Shown piece by piece: positions 1-64,000 of a stretch of 64,000 nt of DNA. The notes below the pieces were generated by a model. It searched no databases. It had not been told where the DNA came from and saw only the letters and a list, made by a program, of their open reading frames with translations. This DNA comes from Natronorubrum daqingense (GTDB taxonomy: Archaea; Halobacteriota; Halobacteria; Halobacteriales; Natrialbaceae), in the NCBI RefSeq assembly GCF_001971705.1, contig NZ_CP019327.1, forward strand, positions 434,001 through 498,000. The letters are read 5' to 3'. The translations under genes and the position numbers were made by a program. Each line of letters begins with the position of its first letter. Within the stretch, counting starts at the first letter, position 1.

Positions 1-1
1 C

Positions 2-544
2 GCTGACGAACCGGATCAAGTCTACGACCGAACCGTCGAAACGACGCTCGGCGAGTTGACGAACAACGCCAGCGAGAACAACACGAAGCTGACCTTCAAG
101 GTCACCGACGTCGGCAGCGACTCGGCGTACACGGAGTTCATCGAGCACTCGCTGACTCGAGACTACCTGCGTTCGCTGGTCCGTCGCGGTGCCTCGAAGA
201 TCGAGGCCTACGTCACCGTCCTCACGACGGACGACTACCGCGTCCAGATCCAGCCCGTCGCCTTCACGACGAAAAAGGCCGACGCGAGCCAGGAGAAGGC
301 CATCCGCGAACAGATGGTCGCCATGATCGAAGAGGCCGCCGCCGAGCGGACGTTCGAGGAACTCATCGACAGCGTCGTCGAAGGGCGACTCTCCTCGGGC
401 ATCTACGGCGAGGCCAAGACGATCTACCCGCTTCGCCGCGTCGAGATCCAGAAGGCGACCCTCGAGGCCCGACCCGAGGAAGTCGCCGAAGAGGAAGCGA
501 CCGCGGTCGACGTCGACGAAGAAGACGTCGCCACGGACGACTAA
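2..544 (+). CDS. rps3ae: 30S ribosomal protein S3Ae (eS1), 5' truncated
   Basis: The open frame enters the window at base 2 and stops with TAA, so the N-terminus is missing. The 180 visible codons match archaeal S3Ae (eS1), a small-subunit protein near the mRNA exit channel. Diagnostic stretches are TLGELTNNASENNTKLTFKV near the visible start, then the region with ARRGASKIE-like VRRGASKIEAYVTV and PLRRVEIQKATLEARP. The last 22 residues are an acidic tail typical of haloarchaeal versions. A TTG inside the frame at base 56 is not the real start because the frame and the family similarity continue upstream of it. A T6 run follows 22 bases after the stop. Confidence 0.95.
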   Translation, partial: ADEPDQVYDRTVETTLGELTNNASENNTKLTFKVTDVGSDSAYTEFIEHSLTRDYLRSLVRRGASKIEAYVTVLTTDDYRVQIQPVAFTTKKADASQEKAIREQMVAMIEEAAAERTFEELIDSVVEGRLSSGIYGEAKTIYPLRRVEIQKATLEARPEEVAEEEATAVDVDEEDVATDD

Positions 545-566
545 CGCGACGACCGAACGCGAGGCG

Positions 567-572
567 TTTTTT
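567..572 (+). terminator. Oligo-T terminator after S3Ae gene
   Basis: A run of six T directly follows a GC-rich stretch 22 bases downstream of the S3Ae stop. Archaeal polymerase terminates at such oligo-T tracts without needing a hairpin. It lies before a separate gene, so termination here fits the layout. Confidence 0.45.
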
Positions 573-674
573 CTACTGGGACACATCACGCGACGGAGAG
601 CCGTTGCTCCCCTCGAGTGAGATCCCCACCCCCACTCGTTCGCATTTAACACGGCTCCCCACGAACGAGCGTCT

Positions 675-1904
675 ATGACTCCAGTGGATGCTACCGACGG
701 ACGGGAGCCGACGACGCGCTTCGAGTACGAGCCATCGACGATCCGACTCGGCCCGAACTGTGTCGACGACCTCGAGGACGAACTCGCGGCCAACGGCTTC
801 GAACGCGCACTCGTCGTCTGTGGCTCGACCGTCGGTAGGACACCGGACGTGATCGGCCCGGTTACCGACGGAATCGGTGACCGATTAGTGGGCGTTTTCG
901 ACGAAACGACGCCGAAAAAACGCCTTGCGACGGCCGCGAACGCCCTCGAGCGCCTCGAGGCGGAGCGAGCGGACGTGCTCGTGAGCCTCGGTGGCGGAAG
1001 TAGCCTCGACGTGGCGAAGGCGGCGAGCGTCCTCGCGGCGAGCGACCGTCCGACGGCTGAAATTGCCGACGAGTTCGCCCGGACGGAGACGATCACCGTT
1101 CCGGACGAGGGGCTGGTGCCAATCGTCGCCGTCCCGACGACGCTCGCCGGGGCCGACCTCTCGATGAGCGCGGGGGTCACTGCCGGACCCGAGTCGGGAT
1201 TGGTCGACACCGTCGTCGAAGGCGGGATCTCACATCCGGGACTCATGCCTGCAGCCGCAGTGTACGACCCGACGATGCTCGAGACGACGCCGGAGACCAT
1301 CCTCGCTGGGTCGGCGATGAACGGCTTCGACAAGGGCATCGAGACGCTCTACTCGGCCGCTGGGTCGCCGGTAACCGACGCCACGGCCAGACACGGTCTC
1401 GAGAAACTCGCGGACGGGCTACGCGCGTTCGGTGACGGTGCCCGGGATATCGATACGTATCAGACTCTTCTCGAGGGAATCGTCCTCGTCCAGTACGGAA
1501 TCTCTCGCGCCGACGGGTCGACGCTCTCGATCGTCCACGCCTTCGGACACGGTCTCACACGAACGTACAGCGTCCAGCAGGGGGCCGCTCACGCCGTCGT
1601 CGTTCCTCACGTCCTCGAGTATCTCTTCGAACAGGACGACGTCGACGCTCGAGCAGGGATGCTCGCGGACGCCCTCGGCGTCGAAAATGCGGCCGATCAC
1701 GGTAGTGCAGTCGTCGAGGCAGTCACCGAAATTCGGGACGCACTCGGACTCCCCGCATGCCTGCGGAACGTCGACGGACCCGAACCCGACGAGTTCGAAG
1801 CCGTTGCGACCCACATTCTAAGCGACCGATTGATGGCGAACACGCCGCCGGGACTCGAGCCGACGGTCGACGACATCGACGGAATCCTCGAGCGAGCGTG
1901 GTGA
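675..1904 (+). CDS. Fe-ADH superfamily dehydrogenase with altered metal-site residues
   Basis: 409 residues with the fold signature of group III (iron-type) alcohol dehydrogenases: an N-terminal nucleotide-binding half carrying VSLGGGSSLDVAKAAS near residues 102-117, and a helical C-terminal half. The usual metal-binding positions are changed. The Asp and His of the DALTHAIE-type motif are Asn216 and Lys220 (MNGFDKGIETLYS), and the HG motif near residue 300 reads QGAAHAVVVPH. The MN...LY and AHAVVxPH patterns resemble maleylacetate-reductase relatives, which also depart from the classical ligand set. The substrate cannot be read from the sequence. It stands alone between the S3Ae gene and a convergent histidine kinase. 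Confidence 0.75.
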   Translation: MTPVDATDGREPTTRFEYEPSTIRLGPNCVDDLEDELAANGFERALVVCGSTVGRTPDVIGPVTDGIGDRLVGVFDETTPKKRLATAANALERLEAERADVLVSLGGGSSLDVAKAASVLAASDRPTAEIADEFARTETITVPDEGLVPIVAVPTTLAGADLSMSAGVTAGPESGLVDTVVEGGISHPGLMPAAAVYDPTMLETTPETILAGSAMNGFDKGIETLYSAAGSPVTDATARHGLEKLADGLRAFGDGARDIDTYQTLLEGIVLVQYGISRADGSTLSIVHAFGHGLTRTYSVQQGAAHAVVVPHVLEYLFEQDDVDARAGMLADALGVENAADHGSAVVEAVTEIRDALGLPACLRNVDGPEPDEFEAVATHILSDRLMANTPPGLEPTVDDIDGILERAW

Positions 1905-2016
1905 GCAGTCGACGGACGCAGTCTCGACGATTCGGATCCGATCGTCGGTGGCGGCTCGAGAGGGCGTCGCTGTGGGCCGATTTCGGGACACACGGATTAG
2001 GGAAGGTGGATGGGCT

Positions 2017-3147
2017 TTAGCGCTCAGTATCGATTACCGGGAGCGTGACTGAGAACGTCGACCCCTCGCTGAGTTCGGACTCGACGCTGATCCGGCCCTC
2101 GTGGCGTTCGACGATTCGTTCACAGAGTGCCAGACCAATTCCGACCCCAGGGTGGTCCTCACGGCTGTGAAGCCGCTGAAACACGTCGAAGATACGTTCT
2201 TGATCGTCAGGCGCAATACCGATTCCGTCGTCCTCGACGGTAACGTTCCACCAGGGACCGTCTCGCGTGGCGGAGACGTGTACCGTCGTCGGGCCAGTGC
2301 CCCCGTACTCGATCGCATTCGTCAACAGGTTTTCGAACACCTGCCGCAACTGCCGTTCGTCGCCGGTGACTGCCGGTAGCGAGTCCATGGTGACCTCGAC
2401 ATCGCTCTCCGAGAGCGGTCCGTGCAAATCGTCGAGGACGCCCTCGAGGACTCGATCCAACTCTACGCGCGACAGTGGTTCGCCCTGGGTTTCGACCCGG
2501 GAGTACTCGAGGAGTGACTCGATCATCCGTCGCATCCGGTCTGCGCCGTCGACCGCGAAGGTGAGAAATTCTTCAGTCTCCGCCGACAGCTCGTCGGCGG
2601 ATCGACGCTCGATCAACTGCAGGTAACTCGAGACCATTCGAAGTGGCTCCTGTAAGTCGTGGGAGGCGGCGTAGGCGAACTGTTCGAGTCGCTCGTTCGA
2701 GGCTTCGAGCTTTGCTACTGTCTCCTCGAGTTCGGTTGCTCGCGTCTTCGCTCGTGCGTCGTAGATCCCGACCCCGAATCCGGCGAGACTGCTGAACGAC
2801 GTGAGAAAGAGGATCGCCCGGGCCGGATTCGAAATGCTATCGGCTGGCTGACTATTGTACACGACGAGCATGCCGAGCATCGCACCGAATCCGACGAGCG
2901 TCCAGCCCGCGACGTCGGGATAGAACTCGGGCCGAATGTCGCTTCTCGACAACGCCAACCCGCCGTAGACGAGGGCGACGCCGAGCAGGCCGATCAGCGA
3001 GGAGACGACTACCACGTTTCCGGCTGGCGTTCCGCCCTGGACCCGAACGGAGCCCCAGACGAGACTGAAAACGATGTAGAACGCGCCGAGACCGATAACA
3101 ACGGTCCTCGGACCGATTGAAGAGAGCACTCGTTTCCAGCGATCCAT
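2017..3147 (-). CDS. Membrane-bound sensor histidine kinase
   Basis: 376 residues. Four hydrophobic segments (about 14-35, 44-66, 79-97, 110-129) form a membrane sensor without a large external domain. A short coiled coil follows (133-157), then the dimerisation helix with phospho-acceptor His163 in ASHDLQEPLR. The ATPase domain has the N box (QVFENLLTNAIEYGG), the G1 box (VEDDGIGIAPDD) and the G2 box (GVGIGLALCERIVERHEG), so all catalytic boxes are intact. No response regulator is next to it, so it is an orphan kinase whose partner is elsewhere. The signal is unknown; the membrane-embedded N-terminus suggests a membrane or redox cue, which is inference only. Confidence 0.9.
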   Translation of the reverse strand: MDRWKRVLSSIGPRTVVIGLGAFYIVFSLVWGSVRVQGGTPAGNVVVVSSLIGLLGVALVYGGLALSRSDIRPEFYPDVAGWTLVGFGAMLGMLVVYNSQPADSISNPARAILFLTSFSSLAGFGVGIYDARAKTRATELEETVAKLEASNERLEQFAYAASHDLQEPLRMVSSYLQLIERRSADELSAETEEFLTFAVDGADRMRRMIESLLEYSRVETQGEPLSRVELDRVLEGVLDDLHGPLSESDVEVTMDSLPAVTGDERQLRQVFENLLTNAIEYGGTGPTTVHVSATRDGPWWNVTVEDDGIGIAPDDQERIFDVFQRLHSREDHPGVGIGLALCERIVERHEGRISVESELSEGSTFSVTLPVIDTER

Positions 3148-3216
3148 CGTCGTGGTAGAGGAAAGAGTAACTATTAGTCGTTCGGGAACGGTGTTAAGTA
3201 AACCTCCCAGTCGTTG

Positions 3217-3948
3217 CTAGTTCTCTGCGTACGACGGCCGTTCGTCGTACTCGATCGGATCTCGAACGCCGATGTTCTGGAACGCCTGTAGTCGAATCGC
3301 ACAGGAATCACAGGTGCCACAGGCGGGCTCGTTTTCGCGGTAACAACTCCAGGTATGCTCGTATGGTACCTCGAGGTCGTCACCCCGCTCGGCGATGTCG
3401 GTTTTCGACCATTCGACGAACGGCGCTTCGATCGAAATCTCAGTCTCGGGTTTCGTTCCGACGTCGACCACCTGCTCGAACGCCTCGAAGAACGCGGGAC
3501 GACAGTCGGGATAGCCGGCGAAATCCTCGCTGTGCGCGCCGATGAAGACGGCCTCGCAGTCGTTGGCTTCCGCGTAGGAGACGGCCATCGCGAGCAGATT
3601 GGCGTTCCGGAATGGAACGTACGACGAGGGAATCTCGTCGCTCTCCAGGTCAGCGTCTTCGACGGCCAGTTCGTCGTCGGTGAGACTCGAGTTCCCGATG
3701 GCGGAGAGATGGCCCGTTTCGATTCGCAAGAGGTCCGCGAGGTCGAACGCGTCGGCGAGACGACGGGCGCACTCGAGTTCGCGCGTTTCGGTTTGCTGGC
3801 CGTAGGAGGTGTGGAGCCCGTAGAGGTCGTAGCCACGGGCTCGAGCGACGGCAGCGGCGGTGGCGCTGTCCATTCCCCCCGAGAGGAGGACGACGGCGCG
3901 TTTAGCGGTCGATTCGTCGGTCGGTTGGTTGGTTGATCGGTTGGTCAT
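3217..3948 (-). CDS. queC: 7-cyano-7-deazaguanine synthase QueC
   Basis: ATP-dependent ligase converting 7-carboxy-7-deazaguanine and ammonia to preQ0, the precursor of archaeosine at tRNA position 15. The PP-loop LLSGGMDSATAAAVARARG lies at the N-terminus. The C-terminal zinc site is seen as SCYRENEPACGTCDSC, followed by IRLQAFQNIG. I start at the ATG at 3948; an in-frame ATG at 3954 and a GTG at 3960 directly after the queE stop are alternatives. It is the last gene of a tightly packed queD-queE-queC operon. Confidence 0.93.
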   Translation of the reverse strand: MTNRSTNQPTDESTAKRAVVLLSGGMDSATAAAVARARGYDLYGLHTSYGQQTETRELECARRLADAFDLADLLRIETGHLSAIGNSSLTDDELAVEDADLESDEIPSSYVPFRNANLLAMAVSYAEANDCEAVFIGAHSEDFAGYPDCRPAFFEAFEQVVDVGTKPETEISIEAPFVEWSKTDIAERGDDLEVPYEHTWSCYRENEPACGTCDSCAIRLQAFQNIGVRDPIEYDERPSYAEN

Positions 3949-3960
3949 GGGCATGCTCAC

Positions 3961-4746
3961 TCAGGTTTCGGGGGCGTCGTTCCAGAGGTCGACGTGCAAT
4001 CGAGGCGTGTACCGAAAGCCGTGTTCGATCGCGAGTTGGGCGACTCGAGTACGGGTGTCCGCGAGTTGCTCACGCGTCGCCCCTTCGGGCATCAAGAGGA
4101 CGTCTTCGTCCCGGATCGGAGCGTTACTCGCCGCACGCAACTCCGCGAGGAGGTCGAGGGTCTCCGGAATGTCGCCGTCGTCGGTGACGACGAACTTCAA
4201 CTGGAAATCGAACGTTTCGACGAGGCTGGTTAGCGCCTCGAGGTCGATTCGGTCGGCCTCGTGTCGCCGTTCCCATTGGCCCGCATCGACGCCGTCTGGC
4301 GCGCGTTCGGGAGTCGGCGTACTGCTCTCGAGTTTCGGGCTGATCGACGCGAGATCGATCGGCGCGTCGGGGGCGACGGTGCCGTTGGTCTCGACGGTCG
4401 TGTGGTACCCGCGCGCGGAGAGTTCCTCGAGGAGGTCCACGGCCGTTTCGTGTATTAGTGGCTCGCCGCCCGTCAAGACGACGTGATCAGCGTTCTCGTA
4501 GGACTCGATCTCCGCGAGGATCGTGTCGAGGTCCATCCAGGCGTGTGTCGGCTCCCAGGACGTGTGATAGGAATCACAGAACCAACACCGGAGGTTACAG
4601 CCGCTCGTTCGGACGAACACGGAGGGAACACCCGCGAGACGTCCCTCGCCCTGGAGCGAGCAGAACAACTCGTTGATCGGGAGCCCGTCACCCGACCCGA
4701 CTTCCTCGGGCGAGTCGTCTCGATCCACTGAATCTGAGACCGGCAT
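3961..4746 (-). CDS. queE: 7-carboxy-7-deazaguanine synthase QueE (radical SAM)
   Basis: 261 residues. Radical SAM enzyme that contracts 6-carboxytetrahydropterin to 7-carboxy-7-deazaguanine. The [4Fe-4S]-binding cysteines appear as SGCNLRCWFCDS (CxxxCxxC), preceded by the QueE-specific ELFCSLQGEGRLAGVPSVFV. GGEPL, in VVLTGGEPLIHE, contacts SAM in this family. An insertion of roughly 30 residues after SISPKLESSTP is rich in charged residues, as in other haloarchaeal versions. It sits between queD (one base away) and queC, so the three genes are one transcript supplying preQ0. Confidence 0.93.
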   Translation of the reverse strand: MPVSDSVDRDDSPEEVGSGDGLPINELFCSLQGEGRLAGVPSVFVRTSGCNLRCWFCDSYHTSWEPTHAWMDLDTILAEIESYENADHVVLTGGEPLIHETAVDLLEELSARGYHTTVETNGTVAPDAPIDLASISPKLESSTPTPERAPDGVDAGQWERRHEADRIDLEALTSLVETFDFQLKFVVTDDGDIPETLDLLAELRAASNAPIRDEDVLLMPEGATREQLADTRTRVAQLAIEHGFRYTPRLHVDLWNDAPET

Positions 4747-4747
4747 C

Positions 4748-5236
4748 TCAGAACGCGCTCCCTCCGCAGAGTTCGCTGGTTTCGCTCACCTGGACCGCGA
4801 TCTCGGAGACGTTCTCGGGGAGGGCGGCCTCGAGTTTCTCCTCGAGGACGACGCTCATGACCTCCGCCGTGGGCGGGTGCTCGAGGACGATTAGGGCGTC
4901 GTCGTCACCGGCCGACTCGAACGCGTCGACGAGTGGGTCGCCCGCCTCGAGCAAGAACATGTGATCCCACTCGTCGATGACCTCGGTAATATCCCCTTTG
5001 TCGGCAACCCACCCTTCTTCGGTGAGTTCGCCGACGAGTTTGACGGTGACCTCGTAGTTATGGCCGTGGGGCCGCGAACACTTCCCGTCGTGGTGTAGAA
5101 TCCGGTGCCCGGTACTGATTCTGATCGGTCGTTCGCGCCCGATGTAAAGTACTCGCTCCGTGCCGGTGACCGAGTATATTCTCTGACCGGTGTCGGTCCC
5201 GCCACGGCGACCTCCCGACTCTCCGCTCTCGTTCAT
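4748..5236 (-). CDS. queD: 6-carboxytetrahydropterin synthase QueD
   Basis: 162 residues of the 6-pyruvoyltetrahydropterin synthase family; QueD makes 6-carboxytetrahydropterin from dihydroneopterin triphosphate. The zinc-binding and catalytic region reads STGHRILHHDGKCSRPHGHN, with the HGHNYEVTV core motif. The C-terminal SETSELCGGSAF matches the family's conserved end region with a catalytic Glu. About 40 residues precede the core, which is common in haloarchaea. It is the first gene of queD-queE-queC; a TATA-like element lies 21-28 bases before its ATG, so the message is probably leaderless. Confidence 0.92.
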   Translation of the reverse strand: MNESGESGGRRGGTDTGQRIYSVTGTERVLYIGRERPIRISTGHRILHHDGKCSRPHGHNYEVTVKLVGELTEEGWVADKGDITEVIDEWDHMFLLEAGDPLVDAFESAGDDDALIVLEHPPTAEVMSVVLEEKLEAALPENVSEIAVQVSETSELCGGSAF

Positions 5237-5547
5237 ACCATGGTATTATCACAGGATTACTTAAGGATGATCAACCGACGCCGTGAGTACTGGCGGTCGG
5301 ATTTCTCGAGTCGCGTCGGTGTCTGCGAGATAGGGACCCGTTCCGTTGTACACGCGATGTTTCGACTCAAATCGAAGTCTGGACTGGAACCGTCTGGAAT
5401 AGTCAATCGCTCCCTCGAACCGAGTGCACCTCGCCGCACACGGTCCTCCCCGTCTCCCGCGCCCCTCGTTTGCGTGTCGCTACCACATCTCGAGCGAATT
5501 TGATCGCCGCGAGCCCGACCCGTTGACACTCGTGTCTTCGACGCCCC
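5237..5547. other. Intergenic stretch between queD and a regulator gene
   Basis: 311 bases. The side next to queD is AT-rich and holds its promoter. The remainder (about 5280-5547) is GC-rich with only arginine-rich open frames lacking any recognisable motif; I see no convincing gene or structured RNA. Confidence 0.5.
5257..5264 (-). promoter_or_regulatory. TATA-like box for the queDEC operon
   Basis: On the minus strand this reads TTAAGTAA, centred about 24 bases before the queD ATG. That matches the spacing of haloarchaeal leaderless promoters. It lies in a locally AT-rich segment. Confidence 0.55.
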
Positions 5548-5904
5548 TTACTCGTGAAGCTGATCGTGAAGCCGGTTTTTGGCCTCCGTTCGTCGCTTCT
5601 GTGAGTACTGGGGCTCGGTGTCAGAGAAGTCGACCTCGATTTCGTCGAGCGTTCGTCGGTAAATGTTCGTTCGTCGCCCCTCCTCCGAGAGCTGCCGTCC
5701 CTCACATGTCAAGAGCCCGGCGTCGACGAGTTCTTCGATCCGACGATAACACGTTGCAATCGGGATTTTGATATCTTCGCTGAGAGCCTGTGCTGATTTC
5801 GGTGAACCTGCAGCACAGAGGATCTCTGCGCTGTATTTGTTGCCGAGTGCTGAGAGGACTGTATTCGAGTCCGACTCGGTTCGTTCCCTCCGACTATGAG
5901 ACAT
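5548..5904 (-). CDS. Small winged-helix transcriptional regulator
   Basis: 118 residues. Residues about 15-90 read as an ArsR/MarR-like winged helix: VLSALGNKYSAEILCAAGSP (helix 1), AQALSEDIKIPIATCYRRIE (helix-turn-helix) and ELVDAGLLTCEGRQL (wing). The charged C-terminal 30 residues may dimerise. Haloarchaeal regulators of this size usually control a neighbouring gene or their own promoter. A perfect 10-base palindrome (CTCTATAGAG) lies 7 bases before the start codon and could be its operator. The ligand and targets are unknown. Confidence 0.8.
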   Translation of the reverse strand: MSHSRRERTESDSNTVLSALGNKYSAEILCAAGSPKSAQALSEDIKIPIATCYRRIEELVDAGLLTCEGRQLSEEGRRTNIYRRTLDEIEVDFSDTEPQYSQKRRTEAKNRLHDQLHE

Positions 5905-5910
5905 CGTTCA

Positions 5911-5920
5911 CTCTATAGAG
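5911..5920. promoter_or_regulatory. Perfect palindrome CTCTATAGAG before regulator start
   Basis: A 10-base perfect palindrome sits between the AT-rich promoter (about 5920-5960) and the ATG of the winged-helix regulator at 5904. Position and symmetry fit an autoregulatory operator for a dimeric protein. This is inferred from sequence only. Confidence 0.35.
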
Positions 5921-6112
5921 AATTATCAGAATTTAATCTTGTGGTTATATTGTGACTATCACGTATTGTAATATTTGTTATCTGGTGACACAGGATCGGT
6001 TGCGCGCGGACGCTGGGTAGTGATAACACGGTATCGCGCTCCTAACAGCATTCAATAGCGGGGTGGGCGACTCCTCGATACTCGTTTGATGTTTGAGCCC
6101 AAACCAGCCGGT

Positions 6113-6799
6113 ATGAACGCAGCGGTCCTCACAGTCGGTGACGAACTACTCGCCGGGCGGACGACGAACACCAACGCTACCTGGCTCTGTCGGCGACTGA
6201 ACGATCGAGGCGTCTCGGTCGAACGAGTCACCACCGTTCCCGACCGAACCGAAGACATCGCTCGCACCGTCGAGGAGTACCGGCAGGCGTACGACGCCGT
6301 CGTCGTCACCGGCGGACTCGGCCCGACGCACGACGACGTGACGATGGCCGCCGTCGCGAGCGCCCTCGAGCGAGACCTCGAGGAACACGCGGACGCGATC
6401 GCCTGGCTCGCGGACGACGGCTACTCTCGAGGCGACCTGACCGATGGCACGGCTGACCTGCCGACGGGTGCGCGAGCAATTCACAACGAGGTCGGCGTCG
6501 CGCCCGGTGCCGTTCTCGAGAACGTCTACGTTCTGCCCGGGGTCCCCTCCGAGATGAAAGCCATGTTCGAGTCCGTCGCGAGTGAGTTTACGGGGACGAC
6601 CACGTACCGCGAGGAAATCGTCGTCGACGAGCCAGAGAGTGCGCTTCTCGACCGAATCGCGGCCGTAAGAGAACGATTCGACGTGACCGTCGGCAGTTAT
6701 CCGGGCGGATCGGTTCGACTGGCACTCGAGAGCACTGACGAGGCGACGCTCGAGGAGGCGACGACGTGGCTTCGCGAGCGCGTCGACGAAGCCGAGTAA
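6113..6799 (+). CDS. CinA-like MoCF-domain protein
   Basis: 228 residues from the ATG at 6113 (MNAAVLTVGDELLAG), where family similarity begins; an ATG at 6089 would add eight unconserved residues. The molybdopterin-binding fold is visible: VTVGDELL-type strand, TNTNATWLCRRLNDRGV, VVTGGLGPTHDD (phosphate-binding loop) and VLPGVPSEMKAMFE. It corresponds to the COG1058 half of CinA; the C-terminal nicotinamide-nucleotide amidase domain is absent. Bacterial homologues have ADP-ribose pyrophosphatase or NMN amidase activity, but the role of short archaeal forms is unsettled. A membrane microprotein follows on the opposite strand. Confidence 0.85.
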   Translation: MNAAVLTVGDELLAGRTTNTNATWLCRRLNDRGVSVERVTTVPDRTEDIARTVEEYRQAYDAVVVTGGLGPTHDDVTMAAVASALERDLEEHADAIAWLADDGYSRGDLTDGTADLPTGARAIHNEVGVAPGAVLENVYVLPGVPSEMKAMFESVASEFTGTTTYREEIVVDEPESALLDRIAAVRERFDVTVGSYPGGSVRLALESTDEATLEEATTWLRERVDEAE

Positions 6800-6820
6800 G
6801 GTGAGGGCGTCGTGTCGTGA

Positions 6821-6946
6821 TTATCGGTAAAAGTAGACGAGCCAGCCGATCGTGAGGAGCAGACTCAGTGCCAGGACGCCCCAGCCGGCGATCTCCATCG
6901 GTAGTTCCGTCTCTGCCTCGAGTACGACGAACGCGAGTTGGTTCAT
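6821..6946 (-). CDS. 41-residue single-pass membrane microprotein
   Basis: An open frame with ATG at 6946 and TAA at 6821-6823 encodes 41 residues. An acidic N-terminal third (MNQLAFVVLEAETELPMEI) is followed by one hydrophobic segment (AGWGVLALSLLLTIGWLVYF) ending in YR. The compositional pattern (one clean transmembrane helix, positive C-terminus) and placement in a gap of otherwise unused sequence argue that it is real. An AT-rich stretch (CTTAATCTTTCAG on the plus strand) lies upstream. The function is unknown. Confidence 0.6.
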   Translation of the reverse strand: MNQLAFVVLEAETELPMEIAGWGVLALSLLLTIGWLVYFYR

Positions 6947-7101
6947 GTTCCGCGGTGGGTTCCCATCCCTCTTAATCTTTCAGAAAGACGTTGACATCGT
7001 CGTCGCTCGGTAGCAGTCATTCGAGGTGACCCCGTCCCGCCACGTGGAAACTGCGTGAGAACACCACACGGCTTTTGCGAGGGCCACGCCTACCATCGAA
7101 T

Positions 7102-8211
7102 ATGGAGTCGCTCGGTGTCGTCGTGAATCCGATCGCCGGGATGGGCGGTCGAGTGGGATTGAAGGGAACTGACGGCAAACTCGAGGAAGCGCGCCGACGC
7201 GGTGCCAAAGCGAGGGCACCGGATCGCGCACGGGAGGCACTCGAGGCGTTTGCCCGTCGAGCGCCCGAGGCCGCGGTCTACACGGGTGCGGGGGTCCTCG
7301 GCGAAACGGTCGCTCGAGACGTCGGGCTCGATCCACACGTCGTTTCCGGACCACAAACCGACGTGAGCGATGACGTCGGTCCCGCCGACGCCGATACGTC
7401 CGCGGCTGATACGCGAGCGACCGTCGAGGCCCTCCTCGGCCAGGGAGTCGACCTCGTCCTGTTCGTCGGCGGCGACGGGACGGCCGTCGACGTCGCGACG
7501 GTACTCGAGGACGCGGGCGCGTCGACGCCCATGCTCGGCGTTCCTGCCGGTGTCAAAATCTACTCGTCGGTGTTCGCCGTTACACCCGCCGACGCCGGTC
7601 GAATCGCGGCCGAGTTCGACCGCGTCGAAACCCGCGAGGTCAACGACATCGACGAAGCGGCCTACCGGGAGGGCGAGGTTCGCACCGAGCTACGGGCCGT
7701 CGTTCCCGTCCCCGTCGCGTCGGACGTCCAATCGAGCAAGCAGGTCTCGAGTGGCAACGTCGACTCGCTGGCGGCGGGATTCGCACGGGAGGTCGACCCC
7801 GAGAGAGCGTACGTGTTCGGTCCCGGCGGAACCGTCGGTGCGATCGAATCGGAACTCGGTATCGACCCGTCTCCCCTCGGCGTCGATATCTGGCACGACG
7901 AGAAAGTGCTGGCCCGAGACGCCACGGAAGACGATATTCTCGAGTGCCTCGAGTCGGTCGACGGCCCGGTCACGATCGTCGTCTCGCCCATCGGCGGGCA
8001 GGGGTTCCTCTTCGGTCGGGGGAATCAACAGCTCTCGCCGGCCGTAATCCGGCGCGCTGACGAGGTCGACATCGTCGCCTCGGGGGCGAAACTCGACGGA
8101 ATAGACGCGTTGCACGTCGATACGGATGACCGAGACCTCAACGATGAACTTCGTGGCTGGCAACGCGTTCGAACGGGGCGATTTACGACGCGTCTCGTGC
8201 ACGTTGTTTAA
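7102..8211 (+). CDS. ATP-NAD kinase family protein
   Basis: 369 residues from the ATG at 7102, where VVVNPIAGMGG, the family's first conserved motif, begins. The NAD kinase/diacylglycerol kinase catalytic signature is seen as LFVGGDGTAVDVATVLEDAG, and a second glycine-rich motif as SPIGGQGFLFGRGNQQLSP. This organisation matches the long archaeal COG3199-type NAD kinases rather than the short PpnK form. The predicted activity is ATP-dependent phosphorylation of NAD, or of a related substrate. It is transcribed alone, upstream of a PhoU-family gene. Confidence 0.85.
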   Translation: MESLGVVVNPIAGMGGRVGLKGTDGKLEEARRRGAKARAPDRAREALEAFARRAPEAAVYTGAGVLGETVARDVGLDPHVVSGPQTDVSDDVGPADADTSAADTRATVEALLGQGVDLVLFVGGDGTAVDVATVLEDAGASTPMLGVPAGVKIYSSVFAVTPADAGRIAAEFDRVETREVNDIDEAAYREGEVRTELRAVVPVPVASDVQSSKQVSSGNVDSLAAGFAREVDPERAYVFGPGGTVGAIESELGIDPSPLGVDIWHDEKVLARDATEDDILECLESVDGPVTIVVSPIGGQGFLFGRGNQQLSPAVIRRADEVDIVASGAKLDGIDALHVDTDDRDLNDELRGWQRVRTGRFTTRLVHVV

Positions 8212-8283
8212 GGATGGTGTGAGAATCGAGCTTCCAATGAACCATATAACTATCCGAATCAGATATAATGGCCATATAGTCAA

Positions 8284-8291
8284 GATTAAGG
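8284..8291 (+). promoter_or_regulatory. TATA-like box of the PhoU-family gene
   Basis: GATTAAGG is centred about 28 bases before the ATG at 8315. The 45 bases upstream are strikingly AT-rich with two copies of CCATATA (around 8242 and 8271), which could be activator-binding sites. Functional assignment is inferred. Confidence 0.45.
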
Positions 8292-8314
8292 TCGGTCCCG
8301 GCTAGGGGTCTCGT

Positions 8315-9346
8315 ATGGAAACGCGGAAAGTCCAGCGTCTGGGACCATCGACGCTCGCCATGACCCTCCCCGCCGAGTGGGCCTCCGAACACGACGTCGA
8401 GAAAGGAGACGAAGTCTCCCTTCGAACGAGCGGAAAAGGAACGCTCACCGTCATGCCCGAGTCGGCGAGTTCGGAAGAGACCGAGGCGATCATCCACGCC
8501 GACGACCTCGACGCCGACGCCGTCGAACGAGCCATCGTCGCACAGTACGTCCTCGGCCGGCGCGTCATTCGAATCGACACCGAAGACGGCGCGCTCGAGT
8601 CCGAACACATCAACGCTGTCTATCAGGCCGAAACCCAGTTGATGGGTCTGGGCGTCATCGAGGAAACACCCGAGAGCATCTCGATTCGCTGTTCGGTCGA
8701 CCCGGAGGACTTCACGCTCGACAACCTCTTAGAACGCCTCGAGCGAACCGGTCAGACGATGCGTGGTGAGGCGATCAAGGCACTCGCCCACGGCAATCCC
8801 GATCTCGCCCAGCGCGCGCTCAACCGCGAGCGCCAGGCGAACAAGATCTTCGTCCTCTTGCTTCGATTGATCTTCACGGCCTACCAGAATCCAAATCTCG
8901 CGCGCGCAGTCGGGCTCAACACCGGCTTCCCGCTGATCGGCTACCGATCGATCGCGAAGAACCTCGAGTTGACGGCCGACAACGCCGAGGACATCGCCGA
9001 TATTGTCATCGAAACCGAGGGACACACGCTGAACGTCGATAGTTCGGTCATGCGCGACATCCGGGAGTTAAACGAACTGGTCGACGAGATCACGTCGATC
9101 GCCGTCGAAGCCGCCGTCGAACGCGACTACGACAAGTCGAATCAGGTCCGAGCGCTATTCCACGAGATTTCCGACCGGGAGAAGGAAATTCTCGACGAAC
9201 TCTCGGAGCTGTCGAACGACGACTTGCTCCGCGTCCGCGAGGTACTCGTCAGCCTACAGCAAACGGCCCAGTACGCCATGCGAAACGCCGAAATTGCCGC
9301 CAACCTCGCGCTCAACGAAGAGTCCGAGCACACGACGATCAACTGA
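8315..9346 (+). CDS. PhoU-family phosphate uptake regulator with AbrB-like N-terminus
   Basis: 343 residues. The N-terminus METRKVQRLGPSTLAMTLP followed by a KGDEVSLRTSGKGTL strand is a SpoVT/AbrB-type swapped-hairpin DNA-binding domain. Two PhoU helical bundles follow (about 115-215 and 225-330); the first contains RRxxEAIxAL-like GEAIKALAHGNPDLAQRALN. This AbrB-PhoU fusion is typical of haloarchaeal PhoU-like proteins thought to act on phosphate uptake genes. No pst transport genes are nearby, so it probably acts at a distance. An AT-rich promoter precedes it. Confidence 0.88.
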   Translation: METRKVQRLGPSTLAMTLPAEWASEHDVEKGDEVSLRTSGKGTLTVMPESASSEETEAIIHADDLDADAVERAIVAQYVLGRRVIRIDTEDGALESEHINAVYQAETQLMGLGVIEETPESISIRCSVDPEDFTLDNLLERLERTGQTMRGEAIKALAHGNPDLAQRALNRERQANKIFVLLLRLIFTAYQNPNLARAVGLNTGFPLIGYRSIAKNLELTADNAEDIADIVIETEGHTLNVDSSVMRDIRELNELVDEITSIAVEAAVERDYDKSNQVRALFHEISDREKEILDELSELSNDDLLRVREVLVSLQQTAQYAMRNAEIAANLALNEESEHTTIN

Positions 9347-9450
9347 GGTCGCTCAAATCGTTCTCGAGAAAGGAACTCTCGAGGGGGCCGATCTGCTGTG
9401 GGTGTTTCGATTCGAAACGATAATTGGCAGGGACGTCACACATTCGTTCG

Positions 9451-10740
9451 ATGAGGAATCTCTTTCGTCGGATTCTCGCTCAATTTATCGTCGACCGACG
9501 GGTCCTCACGCTCGCGTTCGCTCGGATGGCCGACGGAATCGGGAACTCGTTTCTGATCATCGTCATTCCAATCTACGTCGGCAGCGAACTCATTACCGGA
9601 ACGACGTTCGGTCTCGGAGAGTCGATGGTCATCGGTATCATCCTCTCGATCTTTGGATTTTTAAACAGTAGCTTTCAGCCCTTTACCGGTCGACTCTCTG
9701 ACTTCGTGGGGCGGCGCAAGCCGTTCCTCATGGTCGGACTCGCCGGGTTGGCGGCGATGAACGTCGCGTACGTCTTCGCGGAGTCGTATCTCACGTTGCT
9801 CGCGATCCGTGGAATCCAGGGGATCAGCGTCGCGTTCATCGTCCCCGCGTCGGTCGCGCTCGTCAACGAACTCGCGACGACGCAAGACCGCGGCGGTAAC
9901 ATGGGCGTCTACAACACCTTCCGGCTGATCGGGTTCGGTGCCGGACCGGTAGCCGCAGGCGCGGTCGTCAACCTCGGACCCTACACGCTGCCGGGTGGAC
10001 TCGCGATCAGTGGCTTCGACGCAGCCTTCTACATCGCCGCGATAACGGCCATGCTCAGTTTGCTCCTCGTGACGGTCCTCATTTCGGATCCCGACGCGAC
10101 GAAGGCCAACGCGGGCGCAGACCTCTCGATTGCAATTCGCGACCCCACGGGAAAGAACCTGCTCGATCCGATCTTCACGCTCGGCGTCGCGTCGCTGTTC
10201 ATGGCCACGGCGATCGCGTTGTTCGCGACGATCCAACCACAGGTCAACGAGCGCCTCGGGCAAGGCGAGACCTGGTTCGGCCTCCAGTTCGCGGCGTTCG
10301 TCCTCGCGCAGGTTGTGTTACAGACGCCGATCGGACGCGCCTCCGACCGGTGGGGACGTCGACCGTTTATCCTTGGCGGCATGATCCTCCTCGTCCCGTC
10401 GACGCTCGTCCAAGGGTTCATCCTCTCCTCTGAACTCATGTTCGTCGCTCGCCTCGTACAGGGTGTCGCGGGGGCGATGGTGTTCGCACCGTCGCTCGCA
10501 CTCGCAGGAGACCTCGCCGGCGAAGGCGAATCCGGTTCGAAGCTCTCGATTCTTACCATGGCGTTTGGCTTCGGAATTGCCATTGGCCCTCTCTCCTCGG
10601 GTGCACTCGTCGACTACAGCTTCGAAGCGCCGTTCATCTTCGGCACCGCCCTCGCCGTGCTCGGAACGATTCTCGTCTACACGCAGGTCGAAGAGACCCT
10701 CGAGACGGCACACTCGGTACCCATCGGCAGCGACGATTAG
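9451..10740 (+). CDS. MFS transporter
   Basis: 429 residues from the ATG at 9451; about 12 hydrophobic segments in two halves. The first half has the MFS motif A region LSDFVGRRKPFLMVGLAGL between helices 2 and 3, and the second half repeats it as RASDRWGRRPFILGGMIL. A motif C-like glycine-rich helix is seen as GFGAGPVAAGAVVNLGP. These suggest a proton-coupled drug or metabolite exporter; the substrate is not readable. A TTG 27 bases upstream could extend it but adds non-hydrophobic residues. The next gene starts 68 bases downstream with its own start region. Confidence 0.88.
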   Translation: MRNLFRRILAQFIVDRRVLTLAFARMADGIGNSFLIIVIPIYVGSELITGTTFGLGESMVIGIILSIFGFLNSSFQPFTGRLSDFVGRRKPFLMVGLAGLAAMNVAYVFAESYLTLLAIRGIQGISVAFIVPASVALVNELATTQDRGGNMGVYNTFRLIGFGAGPVAAGAVVNLGPYTLPGGLAISGFDAAFYIAAITAMLSLLLVTVLISDPDATKANAGADLSIAIRDPTGKNLLDPIFTLGVASLFMATAIALFATIQPQVNERLGQGETWFGLQFAAFVLAQVVLQTPIGRASDRWGRRPFILGGMILLVPSTLVQGFILSSELMFVARLVQGVAGAMVFAPSLALAGDLAGEGESGSKLSILTMAFGFGIAIGPLSSGALVDYSFEAPFIFGTALAVLGTILVYTQVEETLETAHSVPIGSDD

Positions 10741-10808
10741 CCACCGTGGCGCGCACGCGGGTCGACGGGACGCAACGCAAAAGTAGTGGATACGCATACG
10801 AACCGACA

Positions 10809-11312
10809 ATGACGCTCTCGGAGGAGGCGACGGAACGGTTAGCAGACGTGGTGGAGCTCCAGCCGACGAAAAATTCCGAACTCCAGGACCGCTGGGACAT
10901 GGAAAGCGGCAGCGAAGTGCACCAGTTCCTCGAGAACGAACTCGGGGACTACTACTTTCGCGACGACAACAGTCTGATACGCGCCACGGCCGAAGCCAAC
11001 GATCTCGTCGACGTCGAACCCGGCATCGAGAGCGATCCGGAGAGCGACGGTGCGCCCTCGCGCATCCGCGTGCCGGAACTCCACGCCCAGATCGTCTCGG
11101 TGCTCGCCGGCCCCGAGGAGGAATCCGAAAGCGTCGTCTCGGTCCTGCACGCGCTTCGCGACGAGTACGACGTCGATCCCGAGGCCGAAGACGTGCGCTC
11201 GAGTCTCCAGAGTCTCCGCCGAAAAGACGTCGTCGACGTCGAGTACCGCACCGTCCCCACGTTCCGGCTAACGGTCGAGCGCGACGACCTCGAGGTTAGC
11301 GTCTCCGAGTGA
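10809..11312 (+). CDS. DUF5797-type haloarchaeal protein
   Basis: 167 residues from the ATG at 10809. An N-terminal helix-turn-helix-like stretch (EEATERLADVVELQPTKNSE, then LQDRWDMESGSEVHQFLENE) resembles a short winged helix. A second such unit lies near the end (VPELHAQIVSVLAG through LQSLRRKDVVDVEYR). I recognise it as the conserved haloarchaeal family DUF5797; no biochemical role is known to me. Two winged-helix-like units suggest a DNA-binding or adaptor protein. It follows the MFS transporter in the same direction but with separate start signals. Confidence 0.7.
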   Translation: MTLSEEATERLADVVELQPTKNSELQDRWDMESGSEVHQFLENELGDYYFRDDNSLIRATAEANDLVDVEPGIESDPESDGAPSRIRVPELHAQIVSVLAGPEEESESVVSVLHALRDEYDVDPEAEDVRSSLQSLRRKDVVDVEYRTVPTFRLTVERDDLEVSVSE

Positions 11313-11358
11313 ATCGGCGTCTGTTCGACACACTCGGTTGCCACTATCGCCAGCCGAG

Positions 11359-12414
11359 TCACGGCTCCAACCCGGGCCGTCGTCGCCGTCGACGATCCTC
11401 GAGCACCTGCCGACAGCGCGCCCCCGGGCCGCCGTCGATCGGCCATCCGTTGGTTCGCCAGGTCGGGGGCTCCGGTTCGAACTCGGGGCACCGGCCCGAA
11501 CACTCCGTCGCCGTCTGACACCCTCCCTTCGCCGTACAGTGCGGGCGGAGTCCGATACCGTCGCGCGTTCGCAACTCGAAGTACCGGCAGTCGGGTCGCA
11601 TCGTGTCGGCGAAGGATCGCCAGCCGCGTTCGTACGCTCGCTCGGCGATCTCGAGTCGTTTTGCAGCCTTCTCTTCGGGACTGACGTACTCGAATCGAGC
11701 CGCGGAGCCGTCGCGGCGGCCGCCGTCGGGTCGCTCGAGGATTCGCGTTCCGGGTTCGTCGACGGCGAGCGTCCGGGGATGCCACGCCACCTCGGCGTCG
11801 GAACTTGCTTCCTCGAGCGTCAAGATGCCCGCTTCGACGGGGAGGCCCTCCAGCAATGCGGGTTCGACGCGTTCGCCGGTTTTGTGGGTTCCAACCCAGA
11901 CCTCGTCGGCCAGCGCCATCGCCACGTCGTACTCGAGTTGCGAGCCGAGCACTCGGGCCGCGCTGGCGTCGAGGTCCGGCTTGTTCTCGACCGCGACGAT
12001 TCGCTCGACCCAGTCGGGATAGACCCACTTGCGGCGAATCTCGATCCGATTGCCGTTCCGTTGGGTCTCGAGGATCCCCCTGTCGTCGGCTTGATGAATC
12101 GCCTCGCGGACGTAGCGCCACGGATAGCCGGGATGGGGGAGGCAGTCGCGATAGTACGCCCAGTCTTCGGGGGCGTGTCGAACGACGTGCAACAGGTCGC
12201 TCTCGAGTCGTTTCGGACCGAAGTTCGCCCGCCGTTGGAGGGCGTCGGCGTCGCACTCGAGGACGATGGTGTCCCAGCGTCTGCCTCTGGTTCCGAGTTG
12301 TCGGGCGACGAGAGCGGCCGCGTCGTCACTGGCGGTGGGTGCTGGCGGCCAGTTGCGCTCGGCCCAGTGACAGACACCGAGTTCGAACGCGAACTCGCTC
12401 GTCTCCTCGTTCAT
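11359..12414 (-). CDS. DUF5787-type haloarchaeal protein
   Basis: 351 residues. It begins with FAFELGVCHWAERNWPP, and the central part contains LECDADALQRRANFGPKRLE and YRKWVYPDWVERIVAVENKPDL-like sequence (EIRRKWVYPDWVERIVAVEN). The C-terminal region carries a cysteine cluster (CRYFE, RPHCTAKGGCQ, CSGRCPEFEPEPP) that could bind metal. The NKPDLDASAARVLGSQLEYD stretch, with acidic and lysine residues on strands, resembles a restriction-endonuclease-like core, but this is speculative. It belongs to haloarchaeal DUF5787. It converges on the DUF5797-type gene. Confidence 0.7.
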   Translation of the reverse strand: MNEETSEFAFELGVCHWAERNWPPAPTASDDAAALVARQLGTRGRRWDTIVLECDADALQRRANFGPKRLESDLLHVVRHAPEDWAYYRDCLPHPGYPWRYVREAIHQADDRGILETQRNGNRIEIRRKWVYPDWVERIVAVENKPDLDASAARVLGSQLEYDVAMALADEVWVGTHKTGERVEPALLEGLPVEAGILTLEEASSDAEVAWHPRTLAVDEPGTRILERPDGGRRDGSAARFEYVSPEEKAAKRLEIAERAYERGWRSFADTMRPDCRYFELRTRDGIGLRPHCTAKGGCQTATECSGRCPEFEPEPPTWRTNGWPIDGGPGARCRQVLEDRRRRRRPGLEP

Positions 12415-12499
12415 CGTCTCCGGTTCACGGTCTTCGTTGTGTGCGGGCAGCGAAAAAGCTCTTCGTACGTTTCGCTTCCGGCACGTCGAGTGTGCCGAT

Positions 12500-12538
12500 C
12501 GAGTGAGGTATCTCGTACGTGCCGAGTGAGGTATCTCG
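12500..12538. repeat. 16-base direct repeat, two copies
   Basis: CGAGTGAGGTATCTCG occurs at 12500-12515 and again at 12523-12538. Each copy also has CGAG/CTCG self-complementary ends. It lies in the 243-base gap between the starts of the DUF5787-type gene and the end of the Nudix gene. Confidence 0.6.
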
Positions 12539-12657
12539 AGTGACCGACTGAGTCACGACGCGCAGGTGTCGCACGCACCCTGCGAGCCAGCGACCGCTCG
12601 AGGCCGGCGAGTGAGAGTCGGAGTTCGATGGCGACGCTCGTGGTCGCGACTCGGGCG

Positions 12658-13086
12658 TTACTCCTCGAGTTCTTCGTCGAGAAACTCGTGGGCCTCCTCT
12701 AAGATCTCTCGTGGGCCGTCTTGGGTGACGGTGTTGACTGCCTGTTCGTAATCGCGCCACTGGAGGTCGCGGTGTTCGTTCGACAGTTCCGCACTGGCCT
12801 CGAATGACTTCGCAATAAAGAGGTGAACGGTCTTGTGGATCGTCGTGCCGTTCGCCTCGAAGACGTAGTCGTAGTCTTCGCGAAAGCCATCGAGGAGCCG
12901 GAACTGCTCGATACCTGCCTCTTCCTTTATTTCGCGGATCGCCGTCTGCTGTAGTTCTTCATCTCCTTCGACACCGCCCTTGGGAAACTCCCAGTCGCCT
13001 GGGCGGCTCTTGAGTAGAAGATACTCGCGCCGGCCCCGCGTATCGCGGAAGAGGATTGCGCCTGCGCTCGTAGCTTCGACTGCCAT
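12658..13086 (-). CDS. Nudix hydrolase, bis(5'-nucleosyl)-tetraphosphatase type
   Basis: 142 residues. The Nudix box is complete: GGVEGDEELQQTAIREIKEE followed by AGI, fitting Gx5Ex7REUxEExGU. The approach sequence KSRPGDWEFPKG and the downstream DYDYVFEANGTTIHKTVHLF match the Ap4A hydrolase (asymmetric diadenosine tetraphosphatase) group. It would cleave Ap4A to AMP and ATP in the cytosol, limiting alarmone or toxic dinucleotide build-up. It is divergent from the uS10-like gene, with both promoters in the 110 bases between them; a TATA-like TATTCTCTTAA is at about -30. Confidence 0.88.
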   Translation of the reverse strand: MAVEATSAGAILFRDTRGRREYLLLKSRPGDWEFPKGGVEGDEELQQTAIREIKEEAGIEQFRLLDGFREDYDYVFEANGTTIHKTVHLFIAKSFEASAELSNEHRDLQWRDYEQAVNTVTQDGPREILEEAHEFLDEELEE

Positions 13087-13110
13087 TATCCCTGCTAACA
13101 GGCGCGACGT

Positions 13111-13120
13111 TAAGAGAATA
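13111..13120 (-). promoter_or_regulatory. TATA-like box of the Nudix gene
   Basis: On the minus strand this reads TATTCTCTTA, centred about 29 bases before the ATG at 13086. It suits a leaderless transcript. Confidence 0.4.
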
Positions 13121-13196
13121 TCGGACTGTTCGTCTTGCGTAGGCGTATCTCAGCAGGTTTTTACGCGCCGGGCGTACAACTACGCACAACACAGCA

Positions 13197-13532
13197 ATGA
13201 CCTTCGTCACCCGTCTCACGCTCCAAAGCGGCGATCGAGCCGCACTCGACGGCATCGTCGACGACATCAAATCAACGGCAGAACGCAAGGGGGCCGCGTT
13301 GAAAGGCCCACACTCTCATCCTCCCGAAACCATCTCCGTTCCACAGCGCTCTCGCCTTCACGCCGACGACGACCGACACTTTTCGTCGTGGGAGTACACC
13401 GTCTTCACCCGCGAACTCGAGATTCACGGGCACGACAATCTCGCGCGCAACATCGCCTCGCAGAACTTTCCCGACTCCGTCCACATCGAAGCCGAAGTCG
13501 AGCAGATCCACGGCGCGGGACGGGGCAACTAA
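13197..13532 (+). CDS. uS10-like ribosomal protein paralogue
   Basis: 111 residues. The fold and order match uS10: N-terminal strand FVTRLTLQSGDRAALDGIVD, a loop with ALKGPHSHPPETISVPQ, then the WEYTVFTRELEIHG strand and LARNIASQNFPDSVHIEAEV helix-strand. Key S10 features (GP...P.T..VP, W....R...I) are recognisable, but the sequence is far from the canonical rpsJ product that normally sits beside the elongation factor genes. It is a conserved second uS10-family protein of haloarchaea, possibly a ribosome-associated or moonlighting paralogue. Oligo-T follows at 13566. Confidence 0.82.
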   Translation: MTFVTRLTLQSGDRAALDGIVDDIKSTAERKGAALKGPHSHPPETISVPQRSRLHADDDRHFSSWEYTVFTRELEIHGHDNLARNIASQNFPDSVHIEAEVEQIHGAGRGN

Positions 13533-13565
13533 CTGTCGAGACGGGCGGGAAGTCGTCGAGTCGGG

Positions 13566-13570
13566 TTTTT
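13566..13570 (+). terminator. Oligo-T after uS10-like gene
   Basis: Five T residues preceded by GGG lie 33 bases after the stop codon, matching archaeal oligo-T termination. The next gene begins 44 bases later. Confidence 0.3.
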
Positions 13571-13613
13571 CTGCGTTCGGTACCATTTTGAGCGCTCGAG
13601 GTGAGTATTTGGT

Positions 13614-14885
13614 ATGTCACACGATCTCGTCTCGCTGCGCCGAGACCTCCACCGACGACCCGAACCCGCCTGGCGGGAGTTCTACACGACCGCTCGAATC
13701 GCCGCGGAACTCGAGTCGCGTGTCGATCTCGACGAACTCCACGTTGGTCCCGATGCGATCGCGAGCGAGCACCGATTGGCCGTGCCGGACGACATCGAAC
13801 TCGCCGAGTGGTACGAACAGGCTCGAGCCACCGGTGTCGACGAGACGATTCTCGAGTCACTCGAGGGCGGCCAGACGGGTCTCGTCGCCGTTCTCGAGCG
13901 CGGCGAAGGGCCGACCGTCGGCCTTCGGGTCGACATCGACGGCCTTCCGCGACCGGAGAGCGACGACCCCGCCCACGTTCCCGCCGCAGAGGGCTTTCGC
14001 TCGGAACACGAGGACGCGATGCACGCCTGTGGCCACGACGCCCACGCGGCGATCGGCGTCGGTGTGCTCGAGCAGATCGCCTCAAGCAGCTTCCAGGGGA
14101 CGCTAAAGGTGTTTTTCCAGCCAGCCGAGGAGGTCGTCGGCGGCGGGAAGTCGATGGCGAAAAGCGAGCACATCCGAGACGTCGACGCGTTGCTCGCGGT
14201 TCACGTCGGACTCGACCATCCGACCGGCGAAATCGTCGCCGGAATCGACGGCTTCCTCGCCGTTCGACACCTCGAGGCCGAGTTCACCGGCGAGTCCGCA
14301 CACGCCGGTGGTCACCCCGAGCAAGGCCGAAACGCCGTGCAGGCGATGGCGGCGGCCGTCCAGAATCTCTACGGCATTCCGCGACACAACGACGGCCGAA
14401 CCCGGGTCAACGCGGGCGTCGTCGAAGGCGGCAGCGCGGCGAACGTCATCCCAGAAGAGGCGCGAATCCTCGCCGAAGTTCGCGGCGAGACGACCGAACT
14501 CATGGAGTACATGGACCGAAAGGCTCGCCACACAATCCGCAACGCGGCTGCGATGCACGAGTGTGACGTCGCGTTCACGACGGGTGCCGAAGCCCCGAGT
14601 GCGACGAGCGATCAGGAACTCGTCGATATCGTCGCCGACGTAGCGGGACGAACGGCGGGCGTCGAGAACGTCCTCGAGCGCGACGAACTCGGCGGCAGCG
14701 AGGACGCGACGTTCCTGATGCGAGCCGTCCAGGAAAACGGCGGGACGGCCTGTTACGTCGGCGTCGGGACGGACCACCCCGGCGGCCACCACACCGCGAC
14801 GTTCGACGTCGATGAGGCGAGTATCGACCACGGCGTCGACGTTCTCTCCGGTGCCATCGAACGGATCAGCCGGACTCGAACCTGA
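13614..14885 (+). CDS. M20-family amidohydrolase
   Basis: 423 residues in the M20D amidohydrolase class (indole-acetyl-amino-acid and hippurate hydrolases, N-acyl amino acid deacylases). The N-terminal LHRRPEPAWREFYTT motif is typical. Metal ligands appear in order: the MHACGHDAHAA cluster, PAEEVVGGGKSM, HVGLDHPTG, and a late His in VGTDHPGGHHTAT. A dimerisation lid domain lies between about 215 and 330 (GESAHAGGHPEQGRNAVQAM). An 80-residue insertion relative to short bacterial enzymes lies early (45-90). The substrate is unknown; cytosolic, no signal peptide. Confidence 0.88.
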   Translation: MSHDLVSLRRDLHRRPEPAWREFYTTARIAAELESRVDLDELHVGPDAIASEHRLAVPDDIELAEWYEQARATGVDETILESLEGGQTGLVAVLERGEGPTVGLRVDIDGLPRPESDDPAHVPAAEGFRSEHEDAMHACGHDAHAAIGVGVLEQIASSSFQGTLKVFFQPAEEVVGGGKSMAKSEHIRDVDALLAVHVGLDHPTGEIVAGIDGFLAVRHLEAEFTGESAHAGGHPEQGRNAVQAMAAAVQNLYGIPRHNDGRTRVNAGVVEGGSAANVIPEEARILAEVRGETTELMEYMDRKARHTIRNAAAMHECDVAFTTGAEAPSATSDQELVDIVADVAGRTAGVENVLERDELGGSEDATFLMRAVQENGGTACYVGVGTDHPGGHHTATFDVDEASIDHGVDVLSGAIERISRTRT

Positions 14886-15022
14886 GCCACGGGTCGCCGC
14901 AGCGACGAGACAACCGAATCGACACCAGCCACTCCCTCCACAAGCCTCGTGAGGGGAGATGGCAGCGAATCCACCTCGAGTCCGTGATCGACTCGAGTCG
15001 ATAGCCACTGATCGATTGAGCC

Positions 15023-16267
15023 ATGTCACTCACCAGTCGTCGTCGAATGCGAGTCGGTCTCTGGATTCGAATGACGCTCGCGTTCGCCGCGCTACTCGCT
15101 TCGGTGCTCGTCTTGCTCGCAGTCGAATTTTTGACGATCTGGTTGTTAGTGGGGATGGTCCACTTCGGGGCCGTCTACGTGAGCTACGTCGTGCTCTCGC
15201 CGGTTCCGCTGGCGGCGTTCGCCGTCGGCTACGTCGCGTTCGTCGGTGCGCTCTGGTTCGCTTACAACGAGTACCGGTTGGTTCGAGAACCGGATCGAGA
15301 CGCCAGCCGAGCGGCGGTCGTCGACGCAATGGGCGCAAACAGACGAACGATTCGCGAGCGCTACGGACTCGTGGGGTACGCCTTCGTCGTCGGCGTCCTG
15401 GGAGCCAGTTTCGGGACGAGCCTGTTGCTCGGTGAACGATTCGGTGAAACTGCGTACTACGCGTTCGTACCACTGTTCGTGGCCCTCACGGTCGTCTGGC
15501 ACCAATTTTCCACCACCCTTCGTACGGAACGACGCAACGAGGCGGCCGTCCTCCGATCGCTCGAGGACTCGATACGTCGGTCGGACGACGAGCAGCGCCA
15601 CCCCGAACTCCACGACCTCCGTCGACGCGTCGAGCGACTGGCCCGGCAAGCCGACGTGCCGGTTCCGTCGCTCGAGGTTGCCGTTCGGCGAACACCCATT
15701 GCCCTCACCGTCGGTTACCGGCCCGAGTCCTCCACCGTCGTCGTCTCGAAGGGCCTCGTAGAGACGCTCACTGAGCAGGAACTCGAGGCCGTGCTGGCCC
15801 ACGAAATCGCGCATATCGCGAATCGCGACGCCGCCGTTGCGTCGGTAATGGCGATCCCGATCGCGACAGCCGAGCGAATCGAGCAGGCTCAAGGTGGCCA
15901 CGCTGGCGCGATCGCTCTCGTCCTGCGCGGATTCTCCCGCTGGTGGCTCCGGATCGTCACGCGATACCGAGAGTACGCAGCCGACGACGGTGCCGTCGCG
16001 ATCACCGGCGATCCGGCCGCCTTAGCCAGTGCGCTCGAGGAACTCGATCGATCTGTCGCCCGGCGACCCGTGGCCGACCTCCGAAACCACCGGACAGCGG
16101 CTGCGTTCTCGATCGTCCCCTCGCCGTGGGAAGAACGCCGCTTCTTCGATCGGGTCTATCGGTTCGTCGACCGACGACTGTTTGGAACCCACCCGCCGAC
16201 CGACGAGCGGATCGAACGCCTCCGCGCTCAGACGGCCGATCCACAAACCGGCACCGCCGAGTCATAG
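15023..16267 (+). CDS. M48-family membrane metalloprotease (HtpX-like)
   Basis: 414 residues. Two hydrophobic segments at 14-40 and 47-75 and two more at about 110-132 and 138-157 anchor it. The zinc motif HEIAH lies in LEAVLAHEIAHIANRD, with the third ligand Glu in RYREYAADDGAVAI. The domain order matches HtpX/Ste24-type peptidases that degrade misfolded membrane proteins with an active site on the cytoplasmic side. Archaeal relatives are heat- or stress-induced in some species. It is followed by a 300-base non-coding gap with a long inverted repeat. Confidence 0.9.
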   Translation: MSLTSRRRMRVGLWIRMTLAFAALLASVLVLLAVEFLTIWLLVGMVHFGAVYVSYVVLSPVPLAAFAVGYVAFVGALWFAYNEYRLVREPDRDASRAAVVDAMGANRRTIRERYGLVGYAFVVGVLGASFGTSLLLGERFGETAYYAFVPLFVALTVVWHQFSTTLRTERRNEAAVLRSLEDSIRRSDDEQRHPELHDLRRRVERLARQADVPVPSLEVAVRRTPIALTVGYRPESSTVVVSKGLVETLTEQELEAVLAHEIAHIANRDAAVASVMAIPIATAERIEQAQGGHAGAIALVLRGFSRWWLRIVTRYREYAADDGAVAITGDPAALASALEELDRSVARRPVADLRNHRTAAAFSIVPSPWEERRFFDRVYRFVDRRLFGTHPPTDERIERLRAQTADPQTGTAES

Positions 16268-16567
16268 AGTTGCGCAGTCGAGTGAGAAGCTGGCTCGAGA
16301 CGGATTCGCTCGAGACGGATACCTGTGGCCGGGAGCGCGTCTCGAGCACCGCGAGAGTCGCGCGACCCGGGGAAGGGCAGGCTACCACCCGAAAACGACC
16401 GCGAGCGAGCCCGAAGGGCGAGCGAGCGGGCCGACGACTGATGTGGAGGGGTGCGACGCACCCCGGAACGGAAGAAGGAGTGCTTTTGATCGAAATTTTA
16501 CCGAGGGACGTTGCGAGCGAGACAGTTCTGTCTCGCTCGCAACAGATCGCAGCGTAAAATTTCGGTG
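16268..16567. other. Intergenic gap between convergent genes with repeats
   Basis: 300 bases between the M48 protease and the geranylgeranyl reductase stop. It is rich in GAGCGAG words (low-complexity, common at haloarchaeal gene ends) and contains a strong nested inverted repeat at its right end. No plausible coding frame was seen. Confidence 0.5.
16491..16564. terminator. Nested inverted repeat, probable bidirectional terminator
   Basis: Inner arms GTTGCGAGCGAGACAG (16510-16525) and its exact complement (16528-16543) are separated by TT. Outer arms CGAAATTTTAC (16491-16501) and GTAAAATTTCG (16554-16564) flank them. It lies between convergent genes with its last base three bases from the reductase stop codon, so a bidirectional terminator or mRNA-end hairpin is the simplest reading. 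A mini-element footprint is an alternative. Confidence 0.55.
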
Positions 16568-17974
16568 TTAGTACTTCGGCTCCGCCCCGGTCGCCTCGTA
16601 GACCGATTCCATGAGTTCGTCGCGTCGGTCCTGCCAGCCCGCGAGCCCCTCGGGGCTGGTCGGGTAGTTCTCGTAGTGTGCCAACAGGTCATCGGCACAG
16701 CGTTTGGTCTGGTAGAGATTCCAGATGGTGCCCCAGTGGCCGCGGCTCTTGATCAGGGACTCGAGTTTGAGCTTCGTGCTGATGTTCGTACTCCCCGAGT
16801 AGAGTGCCTCGGCGAGTTTGTCGCCGGGCATGGCGGCGAGCAAGCCCATGAGGTCGTCGACGTCGATGGCCGTCGCGAGGATGTTGTAGACGTCGAGGGC
16901 AGCGTAGCGTGCGCCGAAGTGGTCCATGACGAGTTCGTTGTACTCCCAGAACGTCTCTTCGCTAATATCGCCCGTCTCGAGGCCTTCGATGGCCTGCTCG
17001 GCGGCGTACGTGCCGGCGTAAGCCGCTCCGGCGATGCCGCCGCCGGTGGTCGGGTTGACGTGTCCGGCGGCGTCACCGACGGCCATGTAGCCGGGGTGGA
17101 CGGCCGAGTCGTAGGGCCGACGGGTCGGGAGGGCCGCGCCGAGTTTGTCATCAACTGTCGCGCCCTCGAACTCCGCGCGGTTCTCGAGGTCGTGTTTGAG
17201 GTCCTCGACGAGTTTCATCGGCTCTTCGGTCATCTGGAACCCCAGGCCGGCGTTGATCTCGGTCTCCGTGCGCGGGAAGTACCAGAGGTAGCCCGCGGCG
17301 CGGTCGGTCGGCTTGAAGACCAGTGCGTCGTCCCACTCGACCGGTTCGTTCACGTGGACGACCTCGCGGTAGGCCGAACAGAAGTGCGAGTAGTTGACGT
17401 TCGTATCGAACGTCGAGTCCGAAAAGTCGACGTTGTCCTGCAGGACGGACAGCGAACCCGCGGCGTCGATGACGATCTCTGCGTCGTAGGTGACTGGCTC
17501 ACCTTTTCGGATCGCTTCGACTCCCGTCACGCGACCGTCGTCGGCCTGCGTCACGTTCTTGACGACGGTGTCGTAGTGGAAATCGACGCCGGTATCTCCG
17601 GCCCCCTCGATGATGCGACGCCCGTACTCCCAGCGGTCGATGACGGCCAACTCGCCGGGAATCGGAATCTCGAGGACGGTGTCTTCTTGTGGAATCTCGA
17701 AGCGACCGTGGTCGACGCCCGTGTTGGTGAACGCCGGCTCGAGTTTCGACTTCGGAATCGAATCGGGGAACTCGTCGGCCCCTTTCAGTGCGTCGCCACA
17801 GGCGATGTGACCCGCCTCTTCCTCGGTTTTGCGCTCGAGAACGACGACGTCGTAGCCCTCGCGTGCGACGGTGGCTGCGGCGTAACATCCGGCAGTTCCG
17901 GCACCGACGACGGCCACGTCCGGGGTGTGGGGCTGAGACGTGGCGGCGTTTGCCGAGCGCTCCTGGGTACTCAT
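16568..17974 (-). CDS. Digeranylgeranylglycerophospholipid reductase-type flavoprotein
   Basis: 468 residues of the geranylgeranyl reductase family, which saturates the isoprenoid chains of archaeal lipids using FAD. The dinucleotide-binding motif is VVGAGTAGCYAAATVAREG near residues 22-40. The family motif HIACGDALKGADEF and the FAD-binding YMAVGDAAGHVNPTTGGGI (conserved GDAAG..NP..G) are both present. YLWYFPRTETEINAGLGF lies in the substrate-side sheet. It is divergent from a [2Fe-2S] ferredoxin gene, a possible electron donor; archaeal reductases of this family can use ferredoxin. Confidence 0.88.
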   Translation of the reverse strand: MSTQERSANAATSQPHTPDVAVVGAGTAGCYAAATVAREGYDVVVLERKTEEEAGHIACGDALKGADEFPDSIPKSKLEPAFTNTGVDHGRFEIPQEDTVLEIPIPGELAVIDRWEYGRRIIEGAGDTGVDFHYDTVVKNVTQADDGRVTGVEAIRKGEPVTYDAEIVIDAAGSLSVLQDNVDFSDSTFDTNVNYSHFCSAYREVVHVNEPVEWDDALVFKPTDRAAGYLWYFPRTETEINAGLGFQMTEEPMKLVEDLKHDLENRAEFEGATVDDKLGAALPTRRPYDSAVHPGYMAVGDAAGHVNPTTGGGIAGAAYAGTYAAEQAIEGLETGDISEETFWEYNELVMDHFGARYAALDVYNILATAIDVDDLMGLLAAMPGDKLAEALYSGSTNISTKLKLESLIKSRGHWGTIWNLYQTKRCADDLLAHYENYPTSPEGLAGWQDRRDELMESVYEATGAEPKY

Positions 17975-18157
17975 ACTACCGTTTCCACACCACGGGAAGA
18001 AAACGTTTTATGTCACGTGTCGGATTCGCAGGAGAGAGATTCCGGGTTTCAGTGCCAGTAACGGAGCGGGCCGCCCGCTCGAGAGTCGAAATTCACGGGA
18101 TAGGTTCTCTCGAGGGAGTCTCGTTGTCCCGAGGGAAACGAATCGGGGAATAAAGAG

Positions 18158-18165
18158 TTTTAGTG
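18158..18165 (+). promoter_or_regulatory. TATA-like box of the ferredoxin gene
   Basis: TTTTAGTG centred about 26 bases before the ferredoxin ATG, with an AT-rich GAATAAAGAG just upstream. This spacing fits leaderless transcription. Confidence 0.45.
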
Positions 18166-18186
18166 CGGTCGTTCGTACCAGCGTGT

Positions 18187-18522
18187 ATGACGGAGTACAC
18201 GATCGAATTCGTCGGAACGGGTGAGACGATTACCTGTTCGGACACGGAGACGATCCTCAGTCGCTGTCTCGAGGAGGGTATCGCGCAGGAATACTCCTGT
18301 CGCGTCGGCATGTGTCTGGCCTGTTCGGCAGAGATCCTCGAGGGCGAGGTCGTCCAACCCGCCGCGCGGGGCTTTACCGAGGCGGAAGCCGAGAACTACG
18401 CGCTCACCTGTATGGCCCGGCCACAGTCGGACCTGAAACTCGAGCGCGGAGTGTACCCGCCGAGTATCGACGGCGACCTCGAGAGCGAGGGGACCGACGG
18501 CGCTGCTGTCGCGGACGACTGA
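18187..18522 (+). CDS. [2Fe-2S] ferredoxin
   Basis: 111 residues from the ATG at 18187 (MTEYTIEFVGTGETITC). The plant-type cluster-binding cysteines are seen as YSCRVGMCLACSAEI (Cx4Cx2C) with the fourth Cys in ALTCMARPQSDL. The acidic C-terminal tail is haloarchaeal; the large N-terminal insertion of the major haloarchaeal ferredoxin is absent, so this is a secondary ferredoxin. Divergent to the geranylgeranyl reductase with about 210 bases between starts. It may supply electrons to that enzyme or another reductase. Confidence 0.92.
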   Translation: MTEYTIEFVGTGETITCSDTETILSRCLEEGIAQEYSCRVGMCLACSAEILEGEVVQPAARGFTEAEAENYALTCMARPQSDLKLERGVYPPSIDGDLESEGTDGAAVADD

Positions 18523-18714
18523 TGCAGTGACGAGTCGGTCTCGTCGTCTCTATCGTGTCCCGGCAGGCGGATTCTCTCTTTGTTCGACACAGCTGGCGGT
18601 ACGCTGACTCGAAGACTATCAGTAGTCTGGTGGCTCCATTTCTTTATTTAGAGAAACACTAGAAACCGGAGTGAGCGATTCAGGAACTACAGATGCGAAT
18701 TGAACGACTTCGAC

Positions 18715-19701
18715 TTATTCGCTCGGTAGTTCCCGGAGCATTTTTCGCCCGGGAGCGATCAGTTCATCGAGATACCCGGCTACTGTCTCTTTCGCATCTG
18801 CCGGGTGCAACTCTCCGGATTCGAGCGCCGCCGCAAGGTCATCGTAGCAGTCGTAGGTCTGATTTCCACCGTACTTCTCGGGTCGTCGTACGATCACCGA
18901 CTCGAATCGCGAAAACACGTAGTACTCGAACAATTGGAGAACGGGGTTCTCGCGATCACCCTCGGGATCACGGGTCGGGGGACAAAACGCCGTCTCGATC
19001 TTTCGCTCGAGGTCATCAGTGGAATCCTCCATCGAGATCGTCGTCCCCTCACTCGAGGACATTTTCCCCTCGCCGGTTTCGAGATCAGCGAGTATGGGTG
19101 TGTGCAAACACGGTCGCACCTCGTATCCCAACTCTGGCAATTTCTCTCGAGCAAGCATATGCACCTTCCGTTGATCGGTTCCACCGACAGCGAGGTCGAT
19201 GCCGAGGAACTCGAAATCGAGGACCTGCATCAACGGGTACACGGTATGGCTCACCGTTGCGGTGTCGCCGCTTTGGAGTTCGGCGACCGCTCGCTTGGCA
19301 CGGTTGAGCGTCGTCGAGACGCCGAGTTCGTGTAGATCGAGTGAGTAGTACGCTTCGAGTTGGAAGTCGGACCCGTAGACGTATTCGGTCTTCTCCTCGT
19401 CGAGGCCGTACGCGGCGAACTGTGCCCTCATTCGCTCCGCTGTCTCGTGGATCTCCTCGAAACTACCCTTCCCGTTGAGATGTGCGTGAACGTCCGCCAG
19501 TAGGACGACGACGACGTCCATCCTTGCTTCCTGCGCGTCAATGAGTTTGTTCGCCGTCAGAAGGTGGCCAAGGTGGAGGACACCGGACGGTTCGTAGCCG
19601 ACGTAGACTCGTTTGTCTGCCGGCTCAGCGGCGAGTTCACGCACCTCCTGGTCGGTAACGACTTCCTCAGTGTTCCGGATGAGTAACTCGTAGGTATTCA
19701 T
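18715..19701 (-). CDS. tyrS: Tyrosyl-tRNA synthetase
   Basis: 328 residues, a class I synthetase. The HIGH-type motif is EPSGVLHLGHLLTANK and the KMSKS-type motif is GEGKMSSSEGTTIS. The pocket YPLMQVLDFEFLGIDLAVGG retains the Tyr, Gln and Asp that hold the tyrosine hydroxyl in archaeal TyrRS, so tyrosine specificity is supported. Length is normal for archaeal TyrRS, which charges tRNA-Tyr. It overlaps the upstream winged-helix regulator gene by ATGA, so translation is coupled. The pair is flanked by AT-rich sequence and is lower in GC than its neighbours. Whether it is the only TyrRS cannot be told here. Confidence 0.92.
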   Translation of the reverse strand: MNTYELLIRNTEEVVTDQEVRELAAEPADKRVYVGYEPSGVLHLGHLLTANKLIDAQEARMDVVVVLLADVHAHLNGKGSFEEIHETAERMRAQFAAYGLDEEKTEYVYGSDFQLEAYYSLDLHELGVSTTLNRAKRAVAELQSGDTATVSHTVYPLMQVLDFEFLGIDLAVGGTDQRKVHMLAREKLPELGYEVRPCLHTPILADLETGEGKMSSSEGTTISMEDSTDDLERKIETAFCPPTRDPEGDRENPVLQLFEYYVFSRFESVIVRRPEKYGGNQTYDCYDDLAAALESGELHPADAKETVAGYLDELIAPGRKMLRELPSE

Positions 19702-20021
19702 ACGGATTGTAGCTCTACTGACTCGGAAATTTTCATATCATCCAATGCGTCGATCACAGTTGCCAGCTCATCGTTTAGTGTCTCGACGAATTGGCGGGCG
19801 TGGTCTGTCGTCGTTGCCCCCGCTGAACACGGTTCAATGAGTCCTTCTTCCTCGAGAACGCGAAGTGAGTATCGAACCTTGTGATGCGGGAGATCAGTCC
19901 GGGTAGATAATTCGACGATGCCAATCGGTTCGGCCTGCCAGACGAGGACAAAGACCGCTAAATGCCGATTGAGAACATCGACCTCTTTCTCGAGACGGTC
20001 AATGATGGTTTGCGCGACCAT
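19698..20021 (-). CDS. Winged-helix regulator coupled to tyrS
   Basis: 107 residues. LNRHLAVFVLVWQAEPIGIV (helix 1), ELSTRTDLPHHKVRYSLRVL (helix-turn-helix) and EEEGLIEPCSAGATTTD (wing) form a MarR/ArsR-type winged helix; a C-terminal helix (FVETLNDELATVIDALDDM) would dimerise. Its TGA overlaps the tyrS ATG. GC over 19741-19920 is about 54% by hand count, well below adjacent genes. Its promoter is strong and leaderless (TTTATATA at -29). Such a small regulator coupled to a synthetase may sense tyrosine or a related compound; inference only. Confidence 0.75.
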   Translation of the reverse strand: MVAQTIIDRLEKEVDVLNRHLAVFVLVWQAEPIGIVELSTRTDLPHHKVRYSLRVLEEEGLIEPCSAGATTTDHARQFVETLNDELATVIDALDDMKISESVELQSV

Positions 20022-20046
20022 ACCACCTCAGCCTATTCACCGAGAA

Positions 20047-20054
20047 TATATAAA
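20047..20054 (-). promoter_or_regulatory. TATA box of the regulator-tyrS operon
   Basis: TTTATATA on the minus strand, centred 29 bases before the ATG at 20021. It is the clearest TATA box in the window. The 180 bases beyond are AT-rich (20041-20100 is about 28% GC by hand count). Confidence 0.65.
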
Positions 20055-20297
20055 TTAGTTTAAGGTATGATATGACGCCTGTAATACTAAATGCTATTCT
20101 ACCACATGGTGTTCGAATCAATAGGTGCACACCCTGTATTGAACGTGGATTTCACGCTCAACTCTTGATAACGAAATCGTACTATCGACTACTGCTAGCG
20201 TAGCCACTGCAAGTCAGTGCACATCTAATCGCTACATCGGCGATCAGCGCGTAACTCGTTTCAGGTGTTCTGCTCGACGAGAAGTCGACCGGTATCG

Positions 20298-20582
20298 TTA
20301 CTCGATCGTCAACTCACCGTCACCGCCGTCACCGTTTCCGTTCTCGTCCCACTCGAGTTCGAACTCGATACTGAGTTCGCCGGGGCCGTCGGTGGGGCCT
20401 TCGCGTTCGGCTTTCACTTCGAACGTCGGCTGAGCGGGCGGATCCATCGTCACGGATTGGTCGCCGGCGCTGAGCGTGAGTTCGTCGCCGTTCTCGAGTG
20501 AGTCGGCGACCGTTCGGAGGTACGACGCGATATCTTCTCGGCGCTGGCGACTCTCGGATTCGAAGAGTACTTCCTCTGGCAT
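20298..20582 (-). CDS. Amphi-Trp domain protein
   Basis: 94 residues. The amphi-Trp domain is seen as EVLFESESRQRREDIASYLR, then TVADSLENGDELTLSAGDQS and ELSIEFELEWDENG. In this family the domain is small and often occurs alone or fused to DNA-repair or sensing domains; its role is unknown. The C-terminus is glycine/aspartate-rich. It is downstream of ftsZ1 on the same strand with a 171-base gap, so separate transcription is likely. Confidence 0.8.
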   Translation of the reverse strand: MPEEVLFESESRQRREDIASYLRTVADSLENGDELTLSAGDQSVTMDPPAQPTFEVKAEREGPTDGPGELSIEFELEWDENGNGDGGDGELTIE

Positions 20583-20753
20583 AGGTTCGTATTGGTGCTC
20601 CAGGCTGATAACTGCGTCTGTGGTGAACGCGTCGCTGCTTGGTTTATGGTGAATACGTCGTTGAAACCGAGTACCGAGTGGTGAAACGTGGACTCCTCCC
20701 GTATTTGCTGGGCGTGCTGGATTTCCGTCGGTCGGTCTCGAGTCGCCTTCGAA

Positions 20754-21920
20754 TCAGTCGACGAAGTCGATGTCTTCGCCCTGTGCGGGCGCTTCGGGCT
20801 GGACGGCCTCGCCGTCGGGCTTGCCGTAGATCTGTGGCGACTCGACGCCGGTGACGACGATCATCGTCCGCATGCTGCCCTCGAGTTGCTCGTCGATCGA
20901 GGTTCCCCAGATGATACGGGCGTCGGGGTCGATCCGGTCGTAAATCTCTTCGACGACGCCTTCGGCCTCTTCGATTGCCATGTCGTTGCCACCGGTGACG
21001 TTGACGAGTGCGGAACTCGCCCCGGAGATGTCGACGTCGAGCAGCGGCGACCGGAGCGCGGTCTTGACCGAGTCTTCGGCTTTCGCTTCGGAGTCGGACT
21101 CCCCGAGACCGATCATCGCGACGCCGCCGCGTTCCATCACGGTGCGAACGTCGGCGAAGTCGAGGTTGACGAGGCCGGGTTTCGTGATGAGTTCGGTGAT
21201 TCCCTTCACGGAGCGCATCAGCACTTCGTCGCTCACTTTGAACGCTTGACGGACTGGCAGTTTGCCGACGGAGTCGAGCAGGCGGTCGTTCGGGACGACG
21301 ATGACGGTGTCAGAAACGTCGCGCAAGCGCTCGAGGCCGGCTTCGGCGTTGGTTCGGCGGACCTCACCTTCGGCAGTAAAGGGCGTGGTGACGATCGAAA
21401 TCGTCAGCGCGCCGGCTTCTCGGGCGGCTTTAGCGACAACGGGGGCCGAGCCGGTTCCGGTTCCACCACCGAGACCCGCCGTGACGAAGACCATATCAGA
21501 GCCGTCGATCGAATCGTAGATATCCTGTTGGCTCTCGAGTGCGGCTTCCTCGCCGACCTGTGGGAGCGAGCCGGCGCCGCGGCCGCTGGTCTTTTGTTGG
21601 CCCATCAGAATCTTCGTGTCGGCTTCGATTTCGACGAGGTGTTGAACGTCGGTGTTCGCGGCGACGAGTTTCGCGCCGTGGATGCCCTCCTCGTGCATGC
21701 GGTTGACGGTGTTCCCGCCGGCACCGCCACAGCCGACGACGGTGATGTCGGTCTGGAGGTCCTGAAGCACGTCCTCGAGTTCGTCGTCGGTCATCGTCCC
21801 GGTCTTGTTCGCGTCCCCGTCTCCCTGGCTGTGTCCATCCTGCGGAGACGCATCGTCGGGAGCGGTGTGTTGCTCCCCATTTTCGGCCTCGTCGATAGCT
21901 TCGTCGATGATGGAGTCCAT
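20754..21920 (-). CDS. ftsZ1: Cell division protein FtsZ1
   Basis: 388 residues of the tubulin/FtsZ GTPase family. Nucleotide-binding elements are intact: [15 protein letters not shown], the tubulin signature [20 protein letters not shown], and the T7 loop catalytic [19 protein letters not shown] 60-residue acidic N-terminal extension ([16 protein letters not shown]...) and the C-terminal GEDIDFVD match haloarchaeal FtsZ1, one of the two cell-division FtsZ proteins of haloarchaea. FtsZ1 helps set the division site and recruits FtsZ2. The assignment to FtsZ1 rather than FtsZ2 rests on the terminal sequences. An inverted-repeat cluster occupies its promoter. Confidence 0.92.
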
Positions 21921-21930
21921 TCTTGGTCCA

Positions 21931-21970
21931 GACTAGTAGATGGAGCATAATTACCTTTCCCCTACTAGTC
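21931..21970. promoter_or_regulatory. Inverted repeat flanking the ftsZ1 TATA region
   Basis: GACTAGTAG (21931-21939) and CTACTAGTC (21962-21970) are exact inverted repeats 22 bases apart. Between them a TATA-like TAATTATG (minus strand, 21946-21953) is centred 29 bases before the ftsZ1 ATG. Both arms contain ACTAGT, although CTAG is rare in this window. This is a strong operator candidate for a dimeric regulator of ftsZ1. Confidence 0.6.
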
Positions 21971-21985
21971 AGACACCTGTCTGAC
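21968..21985. promoter_or_regulatory. Second palindrome upstream of ftsZ1
   Basis: GTCAGACA and TGTCTGAC form 8-base arms around CC, overlapping the end of the outer repeat at 21970. The overlapping ACCTGTC/GACAGGT (21975-21989) is a further 7-base palindrome. The position about 50-65 bases before the start codon fits an upstream activator or repressor site. Confidence 0.5.
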
Positions 21986-22075
21986 AGGTATCGTGAGATT
22001 ACCGTTGACGGATACGTCGACGGTGAACGCCACGCCGGGTCCGATAGTCTCCGCTTACTCGAGGGAGACGGTGGG

Positions 22076-23518
22076 TTACAACGGGAATCGTTCGATTTGG
22101 CGTGAGTGTACCGTTTCGGGATCGATCGACTCGCCGTTGACGGTGACCGATTCGCCGTCTGCCAGCGCGCCAAACTTCGGCCCCTCGGGAATCCCGAGTG
22201 TGTGGGCTAATTCGGGATCGAACGTCGTTCGCTCGGCCACGACCCCCTCGTCCTCGAGCGTGACGCTGTCGTACTTCTCCTCGAGAACGGCTGCGAGTTC
22301 CTCGACGAGCGAGACGTGAGGCGGGCCACTCGACTCCTCGTCGTGGCTGTCCGAGTCGACAGGGAGGGCTATCCGCGAGCCGATTCGGCTGCCGCCGTTA
22401 TCGGTTTCGAACGCGACGGTTCGCGATTCGACGACCGTCCGGACGCGCTCGGCGTCGATCCCTTCGGCGGTGTCGACGAGGTCCGCTGGCAGGTCGGCGA
22501 TAGTGAACGACGGCGTTCGATGGTCGCCAAAGCGAACGCCCTCGTCGATGGCACCGAGTTCGGATTCGACGGCGTCGACGACCTCGAGCGAGCGATCTCT
22601 GACAGACCGGATCCACGTCTCGCTGACGATTCGGTAGCCGAGGTCCTCGAGCGTCGACTCGAGGACGGGCCACTCGCCGTCGAGGACGGCGATATCCGCG
22701 CGGCTGGTCTCGAACGCCGCTTCGAGGACGTCCTCGTGGGCGCTCGGATGGTCCATTGCCTCGAGCGCCCAGTCGGCGGCGATGTGCCCGACGGCCCAGG
22801 GCGTCTCGCGGACGATGCGGCCGAACCGCGGCGCGTAGTGGTTGCCGCCGAAGCCGACGAACTGGCGTTTCGCGGGGTGAGTGTGGCTCGCGTTCGGGTC
22901 CTCCTCGCCGTGTCCGTGATCGTCCGTCGCTTTCTCGTCGTCACCCAGCCGGGGCGGGTTGTGGGGCTGAATGTCTCGAAGGTCGGCGATCGCGCGAGCG
23001 ACCGCCGCTGCTGCGTCGGGGTCGTCCCACTGCTCGTCGCCGCTGCCCAGTTCCGCGAACAGCGAGGGACAGCCGACGTCGGTCGGTCCGTGGTGGGTAC
23101 ACTCCATGCCGACGTCGTAGCCCTCAGGGGCGTACGCCTCGAGCGCGTCCAAAAAGTGTTCGAGGGCGTGCGGACAGGCTGCGGCGAGGGTGTCTGGCTC
23201 GCCACCGAACTCCGCCGGCCCGAAGTTTCCGGTAAAGTGTCCGGTCAAAAGCGCTCCCGTCTCGCCGGAGTGACGGGAGGCGAAGACGAGGAGGTCGGGA
23301 TCGCTCTCGAACGCGTCGGCGGGACGCTCGAGGTCGAGGTGTAACTCCTCGAACGAACGGAGTTCGACACCGTCGAGTCGGTAGTAGGTGCCCCCGCCGG
23401 CTTCGGGTGGTCGCGTGTCGTCTTCGTGGACGTCCCACTCGAGGTGGTCGCGTAGGTGCTCGCAGATGTGGACCGAGGCGCGATCGGCCCGGCTCTCGAC
23501 GATAGCGAGGTCGGTCAT
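22076..23518 (-). CDS. dtdA: D-aminoacyl-tRNA deacylase DtdA
   Basis: 480 residues from the ATG at 23518 (MTDLAIVESRADRASVHICE), where family similarity begins; an upstream open frame is only read-through of repeats. The archaeal/plant DtdA (GEK1-like) fold is indicated by DPDLLVFASRHSGETGALLT, GNFGPAEFGGEP, EGYDVGMECTHHGPTDVGCP and FVGFGGNHYAPRF. The enzyme removes D-amino acids from tRNA and is unrelated to bacterial Dtd. A histidine/aspartate-rich insertion occurs near residues 215-240. A C-terminal extension of about 175 residues (from SVRDRSLEVV) is shared by haloarchaeal versions. The gene is downstream of a tandem-repeat region. Confidence 0.88.
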   Translation of the reverse strand: MTDLAIVESRADRASVHICEHLRDHLEWDVHEDDTRPPEAGGGTYYRLDGVELRSFEELHLDLERPADAFESDPDLLVFASRHSGETGALLTGHFTGNFGPAEFGGEPDTLAAACPHALEHFLDALEAYAPEGYDVGMECTHHGPTDVGCPSLFAELGSGDEQWDDPDAAAAVARAIADLRDIQPHNPPRLGDDEKATDDHGHGEEDPNASHTHPAKRQFVGFGGNHYAPRFGRIVRETPWAVGHIAADWALEAMDHPSAHEDVLEAAFETSRADIAVLDGEWPVLESTLEDLGYRIVSETWIRSVRDRSLEVVDAVESELGAIDEGVRFGDHRTPSFTIADLPADLVDTAEGIDAERVRTVVESRTVAFETDNGGSRIGSRIALPVDSDSHDEESSGPPHVSLVEELAAVLEEKYDSVTLEDEGVVAERTTFDPELAHTLGIPEGPKFGALADGESVTVNGESIDPETVHSRQIERFPL

Positions 23519-23823
23519 ACTCGAGTGGCTGGCCTGAGTCCCGGTAACGTCGTCGGTTTCGAGTGGCTGGCCTGAGTCCCGGTAACGTCGTCGGTTTCGA
23601 GTGGCTGGCCGACCGTCGGATGCGTAGCTGAGTGTTGACGCCACGTGGTGTGTGAGGGGGTCGACGACGCGGCTCTCCCCAGACACCGCAATAAACCCTT
23701 GGCAACAGCTACCACAGCCTTTTCTGTTGTCCCAGTCGTCACAACTAGCCGTAAGTATAATTGGTAGACGCAATGCCGATTGACGATACGCACTGTCGAT
23801 CACTCGATCTCCGCTGACTCCCT
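23519..23823. other. Intergenic region between divergent dtdA and PAS regulator
   Basis: 305 bases. Next to dtdA it holds a 38-base tandem repeat (see separate entry). The part next to the PAS regulator is AT-richer (around AAGTATAATTGG at 23753), which may hold its promoter about 65 bases before the start. No coding frame is convincing. Confidence 0.5.
23522..23610. repeat. 38-base tandem repeat, 2.3 copies, before dtdA
   Basis: The unit begins CGAGTGGCTGGCCTGAGTCC and ends ...GTCGGTTT. Copies are at 23522-23559 and 23560-23597, with a 13-base partial third (23598-23610). The copies are identical, so the duplication is recent. It starts four bases upstream of the dtdA start codon, covering its expected promoter position. 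Confidence 0.75.
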
Positions 23824-26313
23824 ATGACAGACTCACCGTCTAACCAAAACAGCAATTCGGCCGAATCAGCGCCCGCAGCGAGCGATCAGTTCCCTGCCGA
23901 GTTCACTCTCGACGGGCGGCAACTGACCAGTCTCATCAGCGACCACGCCGTCTGGCTACTCGATACGGAGCGCCGCGTCGTCAGCTGGAACGACGCCGCA
24001 GCGAGACTCATGGAGTACGACGAGGAAACTGCACTCGGCACGGCGTATCAGTCGTTCTTCCCGGCTGACGCTCGAAAGCGCGGCAAGCCAGAACAGCTTC
24101 TCGAGCGAGCCAGAACGGACGGAAAAGCCGTCGATGACGGCTGGCGACTCACTGGAGAAGGAAATCGACGCTGGGTACACGAAGTACTCGCGACCGTTCG
24201 AGACGGGGACGTGGGCGTGGCCGAGCAGCCGGATTCGACGGGAACGGCGGGCGACAAGCAATCGACACTCTCGGGGTACGTCGTGTTCGTTAACGAGCGG
24301 ACCCAACTCCACGAACGCGAGCGAGAGCGAAGCGAAGAGCGCGCGTTCATGAAGAGCGTCTTCGAGGCGCAACCGGACATCATCTACGCGTTCGACGCCC
24401 GCCGGAACTTGGTGGACTGGAACGACCGCGTTCCCGAGGTCACGGGATACTCGACCGAGGAACTCGATCAGATGGGCCCACTCGAGTTCATCGCACCGGA
24501 GCACCAGGAGCGAATCGCAGACGCGATCTCCCGTATTCTCGAGGAGACTGAAGCGGTCACGATCGAAGCGGATCTTCGAACGAAAGACGGAGCGCGCATT
24601 CCCTACGAGTTCAACAACGCACAGATCAGCGACGCCGACGGTAACATTCTCGGATTTACCGGTGTCGGCCGAGATGTTAGCGATCGAAAGGCTCGAGAGC
24701 GAGAGCTCAGACAGGAGAAAGCGTTGACCGAGAGCATCTTCGAAGCGCAACCGGACCTGTTGTACGCCTACGACGTCGCCGGGAATCTCATTCAGTGGAA
24801 CGAGCGCTTCGAGGAGCTCACCGGATACGAGGGCGAGGAACTCGAGGGCATGCACCCGCTCCAGTTCATCGCACCGCCCGACCGAGATCACATCGGCAAC
24901 GCCATCGACCGGATCATGGAAGCCGGTGAGCGGGTGAGCGCCGAGGGGCGGGTGGCGACGAAACAGGGCGAGTACATCCCCTACGAGTTCAACAGTGCTC
25001 GGATCACCGACGATAGGGGAACAGTTCTCGGATTTACGGGCATCGGTCGGAACATCAGCGACCGAAAGGCCAGAGAACGAGAACTCGAGCGACTCGAGCG
25101 ACTCAACGCGACGATCCGTGCGGTCGACGAGACGATGGTCTCCGCGGAGACGCGCGACGAGATCGAGACGGCGATTGTCGAGGCGTTCGAAGCGACCGAC
25201 GCCTATCGGTTCGCGGTCATCTGCCGGGTCGATACGACCGGGCCCGTAGACCATCACTCCTGGTCGCCACAGGCGTGGGCGGGGCTCACCGAAGACTCGA
25301 TCGATGACGTCCTCTCGCCGTTCGTCGACCCACTCGTCGAGGACGGTGACGACACACCGTTCGAAACGGGAACGGTCTCGTGTTACCAACACCTTCGCGA
25401 GGATGACGACGGGGAGTGGCGAGAACCAGCCCGAACGCACGATTACGGCTCGCTCGCGGCCGTCCCGATCATCGCGAGCGGACGGTCGTACGGCTTACTC
25501 GTCGTCAGCGCAACCGAGTCCGAGGCGTTTGCCGAGCGTGAACGAGAGGTCTTACAGGAGTTTGGCGGGACGATCGGTCACGCGATCAACGCGATGACGA
25601 TCCGTCGACTGCTCTACTTAGATACCGTCGTCGAACTCGAGTTCGAATCCACCGACAGACAGGACATCTGTATCGACCTCTCTGCGCGGGCGAACTGCCA
25701 CCTCTCCTTAGAGCACGTGCTGCCGTTGACCGATCGCATGTTCGTCTATTACGTCACGATCAGCGACGTCGAACCCGACGAGATGAAATCGATCGCCGAT
25801 GAACACGCCTCGATTTCCGAGTTCCGACTCGTCGACACCGCCGACGGTAACAGCCACTGGGAACTCGTCGTTAGCGGGCCGACGATCACCGGCTTGCTCG
25901 CCGACTACGGCGCACGAATGCGCTCGAAGGTCGTCGACGAAGGCGACTCGAGTTCGGTCGTCCAGGTCAGCCGAGACGTGAACATTCGCGAACTCGTCGA
26001 CACGATTACGACAACGTATCCCGACACCCAACTGGTCTCGAAGCGCACCGCGGAACGTCCCGTCGAGACTCACGGTGACTTCCGAAACCACGTCGAGCGC
26101 GAACTGACGACGAAACAGCAAGCGGCGCTCGAGGCGGCGTACTACGGCGGCTACTTCGAGTGGCCGACGCGCCACAGCGACGCGAGTGAAATCGCGGAAA
26201 AGCTCGGTATCGCCCGCCAAACGTTCCATCAACACCTACGCGTGGCACAGGAGAAATTGCTCAGCGCGTATTTCGACCCGAACACCGCCGCCGAAGACGA
26301 GCAATTCGCATGA
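23824..26313 (+). CDS. Multi-PAS, GAF, HTH-10 (Bat-type) regulator
   Basis: 829 residues. A PAS domain near 35-155 (VWLLDTERRVVSWNDAAARL) is followed by two further PAS domains (about 180-290 and 300-420), each beginning with a FEAQPD stretch and ending in GFTGVGRDVSDRKARERE or GFTGIGRNISDRKARERE. A GAF-like domain with signature AVPIIASGRSYGLLVVSATE covers about 430-590. The C-terminus has the bacterio-opsin-activator helix-turn-helix (ELTTKQQAALEAAYYGGYFE and ASEIAEKLGIARQTFHQHLR). It is a one-component sensor-regulator; PAS cofactor and targets are unknown. It precedes another regulator gene. Confidence 0.9.
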   Translation: MTDSPSNQNSNSAESAPAASDQFPAEFTLDGRQLTSLISDHAVWLLDTERRVVSWNDAAARLMEYDEETALGTAYQSFFPADARKRGKPEQLLERARTDGKAVDDGWRLTGEGNRRWVHEVLATVRDGDVGVAEQPDSTGTAGDKQSTLSGYVVFVNERTQLHERERERSEERAFMKSVFEAQPDIIYAFDARRNLVDWNDRVPEVTGYSTEELDQMGPLEFIAPEHQERIADAISRILEETEAVTIEADLRTKDGARIPYEFNNAQISDADGNILGFTGVGRDVSDRKARERELRQEKALTESIFEAQPDLLYAYDVAGNLIQWNERFEELTGYEGEELEGMHPLQFIAPPDRDHIGNAIDRIMEAGERVSAEGRVATKQGEYIPYEFNSARITDDRGTVLGFTGIGRNISDRKARERELERLERLNATIRAVDETMVSAETRDEIETAIVEAFEATDAYRFAVICRVDTTGPVDHHSWSPQAWAGLTEDSIDDVLSPFVDPLVEDGDDTPFETGTVSCYQHLREDDDGEWREPARTHDYGSLAAVPIIASGRSYGLLVVSATESEAFAEREREVLQEFGGTIGHAINAMTIRRLLYLDTVVELEFESTDRQDICIDLSARANCHLSLEHVLPLTDRMFVYYVTISDVEPDEMKSIADEHASISEFRLVDTADGNSHWELVVSGPTITGLLADYGARMRSKVVDEGDSSSVVQVSRDVNIRELVDTITTTYPDTQLVSKRTAERPVETHGDFRNHVERELTTKQQAALEAAYYGGYFEWPTRHSDASEIAEKLGIARQTFHQHLRVAQEKLLSAYFDPNTAAEDEQFA

Positions 26314-26400
26314 CGGCGCGTAATTCCACCGTCATATATCCAGGTCATACCAGAGCACGCTGGTACAGTTCTTTCCCCCGCTCATCGTTTGTATCCGGTA

Positions 26401-27660
26401 ATGAGCTCCTGTCAATCGACACCGTGGACGACCACCGCGTTCGACATTCTCGCGGACGCGAATCGTCGATATTTGCTTTCGACGTTGTACAAGCGAACAG
26501 AGTCACTCCCACTAGAGGCGGCCGCAACCGAAGTCGCCGTCCAAAAACACGACTCGCCAGTCGTAACCGACGAGCAGGCTCGGACGGCCCACATCGAACT
26601 CGTTCACTGTCACGTGCCACGACTCGTGGAAGCAGGGCTCGTTCGCGAGCTGACTGAGGGGGGGACAGAACAGCTAGCACTCGCCGACCACCCGATTCTC
26701 GATATCGAGTGGGTGACTCGGCTGCTCGAGAAACCCACTGGCGGGTCGACCGCGGACGAAGAACTGGTCGATCGGACCCTCGACGTGGTCCAATCCGAAC
26801 AGCGTCGCCGCGTCTGTCAGTTCCTCGCAAAACAGGACCAGCGAGTGCCTGTGGCCGATCTGGCCGTGACGCTCGTCGCGCGCACACAGGAGACCAGACT
26901 CGTCGACGTCGAGCGAGACGACTGGCAGCCGATGGAAACCGCGCTCGTCCACAACCACTTGCCCGCGCTCGCAGACGTCGGCCTCGTGAATTTCGATCGC
27001 TCGAGTGAGACCGTCGCGCTCGCGACCGATGCCCCCCAGTGGCGTTCGGAGTGGCTCGCAACGAGTCCACTCGGTACGGTCACCGAGACACTCGAGCCGA
27101 CTCGGAAACCGTTTGCCGACGACGCAGACGAGGCGACCCAGCCGGGCGCGAGTGCCTCCGCGACCGCGAAATGCTGGACGATCGACGGGCGCGAACCGGT
27201 CCTCGAGCGAAGCGACGAACTCGCCGACAGTGCAGACGACGAACTGTTCGTCTCGATTCCGGACCCCTCGATGCTTCAACAGGAGTGTCTCGACCACTGG
27301 CAGGACGCTGCCGAGCGCGGCGTAGATATTTACGTTGGCTCGCGCTCACGGGACGTTCGCGACATCGTTCGCTCTGTCATCCCCCAAGCGACGGTCTGTG
27401 AGCCACAGTTCGACTGGCTCAACTTCCCCGTCGACGGTATTCACCACGGCTGTGTCGTGCTCGCCGACAGAGAACAGGTGATGCTCGTCACGGTCGACGA
27501 CGAAGCCGACCGAACCGCGACTATGAGCGCAGTCACCGGGGAGGGACCGGACAACGCGCTCGGACGACTCGTCCGTAACCACGTCGGTCCTCGTCTCGAT
27601 AGACTCGAGTCACGCAGCGTCGAGGACTGGGAGGGACAGACGACGCCGTTCCCGATGTAA
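26401..27660 (+). CDS. Tandem winged-helix regulator (DUF7344-like) with C-terminal effector domain
   Basis: 419 residues from the ATG at 26401. Two similar winged-helix units are visible: AFDILADANRRYLLSTLYKR with ELVHCHVPRLVEAGLVRELT, and LDVVQSEQRRRVCQFLAKQD with ALVHNHLPALADVGLVNFDR. These match haloarchaeal DUF7344-type domains (a V.NHLP.L...G shared motif). The C-terminal third (DDELFVSIPDPSMLQQECLD onwards) resembles the phospholipase-D-like ligand domain of TrmB-type regulators. It is probably a DNA-binding regulator. It follows the PAS regulator by 87 bases. Confidence 0.72.
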   Translation: MSSCQSTPWTTTAFDILADANRRYLLSTLYKRTESLPLEAAATEVAVQKHDSPVVTDEQARTAHIELVHCHVPRLVEAGLVRELTEGGTEQLALADHPILDIEWVTRLLEKPTGGSTADEELVDRTLDVVQSEQRRRVCQFLAKQDQRVPVADLAVTLVARTQETRLVDVERDDWQPMETALVHNHLPALADVGLVNFDRSSETVALATDAPQWRSEWLATSPLGTVTETLEPTRKPFADDADEATQPGASASATAKCWTIDGREPVLERSDELADSADDELFVSIPDPSMLQQECLDHWQDAAERGVDIYVGSRSRDVRDIVRSVIPQATVCEPQFDWLNFPVDGIHHGCVVLADREQVMLVTVDDEADRTATMSAVTGEGPDNALGRLVRNHVGPRLDRLESRSVEDWEGQTTPFPM

Positions 27661-27700
27661 CCGTTCGCGTCGCAAGGATCAGGCCAGGAGCTCGACACTG

Positions 27701-27705
27701 TTTTT
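27701..27705 (+). terminator. Oligo-T after tandem winged-helix regulator
   Basis: Five T residues 41 bases after the stop, between convergent genes. It fits archaeal oligo-T termination. Confidence 0.3.
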
Positions 27706-27741
27706 CTCGGCCAACCGTTTCCGTCCGGCGAACACGCCCCC

Positions 27742-28686
27742 TCAGAGCGCGAGCAGCGTGAGAAAGATGCCGTACCCAACCACGAGGACGGCCCCATCGA
27801 CTCTCGTCAGTTCGCGGCCGTTGCCCATCATCGCGACGATGCCGAGGGTAAAGCCCACCAAAACGGGAAGTTCGAATCTGAGCGTGCTCGCGGCGATCTC
27901 GATCGGCGTGATGAGCGCGACGATGCCGAGAACGGCGAGAATGTTGTAGATGTTCGAGCCGACGATGTTACCGATGACGAAGCCGGTTTCGTTGCGGACG
28001 GCCCCCACGACGGAGGCGGCCAGTTCGGGTAACGAGGTCCCGAAGGCCAAAACCGTGAGCCCGATGACGAACTCGGAGACGCCAAACGCCGAGAGTAAGC
28101 CGATTCCACCCGAGATGAGCCACCGCGAGCCGATGACGAGCGCGAGCAAGCCGCCGACGACGAGCGCCACGTCCCGCGCCGAGGCACCCGAACCGGCCGC
28201 AGGATCGTCCGTGATGGGCGGGGTGTCGGACCCGGTATTCGAGAGAAGATAGCCAGTGAAGCAGGCGAGCGCGAGAAGTAAAATCACCCCGTCGAGGCGA
28301 CTGAGGGTCCCGTCGACGCCGAGAACGACGACCAACACGGCTGCAAATACCATACACGGAACGTGGCGGCGCATGACGACCGAACCGATCTGCAACGGCG
28401 TAATGAGGGCGGCGACGCCGAGAACTAACCCGATGTTCGCGATGTTCGAGCCGATGATCGCGCCGAGACCGATATCGCTCGAGACATCGAGTGCACCGAT
28501 GGTCGCGACGAACAGTTCCGGTGCGGTCGTCGCGAACGCGATGACGGTCACGCCGACGGTCGCCGCGCGAAGACCGATCCCCATCGCGAGTCGGCCCGCA
28601 CCGGCGACGAGTAATTCGGCACCGACGTACAACGCGACGACGCCGGCGAGGAGGAGGGCGATATCCAGCGGGGTGCCGGTGAGCAT
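27742..28686 (-). CDS. Calcium/sodium antiporter (CaCA family)
   Basis: 314 residues, about 10 transmembrane helices, with the two inverted alpha repeats of the Ca2+:cation antiporter superfamily. Repeat 1 contains TTAPELFVATIGALDVSSD and GAIIGSNIANIGLVLGVAAL; repeat 2 contains GTSLPELAASVVGAVRNETG and GNIVGSNIYNILAVLG. These carry the Glu and Asn/Ser residues lining the ion path. A hydrophilic loop of about 30 residues in the middle is acidic and serine-rich. It probably exports Ca2+ in exchange for Na+, useful in high-salt cytoplasm. Confidence 0.88.
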   Translation of the reverse strand: MLTGTPLDIALLLAGVVALYVGAELLVAGAGRLAMGIGLRAATVGVTVIAFATTAPELFVATIGALDVSSDIGLGAIIGSNIANIGLVLGVAALITPLQIGSVVMRRHVPCMVFAAVLVVVLGVDGTLSRLDGVILLLALACFTGYLLSNTGSDTPPITDDPAAGSGASARDVALVVGGLLALVIGSRWLISGGIGLLSAFGVSEFVIGLTVLAFGTSLPELAASVVGAVRNETGFVIGNIVGSNIYNILAVLGIVALITPIEIAASTLRFELPVLVGFTLGIVAMMGNGRELTRVDGAVLVVGYGIFLTLLAL

Positions 28687-28822
28687 CGTCCCTACGTAGA
28701 CGCAAGTAGCCTAAAAACAGCCCGAAAACGTGCTGTCGGAACCGTACTCGACTCCTCGAGATCGTCACGTCGTCTGTCCCCCTAGTCCCCGACGCTGCGT
28801 GATATGAGCGATCGTTCGGCGT

Positions 28823-29239
28823 CTATCGAACGATCGTGACTGGAACTGGCGCCCGACGAACGACGCGTTCGGCGACGCTTCCGAGTAACACGCGTCTCGC
28901 ACCGTCGCGGCCACGGCTGCCGATCACGATGTGGTCGATGTCGTGTTCGTCCGCGTAGGCGACGATCTCTCGAGACGGGTTGCCGACGACCGTCTTAGTC
29001 GAAATCGACACGTCGTGTGCCGCGGCCGCTTCTCGTGCCTTGTCGAACTGGCTCTGGATGGCTTCTCGGCGGGATTTGATCACCGAATCGTACGCGTAAA
29101 CGCCACCCTCGCCGTACATGGACACGTTCGGATTGACCACGTGCAACACCGTAATCTCCGCATCCGAATACTCGCGAACGGCGTGCTCGAGTGCCTCCTG
29201 TGCCGGGTCGGAATTGTCGAGTGGAACGAGGACGTGCAT
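28823..29239 (-). CDS. Universal stress protein (UspA family)
   Basis: 138 residues, a single Usp domain. MHVLVPLDNSDPAQEALEHA is the first strand and helix. The ATP-binding Gly-rich motif reads GSRGRDGARRVLLGSVAERV, followed by VRRAPVPVTIVR. The GxxGx9GS pattern marks the ATP-binding subgroup. The role is general stress survival; the exact function is unknown. It is divergent from aroE, and the 180 bases between include a direct repeat. Confidence 0.9.
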   Translation of the reverse strand: MHVLVPLDNSDPAQEALEHAVREYSDAEITVLHVVNPNVSMYGEGGVYAYDSVIKSRREAIQSQFDKAREAAAAHDVSISTKTVVGNPSREIVAYADEHDIDHIVIGSRGRDGARRVLLGSVAERVVRRAPVPVTIVR

Positions 29240-29319
29240 ACGCTCTCTACGAGGCGTCGTTGCATAAGCGTGCGGGCTATTCCCATGCTAACGGAGGTGT
29301 CCTCCGGGACGACACGCTC

Positions 29320-29362
29320 GAGAGATCACCACAGCGACCCCAATATGAGAGATCACCACAGC
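29320..29362. repeat. 16-base direct repeat upstream of aroE
   Basis: GAGAGATCACCACAGC occurs at 29320-29335 and 29347-29362, 27 bases apart, each followed by a GACCC-type sequence. It lies 58-101 bases before aroE, where activator sites would lie. Confidence 0.6.
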
Positions 29363-29420
29363 CGACCCGGAGAGAAGTCACATCGATTATGAGCCCTCAC
29401 ACCCGAGCATCTCCATGGCT

Positions 29421-30224
29421 ATGGACGTGTTCGGATTACTCGGGAACCCGGTCGGCCACTCGCTGTCGCCACCGCTTCACGAGGCTGCTTACGACGAACT
29501 CGGGCTCGAGGCGCGCTACGTGACGTTCGAACCCGAACCGGAAGCGATCGATGCGGCGGTCGAGGGCGCGGACGCCCTCGGAATTACGGGCCTGAACGTC
29601 ACGATTCCGTTCAAACGGGACGTCCTCGAGTGCGTCGAGGCGGACGAGTTGGCCACCCGAATCGGTGCGGTCAACACGATCGATTTCACCGGCTCCGGGC
29701 CGCCGACGGGACACAACACCGATGCGGCGGGCGCTCTGCGCGCGCTTCGAGATCACGACGTGACGCTCGCGGACGCTCGAGCCGTCGTCGTCGGCGCAGG
29801 CGGTGCCGGTCGAGCGATCGCGTTCGGACTCGCAGACGCAGGCGCGACGGTCGACGTCGCAAACCGAACCGAATCGACGGCACACGACCTCGCGGACGAG
29901 GTCCCGAACGCGACTGGATACGGCCTCGACTCCCTCGAGCGCATCGTCGCAGACGCCGACGTGCTGGTCAACGCGACCAGCGTCGGCATGAAAGAAGACG
30001 CGACGCCGGTTCCGCCAGCCCACCTCCACGGTGATCTAGCCGTCCTCGACGCGGTCTACCAGCCACTCGAAACGCGACTGCTTCAGGACGCTCGCGAGGC
30101 GGGGGCGACGACGGTCGACGGTGCGTGGATGTTACTCTACCAGGGCGTCGAAGCCCTCGAGTTGTGGACGGGGCGAGATGCGCCGGTCGACGCGATGAAC
30201 GAGGCGCTTCGCTCACAATTGTAA
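29421..30224 (+). CDS. aroE: Shikimate dehydrogenase AroE
   Basis: 267 residues. Reduces 3-dehydroshikimate to shikimate with NADPH. The substrate-binding N-terminus MDVFGLLGNPVGHSLSPPLH and the catalytic Lys in GLNVTIPFKRDVLECVE are present, as is GAVNTIDF. The NADPH site is VVGAGGAGRAIAFGLADAG. NATSVGMKEDATPVPP and the C-terminal GAWMLLYQGVEALELWTGR match the family. I start at 29421; an in-frame ATG at 29415 would add two residues. It feeds chorismate, used by the pab enzymes encoded 2 kb away. Confidence 0.94.
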   Translation: MDVFGLLGNPVGHSLSPPLHEAAYDELGLEARYVTFEPEPEAIDAAVEGADALGITGLNVTIPFKRDVLECVEADELATRIGAVNTIDFTGSGPPTGHNTDAAGALRALRDHDVTLADARAVVVGAGGAGRAIAFGLADAGATVDVANRTESTAHDLADEVPNATGYGLDSLERIVADADVLVNATSVGMKEDATPVPPAHLHGDLAVLDAVYQPLETRLLQDAREAGATTVDGAWMLLYQGVEALELWTGRDAPVDAMNEALRSQL

Positions 30225-30339
30225 GGGAGCGACCGTTCTTGTAAGTCAGCTATCGTTCCGCCCGATTTCGATAAGACGGTCCCGTTTAGGCACCGAGAAC
30301 CGCCACTAGACGTGCGACACGACGATCGTATCAGACGAA

Positions 30340-30345
30340 TTTAAG
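30340..30345 (+). promoter_or_regulatory. TATA-like box of the HhH protein gene
   Basis: TTTAAG centred about 28 bases before the ATG at 30370, in the sequence GAATTTAAGTGATGG. It suits a leaderless transcript. Confidence 0.5.
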
Positions 30346-30369
30346 TGATGGACCCACTATATCGGGATA

Positions 30370-31161
30370 ATGGCAATCCTGCAGAAGCTCAAATCGCTGC
30401 TGGGATTCGGTGACTCGGACCCCGAGCGAGGGCATTCTCGAGAGGTAGGCGTCACGGTCGAACGGGAACGGTCGGACGAACACACCACGGATAGCGTCGA
30501 CGAATCGGCCGCAGCGGAGTCGACCGCAGCGGCATCGACCGATTCGATGACGGACCCCACGGGCGAAACAGACGGTGCAGCCGAGCCGGCTGAGGCCGCT
30601 GGCCCCGTCTCGGAAGACGCGGTTCCCGAAGCCGAGAAGACGCCGGACGGTTCTACCGCAGACGAGACGCCGGACGAGGGAATCGAAGAATCGACCGACG
30701 AAGACGTCCTCGAGTCAGTCGAAAGCGAAACGGAGGTCGAAGACGGCGACGAGGCCGACGGTGCTGACGAGGCCGACGATGATGGTCTCCACGGCGTTGA
30801 CGACCAAACCGACGGTGACGTCGAAGCCGACACAGATCCTGAGACGGACGACGCGGACGAAACTGACCGCACGGAACTCGTCGAGGATGCGGAACCGAAC
30901 GCTGCCGAGGTCGACGAGTCGACCGATACCGAATCAACGGCTAGCGAGGACGAGTCGGCCGAGTCTGACGGCGATTCGGGCACTCAGGAGCCGGTCGATA
31001 CGATCAAGGGAATCGGCCCCGCCTACGCCGACAGGCTCACCGCTGCCGGCGTCGAAACCGTCGGCGAACTCGCCGATGCTGACCCAGCCGCCCTCTCGGA
31101 AGACACCGACATCTCCGAAACCCGAATTCAGGGCTGGATCGACCGCGCAGAAGTCAGATAG
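30370..31161 (+). CDS. Hyperacidic protein with C-terminal helix-hairpin-helix
   Basis: 263 residues in three parts. The N-terminus [17 protein letters not shown] forms a short amphipathic helix. Residues about 20-210 are a disordered, Asp/Glu/Ser/Thr-rich linker with almost no basic residues. The C-terminal 55 residues ([20 protein letters not shown] and [20 protein letters not shown]) form a helix-hairpin-helix pair of the kind in DNA ligases and ribosomal S13-like proteins. The HhH part could bind DNA or another protein. The N-terminal helix may insert in membranes; see the finding. Function unknown. Confidence 0.75.
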
Positions 31162-31316
31162 CACCGTCGACGGCTGTTGACCCACCTCTCTCCGAATCGG
31201 TACCGCGATTCGGATTTTCTCGCGATTCGAGTGTCTCTGTCGAACAGTTACTTCGGCGACGAGTGTCGCTCACTCGAACCGCAAAACGATTAGGCGTACA
31301 CTCCCTCTCGAGTGAC

Positions 31317-32957
31317 ATGCGCGAGCCGCGCGTCGAAACGTCCATCGAGTCGGTGCGAGCGACCCTCAGCGAGTGGCTCGAGCGAGACGCGCCGACCGCG
31401 GCGACGAGCGTCCCGACGCACATTCGAGTCCCGATCGAGGTTAGCCTGACCGTCGACGATCCGTTTCTCGCGTACCGTCGAGCACGCGACGGGACTCGCG
31501 ACGGGGTGTTTCTCGAGACGACCGGCGGACAACCCGGCTGGGGATACTTCGGCGTCGATCCGGTCGATCGACTCACGGTCCATCCCGACGCACAGACGAT
31601 GACGCAGCCGACTGACGACGACTCGAGCGAGCCACACGAGGACGAGTCGGCCACGCTCGCCGCGCTCGAGGGACTCCTCGAGCCCGAAACGCTCCTCCGG
31701 GGCGAGTGTAACGTGCCCTACCCCTGCGGAGCGATCGGGTGGCTCTCCTACGATATCGTTCGAGAACTCGAGTCGCTTCCCGAATCCGCGATCGACGATC
31801 GAGGATTGCCCAGACTCGAGGTCGGCGTCTACGACTGCCTCGCATCGTGGGAGGCCACACCGGATCGAGACGGCGACGGGTCGGAGACGACGCTCCGTAT
31901 TACGGCCTGTCCCCGACTCGAAATTGCGGAGTTGGCCGTCCACGGAGAATCCAGCGAACCGGTCCCGGCGGCGACACTCGAGGAACTCTACGATCGAGGG
32001 CGAACGCGGGCACTCGCGTTCGCGAAACGAATACTCGAGGGCGAAGCCTCGGTCGGCGACCCCCCCGCGAGCACGGCGACGGCGACCTTCGAGAGCGAGT
32101 GCGGTCGCGAGGCGTTCGCCGAGCGCGTCGGTCAGGTCAAAGCCTACGTTCGCGACGGCGACACGTTTCAGGCGAACATCTCTCAGCGACTGGTCGCACC
32201 CGCGGCCGTCCACCCCGTCGCCGCCTACGACGCCCTCAGAGCGGTGAACCCGGCACCGTACTCCGGGCTCCTCGAACTTCGCTCGACCGACCTGGTGAGT
32301 GCCAGTCCGGAGTTGCTCCTCGAGCGAGAGGGCTCGTTCGTCCGAACGGAACCGATCGCGGGCACGCGAGCACGCGGGGAGACGCCCAAGGAAGACGCCG
32401 AACTCGAGGCCGAACTCCGCAGCGACGAGAAAGAACGCGCCGAGCACGCGATGTTGGTCGACCTCGAGCGAAACGACCTCGGGAAGGTGTGTGCGTACGG
32501 TACCGTCGACGTCGAGGAGTACCGGCGGATCGATCGCTACTCGGCGGTCATGCACCTCGTCTCGGACGTGACCGGCGAGTTGCGCGACGGCGAAACGCTG
32601 GCCGACGCCGTGGCCGCGGTGTTCCCCGGCGGAACCATCACCGGCGCGCCGAAGCCGCGGACGATGGAGATTATCGACGAACTGGAGTCGACCCAACGGG
32701 GTCCCTACACCGGGAGCATCGGCATCTTCGGCTTCGACGGCCGCGCGACGCTCAATATCGTCATCCGGACGCTGGTTCGTCACGCCGAGGAGTACCACCT
32801 GCGCGTTGGAGCCGGCATCGTCCACGACTCGGATCCGTCCCTCGAGTACGACGAGACGCTCGCCAAGGCTCGCGCGCTGCTCTCGGCCGTCGACGACGCA
32901 CTCGGCGACCGGGCCGCGATGGCCCTCGAGTCGGACGGTGGTGAGTCGCGTGAGTGA
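31317..32957 (+). CDS. pabB: Aminodeoxychorismate synthase component I (PabB)
   Basis: 546 residues from the ATG at 31317. A chorismate-binding enzyme; with PabA it makes 4-amino-4-deoxychorismate for folate-type pterins. The chorismate-binding core is complete: [60 protein letters not shown], and [20 protein letters not shown]. The motif PIAGTR has Ala where E. coli PabB has the reactive Lys, which looks like anthranilate synthase; the neighbouring class IV lyase gene still argues for PabB. The stop overlaps the pabA start. Confidence 0.8.
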
Positions 32958-33591
32958 CCACACTACTCGCCTGCTCGTGATCGACAACTACGATTCGTTC
33001 GTCTACAACCTCGTCCAGTACGTCGGTGCCGTCGCCGAGGAAATCGTGGTCCGTCGGAACGACGAACTCACGCTCGCCGACGTGGAGTCGATCGATCCGA
33101 CCGGCATCGTCGTCTCGCCGGGTCCCGGAACGCCACAGGACGCGGGGATCTCGATTCCCTTGTTCGGCGAGACGGAGTACCCCATCCTCGGCGTCTGTCT
33201 GGGCCATCAAGCGCTGTGTGCGGCCGCCGGGTCAACCGTCGGCCACGCCGACCGGGTCGTCCACGGCAAGCCATCCACGATCGAGCACGACGGCGAAGGA
33301 ATTTTCGAGGGACTGCCCGCCGATGTCCAGGTCGGTCGCTACCACTCGCTGGCGGTCGAACGCGACGAGCTTCCGGACGAACTCGTCGAAACGGCGCGAA
33401 CGGCGGACGAACGGGGCGTCGTGATGGCTGTTCGTCACCGCGAGAAACCACACGTCGGCGTCCAGTTCCACCCCGAGAGCATCCTCACGCGCCGTCGAGA
33501 CGAGGGTGACGACGACGATATCTCACTCGAGGTCGGCACACGGATGATCGAGAACTTCTGCCGATTCGCCACGGAGGAACGACATGGCTGA
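32950..33591 (+). CDS. pabA: Aminodeoxychorismate synthase glutamine amidotransferase (PabA)
   Basis: 213 residues starting at the GTG at 32950, overlapping the end of pabB by 8 bases; a GTG at 32941 is an alternative. Class I glutamine amidotransferase. The sequence begins with the family's [19 protein letters not shown] and contains [14 protein letters not shown]. The catalytic Cys lies in [12 protein letters not shown] and the His/Glu in [11 protein letters not shown]. It supplies ammonia to PabB. TrpG-type proteins look similar; the gene order with a class IV lyase decides the name. Confidence 0.82.
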
Positions 33592-34555
33592 TCGAGACGG
33601 CGAGGCGACCGGTGAGGGAGAGCGCGAGCACGAACACGAGCAAGAGCGAGAACGAGAGCGCGTCTACCACGTCGACGGCGACCTCGTCCCGGCCGACGAG
33701 GCCACGGTCAGCGTCGACGACCGCGGCTTTCGCTACGGCGACGGCGCGTTCGAGACGATGCGAGCCTACGGCGGGACGATTTTCGAGTGGGACGCACACC
33801 TCGCGCGCCTCGAGCGGACCTGCGACGCGCTGGCGCTCGAGCACGGCCTCGCGGCGGACGACCTCCGAGGCCGAATCGACGAGACGCTCGAGGCGAACGG
33901 ACTCGCGGACGCCTCCGTTCGACTGTCGATCACCCGCGGCGTCCAACCGGGCAAACTCACTCCCCGTCCCGAGGTCGACCCGACGGTCGTCGTCTACGCC
34001 AGTCCGCAGCCGCGGGGCGGACTCGAGAGCGAGTCGGTCTGGGACGAACCGGCGACGGTACGGACTGTCGAAACTCGCGTGATACCCGACGCGTCGATTC
34101 CGGCCGCGGCGAAGACGCACAACTACCTCAACGGCATCCTCGCTCGCGCGGAACTCCGGTCCGAACGCGACGGCGACGCCGGCGTCGCCGACGAAGCGCT
34201 CGTCCGCGACCTCGAGGGGTACGTCGCGGAGGGGACGACGAGCACCCTCTTTTTCGTTTGTGACGGCGTGCTTCACACCCCGAGTACGGAGCGAGACGTC
34301 CTGCCCGGCATCACTCGACGTATCGTCCTCGAGCGAGCGGCCGAGGAGGGACTCGCGGTTCGAGAAGGAGCCTACGAAGTCGACACCGTCCGCGACGCCG
34401 ACGAAGCGTTTTTGACGAACCGGACGTGGGAACTCAGACCGATCGCGACGCTCGACGGGCGCGATATCGGCGGTGGCCCGATTACCGACCTGCTCTCGAG
34501 GCGATACGACGAGCGCGTCGAGCGGGCGTGTTACGGCGATTCGTCCGAAAACTGA
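33584..34555 (+). CDS. pabC: Aminodeoxychorismate lyase-type class IV aminotransferase (PabC)
   Basis: 323 residues, fold type IV PLP enzyme. It overlaps pabA by 8 bases. A hydrophilic N-terminal stretch of about 25 residues (glutamate/arginine-rich) precedes the core. The core shows VSVDDRGFRYGDGAFETMRA, the PLP lysine in AKTHNYLNGILARAE, and the substrate-side EGYVAEGTTSTLFFVCDG. In this context it would convert aminodeoxychorismate to 4-aminobenzoate and pyruvate. Branched-chain or D-amino-acid aminotransferase activity is a less likely alternative. Confidence 0.8.
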   Translation: MADRDGEATGEGEREHEHEQERERERVYHVDGDLVPADEATVSVDDRGFRYGDGAFETMRAYGGTIFEWDAHLARLERTCDALALEHGLAADDLRGRIDETLEANGLADASVRLSITRGVQPGKLTPRPEVDPTVVVYASPQPRGGLESESVWDEPATVRTVETRVIPDASIPAAAKTHNYLNGILARAELRSERDGDAGVADEALVRDLEGYVAEGTTSTLFFVCDGVLHTPSTERDVLPGITRRIVLERAAEEGLAVREGAYEVDTVRDADEAFLTNRTWELRPIATLDGRDIGGGPITDLLSRRYDERVERACYGDSSEN

Positions 34556-34598
34556 CCGCGGACTGGCGAACTGCTTCTGTCGGAAACTCGATCCTCGC

Positions 34599-35717
34599 TC
34601 AGTCGTCGGACTCGAGTGCAGTCGCCTCCGGTTCGTTCGACGTATTCGGGGCGGTGAGGAGTTCGCGCTCGGTGCCCGGGAGCGCGAGAAGGAATTCGGA
34701 GCCGAGCGCCGACGCCGGCGTCTGAAAGCCCCTCGGAACGCGGTCTCGAGTCTCACCACTCTCGCCGAGCAAGCGCGTGGCAGCGCTGACGGCCGCCGTC
34801 GTCGTGAGCGCGTAGGGATTCGGCGTCCGAACTCGTGCACTCGCTCGCTCGCCCGTGGCCTCGTCGATCACCTGGCCCCAGACGGTCGCCGTGTCGGTCG
34901 CAAGCTCCCGTTCGCTCGGGCCGTCGACAGTTGCGTCGACGACTCGCTCGAGCGCGTCCTTGACCGGTCGTCGCTCGAGGAGCCATCCCAGCGAGTCGAC
35001 GGCCGCCATTCCGTGGGGGGCAACGCTGGGTACGGCCGCGTACACTTCGATCGAGGGAATTCCCGTGCTGTGTGCCGCGGTGACGACGTCTGGCCAGGGA
35101 ACCGTTACAGTGTGTTCCGGTCCGTCACCGAAATCGACCTCGCGCGTGTCGAACGCGAGTGGCACCTCGAGCAGGCGGTCGTTTCGGCGGACGACGCCGC
35201 TCGTGCCGAGTTGGTCGACGAACGTCCGGGCCGTCCCGCGAGAGAGCGGCCCGTTCCCCTTCACGCCGAGTGTGAGCGTGCTCGCCGAGGGCACCCGTTC
35301 GTGGAGAAACGCCGCCAGACAGTCCGAGGGAACGACCTCGAAGCCGACGCCGGGCAGCAGCGTGACGCCCGCATTTTTCGCCGCCTCGTCCCGATGGCGC
35401 AGTCGTTCGAAGACCTGAAACTCGCCCGTGATGTCGAGGTAGTCCGTTCCCGTCTCGAGACAGGCGTCGACGAGCGGTTCGGCCGTTTTCACGAACGGAC
35501 CCGCACAGTTCAACACGGCGTCGAACGCCTCGATGTTGGCAGCGACATCGCCCTCGAGGTCGAAAACGCGTTTCTCGACGCCGAGGTCGGTCGCCTGTCG
35601 AGTCAGCGCTCGTTCGTCGCGCCCGGCGAGAACCGGCGTCCCTCCTCGAGAGACGGCTTCACGCGCGATCAGTCGGCCGGTATAGCCGTACGAGCCGTAG
35701 ACGAGGAGGGAGTCCAT
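34599..35717 (-). CDS. Saccharopine dehydrogenase-like (trans-acting enoyl reductase) protein
   Basis: 372 residues. An NAD(P)-binding N-terminus (LLVYGSYGYTGRLIAREAVS) is followed by LAGRDERALTRQATDLGVEK and DAVLNCAGPFVKTAEPLVDA, then YLDITGEFQVFERLRHRDEA. This is the saccharopine dehydrogenase-like / trans-acting enoyl reductase family. In this family the usual role is reduction of an enoyl or keto substrate; the native substrate here is not evident. It is convergent with pabC and unrelated to the folate operon in strand or function. Confidence 0.82.
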   Translation of the reverse strand: MDSLLVYGSYGYTGRLIAREAVSRGGTPVLAGRDERALTRQATDLGVEKRVFDLEGDVAANIEAFDAVLNCAGPFVKTAEPLVDACLETGTDYLDITGEFQVFERLRHRDEAAKNAGVTLLPGVGFEVVPSDCLAAFLHERVPSASTLTLGVKGNGPLSRGTARTFVDQLGTSGVVRRNDRLLEVPLAFDTREVDFGDGPEHTVTVPWPDVVTAAHSTGIPSIEVYAAVPSVAPHGMAAVDSLGWLLERRPVKDALERVVDATVDGPSERELATDTATVWGQVIDEATGERASARVRTPNPYALTTTAAVSAATRLLGESGETRDRVPRGFQTPASALGSEFLLALPGTERELLTAPNTSNEPEATALESDD

Positions 35718-35858
35718 AGACGATGATTGGTGACTCGAGGTGTTAAAATTGCGTCAGACACTCGACGGGTGATCGATAGCCGACCGTCCACGCGCCGACG
35801 CGCCACGCGACGGCGGACATCGCAACGTTCAGGGGCGGTGACCCAAAACGACGCGCCA

Positions 35859-36359
35859 ATGGACGGCGCAATCGTCGCACTCGAGGATATTCCGACGGAT
35901 TCGACGGTTCTCTTTCGCGTGACGGACGGCGAGGACGAACGAGAAGCGATCCTCGTGACGAACGGTGATGCGGGCGACGGAGACGGCGAAATCGACGGAC
36001 ACAGCGAGGACGGCAGAGACGGCGAGAACGACGGGAACAGCGCGGACGATAGTCGAGCAGAACCACACGTCACCTGCTGGTTAAACTACTGTCAACACCT
36101 GACCCACATCAAAATCGACAAAGGATCGGGTGCACCGATGCGAGACGGGGAATTGGTCTGTGCGAACCACGGCGCGTACTTCGATACGACCTCTGGCGAG
36201 TGTACGTACGGCCCCTGCGAGGGGGCGTACCTCACCGAACTCGAGGTGAGCGTTTCCGACGGAACGGTCTATCTGACCGACGACGAGTACGCGTTCGTCG
36301 GCGACGGGCCGATCGACGACGATGACGACCTCACGTCGACGTCGAACGTCAAAATGTGA
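35859..36359 (+). CDS. Rieske [2Fe-2S] protein
   Basis: 166 residues from the ATG at 35859 (MDGAIVALEDIPTD). The Rieske ligands are seen as NYCQHLTHIKI (CxH) and LVCANHGAYFDTTSGECTYG (CxxH), followed by GPCEGAYL. Between the first strand and the CxH motif is a 35-residue Gly/Asp-rich acidic insertion (about 31-65) not found in standard Rieske domains. It lacks a transmembrane anchor and a bc1 partner, so it looks like a soluble Rieske ferredoxin. A GTG 21 bases earlier is a possible alternative start. Confidence 0.85.
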   Translation: MDGAIVALEDIPTDSTVLFRVTDGEDEREAILVTNGDAGDGDGEIDGHSEDGRDGENDGNSADDSRAEPHVTCWLNYCQHLTHIKIDKGSGAPMRDGELVCANHGAYFDTTSGECTYGPCEGAYLTELEVSVSDGTVYLTDDEYAFVGDGPIDDDDDLTSTSNVKM

Positions 36360-36723
36360 GATCCCGGAGCGCGGCGGGAAAGACCATGTCCCGTTCCTGA
36401 TCGTACTCGAGCAAGCCGGAATCGACGAGTCTCGGGAGGTGATCGTGATACAGCGAGATGTAGACCTCGTGGACGCGTTCGGCCGAAATGCTCGAGACGG
36501 GTTTGCCCGTTTCACGAACGGCGACCTCCTCGGCGGCGTCCGGTAGCGTAATCGGTTCACCGAACGTGCGCATGACGTCGACGAGAAGCCGTCGGCGTTG
36601 CTCGGCAAGGAGGCGAAACACCTCGTCGACAGTCGTCGCCGTCGTCTCGCATGTATCGAGGGTGTCGAGAATCGTCAGCGCAAACTCGACACAGTCACTC
36701 TCGGAATGGGACGTAGCAGTCAT
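36349..36723 (-). CDS. Small DUF7344-type winged-helix protein
   Basis: 124 residues from the ATG at 36723. After a 30-residue lead, DEVFRLLAEQRRRLLVDVMR starts a winged helix with EVAVRETGKPVSSISAERVH and ISLYHDHLPRLVDSGLLEYD. This VYISLYHDHLPRL...GLLEYD pattern is the same unit seen twice in the larger regulator at 26401-27660. It is probably a DNA-binding regulator; targets are unknown. Its 3' end overlaps the end of the Rieske gene on the other strand by 11 bases. Confidence 0.75.
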   Translation of the reverse strand: MTATSHSESDCVEFALTILDTLDTCETTATTVDEVFRLLAEQRRRLLVDVMRTFGEPITLPDAAEEVAVRETGKPVSSISAERVHEVYISLYHDHLPRLVDSGLLEYDQERDMVFPAALRDLTF

Positions 36724-36923
36724 GCATGTTCTCCGTTGGACCGCTCGAGGCAGACGGATACCCAGTGAAGGGCCGATAGTGGGGGTTAGCGGGACGGTTA
36801 GGGAAATCCGCACCCGTCTTGCGGTCGAGGGTTCGTACCGATTTCTCGGCGTCGCACTAAATATTAGTACCGAATCCGTTTCAGGTTGTCACCGGCCGTT
36901 GATCTATCCACAGTCGTGACGTG

Positions 36924-37220
36924 TTACTCGATCGTGAACGCCGGCTCGGAAACGGATTCGCTCTTGCAACTGGGGCAACGCGATGGAACGTTCAACAGGT
37001 CGTCGAACGAGTCGAATCCACAGTCACGACACGTCGGCGGGGCGACGAGGAACCGTTCGTCGGTTTCGTCGCCGTCGATCGAACGGGAAACGTGCTCGAC
37101 GTGACGGAGGACCGACTCGGGTGTCAAGTCTAGCTCCACGGCCAGTTCACTCGGCGTCGCGGGTTCCGCTCTGAGCGCACCGGCCAGTCGCTGTCGCGTC
37201 GTTTCGTCGGCCTCGCGCAT
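36924..37220 (-). CDS. Helix-turn-helix regulator with zinc ribbon
   Basis: 98 residues from the ATG at 37220. The N-terminal half TRQRLAGALRAEPATPSELA, VELDLTPESVLRHVEHVSRS is a winged helix. The C-terminal half has four Cys as CRDCGFDSF and CPSCKSES, a rubredoxin-like zinc ribbon. This arrangement matches predicted archaeal regulators with HTH plus zinc ribbon (COG3357-like). Convergent orientation relative to neighbours gives no target. An in-frame ATG at 37304 would add an unconserved leader. Confidence 0.78.
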   Translation of the reverse strand: MREADETTRQRLAGALRAEPATPSELAVELDLTPESVLRHVEHVSRSIDGDETDERFLVAPPTCRDCGFDSFDDLLNVPSRCPSCKSESVSEPAFTIE

Positions 37221-37332
37221 ACCTCGAGCAAACGGCCGGCGGGCACTTACGTCTCCTGCTTTGGTTGGTTCGCGGGCGTGCTCACCGTTGAAAGGACAAA
37301 CCACTTACCGTACCCAGCGGAATACTCGTGCT

Positions 37333-38304
37333 ATGAAAGCCGTCGTCCTCGCCGGCGGGTACGCGACGCGGATGTGGCCGATTACGAAACACCGGCCGAA
37401 GATGTTCCTCCCCATCGGCGAATCGACCGTCATCGACCGTATCTTCGCCGAACTCGAGGCGGACGAGCGAATCGACGAAGTGTACGTCAGCACCAACGAG
37501 CGTTTCGCCGCCGACTTCGAGGCGCACCTAGCCTCGAGCGAGTTCGAAAAACCGACGCTCTCGATCGAACAGACGGACGAAGAAGACGACAAGTTCGGCG
37601 TCGTCGGCGCACTCGCCCAGCTTATCGAGCGAGAGGAGGTCGACGACGACCTGCTCGTCATCGCCGGGGACAACCTGATCAGTTTCGACGTCTCCGACTT
37701 TCTGGATTACTTCGAGGGCGTCGACTCGCCGACGCTGGCCGCCTACGACGTCGGATCGCGCGAAAAAGCGAAATCCTACGGCCTCGTCGAACTCGAGGAC
37801 GACCGCGTCGTCGACTTTCAGGAGAAACCCGAGACGCCAAAGAGCACGCTGGTCTCGATCGCCTGCTACGCGTTTCCCCGCGACTCGCTCTCGTTGCTAT
37901 CGACGTACCTCGAAGAAGGGAACAATCCGGACGAACCCGGCTGGTTCGTCCAGTGGCTCCAAAATCGCGAACCGACGTACGCCTACACGTTCGAAGGCGC
38001 GTGGTTCGACATCGGTACCCCCGAAAGCTATCTCGACGCCGTCGCCTGGCACTTAGACGGTGACTCGTTGATCGCCGATTCGGCGGCCCTCGAGAACGTC
38101 TCGATCGGCGATAACGTCCACGTGATGGGCGACGTCTCACTCGAGAACACGACGCTCGAGCACGCCGTGATTTTCCCGTCGGCGACGGTCCACAACGGCA
38201 ACATCCGACGGTCGATCATCGACGAGGGAACCCACCTCGAGGACTTAGACCTCGCGGGCGCGCTCATCGGTGCCCACACGACCATCACGAACGGCTCGCC
38301 GTAG
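37333..38304 (+). CDS. Sugar nucleotidyltransferase with left-handed beta-helix tail
   Basis: 323 residues. N-terminal nucleotidyltransferase domain (about 1-235) has the signature MKAVVLAGGYATRMWPITKH and RPKMFLPIGESTVIDRIFAE, with VIAGDNLISFD for metal binding and a YAFEGAWFDIGTPESY-type end. The C-terminal 70 residues show hexapeptide-like periodicity (SIGDNVHVMGDVSLENTTLE), a short left-handed beta helix. It probably makes NDP-glucose or a similar sugar nucleotide for surface glycans; the exact sugar is not readable. It stands alone. Confidence 0.88.
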   Translation: MKAVVLAGGYATRMWPITKHRPKMFLPIGESTVIDRIFAELEADERIDEVYVSTNERFAADFEAHLASSEFEKPTLSIEQTDEEDDKFGVVGALAQLIEREEVDDDLLVIAGDNLISFDVSDFLDYFEGVDSPTLAAYDVGSREKAKSYGLVELEDDRVVDFQEKPETPKSTLVSIACYAFPRDSLSLLSTYLEEGNNPDEPGWFVQWLQNREPTYAYTFEGAWFDIGTPESYLDAVAWHLDGDSLIADSAALENVSIGDNVHVMGDVSLENTTLEHAVIFPSATVHNGNIRRSIIDEGTHLEDLDLAGALIGAHTTITNGSP

Positions 38305-38444
38305 TAGTCGGAACGCAGACACCTCGATGGCCTCTCGTCCTACGCATTTGCTGGAGAACCGGGAGTCCCACTCGAGAGAAGCGACGAGACTCGATGTGGC
38401 GATACAGCTATACGTCTCCCGTGTGACGTGTTCGGACGAGAGAC

Positions 38445-39158
38445 ATGAACGAGGCGGTTCAGAACGTCCTCGATCAGTACGCAACTGCCAGTTCAGGCGA
38501 GCAACTCGCGAGGGCGTTTCGCGAGTACCAGCGGTGGACGGGCGACGAACCGCGACTCCTCGTAGCCGAGGTCGCCGCCTCGACGACCGGCCAGCGGTTT
38601 CTCAGCGGGGTCAAGCCGGCTGTCGACTCGTTTCGAGAAGCGTTCGTGGAAACGGATCGCGTCGATTCGTTTGCCACACTCGCTGCACTCGAGGTCGACG
38701 ACGAGGACCTCCTCGAGGCGTTCAGCGTCCGTCGGAATCGAACCGTGTTACTCAAGACCGCACGCGTACTCGCCGAGCGACCCGAGAACGACGACCTCGA
38801 GTCGCTGGTCGGCTGGGCCAGGTCCGCGGACCACTACCGCTACGATTCGGACCCGATCGGCTCGATTTCCGGCGTCGGCCCCTCGAGCTTTCAGTACCTC
38901 CGCCAACTCGCCGGCGTCGAGACGATCAGGCCAACCTCGACGGTCGCCACGTTGATCGAATCGGTAGCCGCGGAACTCGAGGCTGCGCCGCTCGATACGT
39001 CGACGAACATTCGAACGATCGCTTCGGGCGAGTGGCTGTCGTTCGTCTCGTCGTATTCGCCCCTCGAGATCGATCGACTGGCGTGGTGTGCCTTTGCGGA
39101 CGAGGAGACTCAACGAGCCATCGCAGCCGTCCACGAGGGCACAGACGAATCGACGTGA
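38445..39158 (+). CDS. Hypothetical protein with HhH-like motif
   Basis: 237 residues, all-helical in appearance. I do not recognise a family. A central stretch IGSISGVGPSSFQYLRQLAG resembles the helix-hairpin-helix of base-excision glycosylases, but the catalytic Asp/Lys pair typical of that family is not clear. Residues 1-60 (MNEAVQNVLDQYATASSGEQ onwards) and the EEAFVETDRVDSFATLAALE part are helical and acidic. It could be a DNA-repair-related or a regulatory protein. Its start sits just after the AT-poor gap from the sugar transferase. Confidence 0.55.
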   Translation: MNEAVQNVLDQYATASSGEQLARAFREYQRWTGDEPRLLVAEVAASTTGQRFLSGVKPAVDSFREAFVETDRVDSFATLAALEVDDEDLLEAFSVRRNRTVLLKTARVLAERPENDDLESLVGWARSADHYRYDSDPIGSISGVGPSSFQYLRQLAGVETIRPTSTVATLIESVAAELEAAPLDTSTNIRTIASGEWLSFVSSYSPLEIDRLAWCAFADEETQRAIAAVHEGTDEST

Positions 39159-39206
39159 GTCGCGCCGCGGTGGCGTCGTCCGCTCGTGTCGAGACAGAGC
39201 GGTTGA

Positions 39207-40079
39207 TCAGAGGTAGTCCTCGGCCGCCATCGCATACTCGAGCCTAACGAGTCGGCCATCCACGTCACTGTCTTCGACTTCGAACTCGTCTCCGCTCTGT
39301 TCTGCGTGGATTTCGGATTCGAGTCGCTCGTTGTCGGCGTACTCCTCGTCTGCGTACAAAACGGCGAGATCGACGTGCGCCTCCTCGCCGTCAACCGATG
39401 CGACCGAGGCGTCCGCGACTGGGGAACTGTCGGGTTCGTCCTCGAGGGACGACTCGGCGTATCCGGTGATCGTCGTGTGCGTCCCCGCCTCAATTTCGTC
39501 GGTTATCCGCGCGAAATCGTCGCTCGTGTCGACGAAGCGCGCTTCGTCGCCGTTGTACGTATCGATCGCGAGTTCGAGTAACTCGCGACTCGCGTCGTCT
39601 GGCGCAGCGATTCCGGGCATGGCAACGAGGAACGTTCCGTCGGACGCGAACATCGTCTCGCCGTCTTCGTCGAACGCGATATCGAACTCCTCGTGGCCGT
39701 CTTCCGACGATGCGTCAAGCGCCTCGAAGACGTCATCGGCGTCGAACGATCCAGCCAAGATTTCGATCGGGGCGATGGAAACGAACGATTCGACGTCGTC
39801 GGCCTCCAGTTCGTCGTGAAACGTCCCCTCGAGTAGCTCCCGAAATACATCCTCGTCGTGCGGGTCGTCCCCGGCCAGGAGTGTCTCGATGTCGATTGCT
39901 AGTACCGTAATGTTCGGTTCGTCGAGTGTTTCCGGATCGAACGTCCACTCCCTGTAATCGAGCGATTCGTCGGTGTGAGTGTCGACGACGGGGAGCTCGC
40001 TACAGCCCGCGAGTGCCGCCATCGTTGCACTCCCAAGTACTCCCGTTCCCATCCCCAACACGTCGCGTCTCGAGTTCAT
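39207..40079 (-). CDS. Tat-exported lipoprotein, unknown function
   Basis: 290 residues. The N-terminus has a twin-arginine (SRRDVLGMGTG), a hydrophobic stretch and a lipobox LAGC at about residues 23-26, so it is likely exported folded and lipid-anchored at the outer face of the membrane. The mature part is highly acidic. I recognise no catalytic motif; SIAPIEILAGSFDADDVFEA may be a binding region. It is upstream of a ferritin-like gene in the same direction but in an AT-rich setting with its own promoter. Confidence 0.72.
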   Translation of the reverse strand: MNSRRDVLGMGTGVLGSATMAALAGCSELPVVDTHTDESLDYREWTFDPETLDEPNITVLAIDIETLLAGDDPHDEDVFRELLEGTFHDELEADDVESFVSIAPIEILAGSFDADDVFEALDASSEDGHEEFDIAFDEDGETMFASDGTFLVAMPGIAAPDDASRELLELAIDTYNGDEARFVDTSDDFARITDEIEAGTHTTITGYAESSLEDEPDSSPVADASVASVDGEEAHVDLAVLYADEEYADNERLESEIHAEQSGDEFEVEDSDVDGRLVRLEYAMAAEDYL

Positions 40080-40103
40080 TCACTCGGAAATAGTTACTAT
40101 TCG

Positions 40104-40110
40104 TATATAT
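40104..40110 (-). promoter_or_regulatory. TATA box of the lipoprotein gene
   Basis: ATATATA on the minus strand, centred about 28 bases before the ATG at 40079. AT-rich sequence surrounds it. Confidence 0.55.
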
Positions 40111-40193
40111 TCATTTTGATTGAATGTATTGAACGTATCGTTAAAGTGCGAAAGGTCTCCCAGCCGACTTGGCACACTGGCGCCCGTCTTCGA

Positions 40194-40658
40194 TTACATC
40201 GGCATTCCCTGTAGCTGCTCGAGGCCCTGTTCCGCGTCTCGTTTCGTCTGTTCCAGCGGATCGACGATCTCACCGGGCAGATCCATTCGATCCGCGAGCG
40301 TCAACAGCGTCTCGAGTTTCGTGATCTCGAGGCGTTCGATCGCCCGTCCGAGTTCCGCATCTGCGAGATCGCCCAGAATGGGGTCCATCAGGTCGTCGAC
40401 GATCGCCTCGCGTTCGCTTCGCAAGCCGTCGAGCGACGAACTCTCGATCGGTCCGGGCTCTACCTGTAGCCCCTCGAAAATCGGCTCGAGTCTGGCGATC
40501 TGATCGCTCGTCGTCTCGCTGTGAGCCACGTAGTACTCCTCGAGATCCTCGTCGGTGGCTGACTCGGCGAGTTGTGCCTGTAGCTCCTCGAGTTCGCGTT
40601 CGATGTGGTAGAGTTCGCGCAACTCTCGAACGAAGAGGTCTCGTTCTGATTCAATCAT
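40194..40658 (-). CDS. DUF892 (YciE/YciF-like) ferritin-like protein
   Basis: 154 residues. Two long helix pairs are seen: LFVRELRELYHIERELEELQ and DLEEYYVAHSETTSDQIARL in the first half, then AELGRAIERLEITKLETLLT. The ELxELYHIE start and HxxxTxxQ pattern match the DUF892 four-helix-bundle family related to stress-induced YciF. Metal ligands of a di-iron centre are plausible (Glu and His) but not all can be assigned. It may handle oxidative stress. The Tat lipoprotein gene lies downstream. Confidence 0.82.
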   Translation of the reverse strand: MIESERDLFVRELRELYHIERELEELQAQLAESATDEDLEEYYVAHSETTSDQIARLEPIFEGLQVEPGPIESSSLDGLRSEREAIVDDLMDPILGDLADAELGRAIERLEITKLETLLTLADRMDLPGEIVDPLEQTKRDAEQGLEQLQGMPM

Positions 40659-40745
40659 GCAGGCGGTGTCTCATCGTCACACGGCATAGCAATTCGGCCG
40701 TCGCACGAAACGTCTCCCCGGTCGACGCGTTCGTCCCACCGTGTC

Positions 40746-41036
40746 CCGTTCGGGTGGTTCACGGCGTTCACCACCGCTCACGCAAAAATCTGTCTGGCGA
40801 GAGCATCGCTCTCGCTGACCTTCGCTCACTCCGTTTGCGAAGAGACCAAAAAGCCGCTCGTTCGCTTCGCTCACTCGCGGGTCGATACCGCTTAGTCGGA
40901 TGTTACTCGAGCACTGTCGCCCTCACTCGAGTCGCGCGTCGGTAATCTGTAACCGTCCGCGCGTTCCATCCCACTCGGTCTCGTACTCGAGGTCGATTCG
41001 GCGCTCCATGTGTGGCCCATCCAAAACCAGTGTCTC
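40746..41036. repeat. Diverged copy A of the dph6-like 3' region
   Basis: Begins CCGTTCGGGTGGTTCACGGC and runs to CAGTGTCTC. It matches copy B (41051-41272) in the same order over flank, stop codon and coding end. Copy A has about 55 extra bases in the flank (around 40794-40848). The copies are about 90% identical in the coding part by eye. Confidence 0.75.
40923..41036 (-). pseudogene. Residual 3' fragment of a dph6-like gene
   Basis: On the minus strand the fragment encodes ETLVLDGPHMERRIDLEYET followed by EWDGTRGRLQITDARLE and a TGA at 40923-40925. It is collinear with the last 38 residues of the intact gene next door with one amino-acid change (Gln for Glu), and about nine other base changes are synonymous. 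There is no start codon or upstream part, so it cannot make protein. See the finding on allele replacement. Confidence 0.75.
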
Positions 41037-41050
41037 TGAACCACCTTTTT

Positions 41051-41272
41051 CCGTTCGGGTGGTTCACGCCGTTCACCACCGCTCACGCAAAAATCTGGAC
41101 CAAAAAAGCCGCTCGTTCGCGTTGCTCACTCGCGGGACAACAACGTTCAGTGTGGATGTCACTCGAGTCGCGCGTCAGTAATCTCCAACCGTCCGCGTGT
41201 TCCGTCCCACTCAGTTTCGTACTCGAGGTCGATTCGGCGCTCCATATGCGGGCCATCCAAAACCAGTGTCTC
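41051..41272. repeat. Copy B of the dph6-like 3' region (part of intact gene)
   Basis: Begins CCGTTCGGGTGGTTCACGCC and ends CAGTGTCTC inside the intact gene. It is the partner of copy A. Only the last 114 bases are coding. Confidence 0.75.
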
Positions 41273-41884
41273 GAATTCGCCACCCTCCCCCAGGATGTGA
41301 ACGCCGTACTCCTCGTTCAGGGCCTCGAGTTCCCTGATCGCGTCGTGATCGAGCGTTCTGCCGAGCCACGACTCGTCGAGTCCGTGGGCTGCGACCTGGA
41401 TGATCGCGATTTCGAACCCGGCCTCGAGCATCGCGTCGACGAGGTCGCGCGGATCTTCCTGCCAGAGCGGAGCGAACAACTCGCAGCCGAGCCGGTCGCA
41501 CATCGCTTCGATACGACTCGTCTGGTACTCGCTCTCGACGGCACCGGCCGTGACTCCGGCGATTCCTTCCTCGAGTTCTCGATCGAGGTCGACGAGTGCG
41601 GCCTCGAGTGGCTCGAGTTCCGCATCACCCTGCGCGCCCGAATCGACCGTCTCCTCGGCCTCGAAATCGGCGGGCTCGACGTCGATCAGGGGAATTCCAG
41701 TACTGTCGGCCGCCAACGCGGCGAGGTCCGTCGCCGGTACGTGATACATGTAGGAGTCGCCCGTCGGATGAACGGTGACCAGGTGTGAGACGTCGAGTCC
41801 CTCCTCGAGTGCCCGATAGAGCGCCCACGAGGAGTCCTTTCCGCCGGAAAAGAGGCTAATCCACGTCCCGTCTGCGTCGCTCAT
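41159..41884 (-). CDS. Diphthine-ammonia ligase-like ATP pyrophosphatase (Dph6 family)
   Basis: 241 residues from the ATG at 41884. The PP-loop GTWISLFSGGKDSSWALYRA and LEEGLDVSHLVTVHPTGDSY match the Dph6/ATP pyrophosphatase family that amidates diphthine on elongation factor 2. Conserved GVTAGAVESEYQTSRIEAMC, LGCELFAPLWQEDP, GVHILGEGGEFETLVLDGPH support the assignment. Start and length match archaeal versions. Its downstream side carries a diverged second copy of its own last 38 codons, so this locus has been recombined. Diphthamide biosynthesis is expected in archaea; the other dph genes are not in this window. Confidence 0.85.
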   Translation of the reverse strand: MSDADGTWISLFSGGKDSSWALYRALEEGLDVSHLVTVHPTGDSYMYHVPATDLAALAADSTGIPLIDVEPADFEAEETVDSGAQGDAELEPLEAALVDLDRELEEGIAGVTAGAVESEYQTSRIEAMCDRLGCELFAPLWQEDPRDLVDAMLEAGFEIAIIQVAAHGLDESWLGRTLDHDAIRELEALNEEYGVHILGEGGEFETLVLDGPHMERRIDLEYETEWDGTRGRLEITDARLE

Positions 41885-41935
41885 ATACACTCGCTGGGTA
41901 CACACGAGTAAAGGGATAACGAGTCGGCCTGCTTC

Positions 41936-43276
41936 TCACTCCGAGGCGTCGGTGTCGTCGTCCGTCTCGGAAGGCTGGCCCGGTCCAGATCCGTAGCGGT
42001 GGGAGACATCGGCGTCGTCCGAATCCTCTGTCCGGGAAGAATCAGGATCGCTCGAGGGGCCGCCGTCGGTGAGTCCGGAGGGAGCGTCGGCGTCCCCAGC
42101 CACCTCGGTGTTGGGTGGTGTCGATCTTGTGCTCGCTGACCGTTCGGATTCGCTCTCGTCTCGGGTCGTACTGATGGACGAAGCCGCTTTCGCCCCGAGG
42201 AGACTGACTGCGACCGCGAGGACGACGAACACCACCAACCGTTCGCTGGCCGTCACGACGAAACTCTCGCTCGAGACCGCGCCGAGTTCGTACGCTGGCA
42301 CCTCGAGTGGACCGATGACGCCCTGTTGCTCGAGAAAGTACGCTGAAAACCCGCGGACGACGAGTCCGACGGAGACGACGATAAACGGCAAGTTGAGAAA
42401 CGACGTGCGAATCGGTTCGTCGCTGATGGCCTCGTCGAGCAATCGACCGACGCTCGCCGTCAGCGCGGCCATCGCGAGCCACAGCACGCTGTCGAACGCG
42501 AACTGGGCGGTCGGCGTCAAGATACCTCCCGGATCGTCGAGGCTCGAGACACCCAGCATCCCCGCGAAGACCCCCACGAGCGTCAATCCGGCGGCGACGA
42601 CGTAGGTGACGACCGAGACCTGTCCCGAGTACAGCGCCTCTCGAGCCTGATGGGTTCCACGCGTGATCAGATCGTCGACGTTGAATCCCTTGTACAGGAG
42701 AAAGACGCCGATAACGGTCGTGATCGCCGCTGCTCCCTCCGCCGGACCGAACACGGTCGCGAGTATCGGAAACACCAACAACGTGAGTCCGATCGGGACG
42801 AGCACGGTCTGTCGGAGCTCTTCGTCGGCGAGGAACTGCTTGAGCAGGTAGTACGTCGATTCGATGTCGCGGGCCTGTCGAACGACGACGCGGTCGACCG
42901 AGTCGACCTGTACGCGACTCTCGACGATCGGAACCAATCGCTCGTCCTCCGCACTGTCGATGATGACAACGGCGGAGTCGGGGTCGTGCGTGGCAACCAG
43001 TTCGTCGATCTGGGAGGCGACGGAGCGGTCTGCAGAGACCATCGACTCCCGGTCTCCCGAAACGACGGCGGCGACGACCGATTCGTTCTCGTCGCGCAAG
43101 TCCTGGGCGACGCGCAACGTCTCGAGCAAGGAGTTGACCCCGGAGTCCTCCGGGTCCGCGAGCCCGACGTCGGTTACGAGCGCGCGGATCGCTTCCCAAC
43201 CGACGATCGGCGACCGCAGCCCGGTCCTGCGGCCAACGTCGTCGGTTCGATCGAGACAGACGACCAGCGTAGTCAC
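41936..43276 (-). CDS. DUF373 membrane protein
   Basis: 446 residues. The N-terminal cytosolic part (MTTLVVCLDRTDDVGRRTGL to about residue 145) carries the DUF373 signature and a STVVIIDSAEDERLVPIVES-type Rossmann-like strand. Seven hydrophobic segments follow between about 155 and 380. The C-terminal tail is serine- and acid-rich with no fold. It is a conserved archaeal family of unknown function; the soluble N-terminus resembles a nucleotide- or signal-binding domain. It lies between the dph6-like gene and the SppA gene on the same strand. Confidence 0.8.
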   Translation of the reverse strand: MTTLVVCLDRTDDVGRRTGLRSPIVGWEAIRALVTDVGLADPEDSGVNSLLETLRVAQDLRDENESVVAAVVSGDRESMVSADRSVASQIDELVATHDPDSAVVIIDSAEDERLVPIVESRVQVDSVDRVVVRQARDIESTYYLLKQFLADEELRQTVLVPIGLTLLVFPILATVFGPAEGAAAITTVIGVFLLYKGFNVDDLITRGTHQAREALYSGQVSVVTYVVAAGLTLVGVFAGMLGVSSLDDPGGILTPTAQFAFDSVLWLAMAALTASVGRLLDEAISDEPIRTSFLNLPFIVVSVGLVVRGFSAYFLEQQGVIGPLEVPAYELGAVSSESFVVTASERLVVFVVLAVAVSLLGAKAASSISTTRDESESERSASTRSTPPNTEVAGDADAPSGLTDGGPSSDPDSSRTEDSDDADVSHRYGSGPGQPSETDDDTDASE

Positions 43277-43345
43277 GGTAGTCGATGCATTCTGTGCGAC
43301 GATAAAACCACTTACTCGTTCGGTTGCTTGAGGAGTAAACGGCGA

Positions 43346-44341
43346 CTAGAGCCGAAGTCGAAACGTCTGATCGTCGGTGAGGCCAGCGATACCGGCACCG
43401 AAGGCGTAGGCTACCTGCTGTGCACCGGTGCCAAGACGGGTCATCAAAGGCCGATCGGGCTCGAACTCCTCGATCGAAACTTCGGGTCTGTCGAGTCGCT
43501 CCGCCAGTTCGTCCTCGAGGTCACGACGCGTGCCGATCGTGTCGACGAGCCCCATCTCGTGGGCCTCCTCGCCGAGGTAGATGCGAGCCTCCGTGTCGCG
43601 GACGAACTCCTCGTCTAAGTCGCGGCCGTCGCTCACTCGATCGACGAACGTCTCGTAGTAGTCGTCGATCAGCGTCTGCAGGTACTCGCGTTCGTCTTCC
43701 TCGAGTTCTTTGAGCGGCGTGCCGGCGTCTTTGTACTCACCGGCTGCGAATCGCTCGTAGGAGAGGCCCACCTTTTCGGCGAGGTCGCTCGCGTTGACTC
43801 GAGAGCCGATGACGCCGATCGAGCCGACGATAGAGCCGTCGCGCGCCCAAAGTTCGTCGCAACCGCTCGCGATCCAGTAGCCGCCACTGGCACAGACGTC
43901 GGTCGTGTAGGCGACCGTCGGCCCGTCGAATCGCTCGGCCGCGAGGCGAATATCGTCGCTCGGAACGACTTCGCCGCCGGGCGTGTTCAACTTCACGAGC
44001 AACGCGTCTACGTTCTCGTCCTCGTCGGCCCGGTCGATCTGCTCGACGATATCGTCCGCCGGCGTCGACTGTGGACCCGTCGGCATGCGTCCACCCCCGC
44101 CGTCTCGAGTGATCGGACCGTCGACGGCGACTTCGGCGACATCGTATCCCGGAAACAGCGTTCGGGCGATGTTGCTCGCAATTCGCAGCCCGAAGACGAG
44201 GGTTACGAGCACGAGGAGCACGCCGAGGAGTTCCGAGAGCGTCGCCGGATAGACGACGAAGAGCGCGATTCCAACCGCAGCGAACACTGCTGTGCCAATA
44301 CCGACGATTGCCAGTCGACCGAGCCCTTCAGTACTAACCAT
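43346..44341 (-). CDS. sppA: Signal peptide peptidase SppA (S49 family)
   Basis: 331 residues. Two hydrophobic segments near the N-terminus (about 9-30 and 34-57) anchor it. The protease domain contains NTPGGEVVPSDDIRLAAERF, the nucleophile Ser in DVCASGGYWIASGCDELWA, and the general-base Lys in FAAGEYKDAGTPLKELEEDE, giving a Ser-Lys dyad. VGSIGVIGSRVNASDLAEK and RIYLGEEAHEMGLVDTIG complete the S49 fold. It degrades cleaved signal peptides in the membrane. Neighbours are DUF373 and an ATP-grasp gene. Confidence 0.92.
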   Translation of the reverse strand: MVSTEGLGRLAIVGIGTAVFAAVGIALFVVYPATLSELLGVLLVLVTLVFGLRIASNIARTLFPGYDVAEVAVDGPITRDGGGGRMPTGPQSTPADDIVEQIDRADEDENVDALLVKLNTPGGEVVPSDDIRLAAERFDGPTVAYTTDVCASGGYWIASGCDELWARDGSIVGSIGVIGSRVNASDLAEKVGLSYERFAAGEYKDAGTPLKELEEDEREYLQTLIDDYYETFVDRVSDGRDLDEEFVRDTEARIYLGEEAHEMGLVDTIGTRRDLEDELAERLDRPEVSIEEFEPDRPLMTRLGTGAQQVAYAFGAGIAGLTDDQTFRLRL

Positions 44342-44582
44342 TGCTCACACCTCGAGTCATACACTATCGTCCGTCTGGCACCCGTTAAGCACTGGTGGTT
44401 CCGGAATCCTCTCTTTTCCGTCGTCGACTCGAAACCGTCTCCCAGCGCTCGAGGCCGACGGCCCTCGAGTCTCCTGTCGCAGTGTCTCTGCGTTGGTTGG
44501 TCGTACGGTCCGCTGGACGTCGTTGCCGGGACAACCGCGACCCGTCTGCAGTCACACCGGTACACAGTTCCAGCAGTCCGTA

Positions 44583-45968
44583 TCAGTCGTCGAGTTGGGG
44601 AGATGTCTGTGTAATTCCCTGCGATGTCGGGGACGGCGGTTCCGCCTCGTCTTCGTCTCGAGCGAGCGGTTCCAGTTGGGGAAGTTCGTTCGACCGCGAG
44701 CGTTCGTGGTCGGTCTCACCCTCGACGCCCGGTTCTGGGTCGGATCGACTGTCTCGGAACGCGCGGAGCAAGTTCAGTCCATCCTGGAAGAACGGAGCTG
44801 GGTCGTCGGCGACGGCGTAATCGAACCTCGGCTCGCGGACGAGCGAGGTGGCGACGTTGGCGAGCGTCGACGTGAGCGACGGCCGTTCGACCATCGGATA
44901 CTCCTCCGTCAACACGCTGTGGACGTGGCTGAGTTCGCCGCGGAGTAGGTGTCCACCAATCCCGACCTCGTAGCTCGCGTCGTCCTCGACCGGTTCGCCG
45001 AGTGCTTGCTGCCAGTAGTAGTACGGAAAGTCAGCACCTGCGCGGACTGAAAACGGTAACGACGACCAGAAGCGCGGATTGATCTCCATCAGTTTGTACT
45101 TCTCGTCGGCCTCGTCGCGGAGGAACTCGACCATCGCGAGACCGTGCCACTCGAGTTCGTCGAGGATGGCCCGACCCGCGTCCTCTAAGTCCTGATCGTA
45201 GACGGTTTCGCGGTAGGCACTCGGCCCGCCACAGTACTTCCACCCGCGGCGTTGACAGTGCTGGAACGTCGCGACCGGCTCACCCTCGTCGTAGAGTGCG
45301 AAGAAGGCAAACTCCCGCGAGTCGTCGATTCGCTCCTGCACGAGCGGCATGTGGCCGCGTTCCTCGACGAGCGCCTGCGGGTCCGGCGGCGCGCCCGGAA
45401 TCTGGTACTCCGTGGAACCGATCGATTCCACGTCGGTGTTGGAACCGAGGTACGCCGGTGCGGCGACCGTGTATCGCGGCTTGACGATCGTTTCTCGCTC
45501 CCAGTCGTCCCACTGATCGAACACTGCGGTTTCGGGCACCGCGACGCCCGCCGCATCGGCTGCGGCGAACAGTTCGACGCGATCTTGGACTCGCCGGAGC
45601 GTCTCGAAATCGGGCCAGTTCGTCTCGACGACCTCGGCGAATGCGTCCTTGCGGTTGGCGAGGACGTACACGTCTTCCTCGCGAACCGGGATGATCGTTC
45701 GAACGTCCGGTCTGTTCGCGACCTCGAGCAGTGCGTCGCCGTACGCCTGCAAGTCCGCTCTCGGATCGGGCACGCGCACGACGTCGTCACAGTACGTTGA
45801 GGACGCTGCTGGCGTCTCCGCCGTCTCCGAGGCGACGACTGTCGGAATCCCTCGGGGGCGAAGCGATCGTAAACAGGCGACGGTACTCGGAGCGCCGATG
45901 CCGGGAACGAGGACACCCGCGTCAGTTTCGTGTCGGTGCATGTCTAGTGAGTTCGTGTCGACTGTCAT
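44583..45968 (-). CDS. ATP-grasp carboxylate-amine ligase
   Basis: 461 residues. N-terminal Rossmann-like part (GVLVPGIGAPSTVACLRSLR; IIPVREEDVYVLANRKDAFA) and an ATP-grasp core with VKPRYTVAAPAYLGSNTDVE, GHMPLVQERIDDSREFAFFA, and the metal site LMEINPRFWSSLPFSVRAGA. The C-terminal region is long and acidic with a proline-serine tail. Family members ligate an amine to a carboxylate (peptide-like or cofactor products); the substrate here is unknown. An ATG nine codons in (MHRHETDAG) is an alternative start. Upstream is a SnoaL-like gene. Confidence 0.8.
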   Translation of the reverse strand: MTVDTNSLDMHRHETDAGVLVPGIGAPSTVACLRSLRPRGIPTVVASETAETPAASSTYCDDVVRVPDPRADLQAYGDALLEVANRPDVRTIIPVREEDVYVLANRKDAFAEVVETNWPDFETLRRVQDRVELFAAADAAGVAVPETAVFDQWDDWERETIVKPRYTVAAPAYLGSNTDVESIGSTEYQIPGAPPDPQALVEERGHMPLVQERIDDSREFAFFALYDEGEPVATFQHCQRRGWKYCGGPSAYRETVYDQDLEDAGRAILDELEWHGLAMVEFLRDEADEKYKLMEINPRFWSSLPFSVRAGADFPYYYWQQALGEPVEDDASYEVGIGGHLLRGELSHVHSVLTEEYPMVERPSLTSTLANVATSLVREPRFDYAVADDPAPFFQDGLNLLRAFRDSRSDPEPGVEGETDHERSRSNELPQLEPLARDEDEAEPPSPTSQGITQTSPQLDD

Positions 45969-45999
45969 GGGTATGCGGTGGATACTTTGATTCAGACGG

Positions 46000-46467
46000 T
46001 CAGTTCCGTGGCGGACGCTGGTCGACCGCGTCGGCGTGAACGAGTGTGGCCCCTTCGATCGGCGATTCAGCGTACGCTCGACAGTGGTGAATTAGTCCCT
46101 CCTCGAGTTCGAAGATATGCACGAACGGCGTGTCGAACGACGTTTCGTCGATAGTCCCGACGTACGCGCCCTCGACGACCACGGTCTCACCGGCGTCGAT
46201 GACTCGTTCTGGGAGCGCCTGGAGGTGATCCGTCGTCTCGCGAACTGACGACACGATCTGTTCGATCACAGCGTCGATCCCGGTATAGGTTGCTTCGGTT
46301 CGGTCACCGGCCGTTACTGTCTCCCAACTGATATTTCTGTGGAACGTCTCAGCTAACTCGTCGTCGTCATCGAGACTCGTAACTGCAGTGTTAAATTCAC
46401 CGTAGAACTCGATGAGTACTTCCTGATTTGTTGCCCCCACAGCCGATGCAGCTCTGTTCTCTCCCAT
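46000..46467 (-). CDS. SnoaL-like / nuclear transport factor 2 family protein
   Basis: 155 residues. Small alpha+beta cone-fold protein: NQEVLIEFYGEFNTAVTSLD, WETVTAGDRTEATYTGIDAV, VIDAGETVVVEGAYVGTIDE, and FDTPFVHIFELEEGLIHHCR give the helix-strand pattern of the NTF2/SnoaL superfamily. Such proteins are limonene-epoxide-hydrolase-like or ester-cyclase-like enzymes or binding modules; no catalytic residues can be named safely. Directly upstream of the ATP-grasp gene with a 31-base gap, so it may be cotranscribed. Confidence 0.75.
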   Translation of the reverse strand: MGENRAASAVGATNQEVLIEFYGEFNTAVTSLDDDDELAETFHRNISWETVTAGDRTEATYTGIDAVIEQIVSSVRETTDHLQALPERVIDAGETVVVEGAYVGTIDETSFDTPFVHIFELEEGLIHHCRAYAESPIEGATLVHADAVDQRPPRN

Positions 46468-46510
46468 CGTCGTAATATATCACACAGAATACGAGTACAT
46501 ACAAAATAGC

Positions 46511-46532
46511 TCACTTCGTTCACACGAAGTGA
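46511..46532. other. Short perfect hairpin near the SnoaL-like gene start
   Basis: TCACTTCG and CGAAGTGA are 8-base arms around TTCACA, located 44-65 bases upstream of the start codon of the SnoaL-like gene. Could be a regulatory site or a terminator end of the coiled-coil transcript; not decided. Confidence 0.35.
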
Positions 46533-46746
46533 AAAGACAGTCGTAACTGACAGTAACACGGAGTAATTCTCGATATCGCTCGAGTTCACTGTGCGTGCTA
46601 ACCGGTCCGTCGTTCAGGAGTCACAGGTCCGACTCAGCGGCGGAGGGTGGACGAAGTGAAACTGTGTCGCCTCGAGTAACAGTCGCAGATCAAAACTCGG
46701 CCGAAAACAGGCAATATCGCCAGCACTACCGGTAGACGAACCTGAC

Positions 46747-47628
46747 TTAGAGTAGCCCCGTCTTCTGAAGTTTCATCAGGTCCTCGGTGTCGAGGGTTTC
46801 GCCTTCCTTGAACTTCTGGTAGATTTCCTCGGCTTCCTCCTTGGCCTCTTCTTTCTTCTTGTCCCGCTCGGACTTGCGCTCTTCTTCTTCCTGCTTGTCC
46901 AGTTCGCGCAGGCGCTTTTGGACGCGGACGAAGTCCTCGTGGTGCTGGTCGGCAGCCTCCTGGGCCTCGACGAAGGACTCGTGCATGTCGTCCGCTTCGT
47001 CGCGGATGTCGTCCGCTTCGCGGTAGGCTTCGATCATCTGGTTGTGATGTTCCTGGGCCTTGTCCGCGAGTTCCGTCACCTTCTGGTGGTGTTGGGACGC
47101 TTCCGAACGGACCTCTTCAGCCTCCTCGACGAGTTCTTCGAGATCCTCGTTCTGATCGAGTTTTCCCTTGCGCTCTTCGTACTCCTCGCGCTTGTCCTCG
47201 ATCTTCTCGATGAGTTCTTTCTCCTCTTCGCTCGAGAGGACCTCGGTCTGTTGCTTGAACTCGAGTTGCTCGATCTCTTCTTTGAGCTCCTCTAAATCCT
47301 TGCCCTCGTCGAGTTCCATGTCCGATTTGAGGTCCTCGACCTTGTCGAAGAGTTCGTTGGCTTCGGCGTTGAGCTCGTTACGGCTGTCCTTGTGCTCTTG
47401 GACTTGCTCGTTGAGCTCGTCGCGTTTTTCGCGGTGTTCTTGGGCCTCGTCGACCTTTTCGCGCGTCTCGGCGTTCAGGTCGTCTCGGTTGGACGCTCGT
47501 TCGGAGGCCATCTGGTTGAGATCGTTTCGTCGATCTCGGAGCTGGCCGGCCATTTTGATGAGCTGTCCTTTCGATTTGTTTTCGAGGTCGTCTTCTGTCA
47601 GTTCGATGTTTTTCGATTCGTCTACCAT
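46747..47628 (-). CDS. Conserved archaeal coiled-coil protein
   Basis: 293 residues, almost entirely heptad-repeat coiled coil rich in Glu, Lys, Asp and His, with no membrane segment. Short conserved ends are seen: the N-terminal LTEDDLENKSKGQLIKMAGQ and the C-terminal EEAEEIYQKFKEGETLDTED followed by LMKLQKTGLL. This family is conserved in archaea and has been named loosely (even as phosphoserine phosphatase), but nothing here supports phosphatase activity. It is likely a structural or scaffold protein. Lysine content is high for a haloarchaeal protein. A 316-base gap precedes it. Confidence 0.7.
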   Translation of the reverse strand: MVDESKNIELTEDDLENKSKGQLIKMAGQLRDRRNDLNQMASERASNRDDLNAETREKVDEAQEHREKRDELNEQVQEHKDSRNELNAEANELFDKVEDLKSDMELDEGKDLEELKEEIEQLEFKQQTEVLSSEEEKELIEKIEDKREEYEERKGKLDQNEDLEELVEEAEEVRSEASQHHQKVTELADKAQEHHNQMIEAYREADDIRDEADDMHESFVEAQEAADQHHEDFVRVQKRLRELDKQEEEERKSERDKKKEEAKEEAEEIYQKFKEGETLDTEDLMKLQKTGLL

Positions 47629-47944
47629 GTGTTACTCAAACCTCTGTGCCATACCCGCACCGGAAAACGCGGTCGACTGTCTCGAGTGTGACCCGTACCC
47701 GTCGCTCGGAATAGCGTGTCGTCGGATAAGACGAGCGACCGTTTAGCGTTCGCTCAGGATCTGCGAAACCTCGGTGAATAAGATTTCCTGTCATCGATCG
47801 TCGAGCGATACGCGCCCCGGTGGCGTTCTGGTAACTGTACGTACTGGCGCTTCCAATTTAAATGTACCGGTCGGCAAAGACCGGAAAACCGCGAGCAGGG
47901 GCCGCCTCGGCCTGTGTTGGACGTTGTCATGGGTACTCGAGAGC
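47629..47944. other. Gap upstream of coiled-coil gene with AT-rich sites and a hairpin
   Basis: 316 bases. CCGGTC...GACCGG (about 47863-47880) is a small hairpin next to the AT-rich palindrome ATTTAAAT. A TATA-like TTTATAAG (minus strand) occurs at 47944-47951 at the end of the GH2-like gene. The coiled-coil gene start has no clear TATA at -27, so its transcript may begin far upstream and leave a long leader. No coding frame is convincing. Confidence 0.4.
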
Positions 47945-49891
47945 TTATAAATGATAGCGGTTCGAGATCGATCGGTCGTCGTCGTGTACGGACAGATGCA
48001 CCTCCGTCGCATCCCGTGGCACGTCGGCCGTTCCAGCGGCGGCCGTCTCGAGTGGACCGACGGAGACGGTCGTCTCTCCCTCGTTTTCGCCCGCCGTCCA
48101 CCCGACGATCACTTCTCGCTCGGCGTGCGTGTCGTTACAGAGCACGATTCCGACCTCCCCCGGCGTTGGAGGCGACTCGAGAACGGCCTGGACGGGTTCG
48201 AACGAGTGAGACAGTGCCCGGTAGGCGGGCTTTTCCTCGCCGTCGTGGCTCACGACGCCGAGCCCGCCACCCGGAACCCGATCTTGAATCGGTGAGGCGA
48301 CCAGCGTCTTCGACTCGCGGCGGCGAAGCGCCTCCACGACCGTCTTCAGCGTTCGAACTTGATATCGCTCCAGCGTCTCCCTCCCGTCGTCAGCGTCGAA
48401 TCGACGGTCGAACGCGGCCGACTCGAGCGTCGACACCGTCTCCGGGTCCACGTCCTCGTCGGTGAGCGTCCCCACGTCGATTCCGGCAACCGTCTCTCCC
48501 AGCGACGGGTTCGACTCGAGGAGCCACTCGACGTCCTCGGCAGCGAGATACTCCCACCCGAGTGCCAACTGCGTCGCGTCGGGGTCCGTCCCGGGCGGGC
48601 CCGCACGCGAGATAACCGGATACTCGTCCGGAAGTGCCGTTGCAATCGTCTCTGCGACCGAGTCGACTCGCTCCGCCGTCTCGACTGCGCTCGCACGCCA
48701 CGCACGGAACCGAAAGCGAAGTTTCGAGAGGAACCCGCTCTCGTAGGGCCCGTCGTATCGCTGGCTGCGTTCTGTTGTGACGCCGTACAACGAGGCGCTC
48801 GGATGGTGAGACGCCCGTCGCTCGAGCGACGAGCGAAGCGTGGCAGTTCCGTCTGCAGCCCCGTCGCTTTTCGCGTTCGGTTCCCCCTCTGAGTCCGCCA
48901 CCTCCAGTCCGTCCGCCGACGGGGCGTGCCAGAGGAGAATTCCGGCTTCGTCACACGCGTCGTAGAGCGCCTCCGGCGGCGCGTTCGCTTCGACGCGAAC
49001 GACGGTCGCGTTCGCGGCCGCCGCGCGTTCGATGTCCGCAACTGGATCGCTACCGGGATGCCACCGAAACCCGCGAAGCCGAACGGGTCGGCCGTTGACC
49101 AGCACCTCCTCGCCGTCGCGCGTGACCGAGCAGAATCCGACAGTCTGGGTCATCGAATCCGCGCCGAGTTTGGCTTGCACCGCATACTGATGCTGTGGGC
49201 CGTAGCCCTGTGGCCACCACAACGACGGCTCTCTCACCTCGAGCGAATCGCACACGACGACTCGCTCGCCCGCGTTCGCCTGCACTGCGAGCCGTTGCAT
49301 GGCCGCACTCCCCCGAAACCCCTCCGGTCGCAACGAGAGCGTGATCGCGTCGTCGATTGCCCGACCGGCGTCGATCTCGAGTTCCACGTCGATGATGCCT
49401 CCGTCCTCAGTCAATCGCGGGCGTACCTCGAGTCGGCGCAAAAAGGTCTGCGGCCGAGCCTCGACGTCGACGGACCACCGAACTCCCGGCGGCTGTCGGG
49501 CACGAATGGACGTGCTCGCCTCGCCGACCTCCTCCGTCCCGGCCGACTCTGGATCACGGTTGGACCCATCGGGCTCACAGACGACGATCAGTTCCGACTC
49601 GGTCTCCGGGTCGAACTCGAGGGGCAGCGGTCCGGCGAACGGTTCGTACTCGCCCCGCTTCGACCCGCCGAGCCAGAGTTCGACTCGAGGGGCGTCGCCC
49701 TCGAGCGTGAGCAATGCCCGGTCGCTCTCGTTTCGACGAGGGTCCTCGAGGATCGTTCGATAGGCGAGCGCGTCGGAGTCAGCCGTTGAGGGCTCGAGAT
49801 CCCCAAACTCGGAGATCGGCCGCCAGGTTCGCACCGTCGGTGGCCCCTCGTCCCGATCTGTGAGGTGCCCACCAGTCCACTTGTCATCCAT
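47945..49891 (-). CDS. GH2-like (beta-mannosidase-like) protein with eroded active site
   Basis: 648 residues from the ATG at 49891 (MDDKWTGGHL). The central immunoglobulin-like part contains LWWPQGYGPQHQYAVQAKLG near 225, a signature of family 2 glycosidases. The barrel start VRLRGFRWHPGSDPVADIER and CDEAGILLWHAPSADGLEVA follows the NxxxRxxGxHxP and CDExGIxVW pattern. The acid/base region HHPSASLYGVTTERSQRYDG has TTE in place of the usual NE, and no nucleophile Glu motif (SEFG-type) is found. It probably does not hydrolyse glycosides and may bind sugars or serve as a scaffold. No signal peptide is seen. Confidence 0.7.
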   Translation of the reverse strand: MDDKWTGGHLTDRDEGPPTVRTWRPISEFGDLEPSTADSDALAYRTILEDPRRNESDRALLTLEGDAPRVELWLGGSKRGEYEPFAGPLPLEFDPETESELIVVCEPDGSNRDPESAGTEEVGEASTSIRARQPPGVRWSVDVEARPQTFLRRLEVRPRLTEDGGIIDVELEIDAGRAIDDAITLSLRPEGFRGSAAMQRLAVQANAGERVVVCDSLEVREPSLWWPQGYGPQHQYAVQAKLGADSMTQTVGFCSVTRDGEEVLVNGRPVRLRGFRWHPGSDPVADIERAAAANATVVRVEANAPPEALYDACDEAGILLWHAPSADGLEVADSEGEPNAKSDGAADGTATLRSSLERRASHHPSASLYGVTTERSQRYDGPYESGFLSKLRFRFRAWRASAVETAERVDSVAETIATALPDEYPVISRAGPPGTDPDATQLALGWEYLAAEDVEWLLESNPSLGETVAGIDVGTLTDEDVDPETVSTLESAAFDRRFDADDGRETLERYQVRTLKTVVEALRRRESKTLVASPIQDRVPGGGLGVVSHDGEEKPAYRALSHSFEPVQAVLESPPTPGEVGIVLCNDTHAEREVIVGWTAGENEGETTVSVGPLETAAAGTADVPRDATEVHLSVHDDDRSISNRYHL

Positions 49892-50146
49892 TGAACCCGT
49901 CACTGAACGCGAGGGAAAAAGCTGTTCCGACGCGTATCGACGGTATCGTGGTTGAAAACAACCCCGGAGAATAACGTGATGGCGAACATGCTCTACTTCT
50001 AATCTGTTGGGGAGAGTGCTCCCTCGAACGGTGTGAGGTCGAACTCGAGGTGGAGAGGCGAGGCGAGCACGTCGACGGTGGTTTTCGCCGCGAGAGCGCC
50101 ACGTCCAATAACAATACCTTTCAGCACTATCCCCGTTTTGTCGCCC

Positions 50147-50572
50147 ATGTTCTACGAGCAACGGATGCAAGCCCCGGAGTCGCCCGCCGGGCTCCGCGAG
50201 GAGTACCTCGAGGACCTTCGATCGATCGTCAACCAACACGGCGTCGAGACCGTCGGCGAAGCGACCGACGTCGACGAGAACGCCGCCGCCGCCATTCACG
50301 ACGGCGGCGACCCCGAGTTGCTCCTCTCGGAAGTCGCCCAGATCCACTCGCTCGAGCCGGACGAACCCGCCCCCGACGAACTCGTGACCATCGCGTGCGA
50401 GCACCTGTTGTTGGGAATGTCGACGGCCGTTCTCGACGTCGACGCCATCGAGAGCGAACTCGCACTCGAACTCGACGCGAAGGAAATCCAGCAGAAACTC
50501 GAGCAGCGTTCGCCGATGACACTCGAGGAGTTCGTACACATCCAGTACGTGATCGTCGACGGCGCACCGTAA
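50147..50572 (+). CDS. DUF5791-type haloarchaeal protein
   Basis: 141 residues from the ATG at 50147 (MFYEQRMQAPESPAGLREEY). Conserved helix-rich sequence with LEDLRSIVNQHGVETVGEAT, AIHDGGDPELLLSEVAQIHS and LTIACEHLLLGMSTAVLDVD-like stretches (DELVTIACEHLLLGMSTAVL). It matches haloarchaeal DUF5791, whose role is unknown. Acidic composition; no cofactor motif. It is transcribed away from the GH2-like gene and precedes an SDR gene by 95 bases. Confidence 0.72.
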   Translation: MFYEQRMQAPESPAGLREEYLEDLRSIVNQHGVETVGEATDVDENAAAAIHDGGDPELLLSEVAQIHSLEPDEPAPDELVTIACEHLLLGMSTAVLDVDAIESELALELDAKEIQQKLEQRSPMTLEEFVHIQYVIVDGAP

Positions 50573-50667
50573 CGGAACAGACGTCCGGAATCGCCGTATT
50601 TTCTCTCACGTCTGGAAATTCCTGTCTCGAGCGGCGAAATTATGTGCGTGTAGTCACGAGGTTTCGC

Positions 50668-51564
50668 ATGGACGTTGCAATTCTCGGCTGTGGTCACATC
50701 GGCCTCGAACTCGGCCGGCAACTCACCGAACGCGGACACGACGTCGTCGGCGTCCGTCGATCCGACGATGGCATCAGTCAGATCGACGCTGCCGGTTTCG
50801 ACGCTGTGCAGGCGGACGTGACCGACGCCGCACAACTCGAGGCCGTGGCTGACGTCGACGCCATCGTCTTCGCCGCCAGCAGCGGCGGGCGTGGCGCGGA
50901 GGCAGCGCGAGACGTCTACGTGAACGGCCTCGAGACGGCTATCGAAACTTTCGGCGAGCGTGAGCACTCCCCCGAGCGACTGGTGTACACCTCCTCAACC
51001 GGCGTACACGGCGATCACGACGGCGAGTGGGTCGGTTCGGAGACGCCGATCGATCCGACCACCGAGAAGACCGAGGTGCTCGCGGCGGCCGAGCGAATTG
51101 CCCTCGAGCACCCACCCGAGTACGGCTTCGAGGGAACCGTCGCTCGGTTTGCAGGCCTCTACGGGCCTGGGAGATACCGTCTCGAGCGATATCTGGAGGG
51201 ACCGGTGACCGAGGGCTATCTGAACATGGTCCACCGTGACGACGCCGCCGGTGCCGTTCGCTTCCTGCTCGAGGAAGACCGTGCACGCGGCGAGGTCGTC
51301 CAGGTCGTCGACGACGAACCGGCCCACAAGTGGGAGTTCGCAGATTGGCTGGCCGAACAGTGTGGGCTCGAGCACCCGCCAAAACAGACGAAAGCCGAGC
51401 GACTCGAGGAGTCGGACATCTCGGCCGCTGGCGAACGTCGAATTTTGACTAGCAAACGCTGTTCGAACGAGAAATTACGCGAGTTGGGCTACGAGTTCGC
51501 GTATCCAACGTACCGAGAGGGATACCGTGACGCGATCGACGCCTACCGTGAGGAGAGGGACTGA
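50668..51564 (+). CDS. SDR-type NAD(P)-dependent epimerase/dehydrogenase
   Basis: 298 residues from the ATG at 50668, where the dinucleotide-binding motif VAILGCGHIGLELGRQLTER begins. DAIVFAASSGGRGAEAARDV and RLVYTSSTGVHGDHDGEWVG, then FAGLYGPGRYRLERYLEGPV match atypical extended SDRs (YeeZ-like). The canonical YxxxK catalytic pair is not clear; EKTEVLAAAERIALEHPPEY occupies that region. Hence the activity may differ from a classic epimerase. It follows the DUF5791-type gene and precedes a DHH gene. Confidence 0.8.
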   Translation: MDVAILGCGHIGLELGRQLTERGHDVVGVRRSDDGISQIDAAGFDAVQADVTDAAQLEAVADVDAIVFAASSGGRGAEAARDVYVNGLETAIETFGEREHSPERLVYTSSTGVHGDHDGEWVGSETPIDPTTEKTEVLAAAERIALEHPPEYGFEGTVARFAGLYGPGRYRLERYLEGPVTEGYLNMVHRDDAAGAVRFLLEEDRARGEVVQVVDDEPAHKWEFADWLAEQCGLEHPPKQTKAERLEESDISAAGERRILTSKRCSNEKLRELGYEFAYPTYREGYRDAIDAYREERD

Positions 51565-51642
51565 CGAAGCGAAATAGTCAGTGATAGCGAGTTTTCATTA
51601 TCGGGGGGTAATTTCTTGGGGGTGCGTTTTGATAGTGAGGTA

Positions 51643-52830
51643 ATGAGCGATTGGAGTGGATCGGTCAGCAACGCATTTTTCGAGGGGGGTGCGTTGCTCA
51701 CGGATCAGGCCGAAGAGTGGCTCACGTCGCTCGAGCCACTCGTTTTGTCCTTGCTCGTCGTCGTTTTCGTGGGTCTCGTTTTGGGTGGATGGTGGCTCGT
51801 TCGCTGGTTTCGGCGACCTCCCGGCGTTCGACTCCAGCGACTGCTCAGCAACTACGACGACGTGGCGGTGTTGATGCATCCCAATCCGGATCCGGACGCG
51901 ATGTCCTGTGCGATGGGCGTCGCCCGAATCGCCGACACCGTCGGAACCGAGACGACGTTGCAGTACGCCGGGGAGATTCGCCACCAGGAAAATCGGGCGT
52001 TTCGAACCGTACTGGACCTCGATCTCGAGTCGATCGAATCGAGTTCTGAACTCGCCGCCGACGCGGTCGTACTCGTCGATCACAATACCCCACGCGGATT
52101 CACCGGCTCACAGACCGTCGAGCCGGTCGCAGTCGTCGACCACCACCCCGGAAACGGTGCGGGAACGGAGTTTACGGACGTTCGGACGGACTACGGTGCG
52201 GCCTCGACTATCCTCGTCGAGTACCTCCTCGAAATCGGCGCGGATTTTGGCGACAACGAAGACGGTGGATTCGAGATCTCAGAGGAACTCGCGACGGGAC
52301 TGTTGTACGGCATTCAATCGGATACGAACCAGTTGACGACAGGGTGTTCGAGAGCGGAGTTCGACGCCTGCGCCGCGCTCTTTTCGGGTATCGACGAGGA
52401 CCTGCTAGACCGCGTGGCGAATCCGCAGGTCAGCGACGACGTCTTGCAGATCAAGGCGAGAGCGATCACCGAGAAGCGAATCGAAGGGGCGTTCGCCGTC
52501 TGTGACGTCGGCTCGGTCTCGAACACCGACGCGATTCCACAGGCAGCGGACGAACTCATGCACCTAGAGGGCGTCACGGCCGTCGTCGTCTACGGCGAGA
52601 GCGACGGGACGATCCACCTCTCGGGTCGCTCTCGAGACGACCGCGTCCACATGGGCGAAACGCTCCGCCACGCGATTAGCGACATTCCGATGGCAAACGC
52701 CGGCGGACACGCCCGGATGGGCGGGGGCCAACTCTCGCTCGATCACATGAACGGGATCGGTCCCTCGGACGGAATCGGGAGCGAAGAGTTCGAACAACGA
52801 CTGTTCTCGGCGATGGCCGGCGAACGGTAA
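51643..52830 (+). CDS. Membrane-anchored DHH-family phosphoesterase
   Basis: 395 residues from the ATG at 51643. One hydrophobic segment (about 30-56; LEPLVLSLLVVVFVGLVLGG) anchors it. The DHH domain shows MHPNPDPDAMSCAMGVARIA (motif I), VDHNTPRGFTGSQ, VVDHHPGNGAGTEFTDVRTD (the DHH motif III) and LLYGIQSDTNQLTTGCSRAE. The DHHA1 C-terminus contains ANAGGHARMGGGQLSLDHMN. Family members hydrolyse cyclic dinucleotides, nano-RNA or pApA; a membrane-anchored version suggests second-messenger turnover. The exact substrate is unknown. Confidence 0.88.
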   Translation: MSDWSGSVSNAFFEGGALLTDQAEEWLTSLEPLVLSLLVVVFVGLVLGGWWLVRWFRRPPGVRLQRLLSNYDDVAVLMHPNPDPDAMSCAMGVARIADTVGTETTLQYAGEIRHQENRAFRTVLDLDLESIESSSELAADAVVLVDHNTPRGFTGSQTVEPVAVVDHHPGNGAGTEFTDVRTDYGAASTILVEYLLEIGADFGDNEDGGFEISEELATGLLYGIQSDTNQLTTGCSRAEFDACAALFSGIDEDLLDRVANPQVSDDVLQIKARAITEKRIEGAFAVCDVGSVSNTDAIPQAADELMHLEGVTAVVVYGESDGTIHLSGRSRDDRVHMGETLRHAISDIPMANAGGHARMGGGQLSLDHMNGIGPSDGIGSEEFEQRLFSAMAGER

Positions 52831-52883
52831 GTCACAGCGTCAACCGACCGCCGATCCGGAATCAGCAATCGGTTCTCGAACCG

Positions 52884-54215
52884 TTACTCGGCCGCCTCGA
52901 GCACGAGTTCTCGCGCCTCGGCGAACAGTTCGTCCGCGCGCTCAGGGTCGCGCGCTTCGGCCGTGATCCGCACGACCGATTCCGTGCCACTCGGCCGAAT
53001 TAAGGTCCAGCCACCCTCGTGCTCGAGGCGAACGCCGTCGAGGGTGTCGACCTCGACGTCTCGGTCACGGACCGTGGTTTCGATGCGATCCATCGCGGCG
53101 GCCTTGTCCTCGAGCTCGATGGAGGTGCGTCGAATGGGATACGTCTCGAGGTCGTCGACCAGTTCCGCGAGCGATCCACTGTCGGCGGCCATCGCGACGA
53201 GTTTGCAGGCCGCGAGGGGGCCGTCCGGACAGAGCGTTTCCGCCGGCCAGATCCACGCGCCACTCGGTTCGCCCCCGAAGGTGACGTCGGCTTCGGTCGC
53301 GCGTTCTGCGACGTACACGTCGCCGACGGCCGTTCGGGTCACCGACGCACCGACGGCCGCCAGCGCGTCGTCGACGGCGAGGCTCGTATCGACGGGGGCG
53401 GCCACCCGCTCGCCTTCCCCCGCGGCTTCGCGCGCGAACAAGGCGAGGAGCAAGTCTTTCGGGACGAATCGCCCGCGCTCGTCCACGGCGACCAGTCGAT
53501 CACCGTCGCCGTCGAGGGCGACACCGATCGCAGCGTCCGTCGCGCCCACCAACTGCTGGAGGTCCTCGAGCGTTTCTTCGTTCGGTTCGCTCGGCCGCCC
53601 GGGAAAGCGCCCGTCCGGTTGTGCGTTGAGCGTTCGGACGGAACAGCCGAGGTCGATCAACGCGTCCGCAGCCACGCTTCCCGCGCCGTTTCCGACGTCG
53701 ACGACGACCTCGAGGTCCGTGAGTGCGTCGTCCCCAGTGCTCGTGACCGTCTCCGTAATCGTCTCGACGTGGCGCTCGAGGAGTCCCTCGTGGCGTCGCC
53801 TCGTGCCGAGGCCGTCCCAGGCCTCGAGATCGTAGTCGTCTGCCTCGACGCGGGCCGTAATCGCCTCGCGGCGCTCGGCGTCGAATGCCTGCCCCGTCGG
53901 CGACCAGAGTTTAATTCCGTTGTCGGTCTTGGGATTGTGCGAGGCGGTGATCACGACGCCAGCGTCTGCGTCGAGCCACTCGACGCCCCGGGCCACGGTC
54001 GGCGTGGGGGCGACGCCAATCTCGAGGACGTCGCCGCCACACTCGCGAATCCCGGCGGTGAGTGCGTCGGCGAGTATCGACCCGCTTTCGCGGACATCCC
54101 GCCCGACGACGACGCGTTCGTACCCCTCAGACGCGAGTGCACGGCCGACGGCGAGCGCAAGGTCAGCCGTGACGTCCTCCCCGACCGCCCCCCGAATACC
54201 GCTCGTTCCGAACAT
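52884..54215 (-). CDS. glmM: Phosphoglucosamine/phosphohexomutase (GlmM-like)
   Basis: 443 residues from the ATG at 54215 (MFGTSGIRGAVGED). Alpha-D-phosphohexomutase family: active-site Ser in VVITASHNPKTDNGIKLWSP, metal-binding Asp cluster in VALDGDGDRLVAVDERGRFV, sugar-binding GGEPSGAWIWP and the C-terminal phosphate loop LIRPSGTESVVRITAEARD. Interconverts sugar 6- and 1-phosphates, probably glucosamine or mannose. Upstream ATG codons in frame would add an unconserved, partly hydrophobic leader. Its promoter, with TTTTATATA at -27, is strong. Confidence 0.86.
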   Translation of the reverse strand: MFGTSGIRGAVGEDVTADLALAVGRALASEGYERVVVGRDVRESGSILADALTAGIRECGGDVLEIGVAPTPTVARGVEWLDADAGVVITASHNPKTDNGIKLWSPTGQAFDAERREAITARVEADDYDLEAWDGLGTRRRHEGLLERHVETITETVTSTGDDALTDLEVVVDVGNGAGSVAADALIDLGCSVRTLNAQPDGRFPGRPSEPNEETLEDLQQLVGATDAAIGVALDGDGDRLVAVDERGRFVPKDLLLALFAREAAGEGERVAAPVDTSLAVDDALAAVGASVTRTAVGDVYVAERATEADVTFGGEPSGAWIWPAETLCPDGPLAACKLVAMAADSGSLAELVDDLETYPIRRTSIELEDKAAAMDRIETTVRDRDVEVDTLDGVRLEHEGGWTLIRPSGTESVVRITAEARDPERADELFAEARELVLEAAE

Positions 54216-54237
54216 ACGCGATGGTAGCAGGAGTAGG

Positions 54238-54246
54238 TATATAAAA
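54238..54246 (-). promoter_or_regulatory. TATA box of the phosphohexomutase gene
   Basis: TTTTATATA on the minus strand, centred 27 bases before the ATG at 54215, in AT-rich surroundings. Excellent haloarchaeal spacing. Confidence 0.6.
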
Positions 54247-54403
54247 ATCAGATTTGTGTCTGGCGTTTTGAGAGCGATTGACATCTCTCCCGAAATCCCG
54301 TTTCCTCGAGCGGGCACGATGTGGATATCGGTCATTGCCGTGGACGCCCTCGATGGCGGCAAACGGGTCGTTTAAGTCGCCCGGCCACCGTAGCCCGGAT
54401 ACC

Positions 54404-54712
54404 ATGGAATTCTGCGACGAATGCGGTTCGATGATGAAAGCGGACGACGGCGTCTGGGAGTGTGGCAGCTGTGGGTATTCGAAACCCAAAGGTGACACGG
54501 ACGAATACGTCGTCACCGATAGCCAGGAGGCGAGTGAGATTATCGAATCCTCCGAGGAGACCTCGCTTCCGGAAACGGACGCACTCTGTCCCGAGTGCGG
54601 TCACGACCGAGCGTACTGGTACATGCAACAGATTCGCTCCGCCGACGAGTCCGAGACGCGCTTCTTCATCTGCAGCGAGTGCGAGTACAAGTGGCGCGAA
54701 GACGATAACTGA
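54404..54712 (+). CDS. tfs: Transcription factor S (TFIIS/RpoM-like)
   Basis: 102 residues from the ATG at 54404. N-terminal zinc ribbon MEFCDECGSMMKADDGVWEC with CGSCGYSKP, and C-terminal zinc ribbon LCPECGHDRAYWYMQQIRSA with CSECEYKWRE. The QIRSADESE segment holds the acidic pair that enters the RNA polymerase funnel to stimulate transcript cleavage, so it is an active TFS. It stands before the small coiled-coil, smc and scpA genes. Confidence 0.92.
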   Translation: MEFCDECGSMMKADDGVWECGSCGYSKPKGDTDEYVVTDSQEASEIIESSEETSLPETDALCPECGHDRAYWYMQQIRSADESETRFFICSECEYKWREDDN

Positions 54713-54839
54713 GGTCTCTCTCCGGTCCCGAGAACACGTTTCCAGTTCGAGCGGTTCGGTGTGTCTCCGTTCCGAAGCTACCAGAACAGTTAGTCATGTC
54801 TGACGTACGTTTATGTGTCCTGATGGATCCCTAGACAGT

Positions 54840-55145
54840 ATGTCGAAAAACCGCGTCGAGAAACTCGAATCCACGGTCGCAGAACTCGAGTCGACCGTCG
54901 ATGGCCTGACGGACGAACTCATCGAAGCCAAAGAGCGCATTCGCGTGCTCGAGGCCGAACTCGATACCGAAACGCCGACCCGCGTTCCGGATCGTCGAGC
55001 CAGTGAAGAGACGACGGAAGCAGAAGAGACTCAGGAAGCAGCCCCTGACGAGGTCGAACAAGCGGCTGCGGACGCAGACGATGACGCGGACGCGACGCCC
55101 GACGAAGCGGAAGACTCAGGTAGCGACGACATTATTGTCGCATAA
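54840..55145 (+). CDS. Small coiled-coil acidic protein upstream of smc
   Basis: 101 residues from the ATG at 54840. The first 45 residues form a heptad coiled coil (VEKLESTVAELESTVDGLTD, ELIEAKERIRVLEAELDTET). The rest is an acidic, Glu/Asp/Ala-rich disordered tail ending DDIIVA. A family resembling DUF7518 is possible, with low certainty. It lies 112 bases before smc in the same direction, within one possible transcript. A bZIP-like length could support dimerisation. Function unknown. Confidence 0.65.
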   Translation: MSKNRVEKLESTVAELESTVDGLTDELIEAKERIRVLEAELDTETPTRVPDRRASEETTEAEETQEAAPDEVEQAAADADDDADATPDEAEDSGSDDIIVA

Positions 55146-55256
55146 CTACGCGACACCGTCGGCATCTCGAGACGAGTGGCGAACCGTGGAGTGGTCCCAC
55201 TCGTCTCGAGTCCGACCGAAACGTTCCCCGATACGGACGGAGGGCTCGAGGAGAGA

Positions 55257-58200
55257 ATGTACATCAAAGCACTCGTTCTGGACAATTTCAAGAGTTTCGG
55301 CCGGAAGACGAAGATCCCATTCTACGAGGACTTTACGGTCGTCACGGGACCCAACGGCTCCGGGAAATCGAACATCATCGACGCCGTACTTTTTGCGCTC
55401 GGATTGGCCCGCACGCGCGGGATCCGCGCGGAGAAACTGACCGACCTCATCTACAACCCGGGTCACGAGGACAGCAGTTCCTCGAGCGGCCCGCGCGAGG
55501 CGACGGTCGAGGTAATCCTCGATAACTCCGACGAGACGCTCACTCGCACGCAGGTCGTCAACGCCGCGGGTAGCGACGACGTCGGCGAGGTCGACGAAAT
55601 CCGCATCCGACGCCGGGTCAAAGAGACCGAGGACAACTACTACTCCTACTACTACCTCAACGATCGCTCGGTCAACCTCTCCGACATTCAGGACTTACTC
55701 GCTCAGGCCGGCGTCACCCCGGAGGGCTACAACGTCGTCATGCAGGGCGACGTCACCGAGATCATCAACATGACGCCGTACGCGCGCCGACAGATCATCG
55801 ACGAAATCGCCGGCGTCGCCGAGTTCGACGCGAAGAAAGAAGACGCGTTCGAGGAACTCGAGGTCGTCGAAGAGCGAATCGACGAAGCCGAACTCCGCAT
55901 CGAAGAGAAACGCGACCGACTCGGCCAACTCGAGGACGAACGCCAGTCGGCACTGCGCTACCGACGGCTCCGTCGCGAGAAAGAGGAGTACGAGGGCTAC
56001 AAGAAGGCCAGCGAACTCGAGGAGAAACGCGAGGAACTGACGACCGCCGAGGATCGGGCCGACGGCCTCGAAGACGACCTCGAGGAGTTACAGCGCGAAC
56101 TCGACGAGCGCCAGGGAACCGTCGTTCGCTTACAGGAAGATCTCGAGGATTTGAACGCCGAAATCGAGCGCAAAGGAGAGGACGAACAGCTGCGGATCAA
56201 AAGCGAAATCGAGGAGATCAAAGGCGAGATTTCGCGCCTCGAGGACAAGATCGAATCCAGCGAGGCCCAGATCGAGGAGGCCGAAGCGAATCGCCGCGAA
56301 GCGTTCGTCCAGATCGATCGGAAGCAAGAACAGATCGAGGATCTCGATGGCGAGATGCGCGATCACAAACTCGAGAAGGCCTCGATCAAGAGCGAGATTC
56401 AAGAGCGCGAGAGCGAACGCACGGAACTCGAGGCCGAAATCGACGCCGTCGACACCGAGTTCGACGAACTCAAAGCCGACCTCGCGGAGCACAAAGACGA
56501 CCTAGAGGAGGCTAAAACGGAGAAAAACGACCTCCAGCGCGAGCAGGATCGCCTGCTCGACGAGGCTCGTCGACGCTCGAACGAGATCAGCGAGAAAGAA
56601 GACACGATCGAGCACCATCGCGAGGAGATTCCCGAAATCGAGAGCAAGCGAAGCGAACTCGAGCGGGAACTCGAGAAGGCAGAGAAGAATCGCGAGAACA
56701 TCGCCGGCGTCGTCGACGATCTCAGAGACGAGAAGCGACGGATTCAGTCGGACGTCGACGACGTCGACGATACGATTCAGGCGAAACAACAGGAGTACGC
56801 CGAACTCGAGGCCAACGCGGGAGAGAGCGGCGACTCGTCGTTCGGCCGCGCGGTGACGACGATTCTCAACGCGGGGATCGACGGCGTTCACGGCGCAGTC
56901 GCCCAACTGGGGAACGTGGCCGGCGAGTACGCCGTCGCCTGCGAGACGGCGGCGGGCGGGCGACTCGCGAACGTCGTCGTCAGTGACGACGTCATCGGCC
57001 AGCAGTGTATCGACCACCTCAAATCGCGCAACGCGGGGCGGGCGACGTTCCTCCCGATGACGGACATGAACCAGCGTCGGCTGCCGAACGCGCCCAGCGA
57101 TCCGGGGGTCGTCGACTTCGCGTACAACCTGGTCGATTTCGACGGCCAGTACGCGGACGTCTTCTCCTACGTCCTCGGCGACACGCTCGTCGTCGAGGAT
57201 CTCGAGACGGCCCGCTCGTACATGGGCGACTATCGGATGGTCACCCTCGACGGCGACTTAGTCGAGAAGAGCGGCGCGATGACGGGCGGTTCCGGCAAGG
57301 GCTCGCGCTACTCCTTTACCGGCGGCGGCGAGGGCCAACTCGAGCGCGTCGCAAAACAGATCACGGAGCTTCAGGAGGAACGCGAATCGTTGCGCACCGA
57401 CCTCCGAGACGTCGAGGAGCGACTCGACGACGCTCGAGACCGGAAAACCGACGCGGCCGACGAGGTGCGTTCGATCGAGAGCAAACTCGAGGGGCTCGAC
57501 GACAAACGCGAGTCCATCGAAGCCGACATCGAGACGCTCGAGGACGAACTCGAGGAACTCGAGGCCGAACGCGAATCGGTCGACGACCGGATGACCGAAC
57601 TCGCCGACGAGATCGAGACGAAAACGGCGGCAGTCGAGTCGATCGAAGCCGATATCGACGACCTCGAGACCGAACTCGCGGACTCGAAGATCCCCGAACT
57701 GACGGCCCAGATCGAGGAACTCGAGGACGAGATCGACGAGCGCGAGGAGCGAATCGCGGATCTCGACAGCAAACTCAACGAACTGAGCCTCGAGAAGGAG
57801 TACGCCGAAGACGCGATCGAGGACCTCCACGACGACATCGAGACGGCCCAGAACCGAACGGCCGAGCACGAAGACCGAATCGAGGAACTCGAGGCCGAAA
57901 TCGAGGACAACGAGGCGAAACTCGAGGAAAAACGCGAAGCCGTCGAAGACTTAGAGGAGGAACTCACCGAGTTGAAAGACGAGCGAAGCGACCTCAAGGA
58001 AGAGCTCTCGGGGGCCCGAACGAAACGCGACCAACAGCAGGATCGAGTCAACGCCGTCGAGAGCAAACTCGAGGAAACCCGCGGCCGAGTGAGCGACCTC
58101 GAGTGGGAAATCGAGAGCCTCGAGGGCGAAGTCGGCGAGTATGATCCCGAGGACGTACCTGACCACGAGACCGTCCTCGAGATGATCGAGTACCTGACGG

Positions 58201-58844
58201 CGGATATGGAGGCCATGGAGCCGGTGAACATGCTCGCGATCGACGAGTACGACGACGTTCGCAGCGACCTCGAGGAACTCGAGGACGCGAAGGCGACGCT
58301 GGTCGAGGAGGCCGAGGGGATCCGTGATCGGATCGAGCAGTACGAGACGCAGAAGAAACAGACGTTCATGGACTCCTACGACGAGATCGCCGAACAGTTC
58401 ACCGAAATCTTCGAGAAACTCTCGGAGGGGACCGGCGAGTTGCACTTGGAGGACGAGGCGGACCCGTTCGAAGGCGGGCTGACGATGAAGGCGCAGCCGG
58501 GAGACAAACCGATTCAGCGTCTGGACGCGATGTCGGGCGGCGAGAAGTCGCTCACGGCGCTGGCGTTCATCTTCGCCATCCAGCGACACAATCCGGCCCC
58601 GTTCTACGCGCTGGACGAAGTCGACGCCTTCCTCGACGCCGTCAACGCGGAGCGAATCGGCCAGATGGTCGACGAACTCTCCGAGAAAGCTCAGTTCGTC
58701 GTGGTCTCCCACCGAAGCGCGATGCTCGATCGATCCGAGCGCGCCATCGGGGTCACGATGCAACAGGACAACGTCAGCGCCGTGACCGGCATCGACCTGA
58801 GCGAGGGCTCGCCGGAGGGCGAGGAGGTGCCCGCCGGTGACTGA
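55257..58844 (+). CDS. smc: Chromosome segregation protein SMC
   Basis: 1195 residues from the ATG at 55257 (MYIKALVLDNFKSFG). The head has Walker A GPNGSGKS (31-38). Coiled-coil arms flank a hinge (about 525-680) around GVHGAVAQLGNVAGEYAVAC. The C-terminal head contains the ABC signature in RLDAMSGGEKSLTALAFIFA and Walker B FYALDEVDAFLDAVNAERIG. It forms the condensin-like dimer with the ScpA kleisin encoded next. The acidic arms suit high salt. The scpA start overlaps the smc end by 8 bases, so translation is coupled. Confidence 0.96.
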   Translation: MYIKALVLDNFKSFGRKTKIPFYEDFTVVTGPNGSGKSNIIDAVLFALGLARTRGIRAEKLTDLIYNPGHEDSSSSSGPREATVEVILDNSDETLTRTQVVNAAGSDDVGEVDEIRIRRRVKETEDNYYSYYYLNDRSVNLSDIQDLLAQAGVTPEGYNVVMQGDVTEIINMTPYARRQIIDEIAGVAEFDAKKEDAFEELEVVEERIDEAELRIEEKRDRLGQLEDERQSALRYRRLRREKEEYEGYKKASELEEKREELTTAEDRADGLEDDLEELQRELDERQGTVVRLQEDLEDLNAEIERKGEDEQLRIKSEIEEIKGEISRLEDKIESSEAQIEEAEANRREAFVQIDRKQEQIEDLDGEMRDHKLEKASIKSEIQERESERTELEAEIDAVDTEFDELKADLAEHKDDLEEAKTEKNDLQREQDRLLDEARRRSNEISEKEDTIEHHREEIPEIESKRSELERELEKAEKNRENIAGVVDDLRDEKRRIQSDVDDVDDTIQAKQQEYAELEANAGESGDSSFGRAVTTILNAGIDGVHGAVAQLGNVAGEYAVACETAAGGRLANVVVSDDVIGQQCIDHLKSRNAGRATFLPMTDMNQRRLPNAPSDPGVVDFAYNLVDFDGQYADVFSYVLGDTLVVEDLETARSYMGDYRMVTLDGDLVEKSGAMTGGSGKGSRYSFTGGGEGQLERVAKQITELQEERESLRTDLRDVEERLDDARDRKTDAADEVRSIESKLEGLDDKRESIEADIETLEDELEELEAERESVDDRMTELADEIETKTAAVESIEADIDDLETELADSKIPELTAQIEELEDEIDEREERIADLDSKLNELSLEKEYAEDAIEDLHDDIETAQNRTAEHEDRIEELEAEIEDNEAKLEEKREAVEDLEEELTELKDERSDLKEELSGARTKRDQQQDRVNAVESKLEETRGRVSDLEWEIESLEGEVGEYDPEDVPDHETVLEMIEYLTADMEAMEPVNMLAIDEYDDVRSDLEELEDAKATLVEEAEGIRDRIEQYETQKKQTFMDSYDEIAEQFTEIFEKLSEGTGELHLEDEADPFEGGLTMKAQPGDKPIQRLDAMSGGEKSLTALAFIFAIQRHNPAPFYALDEVDAFLDAVNAERIGQMVDELSEKAQFVVVSHRSAMLDRSERAIGVTMQQDNVSAVTGIDLSEGSPEGEEVPAGD

Positions 58845-59847
58845 CGACGACATCCCGCTCGATATCGCGGGTCACGAGGACCGCGAACGTCCGTCTGCAG
58901 CCGGCGACGAGGAGGAGGCCGTCTTCGAGTTTTCGGAGGACACCGCCACCGACCTCGAGTCGGGTCAGGGTAGCCACGCAAGCGATCCGGCCGACACCGA
59001 CGGCGAGGTCGAAGGTGTGGGCGACGATGACGATGAGGACGTCGAACCGGTCGAATTGCTCGTCCAACTCGCCAAAGACGGCGAGATCGACCCCTGGGAC
59101 ATCGACATCGTCGCGGTGACGGACAAGTTTCTCGAGGCCATCGACGAGGTCGACCTGCGGACCTCCGGCCGGGCGCTGTTCTACGCGAGTGTCCTCTTGC
59201 GGATGAAAAGCGACGAACTGTTCGCCGTCGACGAACCCGACGAGGAGGAACTCCCGCCGTGGGAAGCCCCCTTCGCAGACGACGGCGGGATGGCCGGGGG
59301 AGAAGACGACGGCACCGACCATCCGCCGGGGTTCGATCCCGTCGAGAACCTCGAGGCGGAGATGGAGCGACGTCTCGAGCGAAAGCAGGTCCGAGGTAAG
59401 CCCGAGACGCTCGACGAACTGGTCAGAGAGCTTCGCAGCGCCGAACGCGGCTCGTGGTGGAAAGAATCGCGAACGTACGACACGAGCGACTCGCCGCGTG
59501 GCTACGACCGAGGCGTCCAGGAACTGAGTTACCACTCGGGGGACGACTTCCGAGTCGACGACGAACCGACGAGCGACGACGTCACGCACACGACTCACGA
59601 GGAGGACATCGAAACCGTCATCGACGACGTCGAAGCCGAACTCGAGTCGCAGTACGATCACGGCCGGGAAGAGGTGTTGTACGCCGAAATCGATCAGATC
59701 GGCGGTACGCGCGTCATGACCTATCTGGCGTTGCTCTTTCTCGCCCACCGCGGGCGCGTCCGCCTCGAGCAGGACGAACTGTTCGGCGACCTGTGGGTAC
59801 AGGACGCGACGCTCGAGGCGGAGCCGAGTGAAGCCGTCGCAGACTGA
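58837..59847 (+). CDS. scpA: Segregation and condensation protein A (ScpA kleisin)
   Basis: 336 residues starting at a GTG overlapping smc by 8 bases. After a 65-residue acidic lead, the kleisin N-terminus VELLVQLAKDGEIDPWDIDI, VAVTDKFLEAIDEVDLRTSG binds the SMC neck. ARALFYASVLLRMKSDELFA-like (SGRALFYASVLLRMKSDELF) is the second helix. An acidic, disordered middle links to the C-terminal winged helix (EVLYAEIDQIGGTRVMTYLA, LLFLAHRGRVRLEQDELFGD) that binds the SMC cap. Partner of SMC in chromosome compaction. scpB is not in this window. Confidence 0.9.
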   Translation: MTDDDIPLDIAGHEDRERPSAAGDEEEAVFEFSEDTATDLESGQGSHASDPADTDGEVEGVGDDDDEDVEPVELLVQLAKDGEIDPWDIDIVAVTDKFLEAIDEVDLRTSGRALFYASVLLRMKSDELFAVDEPDEEELPPWEAPFADDGGMAGGEDDGTDHPPGFDPVENLEAEMERRLERKQVRGKPETLDELVRELRSAERGSWWKESRTYDTSDSPRGYDRGVQELSYHSGDDFRVDDEPTSDDVTHTTHEEDIETVIDDVEAELESQYDHGREEVLYAEIDQIGGTRVMTYLALLFLAHRGRVRLEQDELFGDLWVQDATLEAEPSEAVAD

Positions 59848-60000
59848 TTTTCGCCGTCGTCGGAACGGAGACGAACCGGCCCACGTGTCAACAGCAGCGT
59901 CCGTCAGCGTCAGTGCTCGAGGCGCTCGATCAACTGACAGAGTGGTTGCGGATATCACACCTCACGAGGTGTCAAGTGGATCGGGGGTCACTGTTGGGAT

Positions 60001-61464
60001 ATGTCTGCAGGCGATCCGGGAGGTGAGCACGACCTGACGGACGGATCGCTCGTGGGGCCGATGTTCAAACTCGCGTGGCCCCTCGTCGTGATTCAGTTAC
60101 TCCAGGTCGCCTACAACGTCGGTGACACCTTCTGGCTCGGCGCGCTCTCACCCGACGCCGTCGGTGCGGTGAGCCTCGCCTTTCCGCTGCTCTTTCTGGT
60201 GATCGCGGTTGGTGCCGGATTCACGACGGCAGGTGCAATCTTGATCGCCCAACACACGGGCGCAGAGAGCGGGAAGGGAGGCCTGATCGCCGGGCAAACG
60301 ATTTCGTTCATCTCGCTCGTCGCGATCGTCCTCGGCGCGATCGGCTACGTCGCGACGGAGCCGATGCTCGAGGTCCTCCCCGCCGATAGCGACACGGAGG
60401 CGGCCATCCTCCCGCTGGCGGCCGACTACCTGCAAATATTCTTCCTCGGCGTGCCCTTCGTCTTCGGCTTCTTCGTCTTCGCGGCGCTCATGCGCGGGTA
60501 CGGCAACACCCGCGCCCCGATGCGCGTGATGGCGATCAGCGTCGTGATCAACCTCGTCATCGACCCCTTGCTCATCTTCGGCGTCGGTCCGCTCCCCCGC
60601 CTCGAGATCGCCGGGGCCGCCGTCGCGACCGTGGTTTCGAGAGGGATCGCGACCCTCATCGGCTTCTACTTGCTGTACTACACCGACGTGGGGCCCGACA
60701 TCGAATTCGGGCACCTTCGCCCGCGACTCGAGTACGTCTCCGAAATTACCCGACTCGGCGTTCCGACGGCGATCGAGCAGTCGATGACGGCGATGGCGCT
60801 GGTCGCGATGACGGCGATCGTCGTCACCTTCCCACCCGCAGTCGTCGCGGCCTACGGACTCGGCAACCGACTGATCTCGCTCGCGTTCTTGCCAGCACTC
60901 GGGATGGGACAGGCGACGGACTCGATCGTCGGCCAGAATCTGGGTGCAGGAAGGGGTGACCGTGCGGAGCGGGCAACGTGGATCGGCGCGGGCGTGATCG
61001 GCGGGATCATGGCCGTCGCCGGCGCGATCGCCTTCCTCTTCCCGGAGCCGTTCGTCTCGGTGTTCCTGACGGCCGAGGAGGCGGGACGAGCCGAGACGCT
61101 CGAGTACGGTGTCACGTACCTGCGTTACGCCGCGTTCGGTTTCGTCTTCATGGGCGTCATGCAGGTGATTCTGGGGGCGTTCCGAGGTGCTGGCAACACG
61201 AAGACGGCGCTCGTTTTCTCGGTGCTCGGCCTCTGGATCGTCCGCGTTCCGGTCACCTACGTGTTGATCTTCGTCGCCGACTGGGGGACAACGGGGATTT
61301 GGCTCGGCGTCGTCATCGGCGACATCGTCGGCGCGCTCGCGGCCGTCGCGTGGTTCTCCCGGGGTACGTGGAAAGCGTCCTTGCTCGAGGAGGGAGGGGA
61401 GACCCAGGTCGACTCGAGTGGCGAATCAGCTGACGGAAGCGAATCCGAATCGGTCACGGACTAA
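60001..61464 (+). CDS. MATE-family efflux transporter
   Basis: 487 residues, about 12 hydrophobic segments in two halves. The first half opens with PMFKLAWPLVVIQLLQVAYN and VGDTFWLGALSPDAVGAVSL, typical of MATE helix 1-2. LGNRLISLAFLPALGMGQAT in the second half matches the helix 8 region. The acidic C-terminal tail (DSSGESADGSESESVTD) is haloarchaeal. MATE proteins export cationic drugs or metabolites against Na+ or H+; the coupling ion is not readable. It follows scpA by 153 bases, with no operon link. Confidence 0.9.
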   Translation: MSAGDPGGEHDLTDGSLVGPMFKLAWPLVVIQLLQVAYNVGDTFWLGALSPDAVGAVSLAFPLLFLVIAVGAGFTTAGAILIAQHTGAESGKGGLIAGQTISFISLVAIVLGAIGYVATEPMLEVLPADSDTEAAILPLAADYLQIFFLGVPFVFGFFVFAALMRGYGNTRAPMRVMAISVVINLVIDPLLIFGVGPLPRLEIAGAAVATVVSRGIATLIGFYLLYYTDVGPDIEFGHLRPRLEYVSEITRLGVPTAIEQSMTAMALVAMTAIVVTFPPAVVAAYGLGNRLISLAFLPALGMGQATDSIVGQNLGAGRGDRAERATWIGAGVIGGIMAVAGAIAFLFPEPFVSVFLTAEEAGRAETLEYGVTYLRYAAFGFVFMGVMQVILGAFRGAGNTKTALVFSVLGLWIVRVPVTYVLIFVADWGTTGIWLGVVIGDIVGALAAVAWFSRGTWKASLLEEGGETQVDSSGESADGSESESVTD

Positions 61465-61467
61465 GTG

Positions 61468-61590
61468 CTACTCGTTCGTCTCGTCGTCCGCCCGTCGCTG
61501 CATGTGCCACCGAACGTGTATCCAAGCGGGGAGACCGAGCGTGAATACTCCGATGATGAAGGCGAGAATCAATACGGCAGTCTCGATCAT
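61468..61590 (-). CDS. 40-residue single-pass membrane microprotein
   Basis: An open frame with ATG at 61590 and TAG at 61468-61470 encodes 40 residues. The N-terminal part (MIETAVLILAFIIGVFTLGL) is one hydrophobic helix; the tail PAWIHVRWHMQRRADDETNE is basic then acidic, as expected for a short anchored protein. It lies in a gap of otherwise unused sequence between convergent genes. Codon use matches neighbours. The function is unknown, and expression needs proof. Confidence 0.55.
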   Translation of the reverse strand: MIETAVLILAFIIGVFTLGLPAWIHVRWHMQRRADDETNE

Positions 61591-61723
61591 TCTGTGTCTC
61601 TCGATTTCGATGCAATCGTGGTCTCGGCGTTCGGTCTGGCCTCGCGTCGGTCGATGTCGCGTGTTCGATGAGCCGGAAGAGACGCCGTCCGTCGTATCGG
61701 GGACGAATCCGTCGAGCCGTCCG

Positions 61724-62422
61724 TTACTCGCCGGCGAGCGCCCACTCGCCCGGCCCGGCCGACTCGAGGATGTCGCGTCGCTCCATCTCGTTGAGCACCT
61801 CTGGAATCCGATCCGGTTGGGCGATTTCCATCTCGATTCGGTCGACGCCGTGGAATTCGGCGAGGTAGTGTCGGATCTCCGCCTGGGTGAACGACTCCTG
61901 GTCGGCCCGATCCATCACGCTCGTGATGAGATCGATCATGTCCTCGATGAAGTTCCAGGGGTAGACGATCCAACTCCACTCCTCTAAGTGCTCGCCGACG
62001 TAGTCGGGTTCGAATTCGCTGGTTCCGAGCAGTTGGAGGGTGGCAGTTCGCACGTCGCCGGCGTTGCGCTCGGTGACGTACTCGTAAGCGCGCTCGATAG
62101 AGCCGCCGGTGTCGGCGATATCGTCGATAATGAGGACGTCTTTGCCCTCGACGCTTCCCTCCGGCATCGGATAGCGCACGGACGGTTCGTCGCGTTTCTC
62201 GGCGGTGCCGACGTAGTGTTCCATCTTCAAACTCGTCAGGTCGTCGAGTCCGAGGAAATCACAGAGACACCGACCGGCGAACCACCCACCGCGGGCGAGC
62301 GCGACGACGACGTCCGGTTCGAATTCGTCGTCGCGCACGTCGTCGCTGACGTCGCGACAGAGGCTGTAAATGTAGTCCCACGTCGTGATCGAACAGTCGA
62401 AGTCGTCCGGTAGTTCGGACAT
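61724..62422 (-). CDS. Phosphoribosyltransferase with C-terminal winged-helix-like region
   Basis: 232 residues from the ATG at 62422 (MSELPDDFDCS). The PRTase core has the PPi loop DVVVALARGGWFAGRCLCDF, hood YPMPEGSVEGKDVLIIDDIA and the PRPP loop VLIIDDIADTGGSIERAYEY. Typical hypoxanthine or xanthine-guanine PRT type. The C-terminal 65 residues (DQESFTQAEIRHYLAEFHGV and IPEVLNEMERRDILESAGPG) read as a small winged helix, so it may be a ligand-sensing protein or a regulator. Convergent with the 40-residue microprotein gene. Confidence 0.8.
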   Translation of the reverse strand: MSELPDDFDCSITTWDYIYSLCRDVSDDVRDDEFEPDVVVALARGGWFAGRCLCDFLGLDDLTSLKMEHYVGTAEKRDEPSVRYPMPEGSVEGKDVLIIDDIADTGGSIERAYEYVTERNAGDVRTATLQLLGTSEFEPDYVGEHLEEWSWIVYPWNFIEDMIDLITSVMDRADQESFTQAEIRHYLAEFHGVDRIEMEIAQPDRIPEVLNEMERRDILESAGPGEWALAGE

Positions 62423-62559
62423 CTGGGTGCACCTACTCGAGGGGAGACGCGCAATGCTCATAAGTGGGCTGAAACCCGGACTGTGCTCGCCATCTGTGAA
62501 CATACAGTAAATTTAATACGTTGGAACAACAGAATCTTATACGTGTGGTGAGATAACAA

Positions 62560-63879
62560 ATGCCTTCCTCACAGGATTACGAGTACCTCCTCGAGTGTAA
62601 GAACGTCATCGGCGTCGACTACGACGCAGAGGGCGATCGGGTAACCGTCTTCGTCACCCAAAAAGAGTCGGACGAGTGTCTCTCGGACGAAGATCACGTC
62701 GAAAAGCGTATCGCTGCTGCAGGTGACGACGTTTCTCTCGACGTCGTCGACGCGGGCTACGACGAAGAGCGAGCGGGGTTCGACGCGCTCTCGACACTCG
62801 AGCCGGTTCCCGAAGCTGCGTCCGGTCGGACGGACCGTCACCGACCGATTCCGGCGGGCGTCAGCGAGATCAACGAAAACTCGACGGCGGGAACGGGCGG
62901 CCCGTATCCGGCGCGCGTCACTGACGTCGGTGCTGGGGACGCAGTCTGGGACGGCGACGTCGACTCGGGCGATATCGTGCGGCTCTCGAACAATCACACG
63001 TACGCTCGGTCGAACGCCGCGGATCTCGGCGAGGTAATCTTGCAGCCGTCCCCGGAAGACGGCGGTGACGCAGACGACGCCGTCGGCGAACTCGTCGGCT
63101 ACGTCCCGATCGAAGAGGGCGTTCGCGTTGACGTGGCCGCTCGCTCCGTCGACCCCGAACAGGAGTCTACGGCGTACTACGAACTCGAGGAGTCCTGGCC
63201 GACGGCCGTTCGACGCGAGGGCTACGGTGACCTGCAGGGCGAGACGGTTACGAAAACGGGGCGAACGACGGGCGTAACGAGCGCGACCATCGAGGCGACG
63301 AGCGCAAGCGTCCGGGTCGACTTCGGCGAGGACCACGGCCCGGTACTGCTCCGCGAACAGCTCGTCACCGGCCCGATGTCCGAGGGCGGCGACAGCGGGT
63401 CGCCGGTCTTCCTCGAGGACGGAACGCTCGTGGGGCTGCTCTTCGGCGGGTCTGTCGAGCAGACGATCTGTAACCGAATCGCGACCGTCGAAACTGAACT
63501 CGGCGTCGAGATTCTCACGGCCGAGCCAGACGGGGAAGACGGGCGGACCGGCCGTGAGGACGTTCCCGTCCAGACGACGGCGTTCGATCACACCGTCTCG
63601 GTCGACCTCGAGACGCCGTCGGTGTCGCTCGAGGCGATCCGGTTCGAGGACAGAATCCGGCCCGGCGAGTCGGTCGACGTTGCGATCACGATCGACGCAG
63701 CGCCCGGGACGTACTGGCTCGCTATCGACGACGAACGAACGACGGTTTCGGTCGACGTAGACGAGAACGAAGAATCGCGAGCCAACGCGACGGGGACCGT
63801 TCCCGTTTCGCTGCCCGACGAACTCGAGGACAGGATCACGTTCCGAATTCGGGGCGGTCCTATCGGGACGCTCGCGTGA
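62560..63879 (+). CDS. Trypsin-fold serine protease, NAL1-like, cytosolic
   Basis: 439 residues, no signal peptide or membrane segment. The catalytic triad is readable: His146 in RLSNNHTYARSNAADL, Asp191 in VRVDVAARSVDPEQE, and Ser279 in SEGGDSGSPVFLEDG. TVTKTGRTTGVTSATIEATS and LVGLLFGGSVEQTICNRIAT are also conserved in the NAL1-like S1 group. The first 90 residues are a separate alpha/beta-like lead; the last 110 form a beta-rich domain. The protease is probably intracellular, but leaderless export is possible. Targets are unknown. Confidence 0.82.
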   Translation: MPSSQDYEYLLECKNVIGVDYDAEGDRVTVFVTQKESDECLSDEDHVEKRIAAAGDDVSLDVVDAGYDEERAGFDALSTLEPVPEAASGRTDRHRPIPAGVSEINENSTAGTGGPYPARVTDVGAGDAVWDGDVDSGDIVRLSNNHTYARSNAADLGEVILQPSPEDGGDADDAVGELVGYVPIEEGVRVDVAARSVDPEQESTAYYELEESWPTAVRREGYGDLQGETVTKTGRTTGVTSATIEATSASVRVDFGEDHGPVLLREQLVTGPMSEGGDSGSPVFLEDGTLVGLLFGGSVEQTICNRIATVETELGVEILTAEPDGEDGRTGREDVPVQTTAFDHTVSVDLETPSVSLEAIRFEDRIRPGESVDVAITIDAAPGTYWLAIDDERTTVSVDVDENEESRANATGTVPVSLPDELEDRITFRIRGGPIGTLA

Positions 63880-64000
63880 GCACGGGATCGATAATCGAGT
63901 TCCTCGCGAAAGGACCCGTGAGGGTCGTCGATCCACTCGCCCCCGCCCCGTCAAGTTTGGGGGCTTCTACCAGCTGGGAACGTGCCTTTGGTCAGGTGGT

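Follow-up and report, generated by a model that had tools for sequence, protein, structure and literature searches.

Encoded on the minus strand of the window, by which we mean the whole stretch of 64,000 nucleotides analysed here, are an auxiliary tyrosyl-tRNA synthetase (tyrS2, product TyrRS2) and a small winged-helix (wHTH) regulator, whose genes overlap by four nucleotides (ATGA, 19698–19701) and lie within a 1575-bp element bounded by inverted terminal repeats (Table 1). TyrRS2 reaches 398.8 bits against the NCBIfam model NF006330 (cut-off 220) and thereby classifies as an archaeal-type TyrRS. The regulator matched several wHTH models of Pfam weakly and none of them above the model's own cut-off; with 16.4 bits against MarR_2 it stays short of the Pfam cut-off of 27 for MarR membership, and a search for a defence-system link among ten proteins returned only a weak Csa3 match of this regulator. 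GC content is 62.5 % for the window, 57.5 % for tyrS2 and 51.5 % for the regulator gene, while the minima over 100 bp (34 %) and 50 bp (24 %) both begin at 20043. A preliminary description of this DNA had pointed out the ATGA overlap, which the ORF coordinates bear out, and an AT-rich island, which is confirmed in that the element exceeds all 833 window steps of its own length (1575 bp) in AT content. Its hand-counted regulator GC content of about 54 % has to be corrected to the measured value, and its estimate of about 28 % for the upstream region captured the strong dip, not the exact figure. The terminal inverted repeats go beyond what that description had seen.

Table 1. Features of the tyrS2 element and its target site, with positions in the window; G numbers denote genomes.
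Feature	Position	Strand	Evidence and remarks
Left target-site copy CTAT	18616-18619	.	agrees with the right copy at 3 of 4 bases
Whole element, inverted terminal repeats, 1575 bp	18620-20194	.	ends CAGTAGTC / GACTACTG, pairing as inverted repeats with a score of 42 (p about 0.01, shuffles)
Terminal region downstream of tyrS2, degenerate, inner limit approximate	18620-18697	+	common to G352, G387 and G408
tyrS2, auxiliary tyrosyl-tRNA synthetase, 328 aa	18715-19701	-	ORF, profile match, tree, dS
Winged-helix regulator, 107 aa, 4-nt overlap with tyrS2	19698-20021	-	ORF, profile and relatives searches
TATA-like box TTTATATATTC, putative promoter element	20044-20054	-	by eye, in conserved region
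Candidate regulator site CCATGTGGTAGAATAGCAT, last 18 bases identical in 8/8 cassettes	20091-20109	-	alignment, genome search
Terminal region upstream of the regulator	20133-20194	-	5 mismatches to the family pattern; G352 homology begins at 20133
Right target-site copy CTAG	20195-20198	.	3 of 4 bases match the left copy

The window genome (G000) encodes another TyrRS at G000:C1:1767660-1768631 that is 76 % identical to the window copy and clusters with the sole TyrRS encoded by other members of the family, which makes the window copy the extra one. Two TyrRS matches (E up to 1e-40) were found in eight of 391 Halobacteria genomes, six of which hold one copy 87–100 % identical to the window TyrRS, and close relatives of the regulator (76–100 %) occurred among the 391 only in these same six. 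Eight of the 125 family genomes contain the regulator, and tyrS2 adjoins it in every case, with the four-base overlap in six and a five-base gap before the ATG in two; such constant adjacency is not a matter of chance. The eight carriers are G000, G338 (Natrialba sp. SSL1), G131, G118, G387, G408, G404 and G295. They include Natronolimnohabitans sp. A-GB9 as well as plasmid 2 of Natronococcus occultus SP4 and a plasmid of Natrinema sp. SYSU A 869, two of the eight copies thus being located on named plasmids, and in the genus of the window only one of ten genomes has the pair. Its gene neighbourhoods are unlike from carrier to carrier. A CRISPR array lies alongside the A-GB9 copy, and in G118 (L036) we noted by eye shikimate-kinase-like and chorismate-mutase-like ORFs together with a VapBC-like pair downstream of tyrS2, an aromatic theme that may be coincidental. 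Among viral contigs two stretches fitted a pattern, neither of which encodes a relative.

Residues of TyrRS2 are numbered here as in the M. jannaschii enzyme, in part by what we take to be their positions in that protein, and on this alignment TyrRS2 retains the residues that contact tyrosine and ATP as well as the main ones that contact tRNA, as Q155, Q173, Y151, the KMSSS motif, R132, R174, K175, H283 and D286 are all unaltered in the eight copies. The same holds for Y32 and D158, which contact the tyrosine hydroxyl and whose numbering, together with that of F108 and L162, follows the relevant part of PMC9499402. Nineteen positions scattered across the protein distinguish the TyrRS2 clade as a whole from canonical TyrRS, and clade-wide changes beside pocket residues comprise I159 to F (seven copies) or L (one copy), Y161F, D163G and Y72H. 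The copy of G404 also has a change within the EPSG motif. Among the 42 of 43 tRNA genes of the window genome that could be typed, there was a single tRNA-Tyr and not one stop anticodon. The idea that TyrRS2 serves a suppressor tRNA or an additional tRNA-Tyr was accordingly dismissed, and TyrRS2 very likely shares the single tRNA-Tyr with the housekeeping enzyme (TyrRS1).

The alternative that survives best, although we consider it rather unlikely, is that in this genome TyrRS2 has ceased to act in translation, or does so only as a secondary function, and is either decaying or acting on another substrate. The window copy carries G60R, an additional Val63 and P264S, all three at positions that do not vary among the other 57 TyrRS, and is perhaps, as far as its sequence tells, in early decay; raw counts of replacement to silent changes are 11/19 on the G000 branch against 1/9 on that of G338, and S39F in G404 and four such changes in G118 fit the same explanation. 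It is opposed by the retained catalytic and tRNA-binding residues and by dN values of 0.013–0.075 over TyrRS2 pairs, which lie far under dS and thus indicate purifying selection on tyrS2.

The ends of the element are of unequal quality, since the one downstream of tyrS2 differs from the family pattern described below by more than nine mismatches, and the window copy as a whole, ends included, looks decayed. At the same insertion site the sister species G352, whose flanks are 95 % and 92 % identical to those of the window, has the same ends, between which two ORFs, one of them an EamA-like gene, take the place of the tyrS2-regulator pair. The outer stretches are mutually inverted at G000, G352, G387 and G408, with p of about 0.003–0.01 each (300 shuffles). 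Both ends surround tyrS2 in only three of the eight carriers (G000, G387 and G408), and for these three elements three of four bases match at the target site in each, a perfect 4-bp duplication being absent. We found no ends within nine mismatches in G338, G131, G118 and G404 and no inward pair in G295, where the only ends are two that face the same way, about 3 kb upstream. In G338 the pair lies inside a different inverted repeat, GTTGAAACCCTC ... TGCTGAATACAG (L034 2881-2924 and 4490-4538), maybe a second family of mobile elements.

Shared ends with exchanged cargo could also arise if they marked a resident hot spot or recombination target, into which homologous exchange or a deletion-coupled insertion, rather than transposition of a cassette, had placed the pair. 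In favour of such an origin are the unlike cargo of G000 and G352 at one site, the five carriers in which paired ends are missing, and the frequent deletion-coupled insertions of Haloquadratum in the pertinent section of PMC3119063, where related strains are also described as having dissimilar sequences at the same position. We nevertheless regard it as unlikely, because G387 and G408 hold the same cargo within the same ends at other sites and 4-bp duplications occur across the element family.

This family was defined by a 31-base pattern, drawn from the ends at the four sites above, that is present in 87 of the 125 genomes, while the reversed pattern gave no match, and many inward-facing end pairs are visible among the matches listed. 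Fifty rows with both ends, one of them a repeat (L308 duplicates L258 from the same plasmid), represent 49 distinct elements of 275–3056 bp; 27 of these (L232–L258) were chosen because a +/- pair was visible among the matches listed, so that they form a sample selected for pairing, and further elements comprise ten more, seven from ten plasmid records and two short ones (L301 and L302). A perfect 4-bp duplication flanks 31 of the 50 rows, corresponding to 30 of the 49 distinct elements, against a mean of 2.7 and a maximum of 10 after shuffling. TA occupies the middle of 28 of the 31 perfect duplications, which hence mostly read NTAN, and for lengths of 2, 3 and 5–8 no more than one perfect duplication per length was seen among the first 31 elements. 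Two end types, TTGGTAATACG and ATAGTAGCACG, can be distinguished. When the interiors were grouped, for which plasmid elements, L301 and L302 were set aside, 37 of them fell into 31 groups devoid of mutual tblastx similarity. On these grounds the terminal-repeat family is very probably real.

Its cargo ranges from a response regulator, a Na/Ca exchanger, HTH_10 regulators, Usp, an acetyltransferase and an ACT protein to a Cys/Met PLP enzyme with a MOSC protein, an F420 oxidoreductase with an HxlR regulator, and an Asp/Glu racemase. The other element of the window genome (L297, G000:C1:1600344-1601338) contains PIN-domain and MazE-like genes and is flanked by the duplication TTTC. Plasmid elements in Halolamina and Halobacterium take the end family outside Natrialbaceae or into archaeon DL31 (family not given). 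Transposase models did not match any of 40 cargo ORFs, and none of the elements examined that have these ends was autonomous. As 17 of these 40 ORFs match no Pfam family, an unrecognised mover could be among them. Short elements with near-perfect ends lie near a transposase gene (594–643 aa) on plasmids of Natronobeatus (L304 4004-4284) and Natrinema thermotolerans (L305 4004-4433). This transposase was considered as the mover and rejected, for the ends do not enclose it.

Upstream of the regulator the last 105 bases align gap-free in all eight carriers and contain 55 invariant positions. Within them an 18-bp block, CATGTGGTAGAATAGCAT, is identical in all eight cassettes, for which the chance is about 3e-11 at the invariance observed for fourfold sites (32/123). 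The 19-base form of the block occurs once exactly in the genome and once more at three mismatches, the reversed control giving one match. We take it for a putative regulator site, to which the regulator might bind in controlling its own operon, and judging from this conservation autoregulation of the tyrS2 operon is probable. Only weak dyads were detected in the upstream region, and a T box was not found up to E = 1 in 18500–20400.

A core wHTH paralogue of the regulator (L068 1507-1812; L010–L033) has matches in 390 of 391 Halobacteria and adjoins purA in the two genomes inspected. Its promoter is strongly conserved and contains GTTAACA, possibly a self-regulatory site of the paralogue. An operator common to cassette and paralogue was ruled out, since the 18-bp block is absent from 25 stretches upstream of the latter (mean best match 8.16, against 8.62 for shuffled blocks). 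It is quite unlikely that the cassette regulator is a mere passenger that acts elsewhere, as the universal paralogue does, and exerts no control over tyrS2. Solo plasmid relatives, of which none of the six inspected stands beside a synthetase, would suit a passenger; the constant adjacency, the overlap in six of eight cases and an upstream block conserved in the cassettes only would not.

From the TyrRS set one of 51 planned canonical rows (L112) was dropped for want of an ORF. In the tree the eight TyrRS2 form one clade with a support of 98/100 and a long stem, whose junction with the canonical tree lacks resolution. Synonymous distances of TyrRS2 and canonical tyrS are 0.13 and 0.57 for G000–G338, 0.23 and 0.55 for G000–G131, and 0.17 and 0.63 for G338–G131. 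Among these three genera TyrRS2 is hence 2.4 to 4.3 times less diverged than the housekeeping gene and also lies below the canonical distance of 0.38 between G000 and its sister species G352, from which we conclude that it was transferred among the three. Over all 15 carrier pairs having both genes (the dS table holds no canonical tyrS for G404 and G408) TyrRS2 dS is lower in four, three of them clearly, and equal or higher in 11, which establishes transfer for some carriers only; in the others TyrRS2 may be older. Vertical descent of an old family-wide paralogue that was mostly lost, with neighbourhoods changed by ordinary rearrangement, would agree with the single origin of the clade and with TyrRS2 divergence at least equal to that of canonical tyrS within Natrinema (G118, G387) and in the said 11 pairs, yet it is highly improbable in view of the low distances across three genera, for which it is already disfavoured, the occurrence of the pair in one of ten genomes of the genus, and the plasmid copies.

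We are highly confident that the second TyrRS is mobile. The preliminary description had suspected a transferred cassette in which a second TyrRS comes with a regulator of its own, and this idea is supported by the low dS among G000, G338 and G131 (not in 11 of 15 pairs) and by the unlike sites. The lines of inquiry it proposed point the same way, as a second tyrS was found in the genome, regulator-tyrS pairs recur in other genomes in unlike surroundings, and the TyrRS2 copies form a single clade distinct from canonical TyrRS. The ancestral situation it had opposed to transfer, a sole TyrRS nested with its species and always paired with this regulator in Halobacteria, does not apply.

Taken together, the second TyrRS, its constant pairing, the transfer among three carriers, the conserved promoter region, the shared ends and the other cargo in G352 lead us to read the locus, with a probability of roughly 0.6, as a cassette of about 1.58 kb that is mobile but non-autonomous and carries a two-gene, self-regulated auxiliary TyrRS operon working like tyrZ of Bacillus. 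A transposase would move the cassette ends in trans, and TyrRS2 would charge the single tRNA-Tyr whenever a tyrosine-like molecule, be it a tyrosine analogue, D-tyrosine or an inhibitor, impairs the housekeeping enzyme, a molecule that the changed surroundings of the pocket might allow TyrRS2 to tolerate. We put forward such a protective role tentatively. With similar reserve, the family as a whole could represent an integron-free traffic of gene cassettes in haloarchaea, in which one kind of ends is moved in trans, unrelated genes are packaged (regulators, an antiporter, amino-acid enzymes, a toxin-antitoxin-like pair and a second TyrRS) and one cargo can replace another between resident ends that stay where they are. 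A core translation enzyme moved with its own regulator between archaeal genera as a cassette would point to an as yet unnamed tyrosine-mimicking stress in hypersaline habitats, and through elements of this family haloarchaea could have a concrete way to acquire single genes. Defined ends and 4-bp duplications make the hunt for the transposase direct.

Mobile insertion cassettes, of which there is a case in Aeromonas, are non-autonomous and combine IS-like ends with passenger genes. The tyrS2 element resembles them in its inverted ends (in three of eight tyrS2 carriers), the target duplication of its family and passenger genes devoid of a transposase, and fits their definition except for the missing partner element; it differs in being haloarchaeal, in the roughly 30 groups of cargo that share one kind of ends and in the mostly NTAN 4-bp duplication. 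Like the MITEs and deletion-coupled insertions of Haloquadratum, the present elements are transposase-free, with inverted ends, target duplications and unlike sequences at the same positions, but they reach 3 kb and hold complete genes, whereas in the account given in PMC3119063 four of five MITE families are non-coding and shorter than 500 bp and the fifth, of about 520 bp, has one ORF.

The preliminary description had called an own regulator rare for a synthetase, which needs a qualifier, as tyrZ of Bacillus subtilis has a MarR-type regulator, its product being stricter for L- over D-tyrosine (Williams-Wagner 2015, as cited in PMC9437257). Common to both systems are a second TyrRS next to a housekeeping one and a winged-helix regulator, while the present TyrRS2 is archaeal-type, its small wHTH regulator stays below the MarR cut-offs and its genes form a mobile cassette; since a T box was not found, we describe the pair as working like tyrZ without filing it as a tyrZ-type member. 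Transferable inhibitor-insensitive synthetases, namely the plasmid IleRS (mupirocin) and TrpRS (indolmycin) treated in a section of PMC9437257, are likewise spare enzymes, with horizontal acquisition as a further likeness to IleRS, but unlike them TyrRS2 has its own regulator and no known inhibitor. It is also an archaeal synthetase duplicate as are LeuRS2 of Halobacteria and LeuRS-I of Sulfolobaceae, for which the corresponding part of PMC9437257 gives little or no charging activity, whereas TyrRS2 retains the known catalytic residues. An open-library search returned no account of the present TyrRS2 or of the cargo elements, which does not prove their absence in print.

The remaining two genomes with two TyrRS hold extra copies of different kinds. 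That of G349 (L190 988-2283) is TyrRS-like, lacks a recognisable KMSKS motif and, by eye, runs into a dual-specificity-phosphatase-like C-terminal part, while that of G371 (L186 1432-2448) is an extra haloarchaeal TyrRS, 56 % identical to that of the window, which has MSSSK and adjoins ORFs of unassigned function. Incongruent trees of haloarchaeal TyrRS are mentioned in a passage of PMC3102087. In families f3, f8 and f9 most of the genomes listed have only a distant type of TyrRS, 41–44 % identical in the three inspected.

Follow-up and report, generated by a model that had tools for sequence, protein, structure and literature searches.

Why is an intact gene in a haloarchaeal genome followed directly by a second copy of its own 3′ end? 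The case considered here lies in a stretch of 64,000 nucleotides from Natronorubrum daqingense (NZ_CP019327.1, positions 434,001–498,000), called the window below. The intact gene (41159..41905, minus strand) is identified as the archaeal diphthine–ammonia ligase gene dph6 by scores of 272 bits for TIGR03679 (cut-off 197) and 208 bits for PF01902; its open reading frame as listed begins at 41905, and the ATG at 41884 is the likelier start. Its final 37 codons and stop codon, here called tail B (41159..41272, minus strand), recur downstream as tail A (40923..41036, minus strand), which retains reading frame and stop and shows one amino-acid change, E to Q. A repeat search of the window placed the coding-end repeat at 40912–41036 versus 41148–41272 (88%) and found the 3′ flank to be duplicated as well (40736–40792/41041–41097, 93%; 40848–40896/41103–41151, 84%). 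The tails differ at 10 of 111 aligned coding bases, distributed 1/0/9 over the codon positions, and nine of these differences are synonymous, where chance would give 24%. A first-pass annotation of the locus had reported the duplication, and its counts and coordinates are confirmed. The next gene in the same direction, which encodes a DUF892 protein (domain match to PF05974; 40194..40658, minus strand), marks the end of the array.

What had been missed is a 67-bp palindromic element between the tails, E (41041..41107, minus strand), as well as a longer form, E′, at the downstream copy and the recurrence of the arrangement at other genes and in other species. E is a dispersed hairpin element of the general form TTTTTGGTCCAGATTTTT...hairpin...AAAAAGGTGG; at dph6, it reads TTTTTTGGTCCAGATTTTTGCG - hairpin - CGGAAAAAGGTGG and is recognised by an exact core match, a hairpin fold of −22.7 kcal/mol (z −2.4; −3.6 for a second E) and covarying ends. 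Chance would give no copy of the 20-base core in the window, which contains one. Covariation links NN in GGT-NN-AG to the two bases after the right-hand GGT. Among 176 instances, the two dinucleotides are almost always complementary: CC/GG in 147, most of them preselected by the search pattern, and GG/CC in 13, GC/GC in six and CG/CG in six, these 25 coming from looser patterns and all being fully paired. The exceptions are TC/GG (two instances, one wobble) and CC/GT (two, one side unpaired). Four junction bases, TTCA (41037..41040, minus strand), join E to tail A, and their counterparts in other genomes are TTCT, TTCC or TTCCT. On the other side of E, a CCGCGAG...GAGCGG stretch, read from the sequence, lies between the stop codon and the T tract (41109..41135, minus strand); similar stretches precede E at many other loci, and the piece containing this one folded no better than its shuffles. 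A kink-turn and an IS200/605-type guide pairing were looked for in E by eye and are not claimed.

Since E bears T tracts on both strands, folds as a hairpin and sits right after stop codons or between convergent genes—the latter, without a tail copy, in several more distant relatives—it would probably end transcripts on both strands. A search of Rfam returned no match. In Haloferax volcanii, according to the portions of a 3′-end mapping study consulted here, T stretches after genes, and a hairpin too, end transcripts in vivo, the motifs reported being a T stretch, AGATC and a hairpin (PMC7237163). E resembles such archaeal terminators in having T stretches and a hairpin after genes, but differs from them in that the same portions of that study describe neither a dispersed double T-tract hairpin nor a gene-end duplication (PMC7237163).

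Tail A is followed by E′ (40737..40852, minus strand), a long form of E in which an additional hairpin-like sequence (TCTCTTCGC...GCCAGA) breaks up the T-tract core; this long form is shared with G003, the closest relative with a single dph6 tail. The insertion separates GGTC from CAGA in that core and is also found at three further loci (L138, L139 and L017). Within arrays, long forms tend to occupy the outer unit, and parts of them recur elsewhere in the genome. A second terminator-like family, GAGTGCTTTTNATC..TTTTGCCGAG...AAAA (T4 type), occurs at 16484 (plus strand) of the window and at L047, L091, L102 and L103, apparently between convergent genes; its arms are variable yet complementary, a design like that of E, and no gene-end copies were seen at its loci.

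The arrangement at dph6 is not unique within this genome. The E core is present about 17 times, mostly just 3′ of a stop codon, and at most of these loci the gene preceding E has its end repeated on the far side of the element. This tail-E-tail order, the simplest and commonest form, is found at genes that resemble argF, pheT, ileS and pta (names based on a reading of translations rather than on database matches) and at others; at many loci, the last tail lacks a following E. For an estimate that does not depend on E, the window was combined with twenty 20-kb stretches chosen regardless of the element (464 kb, 367 genes). Among these genes, three true tail duplications were found, each with E or its CATCGAAG variant separating the copies; one additional high score was due to an adjacent acidic repeat, and the value for swapped controls was 0.33. 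At ileS, units differ in spacers and hairpins even within one genome: here, the gene-proximal unit carries a spacer and a hairpin of its own, and the outer units match G003. Near-identical multi-unit arrays also exist, namely at ileS in G006 and at dph6 in G024. At L055/L108 and L067/L076, at least two tandem copies were seen of the end of a gene that encodes YDGQVVERTPLA or something similar at its C-terminus; the E variants there are GGTCGAG/GGAGGAG, and the units are identical in G004.

Beyond this genome, relatives were compared with one genome per species. The exact E pattern is present in 61 of 121 genomes of the family, and 27 of 30 Natrialbaceae E loci fetched without regard to tails have a tail copy (two of them counted from loci already seen). 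Duplication of the dph6 tail extends over at least 11 Natrialbaceae genera and to Halosimplex of another family, the array junction common across these genera being AAAAAGGTGGTTC-n-GAGAC, and junctions fall at short matches between the right end of E and the gene. At ileS, species of this genus have one to four tails, and four of 10 species have no array. A match in an Anaerolinea contig was dismissed as a chance match. In Natronococcus jeotgali (G011; L080 and L166), the in-gene dph6 tail contains an N and an internal tail repeat, possibly a misassembly of the array.

Do the copies behave like discarded fragments? Across 54 tail pairs, differences are distributed 26/15/136 over the codon positions, and 141 of 177 are synonymous where 44 would be expected; tested against the share of about 40% predicted for a freely drifting copy of a constrained gene, this gives p = 5e-27, a value to be read with the shared ancestry of the pairs, not all of which are independent. 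The view of the first-pass annotation that both copies look protein-constrained is supported, and the even spread over codon positions that it had named as favouring a simple local duplication is not what is seen. Stops are placed identically in 44 of 47 copies, and two of 47 contain an internal stop. In a relative-rate test on 15 dph6 pairs, with the nearest other gene tail used to polarise the changes, 53 derived changes fell on the gene (35 synonymous, 18 nonsynonymous) and 60 on the copy (37 and 23; Fisher p = 0.70). The synonymous share of the copy-derived changes (37/60) exceeds the neutral 0.245 (p = 1e-9); that of orthologous tails is 66%. The faster decay without codon-position bias that would mark a pseudogene tail, i.e. 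a neutral partial gene duplicate, was not found. The copies do not outpace gene tails in their rate of change, and the synonymous proportion is the same in both, so that the copies are not pseudogene ends in decay; they have evolved the way gene ends do. The copy was also considered as a separate small protein, an idea provisionally set aside from the junction sequences, in which the frame preceding the copy varies among genes and no consistent start codon was seen.

The differences between gene and copy are unevenly placed along the tail. At dph6, synonymous differences per codon amount to 0.04–0.05 in codons 1–22, on the side of E, and to 0.31–0.33 in codons 23–37, whereas dph6 orthologues show 0.13–0.35 throughout and no such step (Fisher p = 6e-8). 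Other, shorter tails show a weaker polarity (0.118 versus 0.188). The simplest reading of this mosaic is conversion or exchange proceeding from E outward, with the outer part derived from another allele.

Where tail A came from can be approached through its kinship and its flank. In a tree of 47 dph6 tails, built from short rows and with rough support, A and B form a sister pair (99/73). The copy is also placed beside its own gene in most other genomes (100/96 in G021, 99/92 in G015, 100/100 in Halosimplex), so that a distant or foreign donor is not needed; the tail pairs of Haloterrigena and Natronococcus were not resolved as sisters. The first-pass annotation had proposed that a diverged homologue was recombined in, and had itself named such a sister grouping as one half of the result that would speak against this source. 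Tail A has the same 3′ flank and interrupted E′ as G003, which argues that A is the old end and B with E the newer piece; relative to G003, tail B carries seven derived changes and tail A three. The old flank likewise goes with the downstream copy at dph6 and ileS in the comparison of G000 with G003, and also in G021, whose outer dph6 tail retains the flank seen in relatives without the duplication. The proposed scar of an allele replacement accordingly stands insofar as an old tail was left behind, but not as a unique event, the same structure and junction being present in 12 or more genera and comparable structures surrounding E at other genes.

On balance, we lean towards regarding the locus as a [tail-E]n-tail array moved by homologous recombination between its repeats and between related strains. 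E and a duplicated gene end would have arisen long ago at a limited set of genes, the first tail perhaps being captured when copying restarted at a short match between the right end of E (AGGTGG/AGGTC) and the gene, which is a guess. As polyploid organisms, haloarchaea carry several genome copies, between which gene conversion has reportedly been described in Haloferax volcanii. Within such a cell, and with DNA of close relatives, the directly repeated ends could recombine, adding or removing [tail-E] units, swapping the tail that ends the gene and converting the element-side part of the copy to the sequence of the gene. Loss of a unit by tail–tail recombination would leave an intact gene, gain would require a relative with E, and at each turn the former gene end would become the displaced copy. 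Copy A may thus have been the working end of dph6 until recently, which would account for its synonymous differences. Conversion alone predicts about 40% synonymous differences and 80% are observed; exchange with related alleles must therefore be added. We take the partners to be close relatives, the process to be recurrent and E to be central to it, with two constrained tails having met, as the first-pass annotation had proposed. A bolder and more doubtful proposal, which we put forward tentatively, sees in E a terminator element of a new kind, selfish or regulatory. It would settle behind a gene by duplicating that gene's end and would then be maintained because the two ends recombine, so that working ends pass regularly from strain to strain while the gene stays intact.

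Other histories have to be weighed against the recombining array. E could be a mobile element whose insertion creates a long target duplication (about 30–130 bp) that stops at the stop codon; the same genes would have been hit again and again, each time independently, and each time the copies would be young. The prevalence of the plain tail-E-tail form, the junctions at short matches to the right end of E and the retention of the non-duplicated flank by the downstream tail of G021 would all suit such insertions, which we nevertheless consider unlikely: the extra junction bases, which at one gene are identical in different genera, point to descent or transfer, no transposase has so far been linked to E, and young neutral copies would be less synonymous than those seen. 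The constant short target duplication of a MITE is also not found, the duplicated length varying by gene between about 30 and 130 bp, and we know of no target duplications of such length. Quite unlikely, too, is a plain tandem duplication of tail and flank, in which slippage occurred at short matches like GGTGG and the outer copy then decayed neutrally. GGTGG is indeed present at the junctions and at the outer end of the duplication, and the units are tandem and in some arrays near-identical (ileS in G006, dph6 in G024); yet neutral decay predicts mostly nonsynonymous changes and faster copies, neither of which is seen, E is missing behind the last tail at many loci, and ileS units within one genome differ in spacers and hairpins.

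A single event in which a homologue from another species took the place of the dph6 end, with the old tail left behind and the element incidental, would explain the synonymous bias, the old flank next to copy A and the last 15 codons of dph6 pairs, which differ like orthologues. We judge it decidedly unlikely given the sister position of A and B, the shared structure and junction in at least 12 genera and the presence of E in every tail duplication of the unbiased sample. Least probable by far is the remnant of an attachment site, left by an integrative element that entered the dph6 end, brought a restoring tail and was then lost. The model for this is e14 at icd, where a new tail completes the gene, the old tail is displaced and the differences are mostly synonymous. 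The dph6 array resembles e14/icd in all three respects, but has neither integrase nor island, a unit of only ~230 bp and many target genes, and a single integrase would not target so many unrelated genes. No integrase accompanied by the same gene end on an element was found, no phage record contained the tail, plasmid matches look like dph6 genes where annotated (several records are unannotated), and no kilobase-size islands separate the tails at the dph6 locus in relatives.

Compared with known repeats, E shares with REP/BIME sequences that it is short, palindromic, intergenic and dispersed, often directly after stop codons, as borne out by its 17 core matches in this genome, its presence in 61 of 121 genomes and its covarying hairpin. 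It differs in its length of about 60–70 bp (20–40 bp in REP), its conserved T and A tracts and its position between two copies of a host gene end, and the sequences read showed no GTAG/CGTC-type tag, which in REP goes together with an associated Y1 transposase. The text of a survey of REP in bacteria and archaea contains no word starting with 'halo' or 'natri' (PMC12306157). Spare downstream copies of a gene's 3′ end are also a feature of pilS and of Rhs/CDI systems. There, silent pilin cassettes and displaced tips are exchanged by recombination, and the ends are variable, unlike the near-identical ends of housekeeping genes in the E arrays. In the open-access journal literature, where haloarchaeal repeats, duplicated gene ends, terminators and the core itself were looked for, no published description of this structure was found.

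If the recombining array is the right reading, what was presumed to be a scar at dph6 becomes a family-wide pattern, in which perhaps one gene in a hundred throughout an archaeal family has its end shaped by a short hairpin element and duplicated gene ends are held in a state resembling purifying selection. Such arrays would then provide a natural record of gene-end recombination and a set of covarying terminator candidates, and would be a warning for annotation and dN/dS work. Several relatives additionally carry a second, diverged dph6-like gene, 56–60% identical (G008:C37, G011:C92, G022:C1 and G024:C2).
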